Assembly (NCBI GenBank): GCA_014323545.1 | Contig: CP058647.1 | Location: forward strand, 1,184,001 to 1,248,000 | DNA from: Hyphobacterium sp. CCMP332 | GTDB taxonomy: Bacteria > Bacteroidota > Bacteroidia > Cytophagales > CCMP332 | DNA length: 64,000 nt | Reading direction: 5' to 3' | Part shown: in pieces, positions 1 through 64,000 of the stretch | Numbering within the stretch: position 1 is the first letter of the stretch | Layout: the number at the start of each line of letters is the position of its first letter | The notes under the pieces: model-generated | Told to the model about the DNA's origin: nothing | Database searches by the model: none | The model's input: the letters and a program-made list of their open reading frames with translations, nothing else | Position numbers and translations under genes: made by a program

Positions 1-756
1 ATCATTAATATGATTGACAGTATCCAGAATTACATTCAAATCATCCTGCCAGGTTGAGCCCAGGACAAATATCCTTTCAGCTCTAGCAAATTTCGCAATG
101 GTTGGATGCATTCTATTTTTTCTCATTCGGAATTTCACACGGTCAAAACGTGTATCGCCGCTAACCTCAGAATTCAATCCTATGCTTTTAAGAATTTTTT
201 GAGAATCCGAGTTTTGGACATAAATTTTATCAAAAGTTTTAAGCGCCTTTCGCATGAGCGAACCGTAAAACCTGAAATATATCTGGTCTTTTCTGAACAA
301 GGAAGAAAATAGAATGGTCTTAATGCCCCTCTTATTGGCCTCATTCAAATAGTGATACCAAATGTCATATTTAACAAAGAGAATAAGTTTGGGCTTGACG
401 TTGTCCAGAAAATACCTGGCGTTTGAAGCCGTATCGAGTGGCAGGTAATAAACATACCAGATGTATTCCGGAATTTTTGCATTCTCGTATCCGGATGGGG
501 AGAAAAAAGTTAGTACAATATTATAGTTCGGATAAAATTTATTGATCTTATCAAGGACAGGTAGGGATTGTTCAAATTCACCAAGGCTCGCGACATGAAC
601 CCAAATATTATTAGTTGAAAGTTCGATTTCAACATTGAGTTTTTTTCTCCAGTTTTTTCTTCCTTCCACAAAAGATCGCGCTTTAGGAGAACGCAATGCT
701 ACCAGATGTATCGCTAATCTATAAATGAAGATGAAAAAATCGTAAAGAATTCGCAT
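1..756 (-). CDS. waaA: 3-deoxy-D-manno-octulosonic acid (Kdo) transferase, N-terminal part
   Basis: Reverse-strand reading from ATG at 756 gives 252 open codons that run off the left edge, so the C-terminal part (family about 410 residues) is missing. The N-terminal Kdo-transferase glycosyltransferase domain is recognisable: a hydrophobic segment at residues 5-20, then WVHVASLGEFEQ with Glu60 in the position of the catalytic base of WaaA, then YFLDNVKPKLILFVKYDIW and a GDTRFDR motif near residue 205, all typical of the family. It transfers Kdo from CMP-Kdo to lipid A precursor at the inner face of the inner membrane. No neighbour is visible on its 3' side. The upstream 235 bp hold the promoter of the divergent antiporter. 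Identification is from motif recall; I am confident of the family. Confidence 0.9.
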   Translation of the reverse strand, partial: MRILYDFFIFIYRLAIHLVALRSPKARSFVEGRKNWRKKLNVEIELSTNNIWVHVASLGEFEQSLPVLDKINKFYPNYNIVLTFFSPSGYENAKIPEYIWYVYYLPLDTASNARYFLDNVKPKLILFVKYDIWYHYLNEANKRGIKTILFSSLFRKDQIYFRFYGSLMRKALKTFDKIYVQNSDSQKILKSIGLNSEVSGDTRFDRVKFRMRKNRMHPTIAKFARAERIFVLGSTWQDDLNVILDTVNHIND

Positions 757-926
757 TCTGAGTCAAAGAAATAAAAAGAGCAGCAATAAGACTGACTCAA
801 TAAAAAATAATTCAAAAAAATAGTGGAAATATATTCAATTTCTTCTGCTACAATTAAAATGAAACAATACAAATTCGATTTCAGAGCCTTAAAATTCATT
901 CTTAAAAAATATTTTCTATTAATCTT

Positions 927-956
927 TTTGACCCTATTCAAACTGTTTTAGTTTTG
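927..956 (+). promoter_or_regulatory. Bacteroidota-type promoter for the NhaD gene
   Basis: TTTG at 927-930, an 18-nt spacer and TAGTTTTG at 949-956 fit the phylum's -33 TTTG and -7 TAnnTTTG pattern. The start codon follows 36 nt downstream. It is a consensus match only and has no start-site data. Confidence 0.45.
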
Positions 957-991
957 CAGCCTTTTTTAAGACAATCCCATAAATTTTTCAT

Positions 992-2278
992 ATGGATTTT
1001 AGTTTGGACTACCTACTGATATTTGTATTTGTAGTAGGTTATACGGGAATCGTATTGGAGCATGTAATCCATGTTGATAAAACTGCTTCGGCCCTTTTGA
1101 CGGGCATACTTTGCTGGACCTTATACATAATTGGCTTTAGTAATAAAGAGCTGGTAAACAGTCAGTTGTTTGAGCATTTAAGCGATATTTCTTCCATACT
1201 CTTTTTTCTTATGGGAGCAATGGCAATTGTTGAATTAATAGATGCGCATGAGGGATTCAATGCCATCATGAACAGGATTAAAACAACCAATAAGCTAAAA
1301 CTTTTATGGATACTCTCTTTTGTTAGCTTTTTTCTGTCGGCGACATTGGATAACCTGACCACCTCGATCATCATGATTTCTCTTTTGCGCAAAATAATCC
1401 GGCCTAAAAGAGAGCGTTGGTTTTTTGCCGGCATGATCATTATAGCGGCTAATGCGGGTGGCGCGTGGACACCCATTGGCGATGTAACAACAACCATGCT
1501 TTGGATCGGAGGACAAATCACAACAGTTAATATCATGTTAAAGCTGATTCTACCCAGTTTAGTGTGTATGATTGTGCCCTTACTAGTCATTTCAAACAAA
1601 ATCAAAGGCAATTTCCCAGATTATAAAAGCAGACACAGCGGCGATCTTAGAACCACAAGATTCGAAAGGAGGTCGATTTTAACACTGGGAATCGCAGGTT
1701 TGGTATTTGTGCCGATTTTCAAAACTACAACCCATCTTCCTCCCTTTATGGGAATGCTTTTTAGTTTGGGAGTCATTTGGGTGGCAACTGAATTAATCCA
1801 CAGAAGAAAAAATTTCGAAAGCAAAAAGCAGTATATGGTATCATCTGCTTTATCAAAAATAGATCTCTCAAGCGTATTGTTCTTCTTTGGTATTCTAGCG
1901 GCTATTTCATGTCTTGAGTCCACCGAAATACTTCATCATTTAAGTACATTTCTGGATCAGGAAATTGGCAATTTGAATGTAATTGTAATGAGCATAGGCG
2001 TTTTAAGTGCCATTGTGGATAATGTTCCACTGGTGGCAGCTTCCATGGGAATGTATTCGCTGGAAATGTTTCCGACTGATCATCGTTTCTGGGAATTTAT
2101 GGCTTACTGTGCAGGTACAGGTGGAAGTATTCTAATTATCGGATCGGCTGCTGGGGTGACAATTATGGGTATGGAAAAAATTGATTTTTTCTGGTACATC
2201 CGCAAGGTTAGCCTTTTGGCCATTATTGGCTATTTCGCCGGTGCATTTACATTTTTAGGGATGGAGTATTTATTCTAG
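992..2278 (+). CDS. nhaD: NhaD-type sodium/proton antiporter
   Basis: A 428-residue polytopic membrane protein of the ion transporter superfamily that exchanges Na+ (or Li+) for H+ across the inner membrane. About a dozen hydrophobic segments span the length. Diagnostic NhaD motifs are present: LDNLTTSIIMISLLRK near residue 119, NAGGAWTPIGDVTTTMLW near 154-171, and a second DNVPLVAASMGMY half near 350. The length fits the family. There is no signal peptide. It stands alone, divergent from the Kdo transferase, with a good promoter match upstream. Its TAG stop overlaps the stop of a possible small reverse gene in the palindrome CTAG. A second, more distant NhaD-like gene lies at 58906-60432. 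Confidence 0.92.
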   Translation: MDFSLDYLLIFVFVVGYTGIVLEHVIHVDKTASALLTGILCWTLYIIGFSNKELVNSQLFEHLSDISSILFFLMGAMAIVELIDAHEGFNAIMNRIKTTNKLKLLWILSFVSFFLSATLDNLTTSIIMISLLRKIIRPKRERWFFAGMIIIAANAGGAWTPIGDVTTTMLWIGGQITTVNIMLKLILPSLVCMIVPLLVISNKIKGNFPDYKSRHSGDLRTTRFERRSILTLGIAGLVFVPIFKTTTHLPPFMGMLFSLGVIWVATELIHRRKNFESKKQYMVSSALSKIDLSSVLFFFGILAAISCLESTEILHHLSTFLDQEIGNLNVIVMSIGVLSAIVDNVPLVAASMGMYSLEMFPTDHRFWEFMAYCAGTGGSILIIGSAAGVTIMGMEKIDFFWYIRKVSLLAIIGYFAGAFTFLGMEYLF

Positions 2279-2457
2279 ACGGGGGCTTTTTTATTGTCGC
2301 TTCCCATTCCATTGAGGGTGTCAACAATCACTTCCAAAAGTCCATTAAGCTCTTCAGATTTCTTTTTGGGTATCACCGAGTATTCGATGACTTCTTTCTT
2401 GGCTTTCGTATTTTTCTTAGACTTTGGCAAGGTTAATCTGTGAGAATTAATTCTCAA
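2275..2457 (-). CDS. possible 60-residue Lys-rich protein
   Basis: A reverse-strand frame with a TTG start immediately after a stop codon and a coherent-looking product: a basic N-terminus (KSKKNTKAKKEV) and an amphipathic stretch KKKSEELNGLLEVIVDTLN. It ends tail-to-tail with nhaD, sharing CTAG between the two stops. I recognise no family. For it: plausible residue composition and exact abutment. Against it: no ATG start, small size, and a 16-bp palindrome over the start. It may be a real small protein or chance. Confidence 0.35.
   Translation of the reverse strand: MRINSHRLTLPKSKKNTKAKKEVIEYSVIPKKKSEELNGLLEVIVDTLNGMGSDNKKAPV
2441..2456. promoter_or_regulatory. perfect 16-bp palindrome
   Basis: TGAGAATTAATTCTCA equals its own reverse complement over all 16 bases. 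It lies at the start of the possible small reverse gene and about 90 bp beyond the 3' end of the crotonase gene. The form suits a dimeric repressor site; no partner is evident. Confidence 0.35.
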
Positions 2458-2544
2458 CTATACAAAAGAACAAAATTTGAGTCGATTTTAAAACAAATTT
2501 GAATAATTCAAAGACAAAATAGCACTGAAATAAGCCTGAACACC

Positions 2545-3315
2545 TTATTTACCCTTAAAATCAGGTTTTCTTTTCTCAATAAAGGCCTGCATTCCTTCTT
2601 TTTGGTCTTCAGAGGCAAATGTTAAATAGAAATTTTTTCTTTCAAAATGTAAACCTTCATCCAAATGTGTCTCAAAGGCCCTGTTCACTGACTCTTTCGC
2701 CAACTTTACCGCTACCGGGCTCATATTCGCTATTTCAGTGGCCAGTTCAATGGCTTCTTCCATGTACATTTCAACAGGAACAACTTTATTAATAAGTCCG
2801 TAAGACATTGCCTCTTCTGCACTTAAAAACCGCCCTGTTAAAACCAATTCCATGGATTTGGCTTTTCCAATAGCACGTGTCAGCCTTTGAGTACCTCCCG
2901 CACCGGGCATCACTCCTATTTTTATTTCGGGTTGTCCAAATTTTGCAGTTTCCGAAGCGATAATCATATCGCAAAGCATTGATAGTTCACATCCGCCGCC
3001 AAGGGCAAATCCCGAAACAGCAGCTATAATTGGTTTTTTGGTCTTTCTTATTTGATCCCAGGTAGAAAACTGGTCCACATTCAACATATCTATGGCCGAT
3101 TTACCTGACATTTGTTTGATATCTGCACCCGCAGCAAATGCCCTCTCATTTCCTGTTAAAATTATAACGCGAATGGCATCGTCTGAGTCAATTTCGATTA
3201 GATTTTGCTTGAGCTCCTGCATGAGCTCGAGATTTAAGGCATTTAGCTCTTTTGGCCGATTTAATTGAAGAACAGCAATATTGCCATTGAATACTTCTTT
3301 TTTAATGAAACCCAT
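2545..3315 (-). CDS. enoyl-CoA hydratase/isomerase (crotonase family)
   Basis: A 256-residue crotonase that adds water to trans-2-enoyl-CoA thioesters in fatty-acid or amino-acid degradation in the cytoplasm. The oxyanion-hole motifs AAGADIKQM (about 61-69) and GFALGGGCELSM (102-113) are intact. Both catalytic glutamates, Glu110 and Glu130, are present with the usual 20-residue spacing, the second in GQPEIKIGVMPGAGGTQRL. The length is normal. It is a single gene on the reverse strand, separated from the upstream aminotransferase by a strong terminator, so it should have its own promoter in 3316-3360. Substrate chain length cannot be told from sequence. Confidence 0.93.
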   Translation of the reverse strand: MGFIKKEVFNGNIAVLQLNRPKELNALNLELMQELKQNLIEIDSDDAIRVIILTGNERAFAAGADIKQMSGKSAIDMLNVDQFSTWDQIRKTKKPIIAAVSGFALGGGCELSMLCDMIIASETAKFGQPEIKIGVMPGAGGTQRLTRAIGKAKSMELVLTGRFLSAEEAMSYGLINKVVPVEMYMEEAIELATEIANMSPVAVKLAKESVNRAFETHLDEGLHFERKNFYLTFASEDQKEGMQAFIEKRKPDFKGK

Positions 3316-3360
3316 TTTTCAAATTTAACTAAGAATTTCTTCAATTTTAGGAAAACAAAG

Positions 3361-3387
3361 AAAGCCCCCCAAAAATTGAGAGGCTTT
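3361..3387 (-). terminator. intrinsic terminator after the aminotransferase gene
   Basis: Read on the reverse strand, a 10-bp stem (AAAGCCTCTC with GGGGGGCTTT, two G-T pairs) closes a 7-nt loop and is followed by CTTTGTTTT. It lies between the aminotransferase and crotonase genes and should end the aminotransferase transcript. Confidence 0.75.
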
Positions 3388-3486
3388 CCACAAGTGCTTT
3401 TTGAATAAATTAAACAGGTGTATGAAAATATTCTTTTCGTATACAATGGTATATACACTGAAAATCAAAAAGGTAACCGAAAATTT

Positions 3487-4569
3487 CTAGGAGTAGAAAG
3501 ATTTTATCTTTTCTACTATAAAATCCAGCTCTGATGGCATTAATCCGGGAAAAGAAGGCAAAGAAAGGATTGAATCATGCCATTTCCGGGTATTTTGTTT
3601 GTCAATGGTGGAAAAATTGAGTTTTTGATAGGCTTTCTGATCAAATAGTGGGTTTGGATAGTGAATTTTGGTAGAAATACCATTTTTACTCAAATACGCT
3701 TTCAACTCATCCCTTTTTTCAGTTTTAATGGTAAACTGATGAAAAGTACTTTCCCCTGGTCCTGAAAGCGGCAAAATAAGTTCCGGAATATCTTTTAATC
3801 CTTCAAAATAGGAAATGGCGATTTTCCTTTGTTCATTGAGTTTTTGTGAAATATTATGGAGGGCTTCCCTGAGAAAAGCAGACTGAATTTCATCCATCCG
3901 CGAATTTACCCCGGAAAAATGCATGTTATTGTATTCTGATTGGCCGTAATTGCAATACATCTTTGCTTTTTCAAATAATCTCTTATCAGAAGTACAAATT
4001 ATCCCCGCATCGCCTAAAGCCCCCAAATTTTTTGTTGGGTAAAGACTTGCGGCAGCAGCTATGCCAAAAGTGCCCAACTGTTTATTTTTAATAGTGGTAC
4101 CAAATGCCTGTGAAAAATCTTCGATCAGAGCAATTGAATCCGGTAAATTATCAATGATTTTATTTACCGAACCGAAATAATGTATGGCCATAACAAGATC
4201 GATCCTGTTCGCGGTATAAAAGTCATCATTCAAATCCTTAAAGCCATCACCTAAAAAGTCAATATCCGCAAATACGACCTGATGGCCAGCATTTAAAACA
4301 GCATTGACTGTTGCGGGAAAAGCATTGGCCTGAAGCAGCACATTTAAGCTTTGATCGGAAATCAGTTTTAAAATAACATAGAGCGCATCGTAGCCATTTC
4401 CTACGGCCAATACAAATGGAGATTTCAAAAATTCGGAAATCTCCTTTTCCAGATTTTGTTGTTCTTCGCCTTTGACAAAATTTCCACTTTTGATCACCCG
4501 ATTATAAGCGCGATCTAAGGCTAATCTATCCTCTTTGGAAAATCGAATATCAAAAAATGGTATGTTCAT
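3487..4569 (-). CDS. DegT/DnrJ/EryC1/StrS-type sugar aminotransferase
   Basis: A 360-residue PLP enzyme of the fold-type I family that aminates nucleotide-linked keto-sugars for surface polysaccharide. The Schiff-base lysine is Lys180 in SLYPTKNLGALGDAG, and the upstream IEDFSQAFG motif supplies the Asp that contacts the PLP pyridine nitrogen. The C-terminal half carries the usual GVNSRMDEIQSAFL segment. Its start codon overlaps the stop of the upstream acyltransferase gene by 4 nt (ATGA), so the two are translationally coupled. The pairing suggests amino-sugar formation followed by N-acylation, as in dTDP-3-amino-sugar pathways; that is inference, as no nucleotide-sugar dehydratase is present. 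Confidence 0.92.
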   Translation of the reverse strand: MNIPFFDIRFSKEDRLALDRAYNRVIKSGNFVKGEEQQNLEKEISEFLKSPFVLAVGNGYDALYVILKLISDQSLNVLLQANAFPATVNAVLNAGHQVVFADIDFLGDGFKDLNDDFYTANRIDLVMAIHYFGSVNKIIDNLPDSIALIEDFSQAFGTTIKNKQLGTFGIAAAASLYPTKNLGALGDAGIICTSDKRLFEKAKMYCNYGQSEYNNMHFSGVNSRMDEIQSAFLREALHNISQKLNEQRKIAISYFEGLKDIPELILPLSGPGESTFHQFTIKTEKRDELKAYLSKNGISTKIHYPNPLFDQKAYQKLNFSTIDKQNTRKWHDSILSLPSFPGLMPSELDFIVEKIKSFYS

Positions 4570-5504
4570 CTTATCTCTTTTACCAGGCTAAATTTAATGC
4601 CGGTTTTTGCGCCCAATTTTTCCTTAAACCTTATCAGTCCAAAATTTTCAGCTTCATTCTTCGCCCTACTGGTGCCAAGATCAAGGAAATCCATATTGTT
4701 TTCCTTTGCGTAATTGTGCATACTTTTAATCAGTCCTATTGCCGGGCTGTATTCATCAAATTTTGGATCATGTGCAGGTATGAAATAATAAAGCGTCTTT
4801 TCATTTACTTTTATTCCCAGACAACTTGCGATAATGCCCCCGGAACTACGCATAGTAAAGAGAACGTATTTACAATCAAAACGCTCAATTAAATCATCCA
4901 AAACTTTGCTTTCGATGCTAATCGGAAAACCTTTTTTTTCTCTCCATTTAATGATTTTATCATAAAAAAGAGAACTGTTAAATTCCTCTCTTACTTCGGT
5001 AGAAAAATCAGATTTCGAGAGTTTTTTTAATCTTCTTTTTGTGTCCTCTTTCAGGCCCTTTTCGAAATCTTCATCTGCGTGCAAATGATGATTGATAAAA
5101 CTATCCTCGATTACAAAACCCAGGTTTAACAAGCTTTGCGTAATGATAGAATTGTAATAAGAATTATAAATTTCTGGATAATGCTGCCATCGAATAATTT
5201 TTACTTTTTCATTATAAATATCCTGATAGAGCGCATCCATAAAAGTCTGGACTTTTTCGAAAGATGTGCCTTCCACAATTTCAGGATAGCCAAATGATGC
5301 CCGATGACCGATGATGGCCTGATCATTTTGAATAAAATAGATAAGTGAAATTATTTCCACATCATCTTTTAACATGGCCATTTTTCTGAGTCCGGAATGA
5401 TCGTCCAGAGTACAATCCAAATATTCCGTATAATTGAAAATACAGGTGGTATTGATGACACCAAAAGGCCATTTTTCCTTGCGGTATGAAATTTTAGCAG
5501 CCAA
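4566..5504 (-). CDS. GNAT/FemAB-like acyltransferase
   Basis: A 312-residue protein resembling the tandem-GNAT peptidoglycan/polysaccharide acyltransferases (FemAB or BioF2-like). The visible C-terminal features are a charged helix LKEDTKRRLKKLSKSDFS, then beta-strand segments GGIIASCLGIKVNEKTLYYFIPAHDP and a final LDLGTSRAKNEAENFGLIRFKEKLG, which matches the family's closing segment. There are no membrane segments or signal peptide. It is the first gene of a two-gene reverse operon with the sugar aminotransferase and overlaps it by 4 nt, so N-acylation of the aminated sugar is a reasonable guess. The donor (acyl-CoA or aminoacyl-tRNA) cannot be read from sequence. Confidence 0.72.
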   Translation of the reverse strand: MAAKISYRKEKWPFGVINTTCIFNYTEYLDCTLDDHSGLRKMAMLKDDVEIISLIYFIQNDQAIIGHRASFGYPEIVEGTSFEKVQTFMDALYQDIYNEKVKIIRWQHYPEIYNSYYNSIITQSLLNLGFVIEDSFINHHLHADEDFEKGLKEDTKRRLKKLSKSDFSTEVREEFNSSLFYDKIIKWREKKGFPISIESKVLDDLIERFDCKYVLFTMRSSGGIIASCLGIKVNEKTLYYFIPAHDPKFDEYSPAIGLIKSMHNYAKENNMDFLDLGTSRAKNEAENFGLIRFKEKLGAKTGIKFSLVKEIR

Positions 5505-5566
5505 TAAATCGATTTGCTTTCTTCATATTTGCAGCAATTTATTAAGATAATCCAAACCTTGCACAG

Positions 5567-6478
5567 ATGTTATCTTTATTGCTCACGATAATTGCCACAG
5601 CCTGTCTTTTTCTTGCCTTTAAATCCTTTAAGGTATTTGGCATGAACTCTCTGCATGCTATCATCGTGAATTACCTTGTTTGTGTAATTGCCGGACTTAT
5701 TTTTCTAAGCGAGGATATGCATTATTTAATTGAATCCAGTGGTTTCAAACTTTGGCATTTTCTTGGTGTGGCACTGGGTTTTTTGTTCATACTCACTTTT
5801 TTAAGAATGTCACGCACCGCGCAGGAAATAAGTGTTTCTGCTTCAAGTATGGCAAGCAAACTCGCCTTGGTCATCCCCGTTTTATTTTCACTATTAATAA
5901 TTCAGCGAAGCGCGAAAGACTATGACTTTATAAATTATTCAGGGATTGTCCTGACCATTCCTGCCCTCTTATTGGCATCCTGGCCTGAGAAAAATTTAAA
6001 ACAGGAAAGACTATTACAAAGAATCGCACTGCCACTTTCCGTATTCATTTTAAGCGGAATTATCGACACATGTCTCAATTATTTTAACGCTTTGTTTGAA
6101 GATGACCCCTCATTTATATTTTTTCCTGTTCTCGTGTTTTTTAGTGCTGCTACATTTGGATTTCTATACACGCTGGCCAGCAAATCAATACCCGGAAAAA
6201 TACAACTAAAATCAGTGCTTGGTGGTGTATATCTTGGAATCCCAAACTTTTTCTCTCTTTATTTTTTGTTGGACACCCTTAAAATATTTAATCAGGACGG
6301 CGCATTTATTTTCCCATTTAGCAATTTGGGAACGATCGTTATTGCCACATTGGGGGCTTATATTCTATTTAAAGAAAAGTTGAATTTAATACGATTATCA
6401 GGCTTGATCTTGTCATGTCTTGCACTTTTTCTATTAGCCTACCAGGAATTCTTATATTATTTTTCAAATGGCACCTGA
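5567..6478 (+). CDS. DMT-superfamily (EamA-like) transporter
   Basis: A 303-residue all-membrane protein with about ten hydrophobic segments and short loops, as in drug/metabolite transporters. The first half has FLRMSRTAQEISVSASSMASKLALVIPVLFS and the second half ends GTIVIATLGAYILFKEKLN, matching the duplicated EamA pattern in which the last strand region carries a Glu-rich FKEK motif. The substrate is unknown. The gene is divergent from the acyltransferase across only 62 bp, which must hold both promoters. Its 3' end overlaps the YigZ-type gene by 11 bp, so the two form one transcript. Confidence 0.8.
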   Translation: MLSLLLTIIATACLFLAFKSFKVFGMNSLHAIIVNYLVCVIAGLIFLSEDMHYLIESSGFKLWHFLGVALGFLFILTFLRMSRTAQEISVSASSMASKLALVIPVLFSLLIIQRSAKDYDFINYSGIVLTIPALLLASWPEKNLKQERLLQRIALPLSVFILSGIIDTCLNYFNALFEDDPSFIFFPVLVFFSAATFGFLYTLASKSIPGKIQLKSVLGGVYLGIPNFFSLYFLLDTLKIFNQDGAFIFPFSNLGTIVIATLGAYILFKEKLNLIRLSGLILSCLALFLLAYQEFLYYFSNGT

Positions 6479-7079
6479 TGTTTACCGAAGCATATCAGTG
6501 CAAGGCGAAGGCCTTTATAAAGAAAAAGGCAGCAAATTTATTGGCTATGCAATGAGGGTCGATACTGAAAAGGAATTCAAAGAGGAGATTGAAAAGCTAC
6601 GGCAAAAATATCACGATGCAAGACATGTTTGTTACGCCTTAAGAATAGGTTTTGAAAATGAATTTATTGCCAAGAGTGATGACGGCGAACCCATGCATTC
6701 TGCAGCCGATCCTATATTTGGTCAGATTATCGCTGCTGAATTAGTAAATGTGGTAGTTTTTGTTGTTCGTTATTTCGGTGGTACTAAACTTGGTGTAGGT
6801 GGTTTGAAACATGCTTATAAGACAGCAGCATCGGAAGCGATAAACAATGCCCAAAAAAAAGAATTCATCATTTCAGAAGAATGCAAGATATATTTTAATT
6901 ACAGCAATTCTTCGCATGTGATGAAACTGATCGCTGATTTTGAAGCTGTCATAATTGAACAGCAATACGATGAAAAATGCTATTTGAAAGTTGAACTACG
7001 CAGGTCTTTAGCAGAGCTTTTTATTTCCAAAATGAGGCAATTGGAATATCTGGGTATTCGGTTTTCCTTAAAAGAATGA
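6468..7079 (+). CDS. YigZ/IMPACT family protein (UPF0029)
   Basis: A 203-residue protein with the UPF0029 N-terminal domain: EKGSKFIGYA near residue 20, HDARHVCYALRIG near 49, DDGEPMHSAADPIFG near 70 and VVRYFGGTKLGVGGL near 98, all strongly conserved. The C-terminal part is the shorter ferredoxin-like domain. Homologues are soluble and related to eukaryotic IMPACT, a regulator of translation control; the bacterial role is not settled. It overlaps the upstream DMT transporter gene and, at its 3' end, overlaps the convergent DUF554 gene by 12 bp. Confidence 0.92.
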   Translation: MAPDVYRSISVQGEGLYKEKGSKFIGYAMRVDTEKEFKEEIEKLRQKYHDARHVCYALRIGFENEFIAKSDDGEPMHSAADPIFGQIIAAELVNVVVFVVRYFGGTKLGVGGLKHAYKTAASEAINNAQKKEFIISEECKIYFNYSNSSHVMKLIADFEAVIIEQQYDEKCYLKVELRRSLAELFISKMRQLEYLGIRFSLKE

Positions 7080-7763
7080 ACGTATATATGCCTCCAGATA
7101 ATGAATTGGTACAAGGGTAATCAAAGCAGGTGTTAAATTTAATATTCGAATTTTTTTTATTTCTAAAATGCTAATGCCAAGGCCAATAATTAATATTCCA
7201 CCTACCGCTGAAATTTCATTTTGCAGTACCGGATCGAGATAAGGTGCGATGTAGGAAGCAAAAATGGTAAGTGAGCCCTGATAAATGAAAAGGGGAATCA
7301 CTGAGAATATCACCCCAAAACCAAAGGCCGAAGCTAGTGCAATAGAAGAAAAACCATCCATCACTGATTTGGTAAGCAAAAGGGTAAAATCTCCTGTCAG
7401 ACCTTCTTCAATTGCACCCAAAATGGTAAATGATCCAATACAGAAAAGCATAAATGCCGTAATGAGTCCTTCGGTAAAATTTTCATTTTTGACTTTCAGC
7501 CAATTCTTTAAATTATCTCCGCCTTTTTCAATCCTCTCCTGTAAATAAAAGCCCTCACCAATCAGCGCACCCGAGATTAGGCTGAATATAATGACCAAAA
7601 AAGCTTGTGATTTTAAGCTGAGGTATATTCCAAGAACAACTGTAAAAAGCCCGATGGCCTGAAATACTATTATCCGTATCCTTTCGGGAAATCGTCTGTG
7701 AATGATCAACCCAATTGTAGAACCCAAAAGTACGAGTATGACATTTATTATGGTTCCCGTCAT
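7068..7763 (-). CDS. DUF554 family membrane protein (YqgA-like)
   Basis: A 231-residue integral membrane protein with about seven hydrophobic segments. It begins MTGTIINVILVLLGSTIGL, the usual DUF554 start, and contains FCIGSFTILGAIEEGLTGD and KSVMDGFSSIALASAFG, the most conserved stretches of that family. The function is unknown; a transport role has been proposed for homologues. It overlaps the upstream RidA gene by 4 nt on the reverse strand, so it is translationally coupled to it, and converges on the YigZ gene with overlapping 3' ends. Confidence 0.9.
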   Translation of the reverse strand: MTGTIINVILVLLGSTIGLIIHRRFPERIRIIVFQAIGLFTVVLGIYLSLKSQAFLVIIFSLISGALIGEGFYLQERIEKGGDNLKNWLKVKNENFTEGLITAFMLFCIGSFTILGAIEEGLTGDFTLLLTKSVMDGFSSIALASAFGFGVIFSVIPLFIYQGSLTIFASYIAPYLDPVLQNEISAVGGILIIGLGISILEIKKIRILNLTPALITLVPIHYLEAYIRSFF

Positions 7764-8143
7764 ATTTTCTCGAGGTCAGCTTCTATTTCAACAAGCATGT
7801 CCTGATGGATAAGAGCCTTTACTTCAAGCATTGAAGTTACAGGATAGATGTCCTTAAAAAACAATGCATGTTCCTTACCAATATCTTCAGAATACCGAAT
7901 ATCGGTTGTGAAAATTCTTGTTCTTACAATTTCTTCCTTTTTAAAACCCGCTTCGAGAATGTATTTATTAATTTTTTTTAAAATATATGCTGTCTGCTCA
8001 CCTGCATGACCCTTTCCCATGATCCTTCCTGTTTCATCTACTGCAACAGTACCTGCAACATAGGCTCTTTTATTCGTGACCACCACCCTGGAGTAGCCAT
8101 ATCGATTTTCCCACATGGATCCGGAACTGATGTTTTTTCTCAT
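7760..8143 (-). CDS. RidA/YjgF family protein
   Basis: A protein of about 127 residues when started at ATG 8141-8143. A longer frame reaches 8212 but would overlap the antiporter gene and lengthen the N-terminus beyond the family's 120-130 residues. The strand order fits RidA: YSRVVVTNKRAYVAGTVAVDE, a middle helix, and VRTRIFTTDIR carrying the key arginine, followed by SMLEVKALIHQDMLVEIEADL. Members hydrolyse reactive enamine/imine intermediates released by PLP enzymes, or act on related small molecules. It sits between NhaC and DUF554 on one strand; a link to the FAD amine oxidoreductase two genes upstream is plausible because such enzymes produce imines. Confidence 0.87.
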   Translation of the reverse strand: MRKNISSGSMWENRYGYSRVVVTNKRAYVAGTVAVDETGRIMGKGHAGEQTAYILKKINKYILEAGFKKEEIVRTRIFTTDIRYSEDIGKEHALFFKDIYPVTSMLEVKALIHQDMLVEIEADLEKI

Positions 8144-8171
8144 TTGACGGTGCTTTAAATTGCTGACTTTA

Positions 8172-10139
8172 TCAAGCGATTTCGACTTTCTTTCCAAATA
8201 TACGAACTGCAAGATAGATCAGAGCAATTCCTAAAATATACAAGACAGACCAGTGTATTGGGATAATATGTGCCAGAAAAGAAATTAAAAAACTGATGAA
8301 CCCCACAGTTAAGGCATAAGGCATTTGCGTTCTAACATGATCAAGATGATAACACTGTGAAGCGAGCGAGCTTAAAATGGTGGTATCTGAAATTGGAGAG
8401 CAGTGATCTCCGAGTACGCTTCCCGCCAGTACGACAGCAATCACATGATAAAAAATAGACATGGATTCCTCCATTCCCATTCCTGTTTCCTGACATAGGA
8501 CCCAGGATGCAGGCAGTGCAAGTGGATAAAGTATGGCCATAGTTCCCCAGGAAGAACCTGTTGAAAATGCAATAAAGGCAGCCAGTAAAAAGGTGATGGC
8601 CGGCATAAAAATAGGATTGATATTTCCTTTAAATACCGAAGTAATGAACTCGGCGGTTTGGAGTTCATGCGTGACCTCTGTTAAGCTCCAGGCAAGGATC
8701 AATATTAACATAGGCGGAACCATAGTTTTAAAGCCTTCAATTAAACTGCTCATTGTCTCGGTAATGGACATAATTTTTTGCGACACCGATAATGCCACTG
8801 CAGTGGCAATTCCACTAAAAGTTGCCCATAAAAGCGATATGTAAGCATCGGCTTCACCAATAACAATTCCCAGTTTTCTGAATGTGCTCAAGTCTGTATT
8901 ATTATTAAATGAAATAGAATTCCAGACTTTTATAAATCCATCGCTTTTAGTGATAAGTTCCAATTCGAGCATGGAAGATCGGATGATATCCAAGCCTGTA
9001 TACATCAGGCCAAAAATAGTGACTGCAATAACCATCATAACGGGGATGAAACCATTGTACCATCTCGCTTTGGATTTATCTACCGGTTTAAAATGTTCTT
9101 CATCGTTATTATCATTCGTCTCGTCCTTGTCGTATTCAGTTTTACTTTCTCGCGCATCCTTTTCAGCCTGGTACATCGGTCCGTAATCTTTTTGCTGCCA
9201 AAGAATTATAAACATAAAAATTAAAGTCAAAAGAGGGTAATAAGCATATTGCAAAGAATTTAAAAACATGGAATAGGGCCCTTCATCTATTCCCAGACTT
9301 TCACTTGCCTTTGAAATATAGCCGAGCTCAGCACCAATCCATGTCGTAATAAAAGCGAGTGCCGCAATAGGTGCTGCCGTGCTGTCTACGATATAGGATA
9401 ATTTCTCTCTTGAAACTTTGAATCGATCAGTAACTGGGCGCATTGTGTTGCCGACAATTAAGGTATTGGCGTAATCATCAAAAAAAATGGCTATTCCCAT
9501 AGCCCAGGTAACCAGTTGAGCGCTTCTGGCCGATCGTGCGAATCTTGAGAGTTTTTCTACAATACCATGCATTCCGCCATTTTTGGAAATCACACTAACC
9601 ATTCCACCAATACCTACAGAAAATATTATAACTGATAAATTCCCGCTATCACCTAGCGCAACAAAAAAGTACTTGTCAATTATTGCAAAGAAGCCTTTTA
9701 AAATCCCCGACAGAGAAAAACCATATACACCTATGGCACCAATAAAAATACCGGCAAAGAGTGAGAGAATTACTTCTTTAAAAATAAGTGCCAGAGCAAT
9801 TGCTACCAAAGGAGGAATAATACTGAACCAACCCGGAACCTTGTTTATATGAATTGTTTGTTGAAAGCCTGTGCTGCTTATTTCGAATGTTGAGGAGGAC
9901 TGAATTGGAATTTTTATCAGGGTTTCTTTATAATCCAGAGAAAAGCTGTACTGATTTCCTTTATTGTCTTTGATGTTTACACCTTGCGACTTGCCAATTT
10001 CTGCTTCGGATTTAATTAATTCAATTGTCACTGAATCCTCCATCACCACATAATCCGGAGCTTTTACTTTAATAATAGCTTCTGCCTGTGAAATCGAAAA
10101 TGTTGAAAGAAAAAGAAGGGCTAAAAAAAATAGTCTCAT
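8172..10139 (-). CDS. NhaC-family sodium/proton antiporter with exported N-terminal domain
   Basis: Started at ATG 10137-10139 the protein is 655 residues with a clear signal peptide (MRLFFLALLFLSTFSISQAEA). A start 21 bp further upstream would overlap the oxidoreductase gene. Residues about 25-105 form a small beta-rich domain expected outside the membrane, then come some 12 membrane segments. NhaC-type motifs include IAIFFDDYANTLIVGNTMRPV and DSTAAPIAALAFITTWIGAELGY, with SVLGDHCSPISDTTILSS near the C-terminus. A hydrophilic Asp/Glu-rich loop (DKDETNDNNDEEH) splits the two halves. It exchanges Na+ for H+, possibly with an organic substrate as in some NhaC relatives. It lies in a compact reverse-strand run after the FAD oxidoreductase. 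Confidence 0.9.
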   Translation of the reverse strand: MRLFFLALLFLSTFSISQAEAIIKVKAPDYVVMEDSVTIELIKSEAEIGKSQGVNIKDNKGNQYSFSLDYKETLIKIPIQSSSTFEISSTGFQQTIHINKVPGWFSIIPPLVAIALALIFKEVILSLFAGIFIGAIGVYGFSLSGILKGFFAIIDKYFFVALGDSGNLSVIIFSVGIGGMVSVISKNGGMHGIVEKLSRFARSARSAQLVTWAMGIAIFFDDYANTLIVGNTMRPVTDRFKVSREKLSYIVDSTAAPIAALAFITTWIGAELGYISKASESLGIDEGPYSMFLNSLQYAYYPLLTLIFMFIILWQQKDYGPMYQAEKDARESKTEYDKDETNDNNDEEHFKPVDKSKARWYNGFIPVMMVIAVTIFGLMYTGLDIIRSSMLELELITKSDGFIKVWNSISFNNNTDLSTFRKLGIVIGEADAYISLLWATFSGIATAVALSVSQKIMSITETMSSLIEGFKTMVPPMLILILAWSLTEVTHELQTAEFITSVFKGNINPIFMPAITFLLAAFIAFSTGSSWGTMAILYPLALPASWVLCQETGMGMEESMSIFYHVIAVVLAGSVLGDHCSPISDTTILSSLASQCYHLDHVRTQMPYALTVGFISFLISFLAHIIPIHWSVLYILGIALIYLAVRIFGKKVEIA

Positions 10140-10143
10140 CGGA

Positions 10144-11265
10144 TTACATTTCATTAACAAGTTCTAGCGATAATTCCTCGGCAATTTGTGAAGCAAGGGC
10201 TACACCCATACCACTTAATCTTACCCCTATTTTTACATTTTGCGATAGGGATTTTACAATAGGGCTTTTCGAATTGCCAAAAGCCATTATTCCCGACCAC
10301 CACATTTCTTCTTTAAATTCTTTTCCATTTAAAATCAAGCTGGATTTTTCTCTGATTGCATTTTGGATGTTTTCATTGATTTCTTTATCAAATGTTTCCT
10401 CCTTTTTAAAATCTTCATTTCTTCCGCCACCGATTAAAAATCTTCTGCCTACATTTCTGAAATAATAAAAACCCTCATCAAAATGGAAACTTCCTTCAAA
10501 AGGCAAATCCATTTCTTCACTGATCATGACCAGGCCTCTGCCCGGATAAATATCAAGGTCTGAAGTTAATTTTTTTAAATAAGCATTATTACAAAAAACC
10601 ACTTTCTTGCCAAGAAATCGATGTCCTTCCACTGAATAAAGTTCAACAGCCTTTCCCAGATCTTTATAATTGTTAATCTCAATTCCGGAAAAAATCTGAA
10701 CCCCTCTTTCCGTTGCCAATTCCCTCAATCTTTTGATCATCAAACCTGAATGCAATTGACCTTCAAGGGGATTAAATAGTAGCGCTTTACACCAATCCGG
10801 GTTAAAATTGAATTTCGAAATCAATTTAATCTTTTCGCTAAATACATTTATTCCAAAAATCCCTTTTAAATCATCATTGATTTCTTCCAGTCTATCTAAA
10901 AGTCGGATTTGTTCTTGATTGAGTATTTCGAATCCGCCATAATTTCTGTAATCAATATTTTTATCTCCCAGCCTTTTTCTCAAAAGTTCTAAACCCTTCC
11001 ATCGTTGCTCTACCAGTTTCAGCATTTGATCCTTGCCCATACCGGCTTTGTCACTGATTAATTCGGTAAATGAACCAAAACATGCAAAACCGGCATTTCT
11101 CGTACTGGCCGAGGAGGGCATGGCATCTTTTTCAAGGACGGATACAGATAGATTAGGTGATTTTTCGATCAGAGCATTAGCCAAAGACAAACCGCTGATG
11201 CCGGCCCCTACAATTATAATATCAGATTTGTAAAAGACATTCTCCCAAAAACTGATCATTGACAA
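10144..11265 (-). CDS. FAD-dependent oxidoreductase (DAO/glycine oxidase-like)
   Basis: A 373-residue flavoprotein of the D-amino-acid/glycine oxidase fold. The dinucleotide-binding motif IIIVGAGISGLSLANAL begins near residue 16, followed by the Glu of SVLEKD that binds the ribose. PSSASTRNAGFACFG matches the substrate/flavin-contact region of the family. The C-terminal GVRLSGMGVALASQIAEEL is the second FAD contact. Substrates are probably secondary or primary amino acids or amines; none can be named. It is the first gene of a reverse-strand cluster NhaC-RidA-DUF554. The 4-bp gap to NhaC makes co-transcription very likely, and RidA would deal with its imine products. Confidence 0.87.
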   Translation of the reverse strand: MSMISFWENVFYKSDIIIVGAGISGLSLANALIEKSPNLSVSVLEKDAMPSSASTRNAGFACFGSFTELISDKAGMGKDQMLKLVEQRWKGLELLRKRLGDKNIDYRNYGGFEILNQEQIRLLDRLEEINDDLKGIFGINVFSEKIKLISKFNFNPDWCKALLFNPLEGQLHSGLMIKRLRELATERGVQIFSGIEINNYKDLGKAVELYSVEGHRFLGKKVVFCNNAYLKKLTSDLDIYPGRGLVMISEEMDLPFEGSFHFDEGFYYFRNVGRRFLIGGGRNEDFKKEETFDKEINENIQNAIREKSSLILNGKEFKEEMWWSGIMAFGNSKSPIVKSLSQNVKIGVRLSGMGVALASQIAEELSLELVNEM

Positions 11266-11321
11266 GAGATAATTTAACAGTTAAATAATCCAGGATAATC
11301 ATCGAAATAACACTTTTTCGC

Positions 11322-11816
11322 ATGCTTTGCAAAATGAAGTTTTTTCAGAGTTTGATTTTCATTTTGCTCGTCTGCATGGGTTTTCATGTGAAAGCACAAA
11401 TTAAATGGACTAAAGAAGAACTTCAAAAATCATACAAAACCCATAAAGGAAAGAAAATCAAACTGGAAGAATTTAAGAGTGAGGCCCTTTTAATCTTTTT
11501 TCTTTCACAGGAATGTCCTTTATGCCAGAACTACAGCTTGACAATTAATAAACTGCAAAAAGCATTTTCCCAATTAAAAATGATAGCCGTTTTTCTTGGT
11601 AAAATCAATTCAAAGCTAGAATTGAAAGCCTCGGATATTATGTTCCCAATCAAATGCGGCCATGTGATCAGTTGAATCTAAGGGATTAGGAACAAAGAGA
11701 TTATTGTCTTTTTAAATGCTTTGACAGATAAATCAAACCTTTGCGGCACTCCCAAAATATTAGTTGTTTTTGACAACAATGAAGTCTGGAATAAACGTAA
11801 AATAGGTTCAGTTTAA
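11322..11816 (+). pseudogene. broken exported thioredoxin-fold (redoxin) gene
   Basis: The intact 5' part encodes 117 residues: a signal peptide ending near VKAQ, then a thioredoxin-like start with the CxxC pair Cys65/Cys68 in SQECPLCQNYS. A TGA at 11673-11675 ends it, with a TAA two codons on. In the same frame sense coding then resumes up to TAA 11814-11816 and reads NLCGTPKILVVFDNNEVW, which looks like the cis-Pro (TP) strand and following beta-strand a thioredoxin fold needs. The downstream part therefore seems to be the missing C-terminal half of the same gene, cut by two nonsense codons. A sequencing error is an alternative. The family assignment is fair; the function is probably lost. 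Confidence 0.6.
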
Positions 11817-11824
11817 TAGTGTTT

Positions 11825-12154
11825 TTAGCAGAGATCTTTATCTACATTAATCAATTCAAACAATTGATTAAAAACAGATTTTGCATTTTTCCAATTGTTG
11901 ATGTCAATACAATAGTAAACGGAATTTCCTTCAATATTGCCCTTAATTAAACCTGCTAATTTTAATTCACGCAAATGTTGTGAAACGGTAGGTTGTGCAA
12001 GACCAAGATGCGTAACCAGGTCATTATTAATACAAGTCTTTGATTCAGCTAAATATTGAAGGATAGCAATTCTCGCTGGATGTGAAAATATGCGTGCCAA
12101 TTGAGCAATGGCATTCTGCTCAAGATCAAATAAATCAGTACGGCTTACTCCCAT
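11825..12154 (-). CDS. ArsR-family winged-helix repressor
   Basis: A 109-residue regulator with the ArsR/SmtB fold. The region LARIFSHPARIAILQYLAES leads into the recognition helix-turn-helix GLAQPTVSQHLRELKLAGLIKG and the wing GNSVYYCID. The classical metal-binding ELCVCD motif of alpha-3 is not seen. Single cysteines sit at TCINN and YYCID, so it may be a non-metal member. It is followed upstream on the same strand by a Cys-rich protein gene 50 bp away, a likely functional partner or operon member. It converges on the broken redoxin gene. Confidence 0.88.
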   Translation of the reverse strand: MGVSRTDLFDLEQNAIAQLARIFSHPARIAILQYLAESKTCINNDLVTHLGLAQPTVSQHLRELKLAGLIKGNIEGNSVYYCIDINNWKNAKSVFNQLFELINVDKDLC

Positions 12155-12204
12155 TTATATTTTGTGTGATCACAATATTACATTATAGTTAAGTATCACT
12201 GAAA

Positions 12205-12684
12205 TTAGAGCTCAATAATTTCACGTTCATTTAGCTCGATGGAAAATTTCTCAATTTCCACATTATTTAAATAATCTTCTTCCAGTAAATTGGCCCAGGT
12301 ATTGAGATAAATGGCAACGTGTTGATTATTATTTCTTTCCAGATATTTTTGATCCTTTGGAAGCCTTGACAATACAAATCTATCACTTAATTTTTCGAGT
12401 TTCATCAAATCTTCTATACTCAGGCCTTTACTCAGCAATTCTGAAATCAGCAGATCAATGGGCATACGACTATTATCACAATAATCCTCACATTGATCGT
12501 TCCAGTCCCCACTTCTTTGCAATGCAATCCGGTGAATTTCTGCCGGCTTCAAACTGGTTAGTTCCTGAGCCAGATATCCGCAATTGCAATGCCCCATATG
12601 GCCCCACTGATAATTTTTTTCTTTTTCTATTCTGTCAGCTGCTCGTCTCATCGCAGCTATTAATTCCGGATTTGCCTTTGCCAT
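12205..12684 (-). CDS. conserved hypothetical protein with His/Cys cluster
   Basis: A 159-residue soluble protein I recognise only as a conserved Bacteroidota hypothetical. A potential metal or redox site is visible: His29, His32, Cys33 and Cys35 in WGHMGHCNCGYL, and Cys65 and Cys69 in DQCEDYCD. The rest is helical and acidic, including LISELLSKGLSIEDLMKLEKLSDRFV. There is no signal peptide or membrane segment. It is the first gene of a reverse-strand pair with the ArsR repressor, 50 bp apart. Its product could supply or sense the ligand of that repressor, but this is a guess. Confidence 0.7.
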   Translation of the reverse strand: MAKANPELIAAMRRAADRIEKEKNYQWGHMGHCNCGYLAQELTSLKPAEIHRIALQRSGDWNDQCEDYCDNSRMPIDLLISELLSKGLSIEDLMKLEKLSDRFVLSRLPKDQKYLERNNNQHVAIYLNTWANLLEEDYLNNVEIEKFSIELNEREIIEL

Positions 12685-12780
12685 GTACTTTTATTTTTGG
12701 AACAATAATACGTTCAAGAGGTTTTATTTTTATAAAATATCGCTAACCACAAAAAGAGATATTGCCAATAAATTCAAAAC

Positions 12781-12813
12781 TTGTAAATTTTTATTATTCC
12801 GAACTTATCTTTG
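12781..12813 (+). promoter_or_regulatory. Bacteroidota-type promoter of the secreted propeller gene
   Basis: TTG at 12781-12783 and TATCTTTG at 12806-12813 match the -33 and TAnnTTTG -7 elements with a 22-nt spacer, slightly long. The ATG is 35 nt further on. Confidence 0.4.
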
Positions 12814-12847
12814 ATTATTCTTCTTTTAAAATTACTGATTAACAATT

Positions 12848-15565
12848 ATGATTAAAACACAAAAGTATTTACTCCAGTCGGCCTTGGTTTTTGCCTTCAT
12901 TTTTTTGCATTGTGCTGTATCTGCACAATCTAAAATGCAGGAATCAAATTTTTCTAAATTAGAAAAGGAATACGATCAATTCAGAAATCAAAACGATCTG
13001 GATAATGTCAAAGCTTGGAAATGGCAGGCGCGATGGCTTGACTTTCAATCGAAGCGCTTAAATACCGATGGTAGCATGAGTAACCCGGATATTTTTCTTC
13101 AGGAGGCTATTAATGTCAATCAATTAAAGAAAAATTCAAGCTCTCAAAAATCAAGTAATTGGTCGCCGGTAGGCCCCGACTTTTTATATCCTTCCAATTT
13201 TCCCGACCGACAGCACGGAATGGGAAGAATTAATACAATTGCCTTCCATCCGTCGGATTCAAATATTTTCTGGGTCGGAGTTGCACAGGGCGGAGTATGG
13301 AAAACAATTGACGGCGGACAAAACTGGAATCCGATTTCAGACAATTTGCCCATTATAAGAATCAGTGACATTGCCGTGGATCCCGTCAATCCAAATGTTT
13401 TGTATGTATGTGTGGGTGATTATGCCTATATCGGCGTTGCACTGGATACGGATGATCGCAAACGTCACACGCATTACGGCATGGGTGTATATAAGACGAC
13501 AGATGGAGGAAATACATGGGCTCCAACCGGATTGACATTCAACCAAACACAATTGGATGTTTCCTTGACACGAAGAGTGCTTATCGATCCGAATAATACT
13601 CAAAATTTGGTCGCGGGAGGTGTCAATGGCATCTACCGATCGACCGATGCCGGTGCCAACTGGATTCAAATTAATGATTCCCTGATCTGGGATTTGGTTC
13701 AGGACCCTGTAAACCCCAATGTCATCTATGCAGCCACAGGCTATTTAGCCAATAGAAATATCGGAACGGCGGGAATATTAAAATCTGTAGATTTCGGCCA
13801 AAGCTGGAGCACTTTAAATACCGGGATTCCCGGAAAAAATGCTGTTCAACGGATTAAACTAGCCATAGCACCAAGTGATAATAATGCCATTTATGCACTT
13901 ACATGTGGTATGAGCAGAGGTTATTATGCCCTGTATTTTTCAGATGATGCCGGTGCTACCTGGAATCAACAATCCAACAGTTCAAACGCACCTAACATCC
14001 TGCACTGGGGCAGTGGAAGTGGATCCGGTGGCCAGGGTACATATGATCTTTCCCTCCTGGTTGATGCCGGAAATAAATTTAGAATTATGACCGGAGGCAT
14101 TAATATCTGGGGTTCAGACGATGCCGGTGGAAGCTGGAAAGGCGCCAGTTACTGGCTCGGTTTTTACGGTCCCAGCGTGCATGCCGATCATCATTTCTTT
14201 GCCTATAATCCATTGAATCAAGCCTATTATATGTGTCATGATGGTGGCCTTTCAAAAACCTATCAGGTGGGCTTTGAAACATGGACCAACATAAACAATG
14301 GTGCCACATGGCCAACGGTATGGACCGATTTGAGCGATATGCAGATCACTTCTTATTATCGCCTTGGACTGAGCATCGCTAATCCGGGTTATTTAGTAGC
14401 AGGATCTCAGGATAATTCTACAACAGTAAAAACACCCAGTTCCTGGTTGAATGTAATTGGCGGTGATGGCATGGATTGTGCCATGGATCCAATAAATCCC
14501 GATATCGTTTACGGATCTTCTCAATACGGAAATTTCTATCGTTCCGATGACGGGGGGCAAAATTTTAATTATATCAGCAATACGCCTTCGAACAGTGATG
14601 AAGGTGGTTGGACCACACCAATTGAGGTCAATATCAGTAATCCGACCAACGTTTATTTGGGCTACGGAGATTTATGGAAAAGTACAGACAGAGGGGATAA
14701 CTGGACTGCTATTTCCAACTTTCCCAATATGAGCGGCTCGAACGTTGCACCTCCCATCTCGGATTTTGATCTTGATTTTCCTAATGACAATAAAATATAT
14801 GTAGCTTCCAGGTTGTATTTTTCAAGAAGTACCCTCAGTAAATTTTGGGTATCAAGCAATGGAGGAACAAATTGGAATAATAGGACGAATGGATTACCTG
14901 ATAGCCTTTTTTTTACAAGTGTAGAGTGTGCAAGTGGTAGCAGTGATGCTGTTTATGTTACTCTTGGTGGTTTTGAAGATGGAGAAAAAGTCTACCTAAC
15001 TACAAACGATGGTATTAACTGGCAAAACATTTCCCATAATTTGCCAAATGTTCCTATAAATGTCATTGTCCACCAGGAATCATCACCTTTAAATACAATT
15101 TATGTTGGAACAGATGTCGGGGTATACTATTCCAATGATACGCTGGGCAGCTGGGAATTATTCAGTACTAACCTTCCCAATGTAATTGTCAGCGATCTTG
15201 AGATTGATTATATAAATCAAAAATTATACGCTGCAACATTTGGTAGAGGTATTTGGCTGAGCGATTTGGCCAGTCAATCACCGGTGGCTCTGGAAGCTAA
15301 GACTTTGTTAAATTCATTGGAAATTAAAGCATACCCAAATCCAAACTCCGGAGATTTTACATTGAATTTTAATAAGGCTTTGGACTCTGAAATTGAAATG
15401 GAAATTGTGGATGTGATGGGAAGAAGGATTGAGGTAAGAAAAATTCAAAAAGGAGTAAGCACACTTCCCCTTAGTCTCGACCAAAAGGGGATCAATGGTT
15501 TATTGTATCTGCGTTTTAAAAAGGGCCATGCCTCAGAAGTTATTAAAATTATTGTCGAACCATAA
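12848..15565 (+). CDS. secreted VPS10/sortilin-type beta-propeller protein with type IX sorting domain
   Basis: A 905-residue exported protein. The signal peptide runs to about residue 27 (AVSAQ). Residues about 95-810 are repeated BNR/sortilin-like blades, seen as recurring Asp-box-like SxDxGxxW motifs: TIDGGQNWNP, TTDGGNTWAP, STDAGANWIQ, SVDFGQSWST, SDDAGATWNQ, SDDGGQNFNY, STDRGDNWTA. The last about 75 residues (KAYPNPNSGDFTLNF onward, ending VIKIIVEP) form a type A C-terminal sorting domain for the type IX secretion system, so the protein is secreted or cell-surface attached. Ligand or enzymatic activity is unknown; BNR propellers include glycosidases, and VPS10 types bind peptides. It is monocistronic, with a terminator 60 bp downstream. 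Confidence 0.9.
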   Translation: MIKTQKYLLQSALVFAFIFLHCAVSAQSKMQESNFSKLEKEYDQFRNQNDLDNVKAWKWQARWLDFQSKRLNTDGSMSNPDIFLQEAINVNQLKKNSSSQKSSNWSPVGPDFLYPSNFPDRQHGMGRINTIAFHPSDSNIFWVGVAQGGVWKTIDGGQNWNPISDNLPIIRISDIAVDPVNPNVLYVCVGDYAYIGVALDTDDRKRHTHYGMGVYKTTDGGNTWAPTGLTFNQTQLDVSLTRRVLIDPNNTQNLVAGGVNGIYRSTDAGANWIQINDSLIWDLVQDPVNPNVIYAATGYLANRNIGTAGILKSVDFGQSWSTLNTGIPGKNAVQRIKLAIAPSDNNAIYALTCGMSRGYYALYFSDDAGATWNQQSNSSNAPNILHWGSGSGSGGQGTYDLSLLVDAGNKFRIMTGGINIWGSDDAGGSWKGASYWLGFYGPSVHADHHFFAYNPLNQAYYMCHDGGLSKTYQVGFETWTNINNGATWPTVWTDLSDMQITSYYRLGLSIANPGYLVAGSQDNSTTVKTPSSWLNVIGGDGMDCAMDPINPDIVYGSSQYGNFYRSDDGGQNFNYISNTPSNSDEGGWTTPIEVNISNPTNVYLGYGDLWKSTDRGDNWTAISNFPNMSGSNVAPPISDFDLDFPNDNKIYVASRLYFSRSTLSKFWVSSNGGTNWNNRTNGLPDSLFFTSVECASGSSDAVYVTLGGFEDGEKVYLTTNDGINWQNISHNLPNVPINVIVHQESSPLNTIYVGTDVGVYYSNDTLGSWELFSTNLPNVIVSDLEIDYINQKLYAATFGRGIWLSDLASQSPVALEAKTLLNSLEIKAYPNPNSGDFTLNFNKALDSEIEMEIVDVMGRRIEVRKIQKGVSTLPLSLDQKGINGLLYLRFKKGHASEVIKIIVEP

Positions 15566-15625
15566 TGTCCGATATAGAACATTTCAATTAAAAATTGAAC
15601 AATAAAAATTATATTTAAATAGATT

Positions 15626-15648
15626 AAGCCTCTGAATTTCAGGGGCTT
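15626..15648 (+). terminator. intrinsic terminator after the propeller gene
   Basis: A 10-bp stem AAGCCTCTGA/TCAGGGGCTT (one G-T pair) with a 3-nt loop ATT is followed by ATTTATTAT. It is well placed between the propeller gene and the permease gene. Confidence 0.72.
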
Positions 15649-15700
15649 ATTTATTATGGCACTTCTATTGATGCAATCTATAGAATAAAAATCCAGAACT

Positions 15701-18103
15701 ATGCTCAGGAATTATATACTCGTTGCGATTCGTCATATTTGGAAAGATAAATTCTATACTTTCTTAAACATTTTTGGGCTAGCCATAGGCATTACTTGTT
15801 TTATTCTGATTCTCTTGTTTATCAGAGACGAATTGTCTTATGAAAAGAAATTCTCAAAGCACGATAAAACCTACCGGGTTTGCGAAATAATCGCTTCTCC
15901 TGGTGGCGGTGAAAATTCAGCCAGTGTCCCTATTCCAATGAAAAGGACACTATTAAACGATTACCCCGATCTTATTGAAAATGCAGTTCGGCTCTTTAAT
16001 TTTCAGTCTTCCAAGTTTGTGCTCGAAATTGAAGACGAAACATATATAGAAAAAAAACTATTCTTTGTCGATTCTTCCTTTTTTGAAATTTTTGATTACC
16101 CCGTTGTAAAAGGAAACCTTGACAAGGCCTTGTCAGATCCATTTAGTGTTGTACTGACAGTAGAAGCTGCAAAAAAATATTTTGGAGATCAGGATCCTAT
16201 AGGAAAAGAAATGCGCGGACAGGGACAGGATCAAAGTTCTACCGTGAGAGCCGTGATCGACCCCAGTGGCATAAATACGCATCTCGATTTTAATGTATTG
16301 GTGCCAATTTACCCGGCCCTAAGAGAATGGACACTTAATAATTATTACTGGAATCCCGCATGGACCTACATCGTTCTAAAAGATGGGGTTGATCCTAAAG
16401 AACTTGAGTCCCGTTTTCCTGAGCTGGTTAAAAAATATTTTCCCGATCACATTATAGATGTATCTACAATGTATTTGATGCCACTCGACGATATCCATTT
16501 AAAATCCAATCTGGATTTTGAAATGCACCCCAACAGCGATATTACCTATGTCTATATTTTTGCGGTAATCGCTTTTCTGGTATTGGTCATTTCATGTACC
16601 AATTTTATCAATCTGGCCACTGCAAGAACGGCCAACAGATCAAAAGAAGTGGGTATGCGTAAAGTAATGGGCGCACATAAAGGTCAATTGGTAAGTCAGT
16701 TTTTAGGCGAAACCATCTTCCAAAGTTTTGTCGCACTTTTGATCGGTATAATATTCGCCGAACTTTTGCTAAATACCTTTAACAGTTTTTCAGGTAAAAG
16801 TTTTAATCACGATTTTGTGCTGGAGCCTTTCATGATATTTAGTTTTATTGGTATTGGCCTTATCACAGGAATAATTTCAGGCATTTACCCCGCATTTTAT
16901 TTATCGAGTTTCAGACCTTCAAAAGTTTTGAAAGGAGGTATAAGCCTGAGTATGCGAAAATTTGGGTTCAGACAGGTTTTGGTTGTTTTGCAATTTTCCA
17001 TTTCGATTATTTTAATTGTCGGTACCATCGTGGCTTTTCAGCAGTTGAGATATCTGCAAAAAGCAAATCTGGGCTTTGATGAAGAAAAAGTTTTGGTCGT
17101 TCCTTTTAACAATGGCCTTCCAATTGCCAGATGGGATGCCATGTACCAGGAGTTTGTGGATCATCCGAGTATTAGCAATATGAGTGGAACTTCTCATGTT
17201 ATGGGAAGTGGTCATCAAACCGATTCTTATCGTTTTGAAGGCTCACAGGAAAATCTTCAAATCGCATTTATCAATTATTCAGAAAATTTTGCCGGCACCT
17301 TTGGTGTAGAGTTATTAGCAGGCCGGGATTTTCTCAAAGAGTTTAGAGGAGATACATTGTATACACCCGGTATCGTCAATGAGGCTTTTGTTCAAAAACT
17401 CGGTTTAAAATCTCCGGAAGATGCCATCAATAAAAAATTATATAAAACGCAGGGTAGAACTGTCAAAATTGTTGGAGTCACAAAGAACTTTCATTTTGCT
17501 TCCTTGCATCACGATGTTACTCCAATCGTTGTTGAAGGCCCAAGAGTAACGCGATTTGGAATGGGCGCCAATTATTTGACTGTTCGCTTTGACGGCAAAG
17601 ATTTTGAAGGCGTGAAGAGTCATACTAAAAAAGTATTGTCTGAATTTTTTCCCCATACACCATATGAATATTTCTTTCTCGAAGATAACCTCGACCGTTT
17701 GTATGAAACCGAGAATATCATGAGTAAAGTAATAACGACATTTTCAATATTTGCCATTGTCGTTGCCTGTATGGGTCTCCTCGGTCTGACCGCCTTTGCC
17801 GCTGAACAGAGAACCAAAGAATTAGGAATCAGAAAGGTCTTAGGAGCAACAGAAGAAAATATCATAGTTCTATTAAGTAAAGAATTTGTTACACTTGTCA
17901 TTGTGGCTGTTGCCATTTCAATCCCAATATCCTGGTATGGATTAAACGTATGGTTAAATGATTTTGCCTATCGCGTAGACATACAATGGTGGATATTTCC
18001 AATAGCCGGATTGGTGGCGCTATTGGTGGCCATTACAACTGTAGGTATTCAGGCCTATAAAGCCGCTACGCTGAATCCTATCGATAGCATTTCTTATGAG
18101 TAA
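15701..18103 (+). CDS. MacB/FtsX-type ABC transporter permease
   Basis: An 800-residue inner-membrane protein with the duplicated layout common in Bacteroidota: an N-terminal membrane segment (FLNIFGLAIGITCFILILLF), a periplasmic core domain at about 50-275, three membrane segments around 285-415 containing ARTANRSKEVGMRKVMGAHKGQ, a second periplasmic domain at about 450-660, and a final FtsX domain with RTKELGIRKVLGATEENI. No ATPase gene is adjacent, which is normal for this group. Members of the family couple ATP hydrolysis to mechanical movement for export of peptides, antibiotics or lipoproteins. The substrate is unknown. Confidence 0.93.
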   Translation: MLRNYILVAIRHIWKDKFYTFLNIFGLAIGITCFILILLFIRDELSYEKKFSKHDKTYRVCEIIASPGGGENSASVPIPMKRTLLNDYPDLIENAVRLFNFQSSKFVLEIEDETYIEKKLFFVDSSFFEIFDYPVVKGNLDKALSDPFSVVLTVEAAKKYFGDQDPIGKEMRGQGQDQSSTVRAVIDPSGINTHLDFNVLVPIYPALREWTLNNYYWNPAWTYIVLKDGVDPKELESRFPELVKKYFPDHIIDVSTMYLMPLDDIHLKSNLDFEMHPNSDITYVYIFAVIAFLVLVISCTNFINLATARTANRSKEVGMRKVMGAHKGQLVSQFLGETIFQSFVALLIGIIFAELLLNTFNSFSGKSFNHDFVLEPFMIFSFIGIGLITGIISGIYPAFYLSSFRPSKVLKGGISLSMRKFGFRQVLVVLQFSISIILIVGTIVAFQQLRYLQKANLGFDEEKVLVVPFNNGLPIARWDAMYQEFVDHPSISNMSGTSHVMGSGHQTDSYRFEGSQENLQIAFINYSENFAGTFGVELLAGRDFLKEFRGDTLYTPGIVNEAFVQKLGLKSPEDAINKKLYKTQGRTVKIVGVTKNFHFASLHHDVTPIVVEGPRVTRFGMGANYLTVRFDGKDFEGVKSHTKKVLSEFFPHTPYEYFFLEDNLDRLYETENIMSKVITTFSIFAIVVACMGLLGLTAFAAEQRTKELGIRKVLGATEENIIVLLSKEFVTLVIVAVAISIPISWYGLNVWLNDFAYRVDIQWWIFPIAGLVALLVAITTVGIQAYKAATLNPIDSISYE

Positions 18104-18179
18104 AAATTTTTAGTTTTCTGTATTGATGGCTTATTGCTAATTGCTATTAACTTGCGTTTTCAAATCAATAGACATTGCA

Positions 18180-19031
18180 ATGCGCGACAAGCTGTTTTTC
18201 AGATATTTCACCTACCTGGATAACCTGTTTAGAAAAATAGACAGAAAACACATACGCAGAGCCAGAAATATTCAATTTATACCCGGCTTTCCAAATCGGC
18301 GGGGAGGTAAATTATCCTATGCTGAATGGGCCCATGTCATTGGAATTTTTCAGACACTATTTTATCATATTTTACCTAAAAAAAGTAATAATCAGGTATT
18401 GGATATTGGCTGTGGAACCGGACTTCTTGGCATTGCTGTTGAGCCTTTTACAAAAGAAGGCGGCTCCTACATCGGATTGGATGTGATGAAATATGAGATT
18501 GAATTTAACAAAAAACATTACAGTCAAAATAATTTCTCTTTTGTGCATTTTGATCTTTCTAACCCCTCATATGTCACTACACAAAGCGATGAACTAAAAC
18601 CCTGGCCTGTAGAATCCGACAGCAAAGACTTGATTTGTGCTCTTTCGGTTTGGACCCATTTAAGAGAAGAAGATTCTTTGTTTTATTTTAAAGAAGTTCA
18701 GAGAGTTTTAAAACCCGGTGGAAAAGCTATGATTTCCTTCTTCTATCTGGATGATGAATACAATAAATCTCTAGAGATTAGAGAAAATAAAAAAGGTAGA
18801 TATCATGCATCAGGACAGAAAAAATGGATTTTTAATAAGGCCGCTTACGATTCAAAGAATTGGTTTTGTCCGGAATGGGTAGATACACCTGAAGATGCCA
18901 TTGGAATCAATGAGGAGGCTTTCCAAAAACTATTATCCACATCGGGATTAAAGTTAAACAAGTATTATCCCGGCAACTGGAAGGAAATTCCGGGCTTGTA
19001 TTTCCAGGACGTGCTTGTCTTTGAAAAATAG
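18180..19031 (+). CDS. class I SAM-dependent methyltransferase
   Basis: Started at ATG 18180, the protein has 283 residues. A TTG 39 bp upstream is open but adds a run that resembles nothing. The SAM-binding motif I is VLDIGCGTGLLGIAVEPF, motif II acid is GLDVMKYEI, and a later LICALSVWTHLREEDSLFYFKEVQRVLKPGG segment is the usual Methyltransf_11/25 signature. There are no membrane segments. The acceptor is unknown. It follows the ABC permease by 76 bp and converges on the peroxiredoxin-like gene with a 5-bp gap. Confidence 0.87.
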   Translation: MRDKLFFRYFTYLDNLFRKIDRKHIRRARNIQFIPGFPNRRGGKLSYAEWAHVIGIFQTLFYHILPKKSNNQVLDIGCGTGLLGIAVEPFTKEGGSYIGLDVMKYEIEFNKKHYSQNNFSFVHFDLSNPSYVTTQSDELKPWPVESDSKDLICALSVWTHLREEDSLFYFKEVQRVLKPGGKAMISFFYLDDEYNKSLEIRENKKGRYHASGQKKWIFNKAAYDSKNWFCPEWVDTPEDAIGINEEAFQKLLSTSGLKLNKYYPGNWKEIPGLYFQDVLVFEK

Positions 19032-19036
19032 ATTAT

Positions 19037-19534
19037 TTACTCACAACAAGCCATTTCCCAGTAATTGGGGCGATCCGCAGCCGAATCATGAATAAATTGA
19101 TCGATGATCATTTCATTTTCGAGGAGAAATATCCCCGGCATTTGAAAGCCGTTGCCTTTTAGCCAGCCTATGCCATGCCCTTTGATGACACCGGCGGTTA
19201 AACCTCTCCACCATACCTTCATTCCAAACAGTTGACTGACGGAACCCTGCTCTAAACCCCAGGCGCTGTACAAATCCATTTCAGGATTGCTTATTCTTGG
19301 TAGATCTTCTAGTCTGTATTCAGAAAGTACTTTTTTTGCCTCATCCTCGCCTACCATATGCACCAACACAATCATCACTCCTTTTTGCTCTATGGTATTT
19401 TTAAGCTTAGATATATCCGATAACATTTCTCTGCAAAATGTACATCCGAAGTGTCTTAAAAAAACCAACATCACACGTGAGTCATGTGAATATTCATAAA
19501 TAGTTATTCCTTTATTGGTTTTAGCGTCTTGCAT
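19037..19534 (-). CDS. peroxiredoxin-like / SelL-related redox protein
   Basis: A 165-residue thioredoxin-fold protein of the AhpC/TSA_2 (PRXL2) group. The redox pair Cys31/Cys34 is in LRHFGCTFCREML. GLEQGSVSQLFGMKVWWRG and GNGFQMPGIFLLE are characteristic of these 'SelL-related' proteins, and two extra cysteines close the chain (MACCE). The protein is cytoplasmic. It is the last gene of a three-gene reverse operon with two small membrane proteins (overlaps of 14 and 4 nt) that starts back-to-back with the photolyase cassette, so it may belong to a light or oxidative stress response; this is inferred from position only. Confidence 0.8.
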   Translation of the reverse strand: MQDAKTNKGITIYEYSHDSRVMLVFLRHFGCTFCREMLSDISKLKNTIEQKGVMIVLVHMVGEDEAKKVLSEYRLEDLPRISNPEMDLYSAWGLEQGSVSQLFGMKVWWRGLTAGVIKGHGIGWLKGNGFQMPGIFLLENEMIIDQFIHDSAADRPNYWEMACCE

Positions 19535-19931
19535 AACTTAACTGATTTTTTGATGCTTTGTAAGCTTCATATAATAGGATCCCAAAGGGAAGCCACCAAA
19601 TTATATCGTTAAACATTATTATAAGTCCCCATTTAAAAGGAAATACCCCTTGGGCTAAATACCATGCGAATCCTATCGGACCAAAAAGTTTACCCAGAAA
19701 GCCCACTAAAACAATTGGCCAATGCCGCCCGGGATCACCTGCTGCTATCCAATACCCCAAACCATATACGCCTACTATCATTCCAACGCATTGCCAGATC
19801 ATGGGATAAAGCGGAAGATCCATTCCCGCCATTTCGAAAAATAAATTGGGAAAAATAATCGTAACCAATCCAAAAAGCATATTGTAAATTCCCGCTATTC
19901 TTAAAATGAATTTCCCTTGTGTTTCTGTCAT
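19521..19931 (-). CDS. small four-helix membrane protein
   Basis: 136 residues when started at ATG 19929-19931. A longer open frame exists but this start overlaps the upstream gene's stop in ATGA, a typical coupling junction. Four hydrophobic segments are evident: AGIYNMLFGLVTIIFPNLFF, YPMIWQCVGMIVGVYGLGYW, WPIVLVGFLGKLFGPIGFAWYLA and IIMFNDIIWWLPFGILLYEAY. I do not know a named family for it; similar proteins occur beside SelL-related redox proteins in Bacteroidota. Its 3' end overlaps that redox gene by 14 nt, so the two are very likely co-expressed. Confidence 0.72.
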   Translation of the reverse strand: MTETQGKFILRIAGIYNMLFGLVTIIFPNLFFEMAGMDLPLYPMIWQCVGMIVGVYGLGYWIAAGDPGRHWPIVLVGFLGKLFGPIGFAWYLAQGVFPFKWGLIIMFNDIIWWLPFGILLYEAYKASKNQLSYARR

Positions 19932-20362
19932 GCTGAAAAAGTTAATACCCAAAAAAGTAGGATAAAGCGTAAAGTCCAAAGAACAGTTCTTATCCAATTT
20001 GTTTTGACCAATTTTCTTATTTCCGGTTCTGTTTTTATTCTGCTGAGTTTGGTGTGTAATGGAACCTGAAGAAAAAAAGTACTTAACCATATCCCTGTCA
20101 ATAGTATCAGATTTAACCAGAAATAAGGCAATTCATGAGCGGAAGCAAAAAATATTAATACTACAGCAGTGCAAAGCTCCAATAGCATTGCAGGCATAAT
20201 TAAAAAAGAAGTTAGTCTTACGTGTTCTTTTTCATAACTGGCAAAATTTTTCTCCTCTACCAAAGCAAATAGTGGATAATGTATAATTTGAACAAACCAA
20301 ATGACACCGAACATTATAGCTGTGCTCAAAAGATGCATAAATAGGATTAGGGTGTATGCCAT
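19928..20362 (-). CDS. small membrane protein, first gene of the redox trio
   Basis: A 144-residue polytopic protein with about four hydrophobic segments: LILFMHLLSTAIMFGVIWFVQIIHY, LIMPAMLLELCTAVVLIFFA, YFWLNLILLTGIWLSTFFLQV and IRTVLWTLRFILLFWVL. Its first helix carries a His (MHLL) and a conserved-looking IIHYPLF, features shared with several small Bacteroidota membrane families of unknown role. It heads a three-gene reverse operon and is divergent from the photolyase gene across 52 bp, so the promoters of the two units are intertwined. Confidence 0.72.
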   Translation of the reverse strand: MAYTLILFMHLLSTAIMFGVIWFVQIIHYPLFALVEEKNFASYEKEHVRLTSFLIMPAMLLELCTAVVLIFFASAHELPYFWLNLILLTGIWLSTFFLQVPLHTKLSRIKTEPEIRKLVKTNWIRTVLWTLRFILLFWVLTFSA

Positions 20363-20414
20363 ACAAATTCAAAAACATGAATGCCCGATAATTGTTTATC
20401 AATAAATTAAAAAT

Positions 20415-21941
20415 TTGCAGACACTCAGACTCATACTCGGCGATCAACTCAATGAAAGACATTCCTGGTTTGCAGAAAAAGATGATTCTGTGCTCTATGT
20501 TCTCATGGAGATTAAAGCGGAATCAAACTATGTAAAACATCATATTCAGAAATTGCTTGGATTTTTTGCTGCGATGCGAAGTTTCAGTGAAAAAATTGAA
20601 GCGGATGGCCATCGGGTGAAATATTTTAAAATTTCTGACAAAGACAATCAACACAGCTTTGAGAAAAATATTAAATCTCTAATCAAAAAACACAACATAA
20701 AAAAGCTGGAATATCAGGAAGCGGATGAATACCGGCTTGATCATTTATTAAAGTCCTTGTCAGGAAAATTAAATATTGAATCCCTGGCATTTAGTTCCGA
20801 ACATTTCATTTCAGAACGCAATGAAGTAGCCGATTTTTTTGGAAAAAAAGAGTATTTGATGGAAAGCTTTTACCGATACATGAGAAAAAAACACAATATT
20901 CTCATGGACGGTGCCAAACCTGAAGGTGGCTCCTGGAATTACGATCAGCAAAATCGAAAAAAAATTCCAAAAGGCATGGAAATTCCGGAGCCATATACTT
21001 TTCAATACGATTTGTCATTGATGAAAGAGGAGATAGACAATGCAGGATTGGATTATTTTGGAAATGTAGATGAAAAGAATTTCATATGGCCAATTAACAG
21101 AAGAGATGGCCTAAAGCTCTTAAGGGAATTTATCGCAAATAATCTTAAAAAATTTGGCCCTTATCAGGATGCCATGGGAGAAAAAAGCTGGTCCAATTTT
21201 CATTCCCGATTATCCTTTGCCCTGAATTTAAAAATGATCTCTCCAAAAGAAGTTATCGAAAGAATTGAAGAGGCCTACGAGGAATTGCATGAAGAACATT
21301 TATCTTCCGTTGAAGGATTTATCCGGCAGATTTTAGGATGGCGTGAATATATGCGTGGAATCTACTGGGCGAAAATGCCGTCTTATGAAAAGGAGAATTA
21401 TTTTGGTTTTAGCAATTCGCTGCCCAAATTTTTCTGGACGGGAAAAACAAACTTGAAATGCCTCGAACATTCCATCGGCCAATCGCTGGACTTTGCCTAT
21501 GCGCATCATATTCAGCGATTAATGGTCACAGGTAATTTTGCTTTGCTCATGGAATGCGATCCCAATGAAGTGGACGCCTGGTATTTGGGGGTATATATCG
21601 ATGCCATTCAATGGGTGGAAATAACCAATACACGTGGCATGAGTCAATATGCTGATGGTGGATTGCTTTCTTCAAAGCCTTATATCTCCAGCGCCAATTA
21701 CATCAATAAAATGAGCGCCTATTGCGGAAACTGCAAATACGATCACAAGAAAAAGTACGGTGAAAATGCATGTCCCTTTAATTCATTGTATTGGAATTTC
21801 CTCGACAACCAAAAAGATAAACTCAAAGGAAATCCGCGCATGGGAATGATGTATAATCTTCTCAATAAAATGGATAATGAAGAGAAATCGAAAATTATTG
21901 AGCAAGCCAATTATTATTTAAAAAACAGAGATAATCTTTAA
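20415..21941 (+). CDS. phrB: prokaryotic iron-sulfur cryptochrome/photolyase (FeS-BCP, PhrB class)
   Basis: A 508-residue flavoprotein of the FeS-BCP class; characterised members repair (6-4) photoproducts with blue light using FAD, a lumazine antenna and a [4Fe-4S] cluster. The four cluster ligands are visible as Cys349, Cys437, Cys440 and Cys453, spaced as in Agrobacterium PhrB. The helical FAD domain has [18 protein letters not shown] and [16 protein letters not shown]. The start is TTG, chosen because the first strand [10 protein letters not shown] is conserved and no ATG lies nearby. It heads a cassette with DUF2256 and Cry-DASH genes, 32 bp and then overlapping. Confidence 0.95.
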
Positions 21942-21973
21942 TCCCAAAAGAACAAAAGGCCTTTAATGGCATT

Positions 21974-22144
21974 ATGTATTTAGACCATTTTGAATTGCAT
22001 AAAAAGGAGAAATTACCTGAAAAAATTTGCCCGGTTTGCAAAAAACCCTTTGTCTGGAGAAAAAAATGGAGAAATAACTGGGAAAAGGTAAAATACTGTA
22101 GTGAACGATGTAAAAGGAATAAGTTGAATGCAAAGCATGAATAA
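21974..22144 (+). CDS. DUF2256 zinc-finger miniprotein
   Basis: A 56-residue gene in the gap between the two photolyase genes. It carries a four-cysteine zinc-binding pattern ICPVCKK (Cys19, Cys22) and YCSERCKR (Cys42, Cys46) separated by the basic, Trp-rich [15 protein letters not shown]. This is the DUF2256 signature, a family repeatedly found beside cryptochromes and photolyases. An earlier ATG at 21966 stops after five codons, so ATG 21974 is the start. Its end overlaps the Cry-DASH start region, consistent with coupling. The role is unknown; DNA or protein docking for the repair enzymes is a guess. Confidence 0.88.
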
Positions 22145-23558
22145 GAGAGCTTTAGTTTGGTTTAGAAATGATCTGCGTATATCCGACAACGAGGCTCTGT
22201 ACAAAGCCTCGGCAAAGCACGATGAATTGTTGTGCCTTTATTGCTTTGATCCGAGAAATTTTGAAAATGACTCTATCGGTTTAAAACGCACTGGGAGTTT
22301 CAGAGCCAATTTTTTAATTCAAAGTGTTTTCGATCTTAAAGCATCAATTAATTCTAAAGGCGGTGAACTTTGTGTAGTTCATGAAAAACCTGAAGACATC
22401 ATTCCCAAACTTTGCAAAATTTTTAAAATCCAGGATGTCTATTTTCATGAAGAGTCCGGAACAGAAGAACTACAAATCGCTGAAAGTCTTGAAAATATAC
22501 TCTTCTCTTACAATATAAATACACACAAATATTGGGGTTCAACGCTTTTCCATAAAGATGATCTCCCCTTTCCTGTTAATCAGTGTCCTGATGTTTTTTC
22601 ATCATTTAGAAAACAATTGGAAAAAGAAGTAGAGGTACGCGCAGTATTTCCTGAACCTCGGCGATTAAATAGCATAAATACACAACCTGAAACAGAGCTA
22701 CCTTCTTTATTTCAATTAGGATTAGAAGAAACCCCGGAAGATACCAGAACAGCATTTCCATTTGAAGGTGGTGAAAGTGCAGGAATGAGACATCTCAATT
22801 CATACATCTGGGATAAAGAGCTGATCAAAACTTATAAAGAAACAAGGAACGGACTTATAGGCACTGACTATTCTTCAAAGTTTTCTCCATGGCTAGCCAA
22901 CGGTTCTTTGAGTCCCAGGGTAATATTTCAGGAAATAAAAAAATACGAATCTCAAAAAATTAAAAACAAATCCACCTATTGGCTGGTTTTTGAATTAATC
23001 TGGAGAGATTTTTTCAATATACAAGCTCAAAAACTTGGTAGCAGACTTTTCAAATTGGAGGGCGCCAAGGAGCTACAAAAAAGTTGGCAAACTGATGAAG
23101 GGTTGTTTGAAATGTGGAAGAACGGTATGACGGGAATACCCTTCATCGATGCCAACATGTTAGAACTAAAAAATACGGGATTCATGTCGAATAGAGGCCG
23201 CCAAAATGTGGCCAGTTTTTTGACTAAAGATTTGAATTTCAATTGGCTTTGGGGCGCTCAATATTTCGAGTCAATGCTCATTGATCATGATGTTTGTAGT
23301 AATTATGGCAATTGGCAATATGTAGCTGGTGTTGGTGCAGATCCGAGAGAAGATCGGTATTTCAATGTTCTGAAACAATCTCTGACTTACGATCAAAAAG
23401 GAAATTATATAAGAAAATGGATTCCAGAATTAAGTCCTTTATCCGATCATTATTTACATAGAGCCTTTGTATTGAGCGACAAAGAAAAAAAGGATTTGGG
23501 GCTGAATTATCCCTCCGCACATTACATTCCTCAGGCATTCAAAAATTATATCTCTTAA
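22137..23558 (+). CDS. cryptochrome DASH
   Basis: A protein of about 473 residues (an ATG 9 bp earlier is also possible) with the photolyase alpha/beta antenna domain ([21 protein letters not shown]) and the helical FAD domain. DASH features are clear: [58 protein letters not shown] and [24 protein letters not shown] proteins bind FAD and methenyltetrahydrofolate and repair cyclobutane dimers, mainly in single-stranded DNA, or act as photoreceptors. It is the third gene of the light cassette, overlaps DUF2256, and converges on a lipoprotein gene. Confidence 0.95.
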
Positions 23559-23584
23559 ATTCGAAGATATTTAAGTGAGCCTTA

Positions 23585-24424
23585 TTAATATTTCTGAATG
23601 ATCAGATAATTTCCCGTTCCCCAAAATTTTTCTTTATCAGTAATCACAAGGGCGTGTTGGTAATTCTTTGATTTTATGATATAACTGTTTTCAGGATGAG
23701 GCGTCACCAATTCAATTTTTTTTGCACTGAATAATAAAGAGTCCATCTCATCTTTTCTAATTTGGGTAAATAATGAATCCGGAGCATTGGCATTAATTAC
23801 TTTTACCTTGCCAATTCCAATAAAGCCCCCTTCATTTTCGATTATACCATTATCCTTTAACTCTTTTGAATAACCGATATAATAAAAAGCCCTGTTTAAA
23901 ATGGCCTTTAGATCCCTCGTTAAAGCAATTTGTTCGTCGAGGCTATTGGTTAATTCCAAATATTCGTTTTCTCTTTTTAAAAGTTCCAGAATCGCTTCTC
24001 CCAGTTCCGCTTCAAGAGAAAGAATTTCCTCGCTTTTATCTTTTGATGTTTTTCTTAAGCTGCTTAACTGAGCGTCCAGCGCAAATATTTTTAATTTGGA
24101 ATTTCTTATTAGTTCATCGACCGCTTTAAGTCTTGATTTAATTTCCGATTGAATATTGGCATCTTTATTTATTTCAGAATCAAGTTTGCCAATAATAGAG
24201 CTGCTGATATCTATTTCCTTAAGGTTATTATTTATATCTTTTAAAAATTTCCTATAATCTTTAATTGAAGTATTTAGCTTGATTTCTTTTTTTCTGTAAG
24301 CCTCGTTTTCCTGTTCTAATACAGTTATTCTTTCTTTGAGCTCAAGATTTTCTTTCTTGGTTTTAGTCTGGCATGATGAAAGAAACAGGAAAACAGATGT
24401 GATTATTAATAAATAAGTTCTCAT
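23585..24424 (-). CDS. coiled-coil lipoprotein
   Basis: A 279-residue protein with a lipoprotein signal, MRTYLLIITSVFLFLSSC, giving lipidated Cys18. Residues about 25-185 are mostly charged heptad helix (ENLELKERITVLEQENEAY, LSSLRKTSKDKSEEILSLEAELGEAILELL), followed by a compact C-terminal domain of about 90 residues that ends in KFWGTGNYLIIQKY. I recognise no named family, but this layout recurs in Bacteroidota. It should be anchored in the outer or inner membrane facing the periplasm. It is a single gene, convergent with Cry-DASH. Confidence 0.75.
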   Translation of the reverse strand: MRTYLLIITSVFLFLSSCQTKTKKENLELKERITVLEQENEAYRKKEIKLNTSIKDYRKFLKDINNNLKEIDISSSIIGKLDSEINKDANIQSEIKSRLKAVDELIRNSKLKIFALDAQLSSLRKTSKDKSEEILSLEAELGEAILELLKRENEYLELTNSLDEQIALTRDLKAILNRAFYYIGYSKELKDNGIIENEGGFIGIGKVKVINANAPDSLFTQIRKDEMDSLLFSAKKIELVTPHPENSYIIKSKNYQHALVITDKEKFWGTGNYLIIQKY

Positions 24425-24559
24425 GGGTATTAATTTTTACTTTAGCCTTTTTTGTAAAACAAATTCTATAGCATATTCATCTCATATTAAGAAAATCTTT
24501 CAGTCAAAAATGGTGTAATAAATAAAATTGATTTATTTGGAATCTCATTTTAATTATTC

Positions 24560-25285
24560 ATGTTCAAATCCGGCTATCTATTGCGTTCTCTAAAACCCGG
24601 ATCGGGGGTACTAAAAATTTTGCGTTATGCCATTGGCGAAATTGCACTGGTGGTTTGCGGAATTTTGGTAGCTGTATCGCTAAATAACTGGAATGAAAGC
24701 CTCAAAGAACAACAGGCGGTTGAGAATTCATTGGAAATAGTGCTTGAAGAATTAAAATCAGATACCGCGAGTTTAAATAATATTTTGGCTGTATATGCAA
24801 GGAAAGAAAAACGCTTTAATCATATTTTATTTGATAGTTTATTAAGCGATTCATTGCCTTGCCCGGGCTGCCGCTTGATTACAAATTTCAGGTTATTTAA
24901 AGTGAGTCAAAGAGGATATTATCGATTAATGGAATACAATGACTTAGACTATGTGAAATCCGACACGGTGATCAGCCAGCTATTGGAATTTTACAGTGTG
25001 ATAGACAGAACACTTCCCTTGATAAGATCAAGTATAGAGGATGACATTTTTGACGTGCTAAAACACTGGCGTGATAATTATGAATGGTTTTATACCATTC
25101 AAACAGGAAATCCAAATCAGGAGTACTACGACTATATTAAAACGAGCAACGATTACAAAAACAGGGTAGCCTATCAGTACATTATGATTTATCAGAATTA
25201 TATACCCTTCTTAAGCAATATCAGGTTAAATGCCATAGAATTTATCGATTTGCTCGAGCAGCGAAAACGGGAAAAGGATGAATAG
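24560..25285 (+). CDS. DUF6090 family membrane-anchored protein
   Basis: A 241-residue protein with the N-terminal pattern of DUF6090: a basic start, then one membrane segment in RYAIGEIALVVCGILVAVSLNNWNE. The rest is a soluble helical domain (LEIVLEELKSDTASLNNIL onward) with a conserved-looking LFDSLLSDSLPCPGC. The orientation is probably N-in, with the large domain in the periplasm. Function unknown. It is a single gene; the tRNA-derived repeat starts only 6 bp after its stop. Confidence 0.82.
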   Translation: MFKSGYLLRSLKPGSGVLKILRYAIGEIALVVCGILVAVSLNNWNESLKEQQAVENSLEIVLEELKSDTASLNNILAVYARKEKRFNHILFDSLLSDSLPCPGCRLITNFRLFKVSQRGYYRLMEYNDLDYVKSDTVISQLLEFYSVIDRTLPLIRSSIEDDIFDVLKHWRDNYEWFYTIQTGNPNQEYYDYIKTSNDYKNRVAYQYIMIYQNYIPFLSNIRLNAIEFIDLLEQRKREKDE

Positions 25286-25290
25286 AAATG

Positions 25291-25363
25291 TAGCCTCACC
25301 AGGAGTCCCTGCCGACCGGAATCACAATTGATGAAGGTGGGGAACCTGTATCTAAAGTTTAGG
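25291..25363. repeat. tRNA-Arg-derived repeat, copy 1 (partial)
   Basis: This copy matches copy 3 closely over CCTCACCAGGA-TCCCTGCCGACCGGAATCAC and on to CCTGTATCTAAAGTTT. Compared with the neighbouring tRNA-Arg gene, GCCGACCGGAATC corresponds to its GCCCCGACAGGAATC, and 22 nt at 25342-25363 match tRNA 25389-25410 with one mismatch. Between those blocks lie 18 extra nt containing a small hairpin ATCA/TGAT. It is truncated at the point where the real tRNA begins, 9 bp on. Confidence 0.7.
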
Positions 25364-25371
25364 TTTTTTTG

Positions 25372-25443
25372 TAGCCCCGACAGGAATCGAACCTGTATCA
25401 AAAGTTTAGGAAACTTCTATTCTATCCATTGAACTACGGGGCC
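25372..25443 (-). tRNA. tRNA-Arg (anticodon CCU)
   Basis: A 72-nt cloverleaf on the reverse strand: acceptor GGCCCCG/CGGGGCT (one G-T at the first pair), D arm GTTCAATGGATAGAAT, anticodon arm with loop TTCCTAA (CCT at positions 34-36, forward 25408-25410), and T arm ACAGG/CCTGT with TTCGATT. The discriminator is A. CCA is not encoded; the next bases are CAAAAAAAC. It reads AGG codons. It is flanked on both sides by degenerate tRNA-derived repeats. Confidence 0.95.
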
Positions 25444-25508
25444 ATATTAATCCGTCAAAATTAGCAAAAAGAGTGCTTCAGACAACTTGTTATTTGAAAT
25501 GATAAGGG

Positions 25509-25627
25509 AGGGAATCTCTGCCGACCGGAAACACGAATTGTTATAGGGTGGGTACCTGTATCTAAAGTTTAGCCATGAAGTAGAACTTTATTCTATGTAT
25601 GGCAAGGAAAGTTCCCTGCTCGCCAAA
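25509..25627. repeat. tRNA-Arg-derived repeat, copy 2
   Basis: It shares GCCGACCGGAA and ACCTGTATCTAAAGTTTAGC with the other copies and with tRNA-Arg, then AACTTTATTCTAT against tRNA AACTTCTATTCTAT. Extra bases occupy the T-loop region (hairpin AACA/TGTT) and the anticodon region (GCCAT...ATGGC stem). TCTCTGCC near its start and TCCCTGCT near its end are 98 bp apart, the same spacing as in copy 3. Together with copy 3 it fills most of the 442-bp gene-free stretch 25444-25885; I see no gene there. Confidence 0.65.
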
Positions 25628-25630
25628 GTG

Positions 25631-25752
25631 GCCTCACCAGGAATCCCTGCCGACCGGAATCACCAAGTGATGTAGGAGGGGAACCTGTATCTAAAGTTTT
25701 GCCTTGAATTAGAACTTCGTTCAATTCATGGCGAGGAAACGTCCCTGCCTGT
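25631..25752. repeat. tRNA-Arg-derived repeat, copy 3
   Basis: The best-preserved full copy. It opens like copy 1, contains CCTGTATCTAAAGTTTTGCC, then a hairpin-forming TTGAATT...AATTCATGG, and ends CGAGGAAACGTCCCTGCC. The extra T-loop hairpin here is ATCAC/GTGAT. TCCCTGCC occurs at 25644 and again at 25742. It is a direct repeat of copy 2 with a period of about 129 bp. Confidence 0.65.
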
Positions 25753-25885
25753 CTGTATGTACCATTTGGTTTATGTAGGTATCAATTGAAAATGAGGCCA
25801 ATTCTCATACGGGCAGAACAAAATTTCTAAATATTAAGTGTAAATTCATAATAAGCCTATTTTTGAACTTCATTCATACCCATTT

Positions 25886-26515
25886 ATGACAAAAGACATC
25901 GATAAAATATTTAAATATTCAGGTTTTAGTGAAGCGCTGATCGAAGAAATAAAATCTGTAGGTCGACAAAAAAAAGTGCAGGCAGGACAGATTTTAATTC
26001 ATCAGGGTTCCGAAACAAAAGATGTACCTTTTGTGATTTCCGGGAATCTTAGAATCAGCAGAAATGATAACGATGGGCATGAAATGTTTTTGTACTATCT
26101 GGAAGGTGGTGAAACCTGTGCCATGTCCATAACCTGCTGTATAGAAGGAAAAAAAAGTAATTTTTCAGCTGTTGCAGAAGAAGATTCTGTGCTTTGGATG
26201 GTGCCTATGCAATATCTTGATGATTGGCTTATTAAATATCCAAATTTTAAGAAGTTCATTTTTAAAGCCTATCAGCTCCGTTTTGATGAATTACTAAACG
26301 CCATTGATTCAATGGTATTTATGAAGATGGATCAGCGTTTGTACAAATTTCTTTTGGATAGTAAACAGGCCAGTGGTTCGTACCAAATCCATAAAACACA
26401 TGAACAAATTGCCAATGAACTCAACACCTCAAGGGTCGTCATTTCCAGATTGTTAAAGCAATTGGAAAGAGAAGGGAAAATTGAACAATACAGAAATAGA
26501 ATTGAGGTATTATAA
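25886..26515 (+). CDS. Crp/Fnr-family regulator with CAMSITCC motif
   Basis: A 209-residue regulator. Residues about 25-115 form a cyclic-nucleotide-binding-like beta roll (VQAGQILIHQGSETKDVPFVISGNLRIS), and residues about 170-205 a Crp helix-turn-helix (KTHEQIANELNTSRVVISRLLKQLEREGKI). In the place of the nucleotide-contact segment it carries GGETCAMSITCCIEGKKS, a Cys-rich stretch I associate with a Bacteroidota subgroup linked to rhodanese and sulfur genes. This suggests redox or persulfide sensing rather than cAMP. A TATTTTTG -7-like element lies at 25858-25865. Rhodanese and thioredoxin genes lie 2 kb away. Confidence 0.9.
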   Translation: MTKDIDKIFKYSGFSEALIEEIKSVGRQKKVQAGQILIHQGSETKDVPFVISGNLRISRNDNDGHEMFLYYLEGGETCAMSITCCIEGKKSNFSAVAEEDSVLWMVPMQYLDDWLIKYPNFKKFIFKAYQLRFDELLNAIDSMVFMKMDQRLYKFLLDSKQASGSYQIHKTHEQIANELNTSRVVISRLLKQLEREGKIEQYRNRIEVL

Positions 26516-26518
26516 CAA

Positions 26519-26549
26519 AAAAAGCCCCTCCAAAAATGAAAAGGCTTTT
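26519..26549. terminator. bidirectional terminator between convergent genes
   Basis: The inverted repeat AAAAAGCC ... GGCTTTT with A-rich and T-rich flanks lies between the Crp/Fnr gene and the convergent exported-protein gene. Both directions end in a T run. Confidence 0.65.
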
Positions 26550-26572
26550 CGCAATCATGATAAAAAACAAAC

Positions 26573-27160
26573 TTACTTAATGTTCAATTCCTTCTGGAAT
26601 TGGTAGTCGTTGCTGTTGAAAGTGACAATATAATCACCGGGCTCAAACCAGAACTTCTTTCCTATCATACCATTTTGACCTCCAATTTGTGTATGATAAA
26701 GATTTATTCCCAGGTCATTCGAAATGTCCATTTGCAAATCGCTCTCTCCATTGGAGATTACTTTTACAAGAACCGAATTGCCATTCTTTTCGAGTTGAGG
26801 GAAAAAAGTGGTTTTAATTTGATTCGTATTTATTGATACATGCTGATCACCAATAAGTATTGGGACCTTTTTCATCCGAACATCATTTTTCACAATCAAA
26901 TGGTACAAACCTTTTTCCTGATTTAAAAGATCCACGGAAAATTTCAGATTTACAATGCTCAGGTTGTGAGATTCATAAATACTTTCTCCAATGGAATTTC
27001 TGATTTCAATTGAATAGTTATCACCAAATTCCGTCAACTCGACCTGGACCTTGGTTTGATCTTTTATGTTTACATTAATTTTATTGTTGGCTTTTGCATT
27101 CGATAAAGTAAGCGATCCTGCCAGCAATAAGATCGATAGAATTTTCATCGCATTTTTCAT
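26573..27160 (-). CDS. exported beta-rich protein of unknown function
   Basis: 195 residues from ATG 27158-27160; an in-frame ATG 27 bp earlier would add a hydrophilic leader before the signal peptide and is less likely. The signal peptide is MKNAMKILSILLLAGSLTLSNA. The rest alternates short strands, NYSIEIRNSIGESIYESHNL and SDLQMDISNDLGINLYHTQIGG, resembling two Ig-like or DUF3244-like modules. It has no catalytic motif and ends in a plain LNIK, so it is not a type IX sorting domain. It is divergent from the AraC regulator gene across an AT-rich 156-bp gap and could be its target. Confidence 0.72.
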   Translation of the reverse strand: MKNAMKILSILLLAGSLTLSNAKANNKINVNIKDQTKVQVELTEFGDNYSIEIRNSIGESIYESHNLSIVNLKFSVDLLNQEKGLYHLIVKNDVRMKKVPILIGDQHVSINTNQIKTTFFPQLEKNGNSVLVKVISNGESDLQMDISNDLGINLYHTQIGGQNGMIGKKFWFEPGDYIVTFNSNDYQFQKELNIK

Positions 27161-27184
27161 AGTATATAAGTTTAATTGACTCTT

Positions 27185-27192
27185 CAAAGGTA
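27185..27192 (-). promoter_or_regulatory. -7 element for the exported-protein gene
   Basis: On the reverse strand TACCTTTG fits TAnnTTTG, 24 nt before the start codon. A TTG 23 nt upstream is a loose -33 match. Confidence 0.38.
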
Positions 27193-27316
27193 GTAAGCCT
27201 TATAGAGCCTAAATACAAGACAATTCACCAATTTATATGGTATATTAACATAATATAGAATAAATAACATATAATATGATTAATATTGCATTATAAACAG
27301 GCTATTTGTGTATAAA

Positions 27317-28201
27317 ATGAATATGATAAATACAAAATTGACCAATCCACAGCTCGAAAAAGTAGTAATGCCCCATGAAGGCTCGATGCTCGTGCGACAT
27401 TTTGATAAATTTAACAGAAATACAAGGCCATTTTGGCATTATCATCCGGAATTGGAATTGGTTTATGTCAAAGAAGGTAGTGGTAAAAGACATATAGGAA
27501 GTCATCTGTCCTATTTTAATGGAGGCGAGTTGGTATTGATTGGTTCGAACTTGCCTCACCAGGGTTTTACCAATCGCTTGAGTGGTAGTGAAAGTGAAAC
27601 TGTGATTCAAATGCTTCCCAACTTTTTGGGCGATGATTTTTTTAACATCCCCGAAATGAAAGGAATCAACAATCTATTTGAGCGCTCCAAAAAAGGACTA
27701 TCTTTTGGTGAAGAGGACAAAAACATTATTGGAGAGAAGATCCTGCAATTGGTGAACAAAGATAAATTTGAACAAATCCTCTTGCTTCTCGAGATTTTAA
27801 GAGATTTATCCAATTCAAGGAATTACAAAATACTCAATGCCAATGGCTTTTTACTTGTATCATCACCTCAGGATAATGACCGTTTAAACAAAGTTTTGAA
27901 TTACGTAAAGGAAAATTTCCAAAAACCTATAACATTAAATGAAATAGCTGATTTGGTTAGCATGACAGTGCCCTCTTTTTGCCGTTATTTCAAAAAAATC
28001 ACAGATAAAACATTTACACAATTCTTAAATGAATACCGCTTGGTTCACGCCTCAAAACTATTGACAGAAAAAGAGATTGGAATAACTGAGGTCAGTTTTG
28101 AAAGTGGTTTTAATAATTACTCGCACTTTGTAAATCAATTCAAAAAATTTACCGGGAAAAGCCCTTCCGGATATCGAAAAACGATACAGAAAGTACTTTA
28201 A
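27317..28201 (+). CDS. AraC-family transcriptional regulator with cupin sensor
   Basis: 294 residues from ATG 27317 (GTG 27308 and ATG 27323 are alternatives). The N-terminal cupin has WHYHPELELVYVKEGSGKRHIG and a GELVLIGSNLPH strand, typical of ligand-sensing AraC proteins. The C-terminal pair of helix-turn-helix units is at about 195-290: ITLNEIADLVSMTVPSFCRYFKK and GITEVSFESGFNNYSHFVNQFKK, closing with TGKSPSGYRK. The ligand is unknown, perhaps a sugar. It is divergent from the exported protein gene and convergent with thioredoxin. Confidence 0.92.
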   Translation: MNMINTKLTNPQLEKVVMPHEGSMLVRHFDKFNRNTRPFWHYHPELELVYVKEGSGKRHIGSHLSYFNGGELVLIGSNLPHQGFTNRLSGSESETVIQMLPNFLGDDFFNIPEMKGINNLFERSKKGLSFGEEDKNIIGEKILQLVNKDKFEQILLLLEILRDLSNSRNYKILNANGFLLVSSPQDNDRLNKVLNYVKENFQKPITLNEIADLVSMTVPSFCRYFKKITDKTFTQFLNEYRLVHASKLLTEKEIGITEVSFESGFNNYSHFVNQFKKFTGKSPSGYRKTIQKVL

Positions 28202-28222
28202 TCTAAAATTATATCCAGGGTT

Positions 28223-28525
28223 TTATTGATACTGGGCCAAAAGATTTTTGAGTTGATAGGCAGGAATTACTCCCGATTGTCTCCATTTCATTTCCCCATT
28301 CTTAAATATCATCAGAGTGGGGACACCCTGAATTTGAAATTTTGAGGCCAATTGCGGGTTTTTATCAACGTCTATTTTTATAATACTTGCCGTATCTCCA
28401 ATGTCTTTTTTTAATTCCTGCAAGATCGGCGCCAGCATTTTACAGGGCCCACACCACTCAGCTGAAAAATCAATCAAAGTGGGTTTGTCCGAACTCACCA
28501 GTTCTGAAAAACTTTTACCTGCCAT
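28223..28525 (-). CDS. trxA: thioredoxin
   Basis: A 100-residue cytoplasmic thioredoxin with active site WCGPC (Cys25, Cys28), the buried Asp of LIDF and the cis-Pro in GVPTLMIF. It reduces protein disulfides using thioredoxin reductase. It follows the rhodanese gene by 1 bp on the reverse strand, so the two are one transcript. The pairing suggests that thioredoxin reduces the rhodanese persulfide or its products. It is probably a secondary thioredoxin, given this context. Confidence 0.92.
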
Positions 28526-28526
28526 T

Positions 28527-28808
28527 CTAATTCAAATTTGAGATCATGTGATTCACATTTGTCCATGAACCGCCGTTATAGCAGTCTAAACCCTGAGCAG
28601 AAAGATAACCTCTGGCCTGTTCGCTTCTCGCTCCGCTTCTACAGAATAAAATCAGGGGTTGATTCATTTCCTTTAATTCTTCAAGTCTATGCGGCACCTC
28701 GTTGAGCGGAATATTGATTGCACCTGCAACACTTCCCGACTGAAATTCCATGGATGTCCGTACATCAATTAATGCGCCTCCTTCTTGTATTGCTTTTTCT
28801 ATGCTCAT
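28527..28808 (-). CDS. single-domain rhodanese
   Basis: A 93-residue rhodanese with the active-site loop CRSGARS (Cys56) and the opening [24 protein letters not shown]. It carries sulfane sulfur as a cysteine persulfide. The protein is cytoplasmic with no signal. It is the first gene of a two-gene unit with thioredoxin. A palindrome in its upstream region may be the site of a Crp/Fnr regulator. Confidence 0.93.
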
Positions 28809-28865
28809 TTGATTTCGATTTTTAAATTATTGATGCAAAAGTCTTCATCTTTCAGCATCTCAAAT

Positions 28866-28879
28866 GTAACCTTTGTTAC
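28866..28879. promoter_or_regulatory. palindrome in the rhodanese / small membrane protein promoter
   Basis: GTAAC-CTTT-GTTAC is a perfect 5-bp inverted repeat with a 4-nt spacer, in the 117-bp divergent gap. Size and spacing suit a Crp/Fnr dimer. TACATTTG, a -7-like element for the rhodanese gene, overlaps its left edge at 28861-28868. Confidence 0.4.
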
Positions 28880-28925
28880 TTCATTGAAATACTTTTGAAT
28901 TAAAATTGTTCCAAATTATAAATGA

Positions 28926-29156
28926 ATGATTCAAAAAAATAATTCCAAAATTTTAATCGGCTTACTTTCTTCTCTTACATTAGGCCTGGCACCTTTTACA
29001 CCCGAACCGCATATCTGGGGCAAGATCAAATGGATTATGGGTGGCGCCGTAGGCATGCAAGCTCAAGATTATTTTGATTTCTTATTTCATGCTGCACCTT
29101 GGGGGTTTCTTATGTATGCATTAATTGAAAAGATCGCTACAAAATTTAGAAATTAA
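28926..29156 (+). CDS. small conserved membrane protein
   Basis: A 76-residue protein with two hydrophobic segments (ILIGLLSSLTLGLAPF and YFDFLFHAAPWGFLMYALIEK) joined by TPEPHIWGKIKWIMGGAVGM. I recall similar short proteins in Bacteroidota but no function. ATG 28923 lies 3 nt upstream but out of frame. It is divergent from rhodanese-thioredoxin and shares the palindrome-bearing gap, so co-regulation is possible. Confidence 0.7.
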   Translation: MIQKNNSKILIGLLSSLTLGLAPFTPEPHIWGKIKWIMGGAVGMQAQDYFDFLFHAAPWGFLMYALIEKIATKFRN

Positions 29157-29177
29157 CTTCTATGGAGAATTAAAGAG

Positions 29178-29198
29178 AAAAGTGAAAAGTGAAAAGTT
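29178..29198. repeat. heptamer array, left of the four-helix-bundle gene
   Basis: Three consecutive heptamers AAAAGTG, AAAAGTG, AAAAGTT. The third is the reverse complement of the AACTTTT unit in the array on the other side of the gene, so the two arrays are inverted relative to each other. Confidence 0.7.
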
Positions 29199-29307
29199 TA
29201 AAGATTAAAGATTTTACTAAATGAAATTCCACTAACGCTAATTAATTTCGTAAGTCCACACATTAGTCTTTACACTTTGAATTAAAAAATGTGTCATTAG
29301 ATAAAAA

Positions 29308-29670
29308 ATGCCGCAAAAGATAAAAGAAAAAAGTTTTGACTTCGCTTTAAATTCATTAAAGACTTTCAAGAAGCTTCAAAGTAACAAGGAATATATTATT
29401 TCAAAACAGTTTTTACGTAGTAGTACTAGCATTGGCGCATTAATCCGAGAATCGGAATTTGCGGAAAGTAAAAAAGACTTTATTCATAAACTTGCAATTG
29501 CTCTTAAGGAAGCAAATGAAACTATATATTGGTTAGATTTATTAAAATGTGCTGATTATTTGGAAAAGTGTCAATATACTGAGTTGAAAAGCCAAAATAA
29601 ACAGATTATTTATATGCTAATTGCAATAATTAAATCATCTAAAAAGAATATGGCAAAAGCTTCAAACTGA
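29308..29670 (+). CDS. four-helix-bundle protein (23S rRNA intervening-sequence family)
   Basis: A 120-residue all-helical protein of the S23/IVS family related to the Avd accessory protein: FDFALNSLKTFKKLQSNKEYIISKQFLRSS, then TSIGALIRESEFAESKKDFIHKLAIALKEANETIYWLDLL, the family's signature. Such genes were first seen inside 23S rRNA intervening sequences but also stand alone in Bacteroidota chromosomes. Here the gene is isolated, with inverted heptamer arrays about 110 bp before and 8 bp after it. Expected to form a pentamer, as known homologues do; the role is unknown. Confidence 0.9.
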   Translation: MPQKIKEKSFDFALNSLKTFKKLQSNKEYIISKQFLRSSTSIGALIRESEFAESKKDFIHKLAIALKEANETIYWLDLLKCADYLEKCQYTELKSQNKQIIYMLIAIIKSSKKNMAKASN

Positions 29671-29677
29671 ATATTTG

Positions 29678-29712
29678 CAACTTTTAACTTTATACTTCTA
29701 ACTTTTAACTTC
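29678..29712. repeat. heptamer array, right of the four-helix-bundle gene
   Basis: Five consecutive heptamers, AACTTTT, AACTTTA, TACTTCT, AACTTTT, AACTTCC. The array covers the stop codon and last codons of hflX (TAA at 29705-29707 on the reverse strand). Confidence 0.7.
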
Positions 29713-30892
29713 CCGCGTAATTAGGAAAGATCATATAATGCCTCTCCTTAACATTATCTGCTAAGATCTCCCTCAACTCTTTGATATTTTGTTTTTTAGC
29801 TGCTGAAATAAAAATAGCCTCTTTGTGAGATTTACTGAGATAGCTTTCTTTCAGCTCTTCCAATGGTACAGGTGTGTTTTCGTCAAAAGGACGGTCCTCA
29901 GGATCGTATGTATAATTATCGATCTTGTTAAAAACCAAAATGGTTTTCTTATCGCCCGCTCCTATTTCCTGTAGCGTTTTATCTACCACTTCCATCTGTT
30001 CTTCAAAACCCGGATGCGAAATATCCACTACATGGAGCAATATATCCGCCTCTTTTACTTCATCTAGTGTGGACTTAAATGACTCAATCAAAGAGGTGGG
30101 AAGTTTTCTTATAAATCCTACGGTATCGGTTAGTAAAAAAGGAACTTTATCCAAAACAACTTTTCTAACTGTTGAATCAACTGTCGCAAAGAGTTTGTCC
30201 TCTGCAAAAACATTTTCCTTAGACAAAATTCGCATTAAGGTCGATTTGCCCACATTGGTATAACCTACCAAAGCCACACGAACCATATTTTGCCGGCTTT
30301 TTCTTTGTGTAATCCCCTGTTGTTCTATTTTTTCAAGCTTTTTCTTTAATAGACTAATCTGGTTTCGAATAATCCTTCTATCGGTTTCAATTTCCTTTTC
30401 ACCGGCCCCTCCCCTCGTTCCGGTTCCTCCTCTTTGTCTTTCAAGGTGAGTCCACATGCGTGTAAGGCGTGGCATCAGGTATTCGTATCTCGCTAGTTTT
30501 ACTTGGGTTTTAGCTTGCGCTGTCTTGGCCCTCAGCATAAAAATGTCAAGAATTAACAAACTCCTGTCGTAGATCTTGATTTTCAATTTATTTTCGAGGT
30601 TCCGTACCTGGGATGGTGTCAATTCATCATCAAAAATTGCCGTATCTATATCATTGGAAATAATATACTCATTGATTTCTTCCAGTTTTCCTTTACCAAC
30701 ATAGGTAGAAACGTGTGGCAGGTCTGCTTTTTGAGTAAATTTTTTGTAAGTTGAAATGCCTGCTGTTTTCGCCAAAAAAGCAAGTTCTTCCAAATATTCT
30801 TCTGCCTGAAGTTCCGTTTCATTTCGTACGATTAAAGATACCAGGACTGCCTTTTCCTCCTTCTTATCTTTTATTGCCAGTGTTTCTATCAA
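29705..30892 (-). CDS. hflX: GTPase HflX
   Basis: A 395-residue ribosome-associated GTPase. It has the N-terminal HflX domain with HVSTYVGKGKLEEI and the Gly-rich RGGTGTRGGAGEKEIETDRR linker, then the G domain: G1 GYTNVGKSTL, G3 DTVGF, G4 NKID and SAAKKQN. HflX splits stalled 70S ribosomes under stress. The length is normal, but the last residues (NYAGS) and stop lie in the heptamer array of the neighbouring four-helix-bundle gene. It is divergent from tpiA across 75 bp. Confidence 0.96.
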   Translation of the reverse strand: MIETLAIKDKKEEKAVLVSLIVRNETELQAEEYLEELAFLAKTAGISTYKKFTQKADLPHVSTYVGKGKLEEINEYIISNDIDTAIFDDELTPSQVRNLENKLKIKIYDRSLLILDIFMLRAKTAQAKTQVKLARYEYLMPRLTRMWTHLERQRGGTGTRGGAGEKEIETDRRIIRNQISLLKKKLEKIEQQGITQRKSRQNMVRVALVGYTNVGKSTLMRILSKENVFAEDKLFATVDSTVRKVVLDKVPFLLTDTVGFIRKLPTSLIESFKSTLDEVKEADILLHVVDISHPGFEEQMEVVDKTLQEIGAGDKKTILVFNKIDNYTYDPEDRPFDENTPVPLEELKESYLSKSHKEAIFISAAKKQNIKELREILADNVKERHYMIFPNYAGS

Positions 30893-30932
30893 ATTAACGC
30901 TCTGTTTTGAATTTCTTCTGTTAGTCAGAACA

Positions 30933-30949
30933 CAAAATTACTAAATTTG
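30933..30949. promoter_or_regulatory. back-to-back -7 elements for hflX and tpiA
   Basis: TAATTTTG on the reverse strand (30933-30940) and TAAATTTG on the forward strand (30942-30949) both fit TAnnTTTG and are one base apart. The -33 matches are weak on both sides. Confidence 0.4.
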
Positions 30950-30967
30950 ATGCCTTATTAATTAATT

Positions 30968-31729
30968 ATGAGAAGAAACACTGTTGCAGGAAACTGGAAA
31001 ATGAATACCAATAGAGAAGAGGGAAATAAACTCAGCTCTGAAATTATTAATATGGCGGCTTCAGAATTAAATTCCGATGTCGATATTATATTAATTCCTC
31101 CTTTTACCCATGCCTTTGAAGTACAGAAACTGGCCACCGGAAATAAAAATATTTATGTTGGTGCCCAAAATTGCCACTTTGAAGATTCTGGTGCATTTAC
31201 CGGGGAAGTTTCTCCTGTTATGCTCAAGGGGATAAATCTCAGTCATGTGGTATTGGGACACAGCGAGAGAAGAGAAATTTTTAATGAAAGCAACGAAACC
31301 ATCAAAAAAAAGGTAGATGCGGTCTTAAAGCACAATCTGAGGCCAATTTTCTGTTGTGGAGAGCCTCTTGGAATTAGGGAAAAAGGGACGCAAAATGTCT
31401 ATGTGTCTTCTCAAATTGAGGAGAGCCTCTTTCATTTATCTAAACTGGACTTCGAAAAAATAATCATTGCCTATGAACCAATTTGGGCTATAGGAACCGG
31501 ATTGACGGCAAGTCCCATGCAAGCCCAGGAAATGCATCGCGAAATTCGTTCAATGATCGCTAAAAAATATGGCATAGAAACTGCTCAGAATATTAGCATC
31601 CTTTACGGAGGAAGTGTAAAACCTGACAATGCCAGGGAGCTCTTTGCATGTGAAGATGTAGATGGTGGACTGGTCGGCGGCGCTTCTTTGAAATCAAGGG
31701 GCTTTGTGGATATAGCAAAATCATTTTAA
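30968..31729 (+). CDS. tpiA: triosephosphate isomerase
   Basis: 253 residues. It interconverts dihydroxyacetone phosphate and glyceraldehyde 3-phosphate in glycolysis and gluconeogenesis. The catalytic set is complete: Lys in AGNWKMN (Lys11), His in VLGHSERR, and Glu in AYEPIWAIGTG; the phosphate-binding ILYGGSVKP and GGLVGGASL loops are intact. It is the first gene of a tightly packed unit: its TAA shares the A with the ATG of the DUF6150 gene. Divergent from hflX. Confidence 0.98.
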   Translation: MRRNTVAGNWKMNTNREEGNKLSSEIINMAASELNSDVDIILIPPFTHAFEVQKLATGNKNIYVGAQNCHFEDSGAFTGEVSPVMLKGINLSHVVLGHSERREIFNESNETIKKKVDAVLKHNLRPIFCCGEPLGIREKGTQNVYVSSQIEESLFHLSKLDFEKIIIAYEPIWAIGTGLTASPMQAQEMHREIRSMIAKKYGIETAQNISILYGGSVKPDNARELFACEDVDGGLVGGASLKSRGFVDIAKSF

Positions 31730-32064
31730 TGTTTATATACCTTCTCATATTGCATAATTTTTTTTCGACAGAAATACTACATCAAAAAACTCAGACCTTT
31801 TGCGAATTAAAAGGTGCCGTGTATATCGAAAGGGAAGACCGCAATCTTGCGCATTACACAGTTTACGAGGAGGAATCAGAGGCATTTGCACAAATGCTGA
31901 TTTATGAAGAATACAGCCGCACCTATGCTGATAAGGCGGGTTTGTGGTATTTTGTAAACAATCGGGGCATGGCTGACTTTAGCATATATTTCGAAAAAGA
32001 AGCCGGAATGGCTGATTTCAGTATTTATTTCACTGAAACTGCATCTTTTGCAGGCTGTCAATAA
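31729..32064 (+). CDS. DUF6150 protein with short internal repeats
   Basis: A 111-residue protein with a hydrophobic N-terminus (MFIYLLILHNFF), possibly a signal or anchor. The body is made of about five 13-residue units of the form hydrophobic-A-x-x-x-[IV]-Y-x-E: LAHYTVYEEES, FAQMLIYEEYS, ADKAGLWYFVN, MADFSIYFEKE, MADFSIYFTET, framed by TFCELKG and FAGC. This is the DUF6150 pattern as I recall it. A small beta structure closed by the two Cys is likely. It overlaps tpiA by 1 nt and ends 1 nt before prmA, so it is surely co-transcribed. Function unknown. Confidence 0.78.
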   Translation: MFIYLLILHNFFSTEILHQKTQTFCELKGAVYIEREDRNLAHYTVYEEESEAFAQMLIYEEYSRTYADKAGLWYFVNNRGMADFSIYFEKEAGMADFSIYFTETASFAGCQ

Positions 32065-32065
32065 G

Positions 32066-32908
32066 ATGCCCGAATTTTATAGCCTCAGGATTAAATCAGA
32101 TAATCCTCTCCCCGAATATTTAAGTATCCTTCTTGATAATTACGGTTTTGAAGGCATAATCGAACATTCCGATAATGAAATAGAAGCTTTTATCAGATCT
32201 GAGCATTTTAAAAAGGATATTATATCTGATTTTCTAAAGGAGTTTACAAATGATGAGGGCATTCAGGTAAATATTTCAAAAGTTGAAGAAAAGAACTGGA
32301 ATGAAACCTGGGAATCCTCTTTTGAAGCAATAGAAATTGATAACAAACTAAGAATCAGAGCCCCATTTCACCCTACTTCAGATAAATTTGATATTGAAAT
32401 AATAATTGAACCTAAAATGTCATTTGGAACAGGACACCATGCTACGACCTATCAAATGGCACAATTAATGCTCCAAAAGCATATAGAAGATCAATATGTA
32501 TTGGATGCGGGTTGTGGTACCGGGCTTTTATCGATCCTTGCAGAAAAACTGGGTGCCAAAAAAGTAAGCGGTTTCGATGTGGAAGAATGGGCTTTCAATA
32601 ATAGTCTTGAAAATCTGAAATTGAATAATTGTACAAAAACAAACGTTTTTAAAGGTGATGCCCAAAAATTGCCTTATGATCAAAAGGACTATGATTTGAT
32701 ACTGGCCAATATCACTAAAAATATCTTAAAAGAAGATATTCCCGTATATTTGAACTGTTTACGACCGGGTGGTACTTTAATGATTAGTGGATTTTTTGAG
32801 GAAGATATTCCGGAAATGCAATATTTTTCTAAAAATCTTGGATTAGAGGTCATAAAAACGAAAACTAAAAATAACTGGGCAGCTTTGGAGCTTCATAAAA
32901 TAAGGTGA
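32066..32908 (+). CDS. prmA: ribosomal protein L11 methyltransferase
   Basis: 280 residues from ATG 32066, directly after the DUF6150 stop; a TTG 18 bp earlier would overlap that gene. It contains the PrmA hallmark FGTGHHATTYQMAQLM, SAM motif I VLDAGCGTGLLSILAEKLGA, the acid of GFDVEEWA and the catalytic-region LILANITKNIL (N-I-T variant of NPPY). It trimethylates ribosomal protein L11. The overlap with the next gene is 4 nt (GTGA). Confidence 0.95.
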   Translation: MPEFYSLRIKSDNPLPEYLSILLDNYGFEGIIEHSDNEIEAFIRSEHFKKDIISDFLKEFTNDEGIQVNISKVEEKNWNETWESSFEAIEIDNKLRIRAPFHPTSDKFDIEIIIEPKMSFGTGHHATTYQMAQLMLQKHIEDQYVLDAGCGTGLLSILAEKLGAKKVSGFDVEEWAFNNSLENLKLNNCTKTNVFKGDAQKLPYDQKDYDLILANITKNILKEDIPVYLNCLRPGGTLMISGFFEEDIPEMQYFSKNLGLEVIKTKTKNNWAALELHKIR

Positions 32909-35900
32909 AAAAATCCCTGATCATATCGATAATTTTCGTTTTGGTCTCGATAAGTGCAAAATCACAATACATTTACTTATCGGAGGATCCATCTTTGTTT
33001 GTAGAGCAGGCAGACTCACTATTAAAGCAATGGGGTAATATTGGTGACTCAACATCCAATAATTTCGCCTCGGTTTGGTTTGATCTGAACTCCGAGGATC
33101 AGGATAAGGTCATAACTATTTCCAAAACGTTTAGAGACAGAAAATACCCTGTAAATCCATTTTTCGTTGTTTTTTATAATGCGCTTTACAATGGCGTATA
33201 TGGTGAATTTGCTGAGAAAATAAATCTGAGTGAATTCCTTGACGTGGCCCAAAAACTTGTTGAAAATGCAGAAGACCCAAAAGACCTGCTTCGCTATTTT
33301 ATAACTTCCAGAAACCTTTTCCAACACGGAGCACTTTACTACCATCAATACAATGTTTTATCCATTCCCGAAGGAAGTAATTTCGTTTTTGAATACGTAG
33401 ATGCTCCTTCCTTTATTGATCCTATTATTCCGCAAGAAGTTGAAGAAGCATTAAAAGATGATTTTGATGAGGGCCTTAGCGAAACCGGAGAAAGCGAAGA
33501 AGAATGGTCAGAGGATGACTGGAGCGATAATGATTGGAGCGATGATAGCTGGGATGATGATTCCTGGGACGATGACAGCTGGGACGATGATTCCTGGGAT
33601 GACAAAGATGAATCGCTGGCCAATTTTGATGATGACGAAAACCTGGATAATTACGGAGCCTTTGAGGATCCATTTGCTTCTCCCGCACCGGCAGCTGATT
33701 TGCCTGCAATAGAAGGTGCAACTATAAAAATAGAAAACGCCGATTTTGAGTTTTTCAGTCCCTATGACACATTTGAATTGCAAAATGTGAGCGGTACTTA
33801 TGTCTTCGGAAGCAGAAATTTTGTAGGTGACACCGGTTCAATGGCAATAATTATTCCATTGGGTGATTACGAATCTGAAGCTGAAATCACATTTAGCAAA
33901 TTTGCATTTAATACGATTTCACCGTCAATATCGGCTGAAAATGCACTGCTCTCCTTTTCTGATCTTTTCGATGAAGATATAAGTGGTTCATTTACTGTTA
34001 AAAGTAAAGCTCCCGAAGCACCCGGAAGGAAATACCCCGTTTTCAGATCCTATAAAAGTAATTACGAATACAAAAATATTGGAGAGGGTGTAAAACTCAT
34101 TGGTGGTTTTACCTTGCTTGGAGACAAGATTAATACGCAGGGTCTTGACCTCGGTAAAAACTATATTGAAATAGAAAGAGATAATGAACTTGTATTAAAA
34201 GGAAGCTCGCCTCGATTTTATGTGCGCGATACTTTACTTAAATCACATAAAGTGGATTTGGTAATATATCAAAACAGGGACTCACTCATGCATCCTTCCA
34301 TGGAACTTAATTATGACATGTCCAATTCATTTTTGACGCTCTATTGGGAAAAAGGAACATTCCAGGACAGGCCCATGATCGATTCCTATCACAATGTGGA
34401 CATCAAAGCCGATAAACTCAGCTGGGATCTGAACTCACAGGAAATAAATTTTGGAATAATAAACGGCAGGTCAGACGTACCGGCAGTGGTGCGATCGCTG
34501 GATAATTTTGATGATCAGGAATACCTCAGAGTGAAAGGAATAAATCAATTTCATCCGGTGCAGGTTGCGGCTTACTTTTCCTTGAAGAAAAGAATGGAGG
34601 AATTCTCCTTTTTTGAACTGGCCGAAGCTTATAAAATTAAACCGGAAATAATGAAATCGGCTGTAAAAAGGGCAGCCGGGAAAGGCTATCTGGAATTTGA
34701 TGAGCATACCGGTTTGATAAGAATAAATTCTAAAACAAAACACGCTTACAATTCTAATTTCAAAAAAGAGGATTACGATAATATGGAGTGGTATTCAATT
34801 TCTCCAACAGGTCAGAATATTACTCTTCAATTGGATTCTAATGCATTGATAATTAGAGGGGTTGAACGAGAAATTGTAAGTAAGGCATTGAAAGTTTATT
34901 ACAAACCCGACAGTGGAGAAGTTGTGTTGAAAGAAAACCGAAATTTTACATTTAACGGGGAAATAAGAGCCGGTAATTACAGTGTAAAAGGAAAGAATTT
35001 TGATTTCAATTATGATGATTTCACCATGAATCTCAACCAGATTGATTCTATTCGATTCAATTTATCCAATGATTCGACCGGGGAATCTTCGGAAAGAAAA
35101 ATTCTAGGTGGTGAAGTAGAAAATACAGGTGGAATGTTTTATCTCAACGAACCGAACAATAAGTCAGGAAGACATGACTTGCCTCAATACCCCATACTGG
35201 ATGTTACCAAGCCTTCTTATGTCTATTTTGATGACCCGGATATTTTGGGAGGGTCTTATGACAGGAAAGTATACTTTGAAATCCCCAAGTTTAAAATTGA
35301 CACCCTCGCAAGTGATAACCCAAGTGTGATTAATGTTAAGGGAACATTTCATTCGGGAGGAATCATACCTGATTTTGAAACAGAATTAATTGTAAATAAG
35401 GACCTGTCACTTGGTTTTACCTATCAATTGCCCGAGGAAGGCTATCCTGTTTTTGGCAACGAAGAAGCGCGCTATTACAATGAGGTGAAAATGAATACCA
35501 AAGGACTAAATGGCGATGGCACATTCAATTATCTCACCTCTACAACAGATGCTAAAAATGTCATTTTCTATCAGGATTCAATGGTTGTGCAGGATGCGGT
35601 TGTGGATGTAAAAGCAGGAGAAACAGAATACGGTGATTACCCGGATGCAAAAAGTGCTGATGCCAGAGCTGTTTTGATGGCTTCAAATGAAAGATATATT
35701 ATAAACTCCAAAGGCCGCGAAATGGTGGATTTGTACAATGGCAAAGCCCAATTGGAAGGTGCCGCCATGATCTCAAAAAAAGGAATGTTTGGAATTGGAG
35801 ATGTGCGTACTCAGGGAACCGACTCGCGATCGCAGAATTTCAGATTTTCAAAAAACAGCTTTACTGCAAGAGATGCAGATTTCTTTATCGAAGCCTATGA

Positions 35901-38900
35901 CCAGGATACCTTTGCCCTCACCGCTCACGATGCCAAGCTTTTTTTCGATTTTGATAAAAATACGGCCCGTCTGGAACCTGAAAAAGAAGGGGATGCGGTC
36001 ATATCCTTGCCATTGATGGCCTATAAAACCTCCATACCTGTAGGAACCTGGGATTTGGATAAACAAACATTTACCATGGTGAAACCGGACTATGTGGACA
36101 TCGAAAATTCATATTTCTATTCTACACTCGAAGATCAGGACTCTCTGGCTTTCAGTGGAGAATCAGCAGTTTATGATGCTGTGGCCTCAATGTTGACGGT
36201 TAAAGGTGTTCCGGGTGTTTATGTGGCCGATGCTTTTATTACTCCCGGTGATAGTACCATCATTATTGACGAAAGCACCCTGATTCAACCGCTCAGCAAT
36301 GCGAGTATTGTAATGGATGCCCATGAAAAATATCACTATTTGAATAATGCGGAAGTAGATATTTATACACGCACAAAATTTGATGCCGATGCTAGCTATG
36401 TTTATGTTAATAGTGCCAAAGACACCATGAATATTCTTTTTGAAGGAATGTTTCAGATTCCTGCAGAAGAAGGAAAACGCAAATCCGATTCAGTCACTTC
36501 TGCCGAAAGTTATATTGAAGAAGATGCCAATTTTTATATCGCTCCTAAAATTCTTTACCAGGGAGATGTTGCTGTATATGCCAATCAGCCATATCTGAAT
36601 TTTAACGGCGAGATAAGGTTGGATTTGACCCATTCAGATGAATTTAACGACTGGCTGCCTTTTGTTTACAACGGCGATCCTTATGACATTCAAATTGAGC
36701 TTAAGGATGAAAGAGAATTGGAGGAAGACGAACCAATGCTTACCACAGGTATCCATGTCGATGGCGGAGAATCTCAAATGTATTATACCTTGCTGTCGAG
36801 CAAAAGAATGGATGAAGACCCCGATATTTTCAAAGTAACCGGCTTGTTGGCCATCGATGCTGAAACCGGTGTTTTCGAAGTGGGAAGCAAGGAAAAACTT
36901 TCAGGAGAAACCAATAGCGGGAATTTATTTTCATTTAACGATTCCTCTTCTATTGTAAAATTTGAAGGCGAATTTAATCTCTATGGCTATATGCCAATTG
37001 AGATAAGCGCCAAATCATATGGAAAAGGCCGTGTTAATATCGATAGTGGAAATTACACTTTTAATACCCTGACCTATTTGAATTTTCCAATTCCCGGACC
37101 GGCACTCAATGCTATGGGTAAGGACATGTCGGAAAGCACACAATATGTTGACAATCTTAAAGAAGCTTCGAAAAGCAGCTATGAAGTGATTTACAAACTG
37201 AGTCAAATGATAGGTGAAAAAGCTGCTGAAAATTACAATGAGCAATTGTATTTAGAATACATCCCACTTCATGCTGTTTCCGGCAAATTCAATAAAAGTA
37301 TTTTATTTTCCGATCTCGATTTAAAATGGCATAAAGAAGAAGGCGCCTTGTACTCAGGAGATACGGTAGGTATTTCGAGTATCGGTAAAAACGATATTAA
37401 CGGGCGAATCAGGGGTTATTATGAAATAAAGAAAATTTATGAAGATGAAATAGTAAATCTTTTTATTGAATTGATGCCTGGCTGCTGGTATTACTTTTCA
37501 TATGACGACGGAAGATTGTCAACATTTTCATCTAACCATGTTTATAATGAAATAATAGAATCAAAATCCAAGACACCTGAAAGTGGTACCTCACAAGGTG
37601 AAATATATCTGGCTTCTGCTGATTTATACGAAGTGAGCGATTACATCAAATACTACAATGAAACCTATTTGGGTAGAATGCTAAGCGATCAGGATATAAA
37701 CTTAAAAGTGAGCAAACCCGAAGTTGAAGACAAATACGTGGGTGGAAAAGAATTCAATGACAGCGGTTCCGAGTCAGGATGGGAAGAAGATCCCATTGAA
37801 GAAGAGTCGGGATGGGGCACAGAAGAGGAATACGATGATGGTTGGGGCGTGCCAATAGAAGAAGAAAAAGACAATTCAGATCAGATTGTACCATCAGAAA
37901 CCGGGCAGGAGGAAGAAAACATTGAATCAGTCCCATTTGGTGGATCTGAGCCTGAGGAAGAAGAAGACGAAGATTGGGGCTGGGGGGATGAATCGCAGGA
38001 ATCCAACATAATCGGAGCTCCGCCTAAAGAAGAGAAGAGGAAAAAAGAAAAAAGAGTAAAAGAAAAACGATCTAAAAAAGAACCGATTCTTGTTGATGAA
38101 CCAAAAGAAGAAGAACAGGATAGCGGCTGGGGATTTGGTGATGAGCCAAAAGAAGATGATGATGGATGGGGTTTTGGAAGTGAAAAGGAAGAAAAACCGG
38201 TAATAGTATCAGATAAAAAAGAAAAAGAAGACAAAATTGTAGTTGAAGAAGAAGATGATGATCTGGGATGGGGATTTGGTGATGAGGAAGAAAAAGTAGA
38301 GATAAAGTCTAAAAAGGATAAAGAGCCGGAAGAGAAAAAGATTATTGTGGAAGAGGAGGAGGATTCCGGTTGGGGATTTGGCGATGATGAAGAAGAAAGC
38401 ATAGAAATTAAGTCGAAGGATGACAAGAAAGTAGAAGAGAAAAAAATTGTTGTTGAAGAAGAGGATGATGATTCCGGTTGGGGTTTTGGTGGAGATGATG
38501 ATTCGGTAGAAATTGTAAAGGATAAGGAAGAAGAAGAGCGCAAGGCAAAAGAAGAGGCCGAAAGAAAAGCAAGAGAAGAAAAAGAACGCAAAGCAAGAGA
38601 AGAGGCTGAGCGCAAAGCCAAAGAAGAAGCAGACCGTATAGCCAGAGAAGAGGCTGAGAAAAAAGCACGGGAAGAAGCCGAGAAAAAGGCCAAGGAAGAA
38701 GCGCAGAAGAAAATAGTAGTTGAAGAAGAGGATGATGATTTAGGATGGGGATTTGATGATGATGATGAGTCAGTAGAGATTGTCAATGATAAAAAAGAAC
38801 AGGAGGCTGAAGCACAAAGACTAAAAGAAGCCGAGGCATTAAAAGCCAAAAAGGAAGAAGAAAGAAAATTAAAAGAAGAAGAAGAGAAAAAGGCAAAAGA

Positions 38901-39375
38901 AGCTGAAGAACTCAGAAAGCAAGAAGAAGCAGAGAAAAAGGCAAGAGAAGAGGCAGAACGCAAAGCCATAGAAGAAGCTGACCGAAAAGTGCGGGAAGAG
39001 CAAGAGCAAAAGGAAAGAGAAGCTGCTGAGCAAAAAGCCCGGGAAGAAGAAGAAAAGAAAAAAATTGTAATCGAAGATGAAGATGATGATTCCGGTTGGG
39101 GTTTTGGTGGAGATGATGAATCTGTTGAGATTATCAATGATAAAAAAGAAAAAGAGGAAGAAGCGCTGAAGAAAAAAGAAGCAGAGGAATTAAAAGCTAA
39201 GGAAGAGGAAGAAAGAAAAAAGAAAGAAGCGGAAGAATTGAAAGCCAAAGAAGAAGAAGAAAAGAAAAAGAAAGAGGAAGAAGAGAAGAAGAAAAAAGAA
39301 GAAGAGGCTAAAAAGAAAAAGGAAGAAGCCGACCCATTTGAAAGCGATGAAGAGGATGATTGGGACGGTTTTTAA
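32905..39375 (+). CDS. giant exported protein with Trp-in-acid repeats and charged coiled-coil tail
   Basis: 2156 residues, the largest gene here; I know no family name. It starts with GTG overlapping the prmA stop and has a signal peptide MKKSLIISIIFVLVSISAKSQ. Residues about 200-235 are an Asp/Ser/Trp tract of repeated DDSWDD. Residues about 270-1610 look beta-rich and folded, with a helical winged-helix-like insert near 550-615. From about 1618 to the end the chain is low-complexity: at least seven GWGF motifs in acidic clusters (SGWGFGDE, LGWGFGDEE, SGWGFGGDD), alternating with KEEAERKAREEA-type helices, and closing DDWDGF. Probably periplasmic or surface-located; its operon partners are housekeeping genes. 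Function unknown. Confidence 0.85.
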   Translation: MKKSLIISIIFVLVSISAKSQYIYLSEDPSLFVEQADSLLKQWGNIGDSTSNNFASVWFDLNSEDQDKVITISKTFRDRKYPVNPFFVVFYNALYNGVYGEFAEKINLSEFLDVAQKLVENAEDPKDLLRYFITSRNLFQHGALYYHQYNVLSIPEGSNFVFEYVDAPSFIDPIIPQEVEEALKDDFDEGLSETGESEEEWSEDDWSDNDWSDDSWDDDSWDDDSWDDDSWDDKDESLANFDDDENLDNYGAFEDPFASPAPAADLPAIEGATIKIENADFEFFSPYDTFELQNVSGTYVFGSRNFVGDTGSMAIIIPLGDYESEAEITFSKFAFNTISPSISAENALLSFSDLFDEDISGSFTVKSKAPEAPGRKYPVFRSYKSNYEYKNIGEGVKLIGGFTLLGDKINTQGLDLGKNYIEIERDNELVLKGSSPRFYVRDTLLKSHKVDLVIYQNRDSLMHPSMELNYDMSNSFLTLYWEKGTFQDRPMIDSYHNVDIKADKLSWDLNSQEINFGIINGRSDVPAVVRSLDNFDDQEYLRVKGINQFHPVQVAAYFSLKKRMEEFSFFELAEAYKIKPEIMKSAVKRAAGKGYLEFDEHTGLIRINSKTKHAYNSNFKKEDYDNMEWYSISPTGQNITLQLDSNALIIRGVEREIVSKALKVYYKPDSGEVVLKENRNFTFNGEIRAGNYSVKGKNFDFNYDDFTMNLNQIDSIRFNLSNDSTGESSERKILGGEVENTGGMFYLNEPNNKSGRHDLPQYPILDVTKPSYVYFDDPDILGGSYDRKVYFEIPKFKIDTLASDNPSVINVKGTFHSGGIIPDFETELIVNKDLSLGFTYQLPEEGYPVFGNEEARYYNEVKMNTKGLNGDGTFNYLTSTTDAKNVIFYQDSMVVQDAVVDVKAGETEYGDYPDAKSADARAVLMASNERYIINSKGREMVDLYNGKAQLEGAAMISKKGMFGIGDVRTQGTDSRSQNFRFSKNSFTARDADFFIEAYDQDTFALTAHDAKLFFDFDKNTARLEPEKEGDAVISLPLMAYKTSIPVGTWDLDKQTFTMVKPDYVDIENSYFYSTLEDQDSLAFSGESAVYDAVASMLTVKGVPGVYVADAFITPGDSTIIIDESTLIQPLSNASIVMDAHEKYHYLNNAEVDIYTRTKFDADASYVYVNSAKDTMNILFEGMFQIPAEEGKRKSDSVTSAESYIEEDANFYIAPKILYQGDVAVYANQPYLNFNGEIRLDLTHSDEFNDWLPFVYNGDPYDIQIELKDERELEEDEPMLTTGIHVDGGESQMYYTLLSSKRMDEDPDIFKVTGLLAIDAETGVFEVGSKEKLSGETNSGNLFSFNDSSSIVKFEGEFNLYGYMPIEISAKSYGKGRVNIDSGNYTFNTLTYLNFPIPGPALNAMGKDMSESTQYVDNLKEASKSSYEVIYKLSQMIGEKAAENYNEQLYLEYIPLHAVSGKFNKSILFSDLDLKWHKEEGALYSGDTVGISSIGKNDINGRIRGYYEIKKIYEDEIVNLFIELMPGCWYYFSYDDGRLSTFSSNHVYNEIIESKSKTPESGTSQGEIYLASADLYEVSDYIKYYNETYLGRMLSDQDINLKVSKPEVEDKYVGGKEFNDSGSESGWEEDPIEEESGWGTEEEYDDGWGVPIEEEKDNSDQIVPSETGQEEENIESVPFGGSEPEEEEDEDWGWGDESQESNIIGAPPKEEKRKKEKRVKEKRSKKEPILVDEPKEEEQDSGWGFGDEPKEDDDGWGFGSEKEEKPVIVSDKKEKEDKIVVEEEDDDLGWGFGDEEEKVEIKSKKDKEPEEKKIIVEEEEDSGWGFGDDEEESIEIKSKDDKKVEEKKIVVEEEDDDSGWGFGGDDDSVEIVKDKEEEERKAKEEAERKAREEKERKAREEAERKAKEEADRIAREEAEKKAREEAEKKAKEEAQKKIVVEEEDDDLGWGFDDDDESVEIVNDKKEQEAEAQRLKEAEALKAKKEEERKLKEEEEKKAKEAEELRKQEEAEKKAREEAERKAIEEADRKVREEQEQKEREAAEQKAREEEEKKKIVIEDEDDDSGWGFGGDDESVEIINDKKEKEEEALKKKEAEELKAKEEEERKKKEAEELKAKEEEEKKKKEEEEKKKKEEEAKKKKEEADPFESDEEDDWDGF
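33505..33609 (+). repeat. DNA repeat coding for DDSWDD units
   Basis: A short tandem repeat inside the giant gene. An 18-nt period coding D-D-S-W-D-D-type units is repeated about four times at 33541-33603, preceded by looser EDDWSDNDW units. Synonymous changes (GAC/GAT, AGC/TCC) between units argue for some selection on the protein. Confidence 0.7.
37759..39372 (+). repeat. low-complexity GWGF/acidic and Lys-Glu coding repeats
   Basis: The purine-rich 3' third of the giant gene is dominated by GAA, GAG, AAA and GAT codons. The unit is an acid run, GWGF, a second acid run, then VEI plus DK, separated by charged helices of varying length. The opposite strand is therefore open over long distances (a Ser-rich spurious frame). 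Confidence 0.75.
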
Positions 39376-39451
39376 TTTTGTGATTTTGGGAAAACATGCT
39401 CAAAATCCGTATTATTGCACTTCGCTGAGAAACTAAACGCTAATTACTTTC

Positions 39452-40114
39452 GTGAATATCGAACTATTGGATTCCCTGTTTTTTGTTATTCTGACGATAA
39501 TCGCAGCCTATTTACTGGGTTCGATTCCATCGGCGGTTTGGTATGGACAAGCCTTTTTTGGCATTGATGTCCGCGATTATGGAAGCGGCAATGCCGGGGC
39601 CACCAATACTTTTAGAGTTTTGGGCAAAAGGGCAGGCTCCATAGTAATGGCCATAGATATTTTGAAAGGCTGGACGGCAAGTTCTCTTCCTTGGTTTCTG
39701 GTGATCTGGGATATAATTCCTGCCGATGACCTGATTCTTTATCAATTATTACATGGAGTGGCGGCCGTATTAGGCCATGTGTTTCCTATATATGCCAATT
39801 TCAAAGGCGGAAAAGGCGTTGCAACACTATTTGGGATGGTGTTGGCCATTCAACTCAATGTGGCATTACTATGTGTAGGAATCTTTATTCTTGTATTAAT
39901 TCTTTCCAAATATGTTTCCCTAGGCTCAATGATTGGCACTCTTGCCTTTCCCGTATTGCTAATGTTGCCGAGATTTAACCCCGAAGAGCCGGCACTCATT
40001 ATTTTTGGCTTTGCGATGTTCGCCATCGTTATGCTCACCCACCAAAAAAATCTCAGAAGGATTTTGAAAGGTGAGGAGAGTAAGGCGAATATAAGATTGA
40101 GAAAAAGAGAATAG
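39452..40114 (+). CDS. plsY: acyl-phosphate:glycerol-3-phosphate acyltransferase
   Basis: A 220-residue inner-membrane enzyme that makes lysophosphatidic acid from acyl-phosphate, the first step of phospholipid synthesis. The three conserved blocks are present: [14 protein letters not shown] with [17 protein letters not shown], the FKGGKGVAT loop, and the late membrane segments around [15 protein letters not shown]. About five membrane segments. The start is GTG at 39452. Two bases after its stop the glycosyltransferase gene begins. Confidence 0.95.
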
Positions 40115-40116
40115 TA

Positions 40117-40830
40117 TTGGAAAAAAAACTTTCAATTGTAATTCCGGCATACAATGAAGGGCCCACAATTCATTTGATACTGGATAAAATCGGCGAAGTT
40201 CAACTTGAGGCCAATATTGGAAAAGAGCTCATTATTGTAGATGACTGCTCAAGCGATGATACTTTACAAAAAATTCAGGAGTACCAAAAAAGTTCAAAAC
40301 TTGATATTCAGCTTTACAAACACGAAAAAAATCAAGGAAAAGGAGCTGCTTTACATACGGGAATAGAAAAAGCCAGTGGAGATTATATTATAATTCAGGA
40401 TGCAGATCTTGAGTATGATCCAAGGGAGTATAATCAATTATTAAAACCCGTGCTTGAGGGTTTTGCTGATGTCGTCTATGGCTCCCGATTTATGGGTAAT
40501 AATCCACATCGAATTCTATTCTTTTGGCATTCCATCGGCAATAAAGTACTGACTACAATATCCAATATGCTTTCCAATCTGAATCTCACAGATATGGAAA
40601 CCTGCTATAAACTATTCAAGGCTGAAATAATTAAAACCATAGACCTAAAAGAAAAAAGATTTGGTTTTGAACCGGAAGTCACGGCAAAAATTGCCAAATT
40701 AAAAGGAATCCGGATTTACGAAGTAGGTATTTCTTATTATGGAAGAACCTATGAGGAAGGAAAGAAAATAGGCATGAAAGACGCAATTCGGGCCCTGTAT
40801 TGTATGCTTAAATATAATTTATTCAAATAA
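40117..40830 (+). CDS. family 2 glycosyltransferase (polyprenyl-phosphate mannose/glucose synthase-like)
   Basis: 237 residues with the GT-A fold: [30 protein letters not shown], the donor-metal DxD in [13 protein letters not shown], and GSRFMG. The C-terminal [16 protein letters not shown] and [21 protein letters not shown] are typical of dolichyl-phosphate-mannose-synthase-like enzymes. It has no C-terminal membrane helices, so it is a soluble or peripheral form. The start is TTG, 2 bp after plsY. It probably loads a sugar onto a polyprenyl phosphate that the membrane glycosyltransferase two genes on could use. Confidence 0.9.
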
Positions 40831-40840
40831 TCAAGGTGAT

Positions 40841-41338
40841 ATGATTAATACAAAAAATCCTTTTGAAAAGCTTTTGCAAAACATGAGGTTTAGTAAAGCG
40901 AAGCGATATATAAAAGGTGATGTGCTTGATTTTGGAGGGAATGAAGGTGAATTAAAACCATTCGTCAAAGGTGAATATACAATCGTAAACTACGATCACA
41001 GTCCCATGGAGGGCAAAACCTTTGATTCAATAATTAGTCTTGCAGTTATTGAGCATATAGATTATGATGAAGTTTTCAAAATATTTGAAAAATTTCAAAC
41101 AAAATTGAGAAATGGTGGGACGATTTTTTTAACGACTCCGACACCTGCTTCAAAGCCACTATTGGAATTACTAGCCAATATCGGAATTCTGGAAAAGCAG
41201 AATATAGAGGAGCACAAACATTACTGGAATAAAAAGGAAATTACAGAGCTTGCTGAAAAAAATGGATTTGAAATGATAAAATATCAGAAATTTCAACTTG
41301 GTATGAATCAATATGCATTAATGAGGAAACCGGCTTAA
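40841..41338 (+). CDS. SAM-dependent methyltransferase
   Basis: A 165-residue short class I methyltransferase: motif I VLDFGGNEGELKPF (a Gly-rich variant), then FDSIISLAVIEHIDYDEVFKIF, and GGTIFLTTPTPASK. It lies between two glycosyltransferase genes, 10 bp after the first, so the substrate may be the glycan or lipid intermediate. Too short for a separate acceptor-binding domain. Confidence 0.82.
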   Translation: MINTKNPFEKLLQNMRFSKAKRYIKGDVLDFGGNEGELKPFVKGEYTIVNYDHSPMEGKTFDSIISLAVIEHIDYDEVFKIFEKFQTKLRNGGTIFLTTPTPASKPLLELLANIGILEKQNIEEHKHYWNKKEITELAEKNGFEMIKYQKFQLGMNQYALMRKPA

Positions 41339-41362
41339 AAAGCCTATTTAATCAATTCAGAG

Positions 41363-43255
41363 ATGTCAATAGTTCTATTTTTCATTGCATTGATTTCTGT
41401 TTTCCTCATCCTGAAATCAAGAAATACCAATGAATATCCGGTATTAGAATCAATTCTGATCGTTTCTCTTTCCTTATATCTTGGCTCGGAATTATTGTCT
41501 GCGATACATTTTATTAACAAAACCAGCATAAAGCTTTTATGGCTATGCATTGATATATTCCTGCTTGTTTTAATATTTAAAAATAAATACTGGAAAGATT
41601 TAAAAATTAAAGTCAATTTCCCTAAATCCGCTTTCCCATATCTGGTCATAGTTTGGATTATATTGCTTTATTCAGTGACATTAATTATCGTAGCCTATAC
41701 CCCTCCTTATAACTGGGATTCGATGACTTACCATTTGCCCAGGATTTTTCAATGGATCCAAAATGATTCCTTAAATCATTTCGCCACAACAAATACCAGA
41801 CAAATTTACATGACGCCTTATGCGGAATATGTGGGAATGCATTTTTACCTTTTAAGCGGTGATGATTTCGGATTCAATTTGGTCCAATGGCTATTTTCAA
41901 TAGGATTTCTAATCGCCGTATTTAGAATAACAAAAATCTACAGTCCAAAGGGAAATGCTAAATGGCTCGCTGTATTATTTTCAGCTACTATGCCGATGCT
42001 TATCCTTCAAACAAGTTCTACACAAAATGACCTGGTTGCGGCATTTTTCTTAATTTGTTCATTTTATTTCTTAGAAAAATTCCGTGTTAATTATAGTATT
42101 TCAAGTAGTATTTTTCTTGGTTTATCAATTGGGTTTGCAGTTTTAACAAAAGGCACTAATTATATATTCTTAATTCCATTTGCGATTTATCTTGCCTATA
42201 CGATGATAAAAAAATGGAAAGAAGAAATACCTAATAAACAGTTCTTTATCATTATCGGACTTATTGTTTTTCTCAATATTGGCTATTGGGCTCGAAACTA
42301 CCTGGTTTTTGACAGCCCTTTTGGTGGCAAAGGATTTTTTGTTGAAAAACCGTCGATAAGCACTGTTTTTTCAGGAGTAGTTAAGAATTCATCTCAAAAC
42401 TTAATGTTGACTGAAAATTATCTGAATTTGAAAATTGAACGGTTTGAAAAATTTAATTATCAATTAAGGCATTTTGTTTATGACATTCATGAGGCATTCA
42501 ATTGGAAGGCCGATAATCCTAATAAATCCTGGCAAAACACCTTTTGGTGGCAATCAAAATATCATCATAGCAATAGTTCAGAAGATTTTCAAAGCAATCC
42601 TTTGCATATCACTATCATAATAATGATGATATTATTATTATTTCACCCAAAAATTGATAAGACGAATGAAATATGGACTTTACTTGCAATTACAATTAGC
42701 GCCTATTTACTCTTTTCAATACTTTTAAAATGGCAGCCATGGCATAACAGACAATTAATGGGGCTTATAGCACTTGCCGGTATTGCATTTTCTTTGATGT
42801 TTAGCAAATCTAAATACCTTATTTGGGGAATTGGCCTTTCTTTAATTATTTTTTCTATTAATCCATTAATAGATCATGGAAAACGATCATTGCTGCCTAA
42901 TGATGATAGATACATTTTTAGTTTGACTGAGAAAGAAATGCTTTTTGTTCCAAAAAAAGAGCTTTTAAATGATTTCCTTGAAATGGAAAAAATCATTAGA
43001 AAAACTAATCCTAAATTCATAGGCCTGGAATTAAAATTTGACGATTGGGAATATCCTTTTTGGTATTACCTATGGGATGAGAAAAAGAAATTCAACCAAA
43101 TTAGTGTAAAATATGAGTCTGCAAAGCTTATGAGGGAATTTGAGCCAAATATCATTTTTTCTTCCTACAACTTAAAAAATGCGATAATCTATAATGAAAA
43201 TGAATATCATTTAATCTTGCATAATAAACTGGGTAAATTATATTCTAAAGAATAA
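41363..43255 (+). CDS. membrane glycosyltransferase (GT39/PMT-like)
   Basis: 630 residues with about 12 membrane segments. After two helices the first periplasmic loop has YTPPYNWDSMTYHLPRIFQWIQ, in the place where GT-C enzymes carry their catalytic acid (Asp of WDSM). STQNDLVAAFFLICSFYFLEKF and GFAVLTKGTNYIF follow the ArnT/PMT pattern. Such enzymes move a sugar from polyprenyl phosphate to a protein or glycan on the periplasmic side. It is the last gene of the plsY-GT2-methyltransferase set. Acceptor unknown. Confidence 0.78.
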   Translation: MSIVLFFIALISVFLILKSRNTNEYPVLESILIVSLSLYLGSELLSAIHFINKTSIKLLWLCIDIFLLVLIFKNKYWKDLKIKVNFPKSAFPYLVIVWIILLYSVTLIIVAYTPPYNWDSMTYHLPRIFQWIQNDSLNHFATTNTRQIYMTPYAEYVGMHFYLLSGDDFGFNLVQWLFSIGFLIAVFRITKIYSPKGNAKWLAVLFSATMPMLILQTSSTQNDLVAAFFLICSFYFLEKFRVNYSISSSIFLGLSIGFAVLTKGTNYIFLIPFAIYLAYTMIKKWKEEIPNKQFFIIIGLIVFLNIGYWARNYLVFDSPFGGKGFFVEKPSISTVFSGVVKNSSQNLMLTENYLNLKIERFEKFNYQLRHFVYDIHEAFNWKADNPNKSWQNTFWWQSKYHHSNSSEDFQSNPLHITIIIMMILLLFHPKIDKTNEIWTLLAITISAYLLFSILLKWQPWHNRQLMGLIALAGIAFSLMFSKSKYLIWGIGLSLIIFSINPLIDHGKRSLLPNDDRYIFSLTEKEMLFVPKKELLNDFLEMEKIIRKTNPKFIGLELKFDDWEYPFWYYLWDEKKKFNQISVKYESAKLMREFEPNIIFSSYNLKNAIIYNENEYHLILHNKLGKLYSKE

Positions 43256-43366
43256 CTTTTTGCACATTTCCAAGATTGTGGATTTCGAATTAAAAATATT
43301 TTCATACCTTTAGCAACAGTTTTTGCATTACGCAAACTTTTTAAGTTTAATTTGACCTCCAATTTT

Positions 43367-43399
43367 AAAACCGCACTGGATTTCCAGAGCGGTTTTTTT
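43367..43399 (+). terminator. strong two-part terminator hairpin before the dipeptidase gene
   Basis: AAAACCGC pairs with GCGGTTTT, enclosing an inner CTGG/CCAG stem with a 4-nt loop (one A-A mismatch between the stems). It runs into TTTTTTTATTTTT. It is about 110 bp after the membrane glycosyltransferase and 27 bp before the next start. It ends the upstream transcript and could also attenuate the dipeptidase gene. Confidence 0.8.
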
Positions 43400-43425
43400 A
43401 TTTTTAAGCACCTAAACGAATACGA

Positions 43426-44787
43426 ATGAACGATTACATCGAACAAAACAAAGACAGATTTCTAGAAGAATTACTTGAATTATTAAGGATACCATCCGTA
43501 AGCACGGACAAAGACTATAAGGGCGATATTCAAAAAGCCGCAGAATACCTTAAAGCAAAACTCACTGCTGCGGGTGTCGATTCTGTGGAAATAGTCGAGA
43601 CCCCCGGAAATCCGATCGTGTATGCTGAGAAAAAAGCGGGCTCCGGCAAACCAACCGTATTGGTTTATGGCCATTACGATGTGCAGCCTCCCGATCCGGT
43701 TGAGCTTTGGGATTCACCCCCCTTTGAGCCGGTGATTAAAAATGAAAGAATTTATGCTCGAGGCGCATGCGATGATAAAGGTCAAATGTACATGCATGTA
43801 AAAGCACTTGAGATTTTAAATAAAGAAGGTGATCTACCCTGCAATATTAAGATCATGCTCGAAGGTGAAGAAGAAATCGGTTCCGAGCACCTACAGTGGT
43901 TTGTGCAGAAATACAGGGATAAGCTCGACGCCGATGTTATTTTAATTTCCGATACCAGCATGCTATCCAATGATAATCCTTCAATTACCACAGGTTTGAG
44001 AGGGCTCTCCTACTTGGAAGTTGAGCTCACCGGCCCTTCGAGGGATCTGCATTCCGGACTCTATGGAGGAGCTGTCGCCAATCCAATAAATGCCCTTTGC
44101 AAAATGATTGACTCCCTCAAGGATGAAAACAATCATATAAATATTCCGGGATTCTACGATGATGTCGATGAAGCCAGTGCGCTTGAAAGAGAGGAAATGG
44201 GAAAAGCTCCTTTCGACGACAATAAAATGAAAAACGATTTAAAAATCGATGATCTCGTGGGAGAGAAAGGTTATTCCACACTTGAAAGAACCAGCATTAG
44301 ACCGGCGCTCGACGTCAACGGGATTTGGGGAGGCTATACCGGAGAAGGCGCCAAAACGGTTATTCCTTCAAAAGCCTATGCTAAAATTTCCATGCGGCTT
44401 GTGCCTCATCAGGATTCAAAAAAAATTACCGAGCTCTTTAGCAATCATTTTAAGTCTATTGCTCCTAAGGGCATTCGTGTAAAAGTCACACCACATCACG
44501 GTGGGGAACCGGCAGTTACGCCTATAGACTCCGAGGCCTATAAGGCGGCAAGCATGGCTTATGAAAAAACGTTCGGGAAAAAACCAATTCCTTTGAGAAG
44601 TGGTGGAAGTATTCCAATTGTGGCTATGTTTAAAAAAGAACTGGGTTTAAATACAGTAATGATGGGTTTTGGCCTTGATGAAGATGCCATACATTCGCCA
44701 AATGAGAGTTATGGCCTATTCAATTATTACATTGGGATAGAAACCATTGTTGAATTTCACAAAGCATTTGCTTCGATCAAAAGCTGA
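43426..44787 (+). CDS. M20-family dipeptidase
   Basis: 453 residues, a cytoplasmic zinc dipeptidase of the CNDP-like branch. The metal-site residues appear in order: His in VYGHYDVQPP, Asp in RGACDDKGQ, the Glu pair in LEGEEEIGSEH, Asp in ISDTSML and His in DEDAIHSPNE. The dimerisation domain insert spans about 205-320 with DLHSGLYGGAVANP. It hydrolyses dipeptides with broad specificity. Single gene, with a strong hairpin just upstream. Confidence 0.94.
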   Translation: MNDYIEQNKDRFLEELLELLRIPSVSTDKDYKGDIQKAAEYLKAKLTAAGVDSVEIVETPGNPIVYAEKKAGSGKPTVLVYGHYDVQPPDPVELWDSPPFEPVIKNERIYARGACDDKGQMYMHVKALEILNKEGDLPCNIKIMLEGEEEIGSEHLQWFVQKYRDKLDADVILISDTSMLSNDNPSITTGLRGLSYLEVELTGPSRDLHSGLYGGAVANPINALCKMIDSLKDENNHINIPGFYDDVDEASALEREEMGKAPFDDNKMKNDLKIDDLVGEKGYSTLERTSIRPALDVNGIWGGYTGEGAKTVIPSKAYAKISMRLVPHQDSKKITELFSNHFKSIAPKGIRVKVTPHHGGEPAVTPIDSEAYKAASMAYEKTFGKKPIPLRSGGSIPIVAMFKKELGLNTVMMGFGLDEDAIHSPNESYGLFNYYIGIETIVEFHKAFASIKS

Positions 44788-44861
44788 TATTGAACCTTTG
44801 ATTATTTAAAGACATTATATAGTCCTAAGATTTCGTAATTTCGGGCTCTGTTTTGACAATT

Positions 44862-47027
44862 ATGCATAGAAAATTAATGCGCCAAAGCTTGTTTTTCCTT
44901 TTTCTGTTTAGTGCCATTGCGGGTTTTTCCCAAATTCTGGAACCTGCCAAATGGACTACCGAAGTAAGTGCAAACAATGTGAAAATTGGCGATGAAATTG
45001 AATTAATCTTCAAAGCTACCATCGACCCCGATTGGTATTTGTATTCTTCCGATTTCGATCCGAATCTGGGCCCACAGGTTACAGAGTTTTTTTTCAAGGA
45101 AAACAATACTTATAAACTCATTGGGGGGATAAGGCCAATCAATCCTTCAAAAAAATATGATGATATCTGGGAAGGGGATTATACTTATTTTAAGAAAAAG
45201 GGCGAGTTCCGGCAAACCGTTAAAATCCTTAAGGCTAAGCCCCTAATTGAGGGTGAATATTCCTACCAGGTATGTACGGATATTGATGGCAAGTGCATTC
45301 CCTTTTCAGAGGATTTCTTATTTGATCAGATAAAGGTCAAAGTGATTTCTGATAATGTAAAAGAGGAAATAACTAAAAAAGAACCTCTAGTAGAGGACAA
45401 AGTCGCAGATCTTGGAGAAGAGCAGCTCGATGAAATGCCTGTAAGCATTGATACTTTGGAAGATACTGAAGCACTTGACAGTACTGATTCAGAACTTGCC
45501 GAAACAGATAAAAAACTTCCGAGAACAATTGAAGAAAAAGACATTGATTACAAAAAGGAGGCTAAAGAAGATTTACTCTTATTCTTTTTTATTGCCTTTG
45601 GTTCTGGTTTGATCGCTTTGCTTACACCATGTGTATTTCCAATGATTCCAATGACGGTCTCATTCTTTTCACACGGAAGTAAATCCAAATCCGAGTCTTT
45701 CTCAATGAGTATGGTTTTCGGCTTTTCAATCATACTGATCTACATACTTCTGGGATTTATTACCTCGTTAATTTTCGGACCTGAAATAGCAAATTTCTTA
45801 AGTACCCACTGGATTCCGAACGTTGCTTTCTTTCTAATTTTCATCATTTTCGCGATTTCTTTTTTTGGTGCATTTGAAATTACCCTTCCGAGTTCATTTG
45901 TAAATAAAATTGACAAGCAAGCCGATAAAGGAGGATATATAGGAGTATTTTTTATGGCCTTCACTTTGGCATTGGTATCATTTTCATGTACTGGTCCTAT
46001 AGTCGGAAGTATTTTGGTAGCTTCTGCTTCAGGCGAAGTAATGATGCCATTGGTGGGAATGGCCGGATTTTCAACGGCATTTGCCATCCCATTTACCTTA
46101 TTTGCTGCCTTCCCTTCCTGGTTGAGAGGCCTGCCTTCTTCCGGCGGTTGGCTCAATTCAGTGAAAGTGGTGCTTGGATTCCTTGAGGTGGCCTTCGCCT
46201 TTAAATTTTTAAGTATTGCTGATCAAACCTATCATTGGGGGATATTAGACCGCGATGTGTTTTTAGCAATATGGATTGTAACCTTTTTCTTTCTCGGTCT
46301 TTATTTATTGGGTAAAATCAAATTGCCACACGATAACGAAGGTCAAAAAATTAGTGTTACCCGATTGCTTTTATCCTTATTGACATTCGCCTTTGTAATA
46401 TATCTGATACCTGGAATGTTTGGTGCGCCCCTAAAAGGACTTTCAGGGTATTTGCCACCGCAAAATGGGCATGATTTTGATTTGGCTAAAATCATCAGAC
46501 AAAATGGTGGTGGTTCCGGTTCAGCCGGAAATGAGATGGTCGGTAATCTTTGCGACGTACCCAAACATGCCGAACTCCTGCATTTACCACATGGGCTTGT
46601 AGGATATTTTGATTTGAAACAAGCACAGGAATGTTCTCAACAATTGCAGAAACCAATTTTTTTGGATTTTACAGGTCATGGCTGTGTGAATTGCAGGGAA
46701 ATGGAAGCCAATGTCTGGTCCGACCCAAGGGTTCTGCAAATACTTAGAGAGAAGTATGTAATTCTGGCACTCTATGTGGATGACAAAACAGAATTACCTG
46801 AAAATCAATGGTACAGATCGGAATACGATAATAAAATGAAAAAGACAATTGGCAAGCAAAACGCCGATTTACAAATCGTGAGATTTAACAATAATGCTCA
46901 ACCATATTATTGCCTCCTGGATGAAAATGCCGAACTTTTGGCTCAGCCAAAAGCCTATGATTTAAATATTCAGAATTTTATTGATTTTCTAAATTCAGGC
47001 GTAGAAATCTATAATAATCGCGAATGA
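44862..47027 (+). CDS. dsbD: thiol:disulfide interchange protein DsbD
   Basis: About 721 residues from ATG 44862 (TTG 44853 and ATG 44877 are alternatives). Signal peptide to about GFSQ; then an alpha-type periplasmic domain with the YQVCTDIDGKCIPF pair; an acidic linker; eight membrane segments with LTPCVFPMIPMTVSFF and SFSCTGPIVGSIL (the two membrane cysteines); and a C-terminal thioredoxin domain with GHGCVNCREME. It carries electrons from cytoplasmic thioredoxin to the periplasm. ATGA overlap couples it to the copper ATPase gene. Confidence 0.95.
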   Translation: MHRKLMRQSLFFLFLFSAIAGFSQILEPAKWTTEVSANNVKIGDEIELIFKATIDPDWYLYSSDFDPNLGPQVTEFFFKENNTYKLIGGIRPINPSKKYDDIWEGDYTYFKKKGEFRQTVKILKAKPLIEGEYSYQVCTDIDGKCIPFSEDFLFDQIKVKVISDNVKEEITKKEPLVEDKVADLGEEQLDEMPVSIDTLEDTEALDSTDSELAETDKKLPRTIEEKDIDYKKEAKEDLLLFFFIAFGSGLIALLTPCVFPMIPMTVSFFSHGSKSKSESFSMSMVFGFSIILIYILLGFITSLIFGPEIANFLSTHWIPNVAFFLIFIIFAISFFGAFEITLPSSFVNKIDKQADKGGYIGVFFMAFTLALVSFSCTGPIVGSILVASASGEVMMPLVGMAGFSTAFAIPFTLFAAFPSWLRGLPSSGGWLNSVKVVLGFLEVAFAFKFLSIADQTYHWGILDRDVFLAIWIVTFFFLGLYLLGKIKLPHDNEGQKISVTRLLLSLLTFAFVIYLIPGMFGAPLKGLSGYLPPQNGHDFDLAKIIRQNGGGSGSAGNEMVGNLCDVPKHAELLHLPHGLVGYFDLKQAQECSQQLQKPIFLDFTGHGCVNCREMEANVWSDPRVLQILREKYVILALYVDDKTELPENQWYRSEYDNKMKKTIGKQNADLQIVRFNNNAQPYYCLLDENAELLAQPKAYDLNIQNFIDFLNSGVEIYNNRE

Positions 47028-49240
47028 GCGATACCATTGCAAAAGAAAAATCCAAAAAACTAAAAACCTACCATGTCAATGGTATGACCTGTGCGGCATG
47101 TGCTCAGACGATCGAATCCACAGCAAAAAGCATTAAAGGCATAAATGAAGCCAATGTAAATTATGCCGCTTCAACACTCTTTGTTGATTTTGATGCTGAT
47201 AAAACCTCCTACAAAGAGATTCGAAAATCAATCCGAAAAGCCGGCTATGATATTGTGGAAGATGCCTCAGAATCCAAACCACAAATTACACTTACCAAAC
47301 TGCTGATCGCACTAATTCTAAGCAGTATAATAATGACAATCAGCATGGGCTGGGTCCGAATTGCAAATTCTGAACTGATACTACTTCTACTGACTATACC
47401 TGTATTATTTTACGCCGGATTGAATTTTTTTACTTCAGCATTTCGTCAGGCCTTAATATTCAAAGCAAACATGGACACCTTAATCGCCTTGGGCTCGGGT
47501 GCTGCTTTTATTTTCAGTTTGACAAAAACCCTGCGTTATTATCTTTTTGAAATAGAAATAGAAGGATATGTCTATTTTGAATCAGCCGCTATGATCGTCA
47601 CCTTCATTTTAATTGGAAAATACATTGAAGAGCGAGCAAAAAAAAGAACCGGCGAGGCCATAGAAAAATTAATCGAACTTCAACCCCGGCATGCAGTTAA
47701 AATCGAAAATGGAAAAGAAATTACGATAGGTATAGAAGAAGCAAAGCCCGGAGATATACTTTTAATTAAAAGCGCCGAAAGAGTACCTCTCGATGGCATG
47801 ATCACAAGCGGGCATAGTTATGTCGATGAATCCATGATTACCGGAGAGTTTATTCCTGTAGAAAAGTTTAATGGTGAGAAAGTATATGCGGGTACAATCA
47901 ACAAGACCGGTTCATTTAAGATGAAGGTAGAAGTTGCAGAGGGTCAAACCCTTTTGGCTCAAATCATCGAAATGGTAAGAGTTGCTCAGGGCAGCAAGGC
48001 ACCGGTTCAAAAAATCACAGATAAAATTTCTTCTGTATTCGTTCCTGCCGTATTACTGATTTCAATTCTCACACTTTGCTATTGGTGGTTCATTAACCCT
48101 GGTGGAACATTTCAGTTTGCTTTGACACCTGCTATTTCAGTATTGATAATTGCCTGTCCATGTGCGCTTGGTTTGGCGACTCCTACCGCTGTAATTGCCG
48201 GCATTGGAAAAGGTGCCAAATTGGGTGTCTTGTTTAAAAATGCAGAAAGCCTTCAAACTCTGGGTGAAATAAATGCCCTCATTACGGATAAAACAGGGAC
48301 CATAACCAATGGTGAACCCGAAGTATTTGACTTTGTCTGGGAAAACAATTTATCCGATCACAGTTTTTTAAAAAAATTGCTTTTTCATGTTGAAAAAAGG
48401 ACTGATCATCCTCTGGCTTTTGCCGTATGCAAGCATTTGAAATCTGAATATGACGAAGTATTTGATTCCAAAATAAATCATTTTGAAGTAGTGCTGGCCA
48501 GAGGGATTCGATGTGAATACGAAAACAGCATTTTTTTAGTTGGCAATAATCGGTTTATGCAGGAAGAGGATGTTATGATAAGCAAATTCATTTCTCAAAG
48601 GGCAAGAGAACTTAGAGATGAAGGTAAAACATTGATATATTTTGCTTTTGAAGGCATTGTTGCGGGAATTATTTCAGTATATGACGCCATTCGCGTTGGA
48701 GCAGATGAAGCCATTAGAAAATTATCCAATCTCGATATCGATGTAATAATGATGACCGGAGATTCACAGCAGGCCGCGGAACCACTTTGTCACCAGCTTG
48801 GAATTGAAGAACTGTATTACGATGTAAAACCGCATCAGAAGCAAGATAAAGTAAAAGAAATCCAAAGAGAAGGAAAGAAAGTAGCAATGGCCGGTGATGG
48901 AATCAATGATGCACCGGCTCTCTCTCAGGCAGATGTTGGAATCGCTTTGGGTACGGGCACGGACATCGCCATTCAAAGTGCCACGGTGACACTGGTCAAT
49001 GGGGATTTGCGAAAAATTGCTCAAGCCCTTGTCTTGTCCAAGGCTACAATGTCAGCCATCCGCAGCAATCTATTTCTGGCATTTATTTATAACATTATAA
49101 GCATCCCTATTGCAGCAGGCCTATTATATTTTATCACCGGTATTTTCTTAAATCCAATGATTGCGGCAGCGGCAATGGCATTGAGTTCCATATCTGTTGT
49201 ACTCAACAGCCTCTACCTTTATTATCGAAAATTTATTTAG
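47024..49240 (+). CDS. copA: copper-exporting P1B-type ATPase
   Basis: 738 residues with one N-terminal heavy-metal domain (GMTCAACAQTIE, Cys23/Cys26), eight membrane segments, the membrane metal site CPC at 378-380 (IACPCALGLATPTA), the phosphorylated Asp422 in DKTGT, HP motif RTDHPLAF, and GDGINDAPAL. The TGE loop is MITGEFIPVEK. A Cu+ exporter by these motifs. It overlaps dsbD by 4 nt and is followed 3 bp later by the S9 peptidase. No CueR-type regulator or copper chaperone gene is adjacent. Confidence 0.95.
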   Translation: MSDTIAKEKSKKLKTYHVNGMTCAACAQTIESTAKSIKGINEANVNYAASTLFVDFDADKTSYKEIRKSIRKAGYDIVEDASESKPQITLTKLLIALILSSIIMTISMGWVRIANSELILLLLTIPVLFYAGLNFFTSAFRQALIFKANMDTLIALGSGAAFIFSLTKTLRYYLFEIEIEGYVYFESAAMIVTFILIGKYIEERAKKRTGEAIEKLIELQPRHAVKIENGKEITIGIEEAKPGDILLIKSAERVPLDGMITSGHSYVDESMITGEFIPVEKFNGEKVYAGTINKTGSFKMKVEVAEGQTLLAQIIEMVRVAQGSKAPVQKITDKISSVFVPAVLLISILTLCYWWFINPGGTFQFALTPAISVLIIACPCALGLATPTAVIAGIGKGAKLGVLFKNAESLQTLGEINALITDKTGTITNGEPEVFDFVWENNLSDHSFLKKLLFHVEKRTDHPLAFAVCKHLKSEYDEVFDSKINHFEVVLARGIRCEYENSIFLVGNNRFMQEEDVMISKFISQRARELRDEGKTLIYFAFEGIVAGIISVYDAIRVGADEAIRKLSNLDIDVIMMTGDSQQAAEPLCHQLGIEELYYDVKPHQKQDKVKEIQREGKKVAMAGDGINDAPALSQADVGIALGTGTDIAIQSATVTLVNGDLRKIAQALVLSKATMSAIRSNLFLAFIYNIISIPIAAGLLYFITGIFLNPMIAAAAMALSSISVVLNSLYLYYRKFI

Positions 49241-49243
49241 ACT

Positions 49244-51784
49244 ATGAAACATATCCTGACTACAATTTTATTGCTTCTCTCAATGAGTGGCTACGCTCAA
49301 ACAGTGCTGGAGAATACATCATTTTACGGGCCATTTTCTTTCTTCAAACCATATGCCGGCGAAGAAAAAAGTCCTGAAAACAAAAGCTTTGAGCTGAGTA
49401 GTTTTTTGGATAATATCTCTATAGATGAAGAGGCTTATAATTTTAATGCCTTCCCTAAATATAAGTTCTCAGGCTATAAAGCAAAATTTGAAAAAGAAAA
49501 AGGATTGCTCATCCAAAACCCGGACAGTCAAAATTATCATGTCTTTGTTCAAAATGTATATCTGGAAAACCCTGATTTCTCCAAACTGAAACTAAAGGTA
49601 AATTCCAATGCGATCTTTCGAATTTCTGAAAATGGCCAAAGCCTTTTGGAAAATCTCAATCTCCCCGATAGTTCAGTTTCAAAAGAAGTCGACAAAGAAA
49701 TGCTCAAAGGATTTCATCCTTTAACTATTAAATTAATGAGTGCGGCTGAGCAAAGCGAAATTCAGTTTAAACTAACGGTTGAAAAGGACAGTGCTTTAAG
49801 CGAAGTTGTATTTCATCCCGAAACAATAAAACCCAGTATCGATCTTTACTCTTTAGCAAATATGACAGGGGTCTCCTCAGCCAGTATTAATCCAGAAGGA
49901 ACCAAAGCGGCCATTACAATTTCAAAAAAATCCTCACCAAAAGGCAAATCTGAATCCTGGCTCGAGTTTTGGGATTTAAAGGCAAAAAAAATTATCCGTT
50001 CTTATAGGGGTTTGTCCGAAATGACCAGTATTGATTGGGTGCCAGGCAAGGAGGCTATTTCCTATGTGCGTTCCAATGACAAAAAGAAATCCATATGGAT
50101 TCATCCTTTAAATGCCGAGCCCTATATTATTTTGGGGGAAATTGAAAATATTTCTTCCTATCAATGGTCAGACAATGGAGAATTTATCATTTATACCATT
50201 AGACAAATACCCGATAAAAAAGATAAAAAAACCAATCTTCTTGATGGAATGGCATCGCGCCTTCCGGGTTATGACAATTATTCCTACCTGCACAAACTCG
50301 ATATAAACTCAGGAAAAATCACTCAGCTAACTTATGGGGGGAACAGCACTACATTAAACGACATATCCCCGGATGGTTCAAAAATTATTTTCACTACCGG
50401 TGATGAAGATTATTTGCAATTGCCCTATTCCTATTCAACCTATTGGGAAATGGATTTAAACAACGGCGATACGGATTCCTTATTCACTTTATACTGGGGC
50501 GGCGGCTGTGAATATTTTCCCGATGGAAAAAAATTATTGATCAGTGGCGGGCCATCACTTTTTGAAGGAATAGGTGAAAACGTTCGAGAAGGTCAAAAGC
50601 CCAATGGCTATGACGGACAGGCCTATGTATTTGATTTGGAAAGTAAAGAAGTGCTTGCCGTCAGTAAAGAATTTGATCCATCGATCAATTCAATGGATAT
50701 ATCCAGCAATGGTGAAGAGGTATTTCTGATCTGCACCGATAAAGACTATAGAACGCTTTACAAATATACCCTGGAAGAAAAGAGCTATGAAAAATTAATG
50801 GATGCTCCCGATTTAATCCGTTCCCTTGATCTAAACCGCGATACTAAAAAAGGTCTGATCATAGCTTCCAATGCACAGGGGGACAATGCTGTGTACCTGT
50901 TTGACCCAAGAAAAATGAAGCTTGAGACGCTCCATGATCCATCGTACTCAATCCTGAAAGACAAGAAGTTTGGGGAAATCAAATCCTGGACATTTGAAAA
51001 TGAAAACGGCGATGTTATAGACGGGCGCTTTTATTTGCCACCAGATTTTGATTCTACAAAGAGCTATCCCCTGATCGTCTATTATTATGGTGGAACTACA
51101 CCAGTTAGCCGCACATTTGGCGGTAGATATCCCTACAACTGGTATGCAGCTCAGGGTTATGTAGTTTATATTTTACAACCACGAGGCAGCATCGGTTACG
51201 GGCAGTCTTTTTCTGCTGAGCATGTTAACAATTGGGGGAAAACCACGGCCAAGGATATCATCATGGGTACGAAAAAGTTTACAAAATCACATCCATTCAT
51301 AGATACTTCGGCAATTGGTTGTATTGGCGCCTCCTATGGTGGTTTTATGACTATGTATCTTACAACTCAAACCAACATATTTTCTGCCGCAGTTTCCCAT
51401 GCGGGGATATCGGCGCTCTCGAGTTATTGGGGAGAAGGCTTTTGGGGCTATGCTTATTCTGCTGTGGCTTCCGAGGCAGCTTTCCCCTGGAATCGCAAAG
51501 ATATTTACGTCGATCAAAGTCCTCTTTTTCAAGCGGACAAAGTAAATACACCAATATTATTAACCCACGGAACCTCTGATACAAATGTACCGCCGGGAGA
51601 AAGCTATCAATTCTATACGGCCCTCAAGATTTTGGGAAAAGAAGTGGAAATGCTTGAAGTGCCTGGCCAAAATCACTGGGTGGTGGATTATGAACAATAC
51701 ATTGAATGGAAATATTCTATAATCGGCTGGTTTGATAAACACCTCAAGAAGAAAGACGATTGGTGGAATAACCTTTATAAGTAA
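49244..51784 (+). CDS. exported S9-family prolyl oligopeptidase
   Basis: 846 residues with a signal peptide (MKHILTTILLLLSMSGYAQ). An N-terminal domain specific to this group (about 20-200) precedes a WD40-like beta propeller (PEGTKAAITISK, SPDGSKIIFTTGDEDY) and the alpha/beta-hydrolase domain. The triad is Ser697 in GASYGGF, Asp779 in GTSDTNVPP and His811 in GQNHWVVD. It should trim peptides in the periplasm or outside. It follows copA by 3 bp and is probably in the same transcript, with YjjX after it. Confidence 0.93.
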   Translation: MKHILTTILLLLSMSGYAQTVLENTSFYGPFSFFKPYAGEEKSPENKSFELSSFLDNISIDEEAYNFNAFPKYKFSGYKAKFEKEKGLLIQNPDSQNYHVFVQNVYLENPDFSKLKLKVNSNAIFRISENGQSLLENLNLPDSSVSKEVDKEMLKGFHPLTIKLMSAAEQSEIQFKLTVEKDSALSEVVFHPETIKPSIDLYSLANMTGVSSASINPEGTKAAITISKKSSPKGKSESWLEFWDLKAKKIIRSYRGLSEMTSIDWVPGKEAISYVRSNDKKKSIWIHPLNAEPYIILGEIENISSYQWSDNGEFIIYTIRQIPDKKDKKTNLLDGMASRLPGYDNYSYLHKLDINSGKITQLTYGGNSTTLNDISPDGSKIIFTTGDEDYLQLPYSYSTYWEMDLNNGDTDSLFTLYWGGGCEYFPDGKKLLISGGPSLFEGIGENVREGQKPNGYDGQAYVFDLESKEVLAVSKEFDPSINSMDISSNGEEVFLICTDKDYRTLYKYTLEEKSYEKLMDAPDLIRSLDLNRDTKKGLIIASNAQGDNAVYLFDPRKMKLETLHDPSYSILKDKKFGEIKSWTFENENGDVIDGRFYLPPDFDSTKSYPLIVYYYGGTTPVSRTFGGRYPYNWYAAQGYVVYILQPRGSIGYGQSFSAEHVNNWGKTTAKDIIMGTKKFTKSHPFIDTSAIGCIGASYGGFMTMYLTTQTNIFSAAVSHAGISALSSYWGEGFWGYAYSAVASEAAFPWNRKDIYVDQSPLFQADKVNTPILLTHGTSDTNVPPGESYQFYTALKILGKEVEMLEVPGQNHWVVDYEQYIEWKYSIIGWFDKHLKKKDDWWNNLYK

Positions 51785-51791
51785 TGCTGTT

Positions 51792-52322
51792 GTGAAAATT
51801 CTTGTAGGTTCAAAAAACCCGGTAAAAATCAATTCTGTAAAACAGGCTTTTTCCAAGGCTTTCTCAACTGTTGCATTCGAAGTGGAAGGGGTTAACTCAG
51901 AATCAGGAGTTCCCGATCAACCTGTTGGTGATTCGGAAACTTTCCATGGAGCTGTAAATCGCGCAGAGTATATTTTTAAAAAACATCCAAATGCAGATTA
52001 CTGGGTTGGAATTGAAGGCGGCATTGAAATCGATGAAGAAGAGGATATGGAAGCTTTTGCCTGGGTTTATATAAAGTCCCTGAATTTAAAGGGCAAGGCT
52101 AAAACAGCCAATTTTTATATTCCCAAAGAAGTTTCAAAACTTGTGAGAGAAGGCCATGAACTGGGACATGCCGATGATATGATTTTTGGAAAATCAAATT
52201 CAAAACAAAGCTTGGGTTCTGTAGGCATCCTTACCAATGGACTTTTAAACAGAACTGATTATTATGAGCAGGCTGTACTTCTTGCCTTAATCCCCTTTTT
52301 AAACCCCAATCTTAATTTTTAA
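51792..52322 (+). CDS. inosine/xanthosine triphosphatase (YjjX/DUF84)
   Basis: 176 residues from GTG 51792 (MKILVGSKNPVKINSVKQAF); a longer frame starts inside the peptidase gene and is unlikely. The family motifs are SGVPDQPVGDSETFHGAVNRA, DYWVGIEGGIEI and GSVGILTNGLLNRTDYYEQAV. It removes non-canonical purine nucleoside triphosphates (ITP, XTP) from the pool. It begins 8 bp after the S9 peptidase stop. Confidence 0.9.
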   Translation: MKILVGSKNPVKINSVKQAFSKAFSTVAFEVEGVNSESGVPDQPVGDSETFHGAVNRAEYIFKKHPNADYWVGIEGGIEIDEEEDMEAFAWVYIKSLNLKGKAKTANFYIPKEVSKLVREGHELGHADDMIFGKSNSKQSLGSVGILTNGLLNRTDYYEQAVLLALIPFLNPNLNF

Positions 52323-52402
52323 AACTGTGCAAAAAATATTTTATCATTTCTGAACTATTATATGTATATACAGTTAATGTTATTACATATAAATAAATAA
52401 TT

Positions 52403-52939
52403 ATGGAAACAATTACAAAAACAATCTGGAATATTGATCCTACGCACTCTGAAGTGCAGTTCAAAGTAAAACATCTTGTAATTTCAACAGTTACAGGGAC
52501 TTTCAACAAATTTGAAGGTAAATTAGAATCTGAAAATGAAGATTTTGACGGCGCTAAAGCCTCATTTACTCTTGATGTAAATAGTATTGACACAAATGTG
52601 GATGACAGAGATGCGCATTTGAAGAGCGATGATTTCTTTGCTGCTGAGAAATATCCCAATATAAGTTTTGAAGGTATATTGGCTAAGGTATCAGGCAATG
52701 CATACAAATTGACTGGTCCTTTAACAATTAGAGAAACAACCAAAGAAGTGGAATTGAGTGTAGAGTTGGGCGGAACAATGGTTGATGGCTATGGTCAGAA
52801 TAAAGCCGGTTTTGAAGTCGCTGGTGTAATTAATAGAAAGGAATTCGGATTAACCTGGAGCATGGTGACAGAAGCAGGAGGTGTTGTCGTAGGTGATGAT
52901 GTTAAATTGCAGTTAAATGTGCAGGTAGTACAATCTTAA
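52403..52939 (+). CDS. YceI-family protein
   Basis: 178 residues with the lipocalin-like YceI fold: TIWNIDPTHSEVQFKVKHLVIS, GTFNKFEGKLE, DAHLKSDDFFAAEKYPNISF and LTIRETTKEVELSV. The fold binds isoprenoid chains such as polyprenyl quinones. No signal peptide is visible, so this copy is cytoplasmic. An AT-rich 80-bp leader lies upstream and a bidirectional terminator follows. Confidence 0.93.
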   Translation: METITKTIWNIDPTHSEVQFKVKHLVISTVTGTFNKFEGKLESENEDFDGAKASFTLDVNSIDTNVDDRDAHLKSDDFFAAEKYPNISFEGILAKVSGNAYKLTGPLTIRETTKEVELSVELGGTMVDGYGQNKAGFEVAGVINRKEFGLTWSMVTEAGGVVVGDDVKLQLNVQVVQS

Positions 52940-52946
52940 ATCATAA

Positions 52947-52971
52947 AAGCCCGGCATTTCTTGTCGGGCTT
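52947..52971. terminator. bidirectional terminator between YceI and recG
   Basis: AAGCCCGGCA pairs with TGTCGGGCTT (one G-T) around a 5-nt loop. On the reverse strand it is followed by a T-rich run (TTTTATGATTT), and it overlaps the recG stop codon. Confidence 0.7.
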
Positions 52972-55063
52972 AACTTATCAACTTCCAGTCCAGATCATTG
53001 CTGTTTTTTCTTTGTATTAATGATTTCAAACGTCTATGCGCAGAGGAATTTAAACCCGGGTCTTTTTCCAATATCGCTTTGACCGAATCGCGTGCAGCAA
53101 TTAATATTCCCGAATCCTGAGCCAAATCAGCTATTTTAAGATTTAAAACACCGCTTTGCTGTGTTCCGGCCAAATCTCCTGGACCTCGTAATTTTAAATC
53201 TACATCGGCTATTTCAAACCCATTTTGAGTTCTTACCATGGTCTCTAACCTTACCCTGGCATCTTTGCTCACTTTATTACCCGTCATCAAAATACAGAAG
53301 GACTGCTCCGCCCCTCTCCCAACCCTTCCGCGTAACTGATGCAATTGAGACAGTCCGAATTTTTCCGAATTTTCTATCACCATCACCGAAGCATTGGGAA
53401 CATTGACTCCCACTTCAATTACGGTTGTCGATACCAGAATTTTGGTTTCATTTTTCACAAACCTCTGCATTTCATAATCCTTATCGGCCGCTTTCATTCT
53501 CCCGTGAAGAATGCTTAAAGGATATTTAGGAAAAGCCCTGCTGATGCTCTCAAAACCATCCATAAGGTCTTTATAATCAAATTTCTTTGATTCTTCAATA
53601 AGCGGGTAGACAATATATACCTGCCTCCCTTTTGATATTTCATCTTTTAAAAATTTAAAAACGCTTAATCGATGTGCATCTGTGCGATGCACTGTTTTTA
53701 TTTCTTTTCGCCCGGGTGGCAATTCATCAATGACTGAAATATCGAGATCGCCGTACAAGGTCATGGCCAAAGTTCTCGGTATGGGGGTGGCCGTCATGAC
53801 AAGAATATGTGGGAAATGACTTTCATTTTTTTGCCAAAGTTTGGCCCTTTGTGCCACTCCAAATCGATGTTGTTCATCAATGACACATAAACCTAAATTT
53901 TTAAATTTCACGCGGTCTTCAATAAGGGCATGTGTACCTATGATAATGTCAATATTTCCCTCTTCGAGATTTTTTAAGATTTCTTTTCTAGAAGCGCTTT
54001 TAGTAGATCCGCTGAGTTTTGCAATTCTGATTCCCAAATACCTACTGTAATCTGATAATCCGTTATAGTGTTGCTCTGCCAGTATTTCCGTAGGGGCCAT
54101 AATACAGGTTTGTGCTTTATTATCGCGGGCCATTAACGAGCATAAGAAGGCAACCATTGTTTTTCCACTTCCCACATCTCCCTGTAATAACCTGTTCATC
54201 TGATAACCTGAAATTAAATCGCTTCTGATTTCTTTTATCACCTTTTTCTGTGAATTTGTCAGCTGAAAAGGAAGATGGTCTCGATAAAATGTATTGAGCT
54301 TGTCCAGTTTTTTGAAAACCTGACCTGGGAAAATTTCTTTGTTTTCAGATTTCTGAAAAAGTATTCTCAATTGAATGAGAAATAATTCTTCAAATTTTAA
54401 TCGTCTTCTGGCCTCTTCTGCTTCCTTAAAACTTTGCGGTTTGTGAATGGCGATGAGCGCTTTTCTTCTCGGGATCAGTTTAAACTTTTTTATTAAAGTC
54501 TCAGGAAGAATTTCAATATTCAATTCAATTTGCTCAAGATTTTGTTCAATTATGTTCTCAATGGCACGGCTGTCGAGGTAATTTCTTCGCAATTTTTCTG
54601 TACTTGAATACAGGGACGTTAGTTTTTGGCCTTTTCCGGAATTATAATTTTTTGCCAATTCCATTTCCGGGTGTGCGATATTTAATTTATTACCATAAAG
54701 GGTTGGTTTGCCAAATAAGATAACTTCCTGACCAACCTTAAATTTATTTAACACCCAGTTTACGCCCTTAAACCACACCAATTCGATGTTTCCACTTTTG
54801 TCATTAAAATCAGCGATCAAACGTGTTTTTCTTCCGTGACCTGCTGTTTTAAAATTTCTTAAATGTCCTCTTAATTGAATTATTTCCTCATTTCCCTGTA
54901 ATTCAGAAATCTTATAAACACGGGTTCTATCCTCGTATCTATAGGGGTAATGTGTTATTAAATCGCCGAAAGTGAATAATTCAAGCTCTTTTTGAAACAA
55001 TTCTGCCCTTTTGGGTCCAATCCCCTTTAAAAATTTTATTTCCGTGCCAAAATTCACTCCCAT
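52970..55063 (-). CDS. recG: ATP-dependent DNA helicase RecG
   Basis: About 697 residues from ATG 55061-55063 (a TTG 12 bp earlier is possible). The N-terminal wedge/OB domain has LKGIGPKRAELFQ and HYPYRYEDR. The helicase core has Walker A LLQGDVGSGKTMVAF, the Walker B DEQH of VIDEQHRFGV, TATPIPRTLAMT, and motif VI QLRGRVGRG, with the C-terminal TRG element GFEIADVDLKLRGPGDL. RecG remodels stalled replication forks and Holliday junctions. Divergent from gldJ. Confidence 0.97.
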   Translation of the reverse strand: MGVNFGTEIKFLKGIGPKRAELFQKELELFTFGDLITHYPYRYEDRTRVYKISELQGNEEIIQLRGHLRNFKTAGHGRKTRLIADFNDKSGNIELVWFKGVNWVLNKFKVGQEVILFGKPTLYGNKLNIAHPEMELAKNYNSGKGQKLTSLYSSTEKLRRNYLDSRAIENIIEQNLEQIELNIEILPETLIKKFKLIPRRKALIAIHKPQSFKEAEEARRRLKFEELFLIQLRILFQKSENKEIFPGQVFKKLDKLNTFYRDHLPFQLTNSQKKVIKEIRSDLISGYQMNRLLQGDVGSGKTMVAFLCSLMARDNKAQTCIMAPTEILAEQHYNGLSDYSRYLGIRIAKLSGSTKSASRKEILKNLEEGNIDIIIGTHALIEDRVKFKNLGLCVIDEQHRFGVAQRAKLWQKNESHFPHILVMTATPIPRTLAMTLYGDLDISVIDELPPGRKEIKTVHRTDAHRLSVFKFLKDEISKGRQVYIVYPLIEESKKFDYKDLMDGFESISRAFPKYPLSILHGRMKAADKDYEMQRFVKNETKILVSTTVIEVGVNVPNASVMVIENSEKFGLSQLHQLRGRVGRGAEQSFCILMTGNKVSKDARVRLETMVRTQNGFEIADVDLKLRGPGDLAGTQQSGVLNLKIADLAQDSGILIAARDSVKAILEKDPGLNSSAHRRLKSLIQRKNSNDLDWKLIS

Positions 55064-55248
55064 TGGCCTAATCAAAGAAAAATTCGCAATTTTTTACAAC
55101 CTTGGCCGTTCTATTCTCGTTCGAAAGCAATAGAAATAATTAATTTTTATAATTTTAAGCCGCGGTACGTGTGTCTTGTAGATATTTACAATTAAACATA
55201 TATTAGCGACTTAATATTTTGTGCACATTTGAATTTTATTATCAGGGT

Positions 55249-56433
55249 ATGAAAAAGTCAACTGCTTTTAAAGCAATAGTGGCCATAGTAGCATCATCTT
55301 TCCTTTACGCCTGCGGAGGCGGAGGCGCATACAGGGATGCGAGTAATCCGGGTTCCAACAGTTCTGTAACCGGTTTGGGCTATAATGAAGAAGGTGGATT
55401 TGAAGTAAATGATTATAACGGACAACCCGAAGCGCCAAATATGGTCTTCATTCAAGGTGGTAGAACAACCTTGGGTTCGTCTGAAGAAGATATACTTAAT
55501 CGTCATGACAATGTGGAGAGAACCGTTACGGTTGCCTCCTTTTTTATGGATATGACCGAAATTGCAAATATTCACTGGTTGGAGTATTTGTTTTATCTCA
55601 AAAGAGATTCATCTGAAGAAGTTTATGTTGCCTCTTTACCCGATACACTTGTTTGGGAAAGTGAGCTGTCATTTAATGATCCATATGTTGATCACTATTT
55701 GAGATATCCTGGATTCAGATATTTCCCTGTAGTTGGTGTAACATGGGAGCAAGCCAGTGATTACTGTGTTTGGAGAACAAAAGTGGTAAACCAAAAATTG
55801 GCAGAAGAAAGCGGAATAGAAGATATTCAATACGAAGGTAGAATTCCTTTGGAATCTGGTGTGGTTGTTCCAAGTTTCAGATTACCAACCGAGGCCGAAT
55901 GGGAATATGCAGCCATAGCTTTGATTGGAACTCAATACCTTGATGAAAACCAATCTCACAAAAGAATTTATCCATGGGATGGCCATGCATTGAGAAATCC
56001 TTATGGTGCCGAAATGGGTACATTCCTTGCCAACTTTAAAAGAGGTAGAGGTGATTATGCAGGTATCGCCGGAAGGTTAAATGACGGCGCAATGATTACC
56101 GATCATGTATATGCTAATCCTCCAAATGATTACGGTCTCTATAATATGGCCGGTAATGTATCAGAATGGGTATGGGATGTATACCGACCACTATCTTTTC
56201 AACAGGTGGATGATCTTAACCCTATCAGAAGAAACGGATGGAAAGATGAGTCTGATCGTTACGACCCTACCAATAGTCTTATCGGCAATGAAGTAAGGGT
56301 ATATAAAGGTGGTTCATGGCATGATCCTGCTTATTTCATGTCTCCAGGTACTAGAAGATACCTGGAACAGGATACTGCATTGGCAACACTTGGATTTAGA
56401 TGTGCCATGATCAGTGCAGGTAGAAACCGATAG
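55249..56433 (+). CDS. gldJ: gliding motility / type IX secretion lipoprotein GldJ
   Basis: 394 residues from ATG 55249. The lipoprotein signal ends SSFLYAC (Cys22), followed by a Gly-rich CGGGGAYRDAS stretch. The remainder is a formylglycine-enzyme-like (SUMF1/FGE-sulfatase) fold: PNMVFIQGGRTTLGSSEED, PVVGVTWEQASDYCVWRT, RLPTEAEWEYAA, GLYNMAGNVSEWVWD and a final KGGSWHDPAYFM...LGFRCAM. TGLGYNEEGGFEVNDYNGQ is typical of GldJ. It stabilises GldK and is required for gliding and secretion in Flavobacterium. Single gene with a terminator. Confidence 0.93.
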   Translation: MKKSTAFKAIVAIVASSFLYACGGGGAYRDASNPGSNSSVTGLGYNEEGGFEVNDYNGQPEAPNMVFIQGGRTTLGSSEEDILNRHDNVERTVTVASFFMDMTEIANIHWLEYLFYLKRDSSEEVYVASLPDTLVWESELSFNDPYVDHYLRYPGFRYFPVVGVTWEQASDYCVWRTKVVNQKLAEESGIEDIQYEGRIPLESGVVVPSFRLPTEAEWEYAAIALIGTQYLDENQSHKRIYPWDGHALRNPYGAEMGTFLANFKRGRGDYAGIAGRLNDGAMITDHVYANPPNDYGLYNMAGNVSEWVWDVYRPLSFQQVDDLNPIRRNGWKDESDRYDPTNSLIGNEVRVYKGGSWHDPAYFMSPGTRRYLEQDTALATLGFRCAMISAGRNR

Positions 56434-56451
56434 TTAAAATTATTATTAATT

Positions 56452-56480
56452 AAAAGCTGCTGTAAAAGGCAGCTTTTTTT
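56452..56480 (+). terminator. intrinsic terminator after gldJ
   Basis: AAAAGCTGC pairs with GCAGCTTTT around TGTAAAAG and runs into seven T. It precedes the anmK start by 5 bp, so anmK must be transcribed by read-through or from a promoter in or near gldJ. Confidence 0.78.
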
Positions 56481-56484
56481 GTTT

Positions 56485-57570
56485 ATGGAAGTTCGAGTTT
56501 TGGGTTTAATGTCCGGTTCTTCGCTTGACGGAATAGATGTTGCCGATTGTACTTTCAAGATCAATCCTGAAAAGGTAAAATTTGAAATCAATACCGCGCT
56601 TACTTTAGCCTACCCAAAAGAATTGCAAGGTGCTTTATTGGAAGCAGCTCAAATATCCTCTAAAGATTTAAAATTACTTGACATCGAATACAGTGAATGG
56701 ATCGCTGATAAATTGGAGCAATTTATAAAAGGACGATCAGAAATTTCCCTAATAGGCATTCATGGGCATACTGTATTTCACAAACCCAATGAAGGGTTTT
56801 CACTTCAGCTGGGTGATGGCCGGATCATTCATTCCATCGTTGGAGTGCCTCTTGTTACTGATTTTAGAAATGCCGATATCAAAGCCGGAGGACAGGGTGC
56901 TCCGTTATCACCTAAAGGTGATTTGGATCTTTTCCCCGATTATAAAGGATTCTTAAACCTAGGAGGAATTTCAAATTTTAGTGTCAAAACAAAGGAGCAA
57001 TCAATAATAGGCTTTGACATTTGTCCTTTTAATCTGGCTTTGAATGAACTAGCTCAGAAAAAGGGATATGAATACGATAAGGATGGTAATTTGGCTTCAC
57101 AAGGTTCAGTTATTGTGCCATTACTCGAAGAACTGAACGCCATCGAATACTATAAAAGTATTAAACCAAAAAGTATAGACAGGGTCTGGTATGAAAATAC
57201 ATTTCAACCAATTATTAAACGTTTTTATAATGATTATAAGCTTGAAGACATCATTCACACTGTGAACAATCATCAGGCCATTCAAATCTCCGCTGTTTTA
57301 AACCAATATTTGAATAAAGAAGAAAAAGTCCTGATTAGCGGCGGAGGAGCTCATAATGGCTTTTTTACAGAGCTGCTAAAATCAAAGATTAAGTCAAATT
57401 TAATTATTCCCGATGCCTCAATCGCAGATAATAAAGAAGCCATTATCTTTGCCTACCTGGCATTGCTAAAGGCTTTGGGAATGCCCAATTGTATTGCTCA
57501 AGTAACCGGGGCAAAAAGAGATAGCATTGGCGGGATGCTTTTTGGAAACTGTAACTTTAATAAGAATTAA
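56485..57570 (+). CDS. anmK: anhydro-N-acetylmuramic acid kinase
   Basis: 361 residues from ATG 56485. Sugar-kinase/actin fold with MSGSSLDGIDVADC at the N-terminus, IHGHTVFHKP, VTDFRNADIKAGGQGAPLSP, FLNLGGISNFSV and a late LISGGGAHNGFF. It phosphorylates and opens 1,6-anhydro-MurNAc during peptidoglycan recycling. The gene begins right after the gldJ terminator and is followed one base later by the amino-acid dehydrogenase. Confidence 0.95.
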   Translation: MEVRVLGLMSGSSLDGIDVADCTFKINPEKVKFEINTALTLAYPKELQGALLEAAQISSKDLKLLDIEYSEWIADKLEQFIKGRSEISLIGIHGHTVFHKPNEGFSLQLGDGRIIHSIVGVPLVTDFRNADIKAGGQGAPLSPKGDLDLFPDYKGFLNLGGISNFSVKTKEQSIIGFDICPFNLALNELAQKKGYEYDKDGNLASQGSVIVPLLEELNAIEYYKSIKPKSIDRVWYENTFQPIIKRFYNDYKLEDIIHTVNNHQAIQISAVLNQYLNKEEKVLISGGGAHNGFFTELLKSKIKSNLIIPDASIADNKEAIIFAYLALLKALGMPNCIAQVTGAKRDSIGGMLFGNCNFNKN

Positions 57571-57571
57571 C

Positions 57572-58798
57572 ATGTGGGATCTTCTTAAGAAATTTGAAAA
57601 TAAACAGGCTGAAATCGTTTTTGAGTGGAACGACAACGAAACCGAAGCTGTAGGCTGGGTAGTCATCAATTCCCTTAGAAATGGAGCTGCAGGTGGTGGC
57701 ACACGTATGCGACCGGGGCTTGACAGAAGAGAAGTGGAATCCCTCGCTAAAACCATGGAAATTAAATTTACCATTTCCGGACCGCAAATTGGAGGGGCGA
57801 AATCGGGAATCAATTTTGATCCGCACGATCCAAGAAAACAGGGTGTGCTCGAAAGATGGTATAAAGCAGTTATTCCTCTATTAAAAAATTATTATGGTAC
57901 CGGTGGCGATCTTAATGTTGACGAAATTCACGAAGTAATTCCAATAACAGAAGACCTGGGACTATGGCATCCTCAGGAAGGTGTTGTAAATGGTTATTTT
58001 AATCCAAACGAACCTGAAAAAATCAGGAAAATCGGCCAGCTCAGACAAGGGGTATCCAAGGTAATAGAAGATCCTGAATTTATTCCATCGGGAAATAAAA
58101 AATACCACGTTGCAGATATGATCACGGGGTATGGCGTAGCCCAGGCGGTGAGAAGCTATTACGAAATATGGGGAGGGGAACTACAAAATAAGAAAGCAAT
58201 TATTCAGGGCTGGGGAAATGTGGGCTCAGCTGCGGCCTATTTTCTTGCCAAATGGGGTGTATCCGTAGTTGGAATTATTGACAAGGCGGGTGGAGTGATA
58301 AAAAGTGATGGATTAAGTTATGAGGAGATTAAGCAACTCTTTGTCAATAAAATTGGGAATACTTTGATCGGCGAAAACCTCATTCCTTTTGAAAAAGCTA
58401 ATGAAATCATTTGGAATCAAAAAGCTGACATTTTCATACCGGCTGCCGGTTCCAGATTGATCAAACAGGAAGAATTGCAAAAAATGATTGAAAATGGCCT
58501 CGAAGTTATTTCCAGTGGTGCCAATGTTCCCTTTGCAGATCCGGAAATTTTTATGGGGCCAATTGGAAAATACGCCGATCAGAATCTGGCTTTAATCCCC
58601 GATTTCATAGCAAATTGTGGTATGGCACGGGTTTTTGCCTATTTAATGGAAACCAACAAGGAGATTACCGATCAGTCGATATTTAACGATACCAGAAAAG
58701 TAATTCACAAAGCATTGTCGGCGGTTCACGACGAAAACAGTAATCGAACCAAACTGGCGGAGAAAGCATTTGAGATTTCTCTTAGACAATTGATATAA
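57572..58798 (+). CDS. Glu/Leu/Phe/Val dehydrogenase
   Basis: 408 residues from ATG 57572, one base after the anmK stop; a frame extending 45 bp into anmK is not used. The N-terminal domain contains AAGGGTRMRPG and the catalytic Lys of GPQIGGAKSGINFDPHD; the NAD-binding domain has IIQGWGNVGSAAAYFLAKWG. The C-terminal ADIFIPAAGSRLI and PDFIANCGM are typical. It oxidatively deaminates an amino acid, or aminates the 2-oxo acid; whether it prefers Glu or a branched amino acid is not decidable here. Confidence 0.92.
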   Translation: MWDLLKKFENKQAEIVFEWNDNETEAVGWVVINSLRNGAAGGGTRMRPGLDRREVESLAKTMEIKFTISGPQIGGAKSGINFDPHDPRKQGVLERWYKAVIPLLKNYYGTGGDLNVDEIHEVIPITEDLGLWHPQEGVVNGYFNPNEPEKIRKIGQLRQGVSKVIEDPEFIPSGNKKYHVADMITGYGVAQAVRSYYEIWGGELQNKKAIIQGWGNVGSAAAYFLAKWGVSVVGIIDKAGGVIKSDGLSYEEIKQLFVNKIGNTLIGENLIPFEKANEIIWNQKADIFIPAAGSRLIKQEELQKMIENGLEVISSGANVPFADPEIFMGPIGKYADQNLALIPDFIANCGMARVFAYLMETNKEITDQSIFNDTRKVIHKALSAVHDENSNRTKLAEKAFEISLRQLI

Positions 58799-58905
58799 TA
58801 AAATCGCATCAACAGCGATATAATAACTCAATATTTTATATTTAACAGTCATTATTTTGATAAATGATAAGGCAAAATCTATTTTTAAAGCCTGATTAGC
58901 ATAGA

Positions 58906-60432
58906 ATGCATTTAAAAACACTTTTCGGGTTTGTTTTCCTGATATCCGTATTTCTTTTTTCTGATATAAACGAAGCTTGTGCTTTGAATGAAATCAGTGC
59001 CGAGGAAATGGTTATGGATAATCCTGAGCATTCTGAGAGCAATGAATTACAAGTCCACGAAGAATTATCCGAACATGGTGAAGATGCCCATCACAGCGCT
59101 CTTGAACCGGCAGGCTGGGCAGTTATACCATTTGTGCTTCTTTTATCATTAATCGCAATAGGCCCGCTCCTCTTTGAACATTTCTGGCATAAAAATTATC
59201 CCAAAGTAGCAGTAGCGCTGGCAGCAATAGTTCTGGCCTATTATTTACTGTTTTTAGGCAATACCCATGAACCGGTTCATGCTTTTTTCGAATATTTTCA
59301 ATTTATCAGCTTACTTTCTGCCCTGTTTATTGCTTCAGGTGGGATTTTAATCAATATCGATAAAGAAGGTAAACCTTTGACCAATGTTATCTTATTGCTG
59401 ATCGGTGCGGTAATAGCCAATCTTATTGGGACTACGGGAGCTTCAATGCTTTTGATAAGACCCTATATTCGACTAAACAGAAATCGGGTCAAACCCTATC
59501 ATATCGTTTTCTTCATATTTATTGTCAGCAATATTGGTGGATCATTGACCCCTATTGGAGATCCTCCACTATTTCTCGGTTTCTTGAAGGGTGTACCCTT
59601 CCAGTGGACAGTAATTCATAATATTCTTCCCTGGGCTTTTGGAATTGGTTTACTTTTGATATTATTCTATTTGTACGATCGGCGCAATACCTCGAATTAC
59701 TTTCCCGATGAGGAAATTAGCTATACTGGTAAACTGAGTATAAGGGGAAAAAAGAATTTTATTTGGTTAGCAATTATAATTATTGCTGTATTTCTCGATC
59801 CCAATTTGCCCGGTTTTGAATGGGTCCCCGGGGTTGAGATAAACGGAGCAACCTTCTCTTTTGTCAGAGAAACGATAATGCTTTCATGCGCCTTCTTCAG
59901 CTATAAATTTGGAAATACCGAACTTTTGAAAGAAAATGATTTTGACTTTGAACCAATAAGGGAAGTTGCTTTCATTTTCATTGGGATTTTTGCCACCATG
60001 ATGCCGGCCCTTCAAATGGTTGGTGAGTTTGCTCAAAGTCCTGCCGGTGCAAAACTTATTACATCAAATACTCTGTATTGGGGTACGGGATTTCTTTCGG
60101 GATTTCTGGATAATGCCCCCACTTATTTAAATTTCCTGGCAGCAGCAATGGCCTCTAAAGGAGCGAGTATATCTGATTTCGATGCGGTAGTTGAATTTGC
60201 CCGCAATGGATTTACAGATTCCACGCTTCAACTTAAGGCAATTTCTATAGCGGCAGTATTTTTTGGTGCCTTAACATATATAGGAAATGGTCCAAATTTT
60301 ATGGTAAAATCCATTTCAGAACAAATCGGAATTAAAATGCCCTCATTTTTTGGTTATATACTTAGGTTTTCGATTCCGATTCTCATACCTCTCCTCCTTT
60401 TGGTATGGTTGATATTTTTTGCATTCGCTTAA
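58906..60432 (+). CDS. NhaD-like sodium/proton antiporter (ion transporter superfamily)
   Basis: 508 residues. A hydrophobic N-terminal stretch of about 26 residues is followed by a His/Glu-rich soluble stretch (SNELQVHEELSEHGEDAHHS), then about 12 membrane segments. The central motif NIGGSLTPIGDPPLFLGF corresponds to the NAGGAWTPIGD motif of NhaD at 992-2278, and the second half has FLSGFLDNAPTYLNFLAA. It is probably a Na+/H+ antiporter; a citrate-type substrate cannot be excluded. Its stop is 2 bp from the 3' end of the tRNA-like RNA on the other strand. Confidence 0.85.
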   Translation: MHLKTLFGFVFLISVFLFSDINEACALNEISAEEMVMDNPEHSESNELQVHEELSEHGEDAHHSALEPAGWAVIPFVLLLSLIAIGPLLFEHFWHKNYPKVAVALAAIVLAYYLLFLGNTHEPVHAFFEYFQFISLLSALFIASGGILINIDKEGKPLTNVILLLIGAVIANLIGTTGASMLLIRPYIRLNRNRVKPYHIVFFIFIVSNIGGSLTPIGDPPLFLGFLKGVPFQWTVIHNILPWAFGIGLLLILFYLYDRRNTSNYFPDEEISYTGKLSIRGKKNFIWLAIIIIAVFLDPNLPGFEWVPGVEINGATFSFVRETIMLSCAFFSYKFGNTELLKENDFDFEPIREVAFIFIGIFATMMPALQMVGEFAQSPAGAKLITSNTLYWGTGFLSGFLDNAPTYLNFLAAAMASKGASISDFDAVVEFARNGFTDSTLQLKAISIAAVFFGALTYIGNGPNFMVKSISEQIGIKMPSFFGYILRFSIPILIPLLLLVWLIFFAFA

Positions 60433-60434
60433 AG

Positions 60435-60586
60435 CTGTAGGGGGAGGATTCGAACCTCCAAGAAGTCGTTAGCCCCGAAGCTCAATTTAGCATCTTAAAA
60501 GATCTTAAATTGATCTTACGGAGTTTATCCGAAACTCTTCACCCCCGAGACAGGAGGGCATGTCTGCCTATTTCATCACCCCACAG
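60435..60586 (-). ncRNA. tRNA-like RNA with 8+5 bp acceptor/T helix and very long variable region
   Basis: On the reverse strand a 152-nt structure folds from sequence. Acceptor CTGTGGGG/CCCTACAG (8 bp, one G-T); a 3-bp D stem ATG/CAT with a GG-containing loop; anticodon arm CCCTC-CTGTCTC-GGGGG; T arm GGAGG-TTCGAAT-CCTCC. Between anticodon arm and T arm are about 80 nt with two perfect hairpins (GAGTTT/AAACTC; TCAATTTA/TAAATTGA). The D and T arms resemble type II tRNA. The apparent anticodon would be GUC, with an unusual U37. The 8/5 helix recalls tRNA-Sec or allo-tRNA. CCA is not encoded. No tag-peptide frame argues against tmRNA. The identity is unresolved. Confidence 0.65.
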
Positions 60587-60710
60587 TATGAATGTAAAAG
60601 TAATAAATACACAAACTAATTATATATTATTTATCTTATTAGCGTAATATATACAGTATATTTAAATTTAATTGTATTAATTTACTAATTATATAATTCT
60701 TTAATTAATT

Positions 60711-61175
60711 ATGGATGATTTTTACAGAATCGATAATACGGATAAGGCTATTTTGAATATTCTTATGAAGGATGCCCGCAAACCCTACAGTGAAATAGCC
60801 AGGCTCGTCCATGTTTCTCCAGGAACAGTTCATGTGAGGATGCACAAAATGGAAGAAGCGGGAATCGTAAAGGACTCAAAGCTCTTTATTGACTATGCCA
60901 AATTGGGTATAGATATTACTTCTTTTATCGGTATCCATCTTGAAAAAAGCGCTTTATTTAAGAATGTTAAAAACGATCTTGAAAAAGTCGAGGAAATCAC
61001 CAATCTATTTTACACCACGGGTATTTACGGATTACTCGCTTTAATCCGATGCAGGGACACGGCCCATCTCCGGGAAATTGTACAGGACAAAATTCAGTCT
61101 ATAAAAGGTATTCAGAGAACAGAAACAATGATCAGTTTGGAAGAAAGTATATCCAGGCCATATTTACTTCGCTGA
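60711..61175 (+). CDS. Lrp/AsnC-family transcriptional regulator
   Basis: 154 residues: a helix-turn-helix (KPYSEIARLVHVSPGTVHVRMHKMEEAGIV) and an RAM/AsnC ligand domain (DITSFIGIHLEKSALFKN to GIYGLLALIRCRDTAHLREI). Members bind amino acids and form octamers. The 110 bp upstream are extremely AT-rich with several TATA-like runs. It converges on the HTTM gene with a 12-bp overlap of 3' ends. A target could be the amino-acid dehydrogenase gene two genes away; inference only. Confidence 0.92.
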   Translation: MDDFYRIDNTDKAILNILMKDARKPYSEIARLVHVSPGTVHVRMHKMEEAGIVKDSKLFIDYAKLGIDITSFIGIHLEKSALFKNVKNDLEKVEEITNLFYTTGIYGLLALIRCRDTAHLREIVQDKIQSIKGIQRTETMISLEESISRPYLLR

Positions 61176-62537
61176 ACGCATATCTTCAATGTTTGCTCCC
61201 GGATAGGGCCATATCCATTCTGCATGTCTGAAATGATCCCAATCTACATGCGCCATATCGTAATCAGACTTAAATAAGGGATATGCTTTACCTCCATTTA
61301 AGGTGACCCATCCCCGAATAAATATACTGATGTCCTGGCCGGAATATTCTTTTTTTATAATCTGAACAAACTGCCACATCATATCCGGGTGGGTCGCAAC
61401 GCGAACATATTGTTTTGGTGTTAAATAATCCAAGGGTTGTACTACTTTTCGCTGGCCGGATTCATTGTCAATTACGTTGATATGCATTCTTCCCTGTTTG
61501 GTTCTCAACATCATTCTCCAAGACATTCTATGCCCTTCTTCGGTCCAGTTGACATCCCCTTCAATAAAATGATGACGTATAGGCAAAATCAATTGAATTG
61601 CGAACCAAAGGGTGAATGACATTAAAATCAATCTTTGATTGGAAGTACTTATATGCAGGTTATTGCTTTGTTCAAATTTGGGGTAAATATTTCGCCTTCG
61701 ATTCAAAAATGTGCGAAGTTCCCGGCCATTATAGAAAAATAGCAATAAGGCCAAAGCCATGTATGGAAAAACGCCAATTTGAAAAACAACGGAGTTAAAC
61801 AAATGAAAAAAGAAAGCTACAAATACAGCGTATTTTCGAGTTTTTCTCCAGAGTAAAGCGGGAACAACAAGAAAGTCAAAGACGATGCCTCCCCATGAAA
61901 TAATTATCTGAAACCAATGTTGACTTAGCAAAGGTCCAAGTATGGGGTAATCGTATTTTGAAAGAAATAACTGTTCTACAGAATTGTATCCTACCCAATC
62001 CGTATTCCATTTTGCCACACTAGCATAGATATAAAATATGGCACTTTGCAAAATGAAAACCCAAATTATTCCCCGGATACAAACATTGGATTGAATCTTT
62101 GGATTGTATTTTGCATCGAGTGAAAAGGAGCGGTTGGCGGGAAGAAAGATTTGAATAAATGTCAGCAGGACCATTAAATAATAATGATTATTATAATTAG
62201 TCTTTTGCATCAAATAGGCGCCGGACCAAAGCAGGAAATAGGCAATTGCAGCAAGTCTGTATTTCCAGCCCAGCATGATCATGAGTCCAAAGAGGCCCAT
62301 GATGAAAAAATAATAATACATGCCATTTCCCGGCAGAGGAGAAAGAAAATCAAATGGAATAAATACGAAGGTGTGTTTCGGAATAATATAAGCCCTGGCC
62401 ACCCAACCGGTGAGAATGGCCCCAAAACCCTCAGCTGCCAATAAAAATCCAAAAGCAACCCTGAAAAGCGCCAGAGGAGCTATATCTACATTTTCAAAAA
62501 ATCTGTTTTTATAAATTTCCAGTCCTGCCACCGTCAA
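61164..62537 (-). CDS. HTTM-domain membrane protein (vitamin K-dependent carboxylase-like)
   Basis: 457 residues. The N-terminal two thirds are a horizontally transferred transmembrane (HTTM) domain with eight or more hydrophobic segments: IAPLALFRVAFGFLLAAEGFGA, SGAYLMQKTNYNNHYYLMVLL and SVAKWNTDWVG are typical of bacterial gamma-carboxylase-like proteins. A soluble C-terminal part of about 150 residues follows (GHRMSWRMMLRTKQGRMHI). No ATG is near the start; TTG 62537 or GTG 62531 are used, overlapping the SDR gene by 29 bp. Enzymatic activity is unproven in most homologues. Confidence 0.87.
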   Translation of the reverse strand: MTVAGLEIYKNRFFENVDIAPLALFRVAFGFLLAAEGFGAILTGWVARAYIIPKHTFVFIPFDFLSPLPGNGMYYYFFIMGLFGLMIMLGWKYRLAAIAYFLLWSGAYLMQKTNYNNHYYLMVLLTFIQIFLPANRSFSLDAKYNPKIQSNVCIRGIIWVFILQSAIFYIYASVAKWNTDWVGYNSVEQLFLSKYDYPILGPLLSQHWFQIIISWGGIVFDFLVVPALLWRKTRKYAVFVAFFFHLFNSVVFQIGVFPYMALALLLFFYNGRELRTFLNRRRNIYPKFEQSNNLHISTSNQRLILMSFTLWFAIQLILPIRHHFIEGDVNWTEEGHRMSWRMMLRTKQGRMHINVIDNESGQRKVVQPLDYLTPKQYVRVATHPDMMWQFVQIIKKEYSGQDISIFIRGWVTLNGGKAYPLFKSDYDMAHVDWDHFRHAEWIWPYPGANIEDMRSAK

Positions 62538-63300
62538 CGGGTATGTTTATTCCATTAATATAAGCAGCCGAACTTGTGCAAAGAAAGGCAATGGCCTGCG
62601 CGACCTCTTTTGGTTCGGCAAATCGTCCTGCAGGAATTTCACTTTTTAGCTCATCCATAATTTCCTCTTCAGATTTTGAAGCTTTATTGGATTTTCTTGA
62701 AATTATAGCATCTAGTCGTTGCGTTTGTGTTGCGCCCGGTAAAACATTATTTACGGTAATTCCATATTCACCCAATTCCATTGAAAGCGTTTTGGCCCAA
62801 TTGGCCACGGCACCCCGAATGGTATTTGAAACGCCAAGACCGGGAATGGGTTGTTTTACAGATGTAGATATGATATTTACAATTCGGCCATAACCAGAGT
62901 TTCGCATCAGGGGCGCAAGGTTTTGAGCCAGAATTTGATTACAGATTAAATGCGCGTTAAAAGCAATTCTAAAATCCTCGAGTTCCGCATCAATGGCTTT
63001 GCCGGCAGGAGGGCCTCCTGTATTGTTGATGAGTATTTCCCAGGTATTAAATTCTTTTAGATAACTCTTTAAATTCTTTTCCAAACCTGAGGGATCCATA
63101 AAATCTGCTACAATATAATTATGGGGCAATTCGGGGCAACTCGGCAATCCCTGCACCATATTTTTGAGTGCTTCTTCATTTCTGGCAATGAGGGTGACAT
63201 GTGCGCCCATTTCTGCCAGTTCGATGGCAGTTGATTTTCCTATTCCCTGACTGCTTCCACAGACTATTGCTTTTTTGCCTTTAAGATTTAAATCAATCAT
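62509..63300 (-). CDS. short-chain dehydrogenase/reductase with atypical active site
   Basis: 263 residues with the Rossmann motif AIVCGSSQGIGKSTAIELAE, LINNTGG and PVDGG near the end. The SDR catalytic YxxxK motif is replaced: the segment reads VSNTIRGAVANWAKTL, so Tyr becomes Ser and Lys becomes Arg. The Ser in NIISTSVK is kept. Members of this subgroup probably have a shifted mechanism or no reductase activity. It is divergent from 3-hydroxyanthranilate dioxygenase across 74 bp, suggesting a place in tryptophan/kynurenine breakdown. Overlaps HTTM by 29 bp. Confidence 0.88.
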   Translation of the reverse strand: MIDLNLKGKKAIVCGSSQGIGKSTAIELAEMGAHVTLIARNEEALKNMVQGLPSCPELPHNYIVADFMDPSGLEKNLKSYLKEFNTWEILINNTGGPPAGKAIDAELEDFRIAFNAHLICNQILAQNLAPLMRNSGYGRIVNIISTSVKQPIPGLGVSNTIRGAVANWAKTLSMELGEYGITVNNVLPGATQTQRLDAIISRKSNKASKSEEEIMDELKSEIPAGRFAEPKEVAQAIAFLCTSSAAYINGINIPVDGGRTGNL

Positions 63301-63374
63301 TTTTAATTCCTTTTACAATTTCAAATCTAATTGTTATTTATTTTTTATTTTGGAGATATACAAATTCATTTCTC

Positions 63375-63899
63375 ATGGCTATTAGCAGACCCTTTAATCT
63401 ACAAAAATGGATCGATGAAAACAGGCACATTCTCAAACCTCCTGTTGGTAATAAAAATTTATACGCCGATGCCGGAGATTATATTGTAATGATCGTCGGT
63501 GGACCGAATGCACGAAAAGACTATCACTATAATGAAACCGAAGAGTTGTTCTACCAGCTGGAAGGCGATATCAATGTCAGAATACAGGAAGATGGAAAAG
63601 CGGTGGATATTCCGATAAAAGCCGGTGAGATGTTTCTATTGCCGGCAAAGGTGCCGCATTCCCCTATGCGAAGCGAAGGTTCAGTGGGTTTGGTCGTAGA
63701 ATTGAAAAGAGAAAGTGCCAAAGACGGTTTGTTATGGTTTTGCGATAACTGCAATAATAAATTGCATGAAACTTATTTCACTCTTCACAATATTGAGAAG
63801 GACTTTTTACCAAGGTTTAAGGAATTCTATGCCTCCAAAGAAATGAGAACCTGTGATAAATGCGGTACAGTGATGGAAGCGGATGACAGGTTTGTATAA
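63375..63899 (+). CDS. nbaC: 3-hydroxyanthranilate 3,4-dioxygenase
   Basis: 174 residues, a bacterial cupin dioxygenase that opens the ring of 3-hydroxyanthranilate to aminocarboxymuconate semialdehyde in the kynurenine route. The Fe(II) ligands are the His and Glu of DYHYNETEELFYQLEGD and the His of PAKVPHSPMRSEGS. The C-terminal rubredoxin-like iron site CDNC...CDKC, found in bacterial enzymes, is complete. Length normal. No other kynurenine gene is in the window; the next one may lie beyond the right edge. The last 101 bp show no gene. Confidence 0.96.
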   Translation: MAISRPFNLQKWIDENRHILKPPVGNKNLYADAGDYIVMIVGGPNARKDYHYNETEELFYQLEGDINVRIQEDGKAVDIPIKAGEMFLLPAKVPHSPMRSEGSVGLVVELKRESAKDGLLWFCDNCNNKLHETYFTLHNIEKDFLPRFKEFYASKEMRTCDKCGTVMEADDRFV

Positions 63900-64000
63900 A
63901 GCAAGAATTAATAATGGAGAATGGAAAATTTTCAATGCATAGTTCCATTTTATCTATTTAAGCTTCACACAGCCAGATAACATCTACATACATTTACTGA

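Follow-up and report, generated by a model that had tools for sequence, protein, structure and literature searches.

A tRNA-shaped RNA that faces an AsnC-type regulator gene in Bacteroidota and is also carried by phages looks like an undescribed regulatory tRNA mimic

The window (the whole stretch of DNA analysed, 64,000 nt) carries, at 60434..60586 on the minus strand, a 153-nt tRNA-like RNA that is matched by our covariance model R1 with E = 4.8e-36. Divergent from it, at 60711..61175 on the plus strand, lies the gene for a 154-aa transcriptional regulator of the Lrp/AsnC family, AsnC clade, and the two are separated by a shared intergenic region (60587..60710) where divergent promoters are expected from TAnnTTTG boxes in homologous regions. 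An earlier note on this DNA, made from its letters alone, had described all four tRNA arms, and these are indeed present, running on the minus strand from base -1 at 60586 and U1 at 60585 to G73 at 60435, with an encoded C74 at 60434. A plus-strand reading of the element was dropped, since the T arm and all relatives point to the minus strand. The folding energy of that strand is -54.7 kcal/mol, with z = -3.2 against shuffles.

The element has the anatomy of a class-II tRNA, with a 7-bp acceptor stem, a 3-bp D stem, an Asp-like anticodon loop, a long branched variable arm, G73 and C74 (all coordinates that follow are on the minus strand). In the acceptor stem 60579..60585 (TGTGGGG) pairs with 60436..60442 (CCCTACA), which pair counts in relatives bear out, with 100% of pairs formed and five of the seven showing compensatory changes; U8 and G9 follow. 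The D arm (60560..60576) combines a 3-bp stem (60574-60576/60560-60562; ATG/CAT, TTG/CAA or ACG/CGT in relatives) with a Leu-like D loop, and the anticodon arm (60542..60558), recognised from the sequence and from relatives, has a 5-bp stem including U30.G40 and the loop CUGUCUC (60547-60553), with GUC at 60549-60551. The extended variable arm, delimited by the sequence and by covariation in relatives, spans 60462..60540, and the T arm, supported by sequence and relatives alike, is GGAGG-TTCGAAT-CCTCC (60443..60459). Invariant columns (the GG of the D loop, the TTCGA of the T loop) and covarying stems together make up a tRNA cloverleaf. The note was also right about the CTGTCTC loop, the length of the D stem (3 bp), the long and structured variable arm, and U37.

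One part of that description has to be revised. An eighth acceptor pair, C-1:G73, is formed in the window copy as had been claimed, but it is not general, being possible in about half of copies: base -1 is C in 98, T in 57 and A in 40 of 195 relatives. With base -1 free to vary, only 7 bp of the acceptor helix are conserved, and acceptor and T stems together give the ordinary 12 bp (7 + 5), so the 13-bp helix put forward as a hallmark of tRNA-Sec and allo-tRNAs does not stand. A selenocysteine-type tRNA or allo-tRNA with such a helix could draw on the long variable arm, on G73 and on the C-1:G73 pair where it can form, but is extremely improbable: the alignment contradicts it, showing neither a 13-bp helix (8+5 or 9+4) nor a 12-bp 9+3/8+4 split, the loop reads NUC-Y-C and not UCA, and the D stem has 3 bp.

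What did hold was the view of a specialised or regulatory tRNA-like RNA that has a type II body, U37 and a GUC loop resembling that of tRNA-Asp and that matches no standard tRNA, and no ordinary RNA family was found to claim it. Rfam returned nothing convincing at 60434-60586 at either gathering or relaxed thresholds, tmRNA model included; ARAGORN, run on the window, calls only one tRNA-Arg elsewhere and misses the element; and the 33 matches to RF00005 in the element's own genome do not include it, as it stays below the gathering threshold. By blastn, relatives turned up in 36 of the 59 related genomes searched, and tandem copies were frequent; R1 was built from 34 relatives. This model leaves a gap between members, which score above about 82 bits, and ordinary tRNAs (about 75-90 nt), which score about 40-63 bits. 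With it, full-length members were found in about 106 of 148 genomes of the order, and R1 also matched in three further families of the same class and in one family beyond it. Among the matches listed from a scan of genome contigs, carriers include Hymenobacter, Dyadobacter, Spirosoma, Algoriphagus, Cyclobacterium, Pontibacter, Flammeovirga and Saprospiraceae.

Comparison with relatives, which had been proposed as a check, shows the arms kept through compensatory changes. Across the 34 relatives 95.2% of helix positions pair, against 86.6% in shuffled alignments and less than 60% in slid controls, with compensatory changes in 19 of 28 pairs; in a 24-sequence subset that bears the apical motif described below and has the variable arm resolved, the figures are 98.2% against 82.4%, with 20 of 34 pairs compensatory and a covariation score of 0.510 against 0.184 in shuffles. 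Judged by these alignments, the tRNA-shaped RNA is real and conserved across relatives. Tandem copies and occurrence in phages (see below) might call to mind a decayed tRNA or an integration-site remnant, but compensatory changes, found in almost all arms and also in the variable arm, contradict this reading, and promoter boxes, a conserved partner gene and full-length copies inside phage arrays speak against it as well, leaving it virtually no chance of being right. The papers searched contain no earlier description of the RNA. It apparently forms a family not described before, for which the comparative support is strong and the support for a mechanism moderate.

A shortened form of the RNA was also seen. 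At one locus (L291:538-615, minus strand) there is a 78-nt version without the long variable arm, with the loop CUAUCUC, the same ACAGC end and a terminator-like hairpin of its own, in a genome that keeps an unlinked AsnC homologue.

U33 is invariant in elongator tRNAs. Among 285 distinct copies of the RNA, position 33 is T, G, C or A and position 37 is T or C, with the proviso that our loop search pattern fixed positions 35-36 and 38 and allowed only T or C at 37; at position 34 each of the four bases is found in some copies. The RNA thus lacks the combination of U33 and a purine at 37 that marks a decoding tRNA, and because U33 is not conserved and 37 is a pyrimidine, it is strongly suggested that the RNA almost certainly reads no codons and should not decode. 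The host genome has an ordinary tRNA-Asp(GUC), from which the RNA loop differs only by A37U (CUGUCAC to CUGUCUC). That the RNA is nevertheless a real decoding tRNA, of an unusual Asp or Ser type, would agree with its canonical D and T loops, the GUC anticodon of most copies, its tRNA-type ends and its presence in phage tRNA arrays; we consider this very unlikely, given the unconserved U33, the pyrimidine at 37 throughout, the free choice among four bases at 34, the normal tRNA-Asp(GUC) already carried by the host and, in one phage (L233), a tRNA-Asp beside the RNA.

The variable arm has a regular order. It opens with a 4-bp stem (GNNG/CNNC); a 4-nt bulge on the 5' side then leads to a stem of 3 bp, followed by the internal loop GAUAAA/CUAA and, at the top, by an apical helix whose sequence varies. 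Many copies have GGxxGACCAC in the apical loop, most commonly 16 nt after GAUAAA, while the window copy has a longer apical helix in place of this motif. Presence of the motif goes together with the base at position 34. We compared 286 distinct loop/arm combinations: G34 is present in every one of the 145 that bear the motif, while 33 of the 141 without it have A, C or U there. In bacterial copies alone the counts with and without G34 are 89/0 when the motif is present and 104/33 when it is absent (P = 2e-8, shared ancestry ignored), and for Y33-G34 they are 89/0 and 83/54 (P = 1e-14, shared ancestry again ignored). For example, of the paralogues at locus L100, the copy with CGATCTC lacks the motif and the copy with CTGTCTC has it. 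As GUC is complementary to GAC, the simplest reading is that the tip of the variable arm docks on the anticodon loop, and such docking is strongly suggested by sequence for a large subset of the family; the exact pairing is inferred, as the paired letters are invariant within the motif class. Pairing of U37 with the apical motif was rejected, since the base preceding GAC varies freely.

The RNA ends like a tRNA gene, and most relatives have a predicted promoter box for it. In all 31 host tRNA genes that were compared, the discriminator is followed by an encoded C74 and almost never by a full CCA, and the same end, G73 plus an encoded C74, is kept in essentially all relatives of the RNA, which suggests tRNA-type 3' maturation. 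TAnnTTTG is the known consensus of the Bacteroidota promoter box; among 83 homologous intergenic regions, 61 carry it on the strand of the RNA, compared with 12.4 in shuffles. No perfect box is present in the intergenic region of the window (60587..60710).

The partner protein contains the AsnC-type HTH and AsnC_trans_reg domains (Pfam) that together define the Lrp/AsnC family, and its best PDB match is 2cg4 (E. coli AsnC; E = 3e-31). At the same time, it lies below the NCBIfam asnC equivalog cut-off, with 151 of 227 bits. An AsnC homologue adjoins the RNA in 84 loci at a median distance of 146 bp, nearly always divergently, and this linkage is seen in several families of the class; in the family outside the class, three tandem RNAs stand beside an AsnC homologue. 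Moreover, the two are distributed alike. In the tally of 148 genomes, which sets aside the one with the 78-nt version, 104 have both, 13 only AsnC, two only the RNA and 28 neither (P = 6e-18, shared ancestry ignored). Eight of the 13 AsnC-only genomes are small genomes of one family with no detectable RNA. Relatives of Algoriphagus and Flammeovirga have RNA and AsnC unlinked, one genus contains a species with both and another with neither (G029, G058), the two searched genomes of the window's own family are without RNA and without AsnC homologue, and in those RNA-lacking families that were tested no relative of AsnC exceeds 42% identity. Weak model matches (7-8 bits) beside AsnC genes in RNA-negative genomes were judged to be noise. 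These patterns of presence and absence indicate that the RNA and the AsnC gene are gained and lost together.

The AsnC gene has a further neighbourhood. In many loci of the Cyclobacteriaceae type (L037, L052, L060, L074, L122 and similar ones) it directly precedes the sufB-sufC-sufD operon on the same strand, and these genes are followed by a fourth conserved gene, probably sufS. This position is a hint that the AsnC-type regulator may also touch Fe-S cluster or cysteine metabolism.

Scanning IMG/VR with a sequence pattern yielded 86 contigs, 85 of which have a member covering all or most of the R1 model at 82-136 bits (one of these is cut off at its 3' end). In most contigs scanned the phage copies stand among phage tRNAs, several with a tmRNA (ARAGORN), and the contigs inspected carry genes for terminase, DNA ligase and phage RNA ligase. 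In annotated phage and plasmid records, blastn gave no match to the RNA, so known isolates supply no annotation. GUC, with U or C before it, is retained in every one of the 61 distinct phage copies. In 43 of 57 distinct motif-bearing phage copies the apical loop holds a perfect palindrome of at least 8 nt, as opposed to about 6% in shuffles and 6 of 69 bacterial copies, and since the palindromes differ widely in sequence, self-complementarity itself seems to be selected. The tips may thereby dimerise the RNA through a kissing contact. Most of the palindromes would equally fit a 3-bp hairpin bearing a self-complementary tetraloop. Where phages have the palindrome, bacterial motif-bearing apical loops (e.g. 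L074, L077, L158) often have a pyrimidine run, TTCTCTT or TTTTCTT.

The phage copies bring in another possible explanation, namely a decoy, whose UGU loop would mimic the anticodons of tRNA-Asp, -Asn, -His and -Tyr and absorb anticodon nucleases or tRNA-guanine transglycosylase as a phage counter-defence. Carriage by many phages, the GUC after U or C in 61 of 61 distinct phage copies and a loop that departs from tRNA-Asp at position 37 only would all suit such a role. On the other hand, in many bacterial copies position 33 is G, C or A and position 34 is A, C or U, and the pairing with AsnC points to metabolism and not to defence, so that we regard the decoy as unlikely.

Two other features were seen in phage loci. 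Some phage copies (L210, L211, L214, L234, L243-L245, L247, L250, L258, L283) have an extra hairpin inserted in the D loop. There is also a second series of phage RNAs, 89-150 nt long, with near-identical tRNA ends (AGTCAGGTGGCG...AGGTTCGAATCCTGTCCTGACTA) around unrelated middles, up to six per locus and 14 distinct copies in all, none of them in bacterial loci (L219:5129-8252, minus strand; L224:4331-5050, plus strand; L279, L280, L285, L227, L268); these may be RNAs capped with tRNA ends.

The explanation we favour, with a probability of roughly one in two, is a tRNA mimic under AsnC control that reads no codons and acts by engaging tRNA-binding machinery. The divergent regulator, being of the amino-acid-responsive AsnC type, would control transcription of the RNA and set its level by an amino acid, Asn or Asp being proposed because of the homology with E. 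coli AsnC. RNase P would cut out the RNA, which would be CCA-tailed like a tRNA, and the mature RNA would then occupy a tRNA-binding partner, its occupancy tuning aminoacylation or translation. Additional copies would come from phages, and in these the palindromic tips may let the RNA dimerise. The likeliest partner would be AspRS, because G73, G34, U35, C36 and C38 are the five strong bacterial Asp determinants, with G10, G1-C72 and G2-C71 as further ones (PMC9976931; PMC6523644). The strong set is present in the window copy, in 61 of 61 distinct phage copies and in most bacterial copies, and the RNA has G2-C71; G10 and G1-C72 are absent, with A10 or U10 and U1-A72 instead. About a quarter of motif-less copies are without G34, and so AspRS recognition cannot hold for all members. 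Moreover, docking, unless it is switched, would hide the anticodon from AspRS, which would count against the AspRS model. The favoured explanation also has against it that the window copy lacks both GGxxGACCAC and a perfect promoter box, that 13 AsnC-positive genomes have no detectable RNA and that two RNA-positive genomes have no AsnC homologue. A more specific version, which we put forward only tentatively, is that this is a new class of regulatory RNA, in which an amino-acid-controlled tRNA shows a self-docked codon-anticodon mimic (the GUC loop on its own GAC) to AspRS or the ribosome, acting as a translation regulator in Bacteroidota, and that phages took over a dimerising form.

In staphylococci, peptidoglycan tRNA-Gly isoacceptors donate their amino acid to a non-ribosomal enzyme. 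The RNA could likewise carry an amino acid to some non-ribosomal reaction after charging by SerRS (or AspRS), AsnC adjusting its supply to demand, and its conserved C74 and tRNA ends do imply a usable 3' end. SerRS recognition has been reported to involve a large variable arm and G73 (PMC7609411; PMC9976931), and the bacterial tRNA-Ser set comprises a large variable region, G73 and G2-C71, and also C72, C11-G24 and G30-C40 (PMC9976931). The first three are present in the RNA, but in place of the others it has A72, U11-A24 and U30.G40. No transferase gene recurs beside the RNA, whose downstream neighbours vary, and phage carriage is hard to account for, which makes the carrier a doubtful alternative to the AsnC-controlled tRNA mimic.

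Standard tools miss a widespread tRNA-shaped RNA that stands opposite an amino-acid-type regulator in many Bacteroidota genomes and is also found within phage tRNA arrays. It offers a defined candidate for a loop-loop contact inside a tRNA, and it would open three questions to experiment: do bacteria employ free tRNA mimics as regulators under amino-acid control, what do local AsnC regulators target outside E. coli, and for what reason do phages carry tRNA-like genes that do not decode? The RNA belongs among the tRNA-like RNAs, has the full set of defining features of no known family, and looks like an undescribed regulatory tRNA mimic.

Comparison with known systems shows which features are shared. 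With bacterial tRNA-Asp (GUC) the RNA has in common the loop CUGUC.C, G73, C38, G2-C71 and the encoded C74, but it has U37 instead of A37, a variable position 33, U1-A72, no G10 and a class II body with a long branched variable arm. With bacterial tRNA-Leu, also class II, it shares its D arm type, AAxUGG(C/T)AGAC with a 3-bp stem, and many of the next-best R1 matches (about 40-63 bits) are probably tRNA-Leu; unlike tRNA-Leu, it has G73 and not A73, and its loop and variable arm are unrelated. The type II body, G73 and, in some copies, a possible C-1:G73 pair are shared with tRNA-Sec and allo-tRNAs, whereas the conserved 13-bp helix and the UCA anticodon are lacking and the loop is predicted to be non-decoding. 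Like tmRNA, it is a tRNA-like RNA, presumably stable, with an inserted domain, found in phage tRNA arrays and sometimes on the same contig; unlike tmRNA, it keeps the D and anticodon arms, no conserved tag-coding frame was seen in the variable arm, Rfam gave no tmRNA match, and ARAGORN called tmRNA only elsewhere on some phage contigs. The kissing loops of the HIV-1 DIS have self-complementary tips, as do the phage copies (GCGCGC, GTGCAC), an analogy only, dimerisation of the phage RNA being predicted. Finally, E. coli asnC and asnA are arranged divergently, and here too an AsnC-clade regulator is transcribed divergently from its likely target, which in this case is an RNA gene and not asparagine synthetase.
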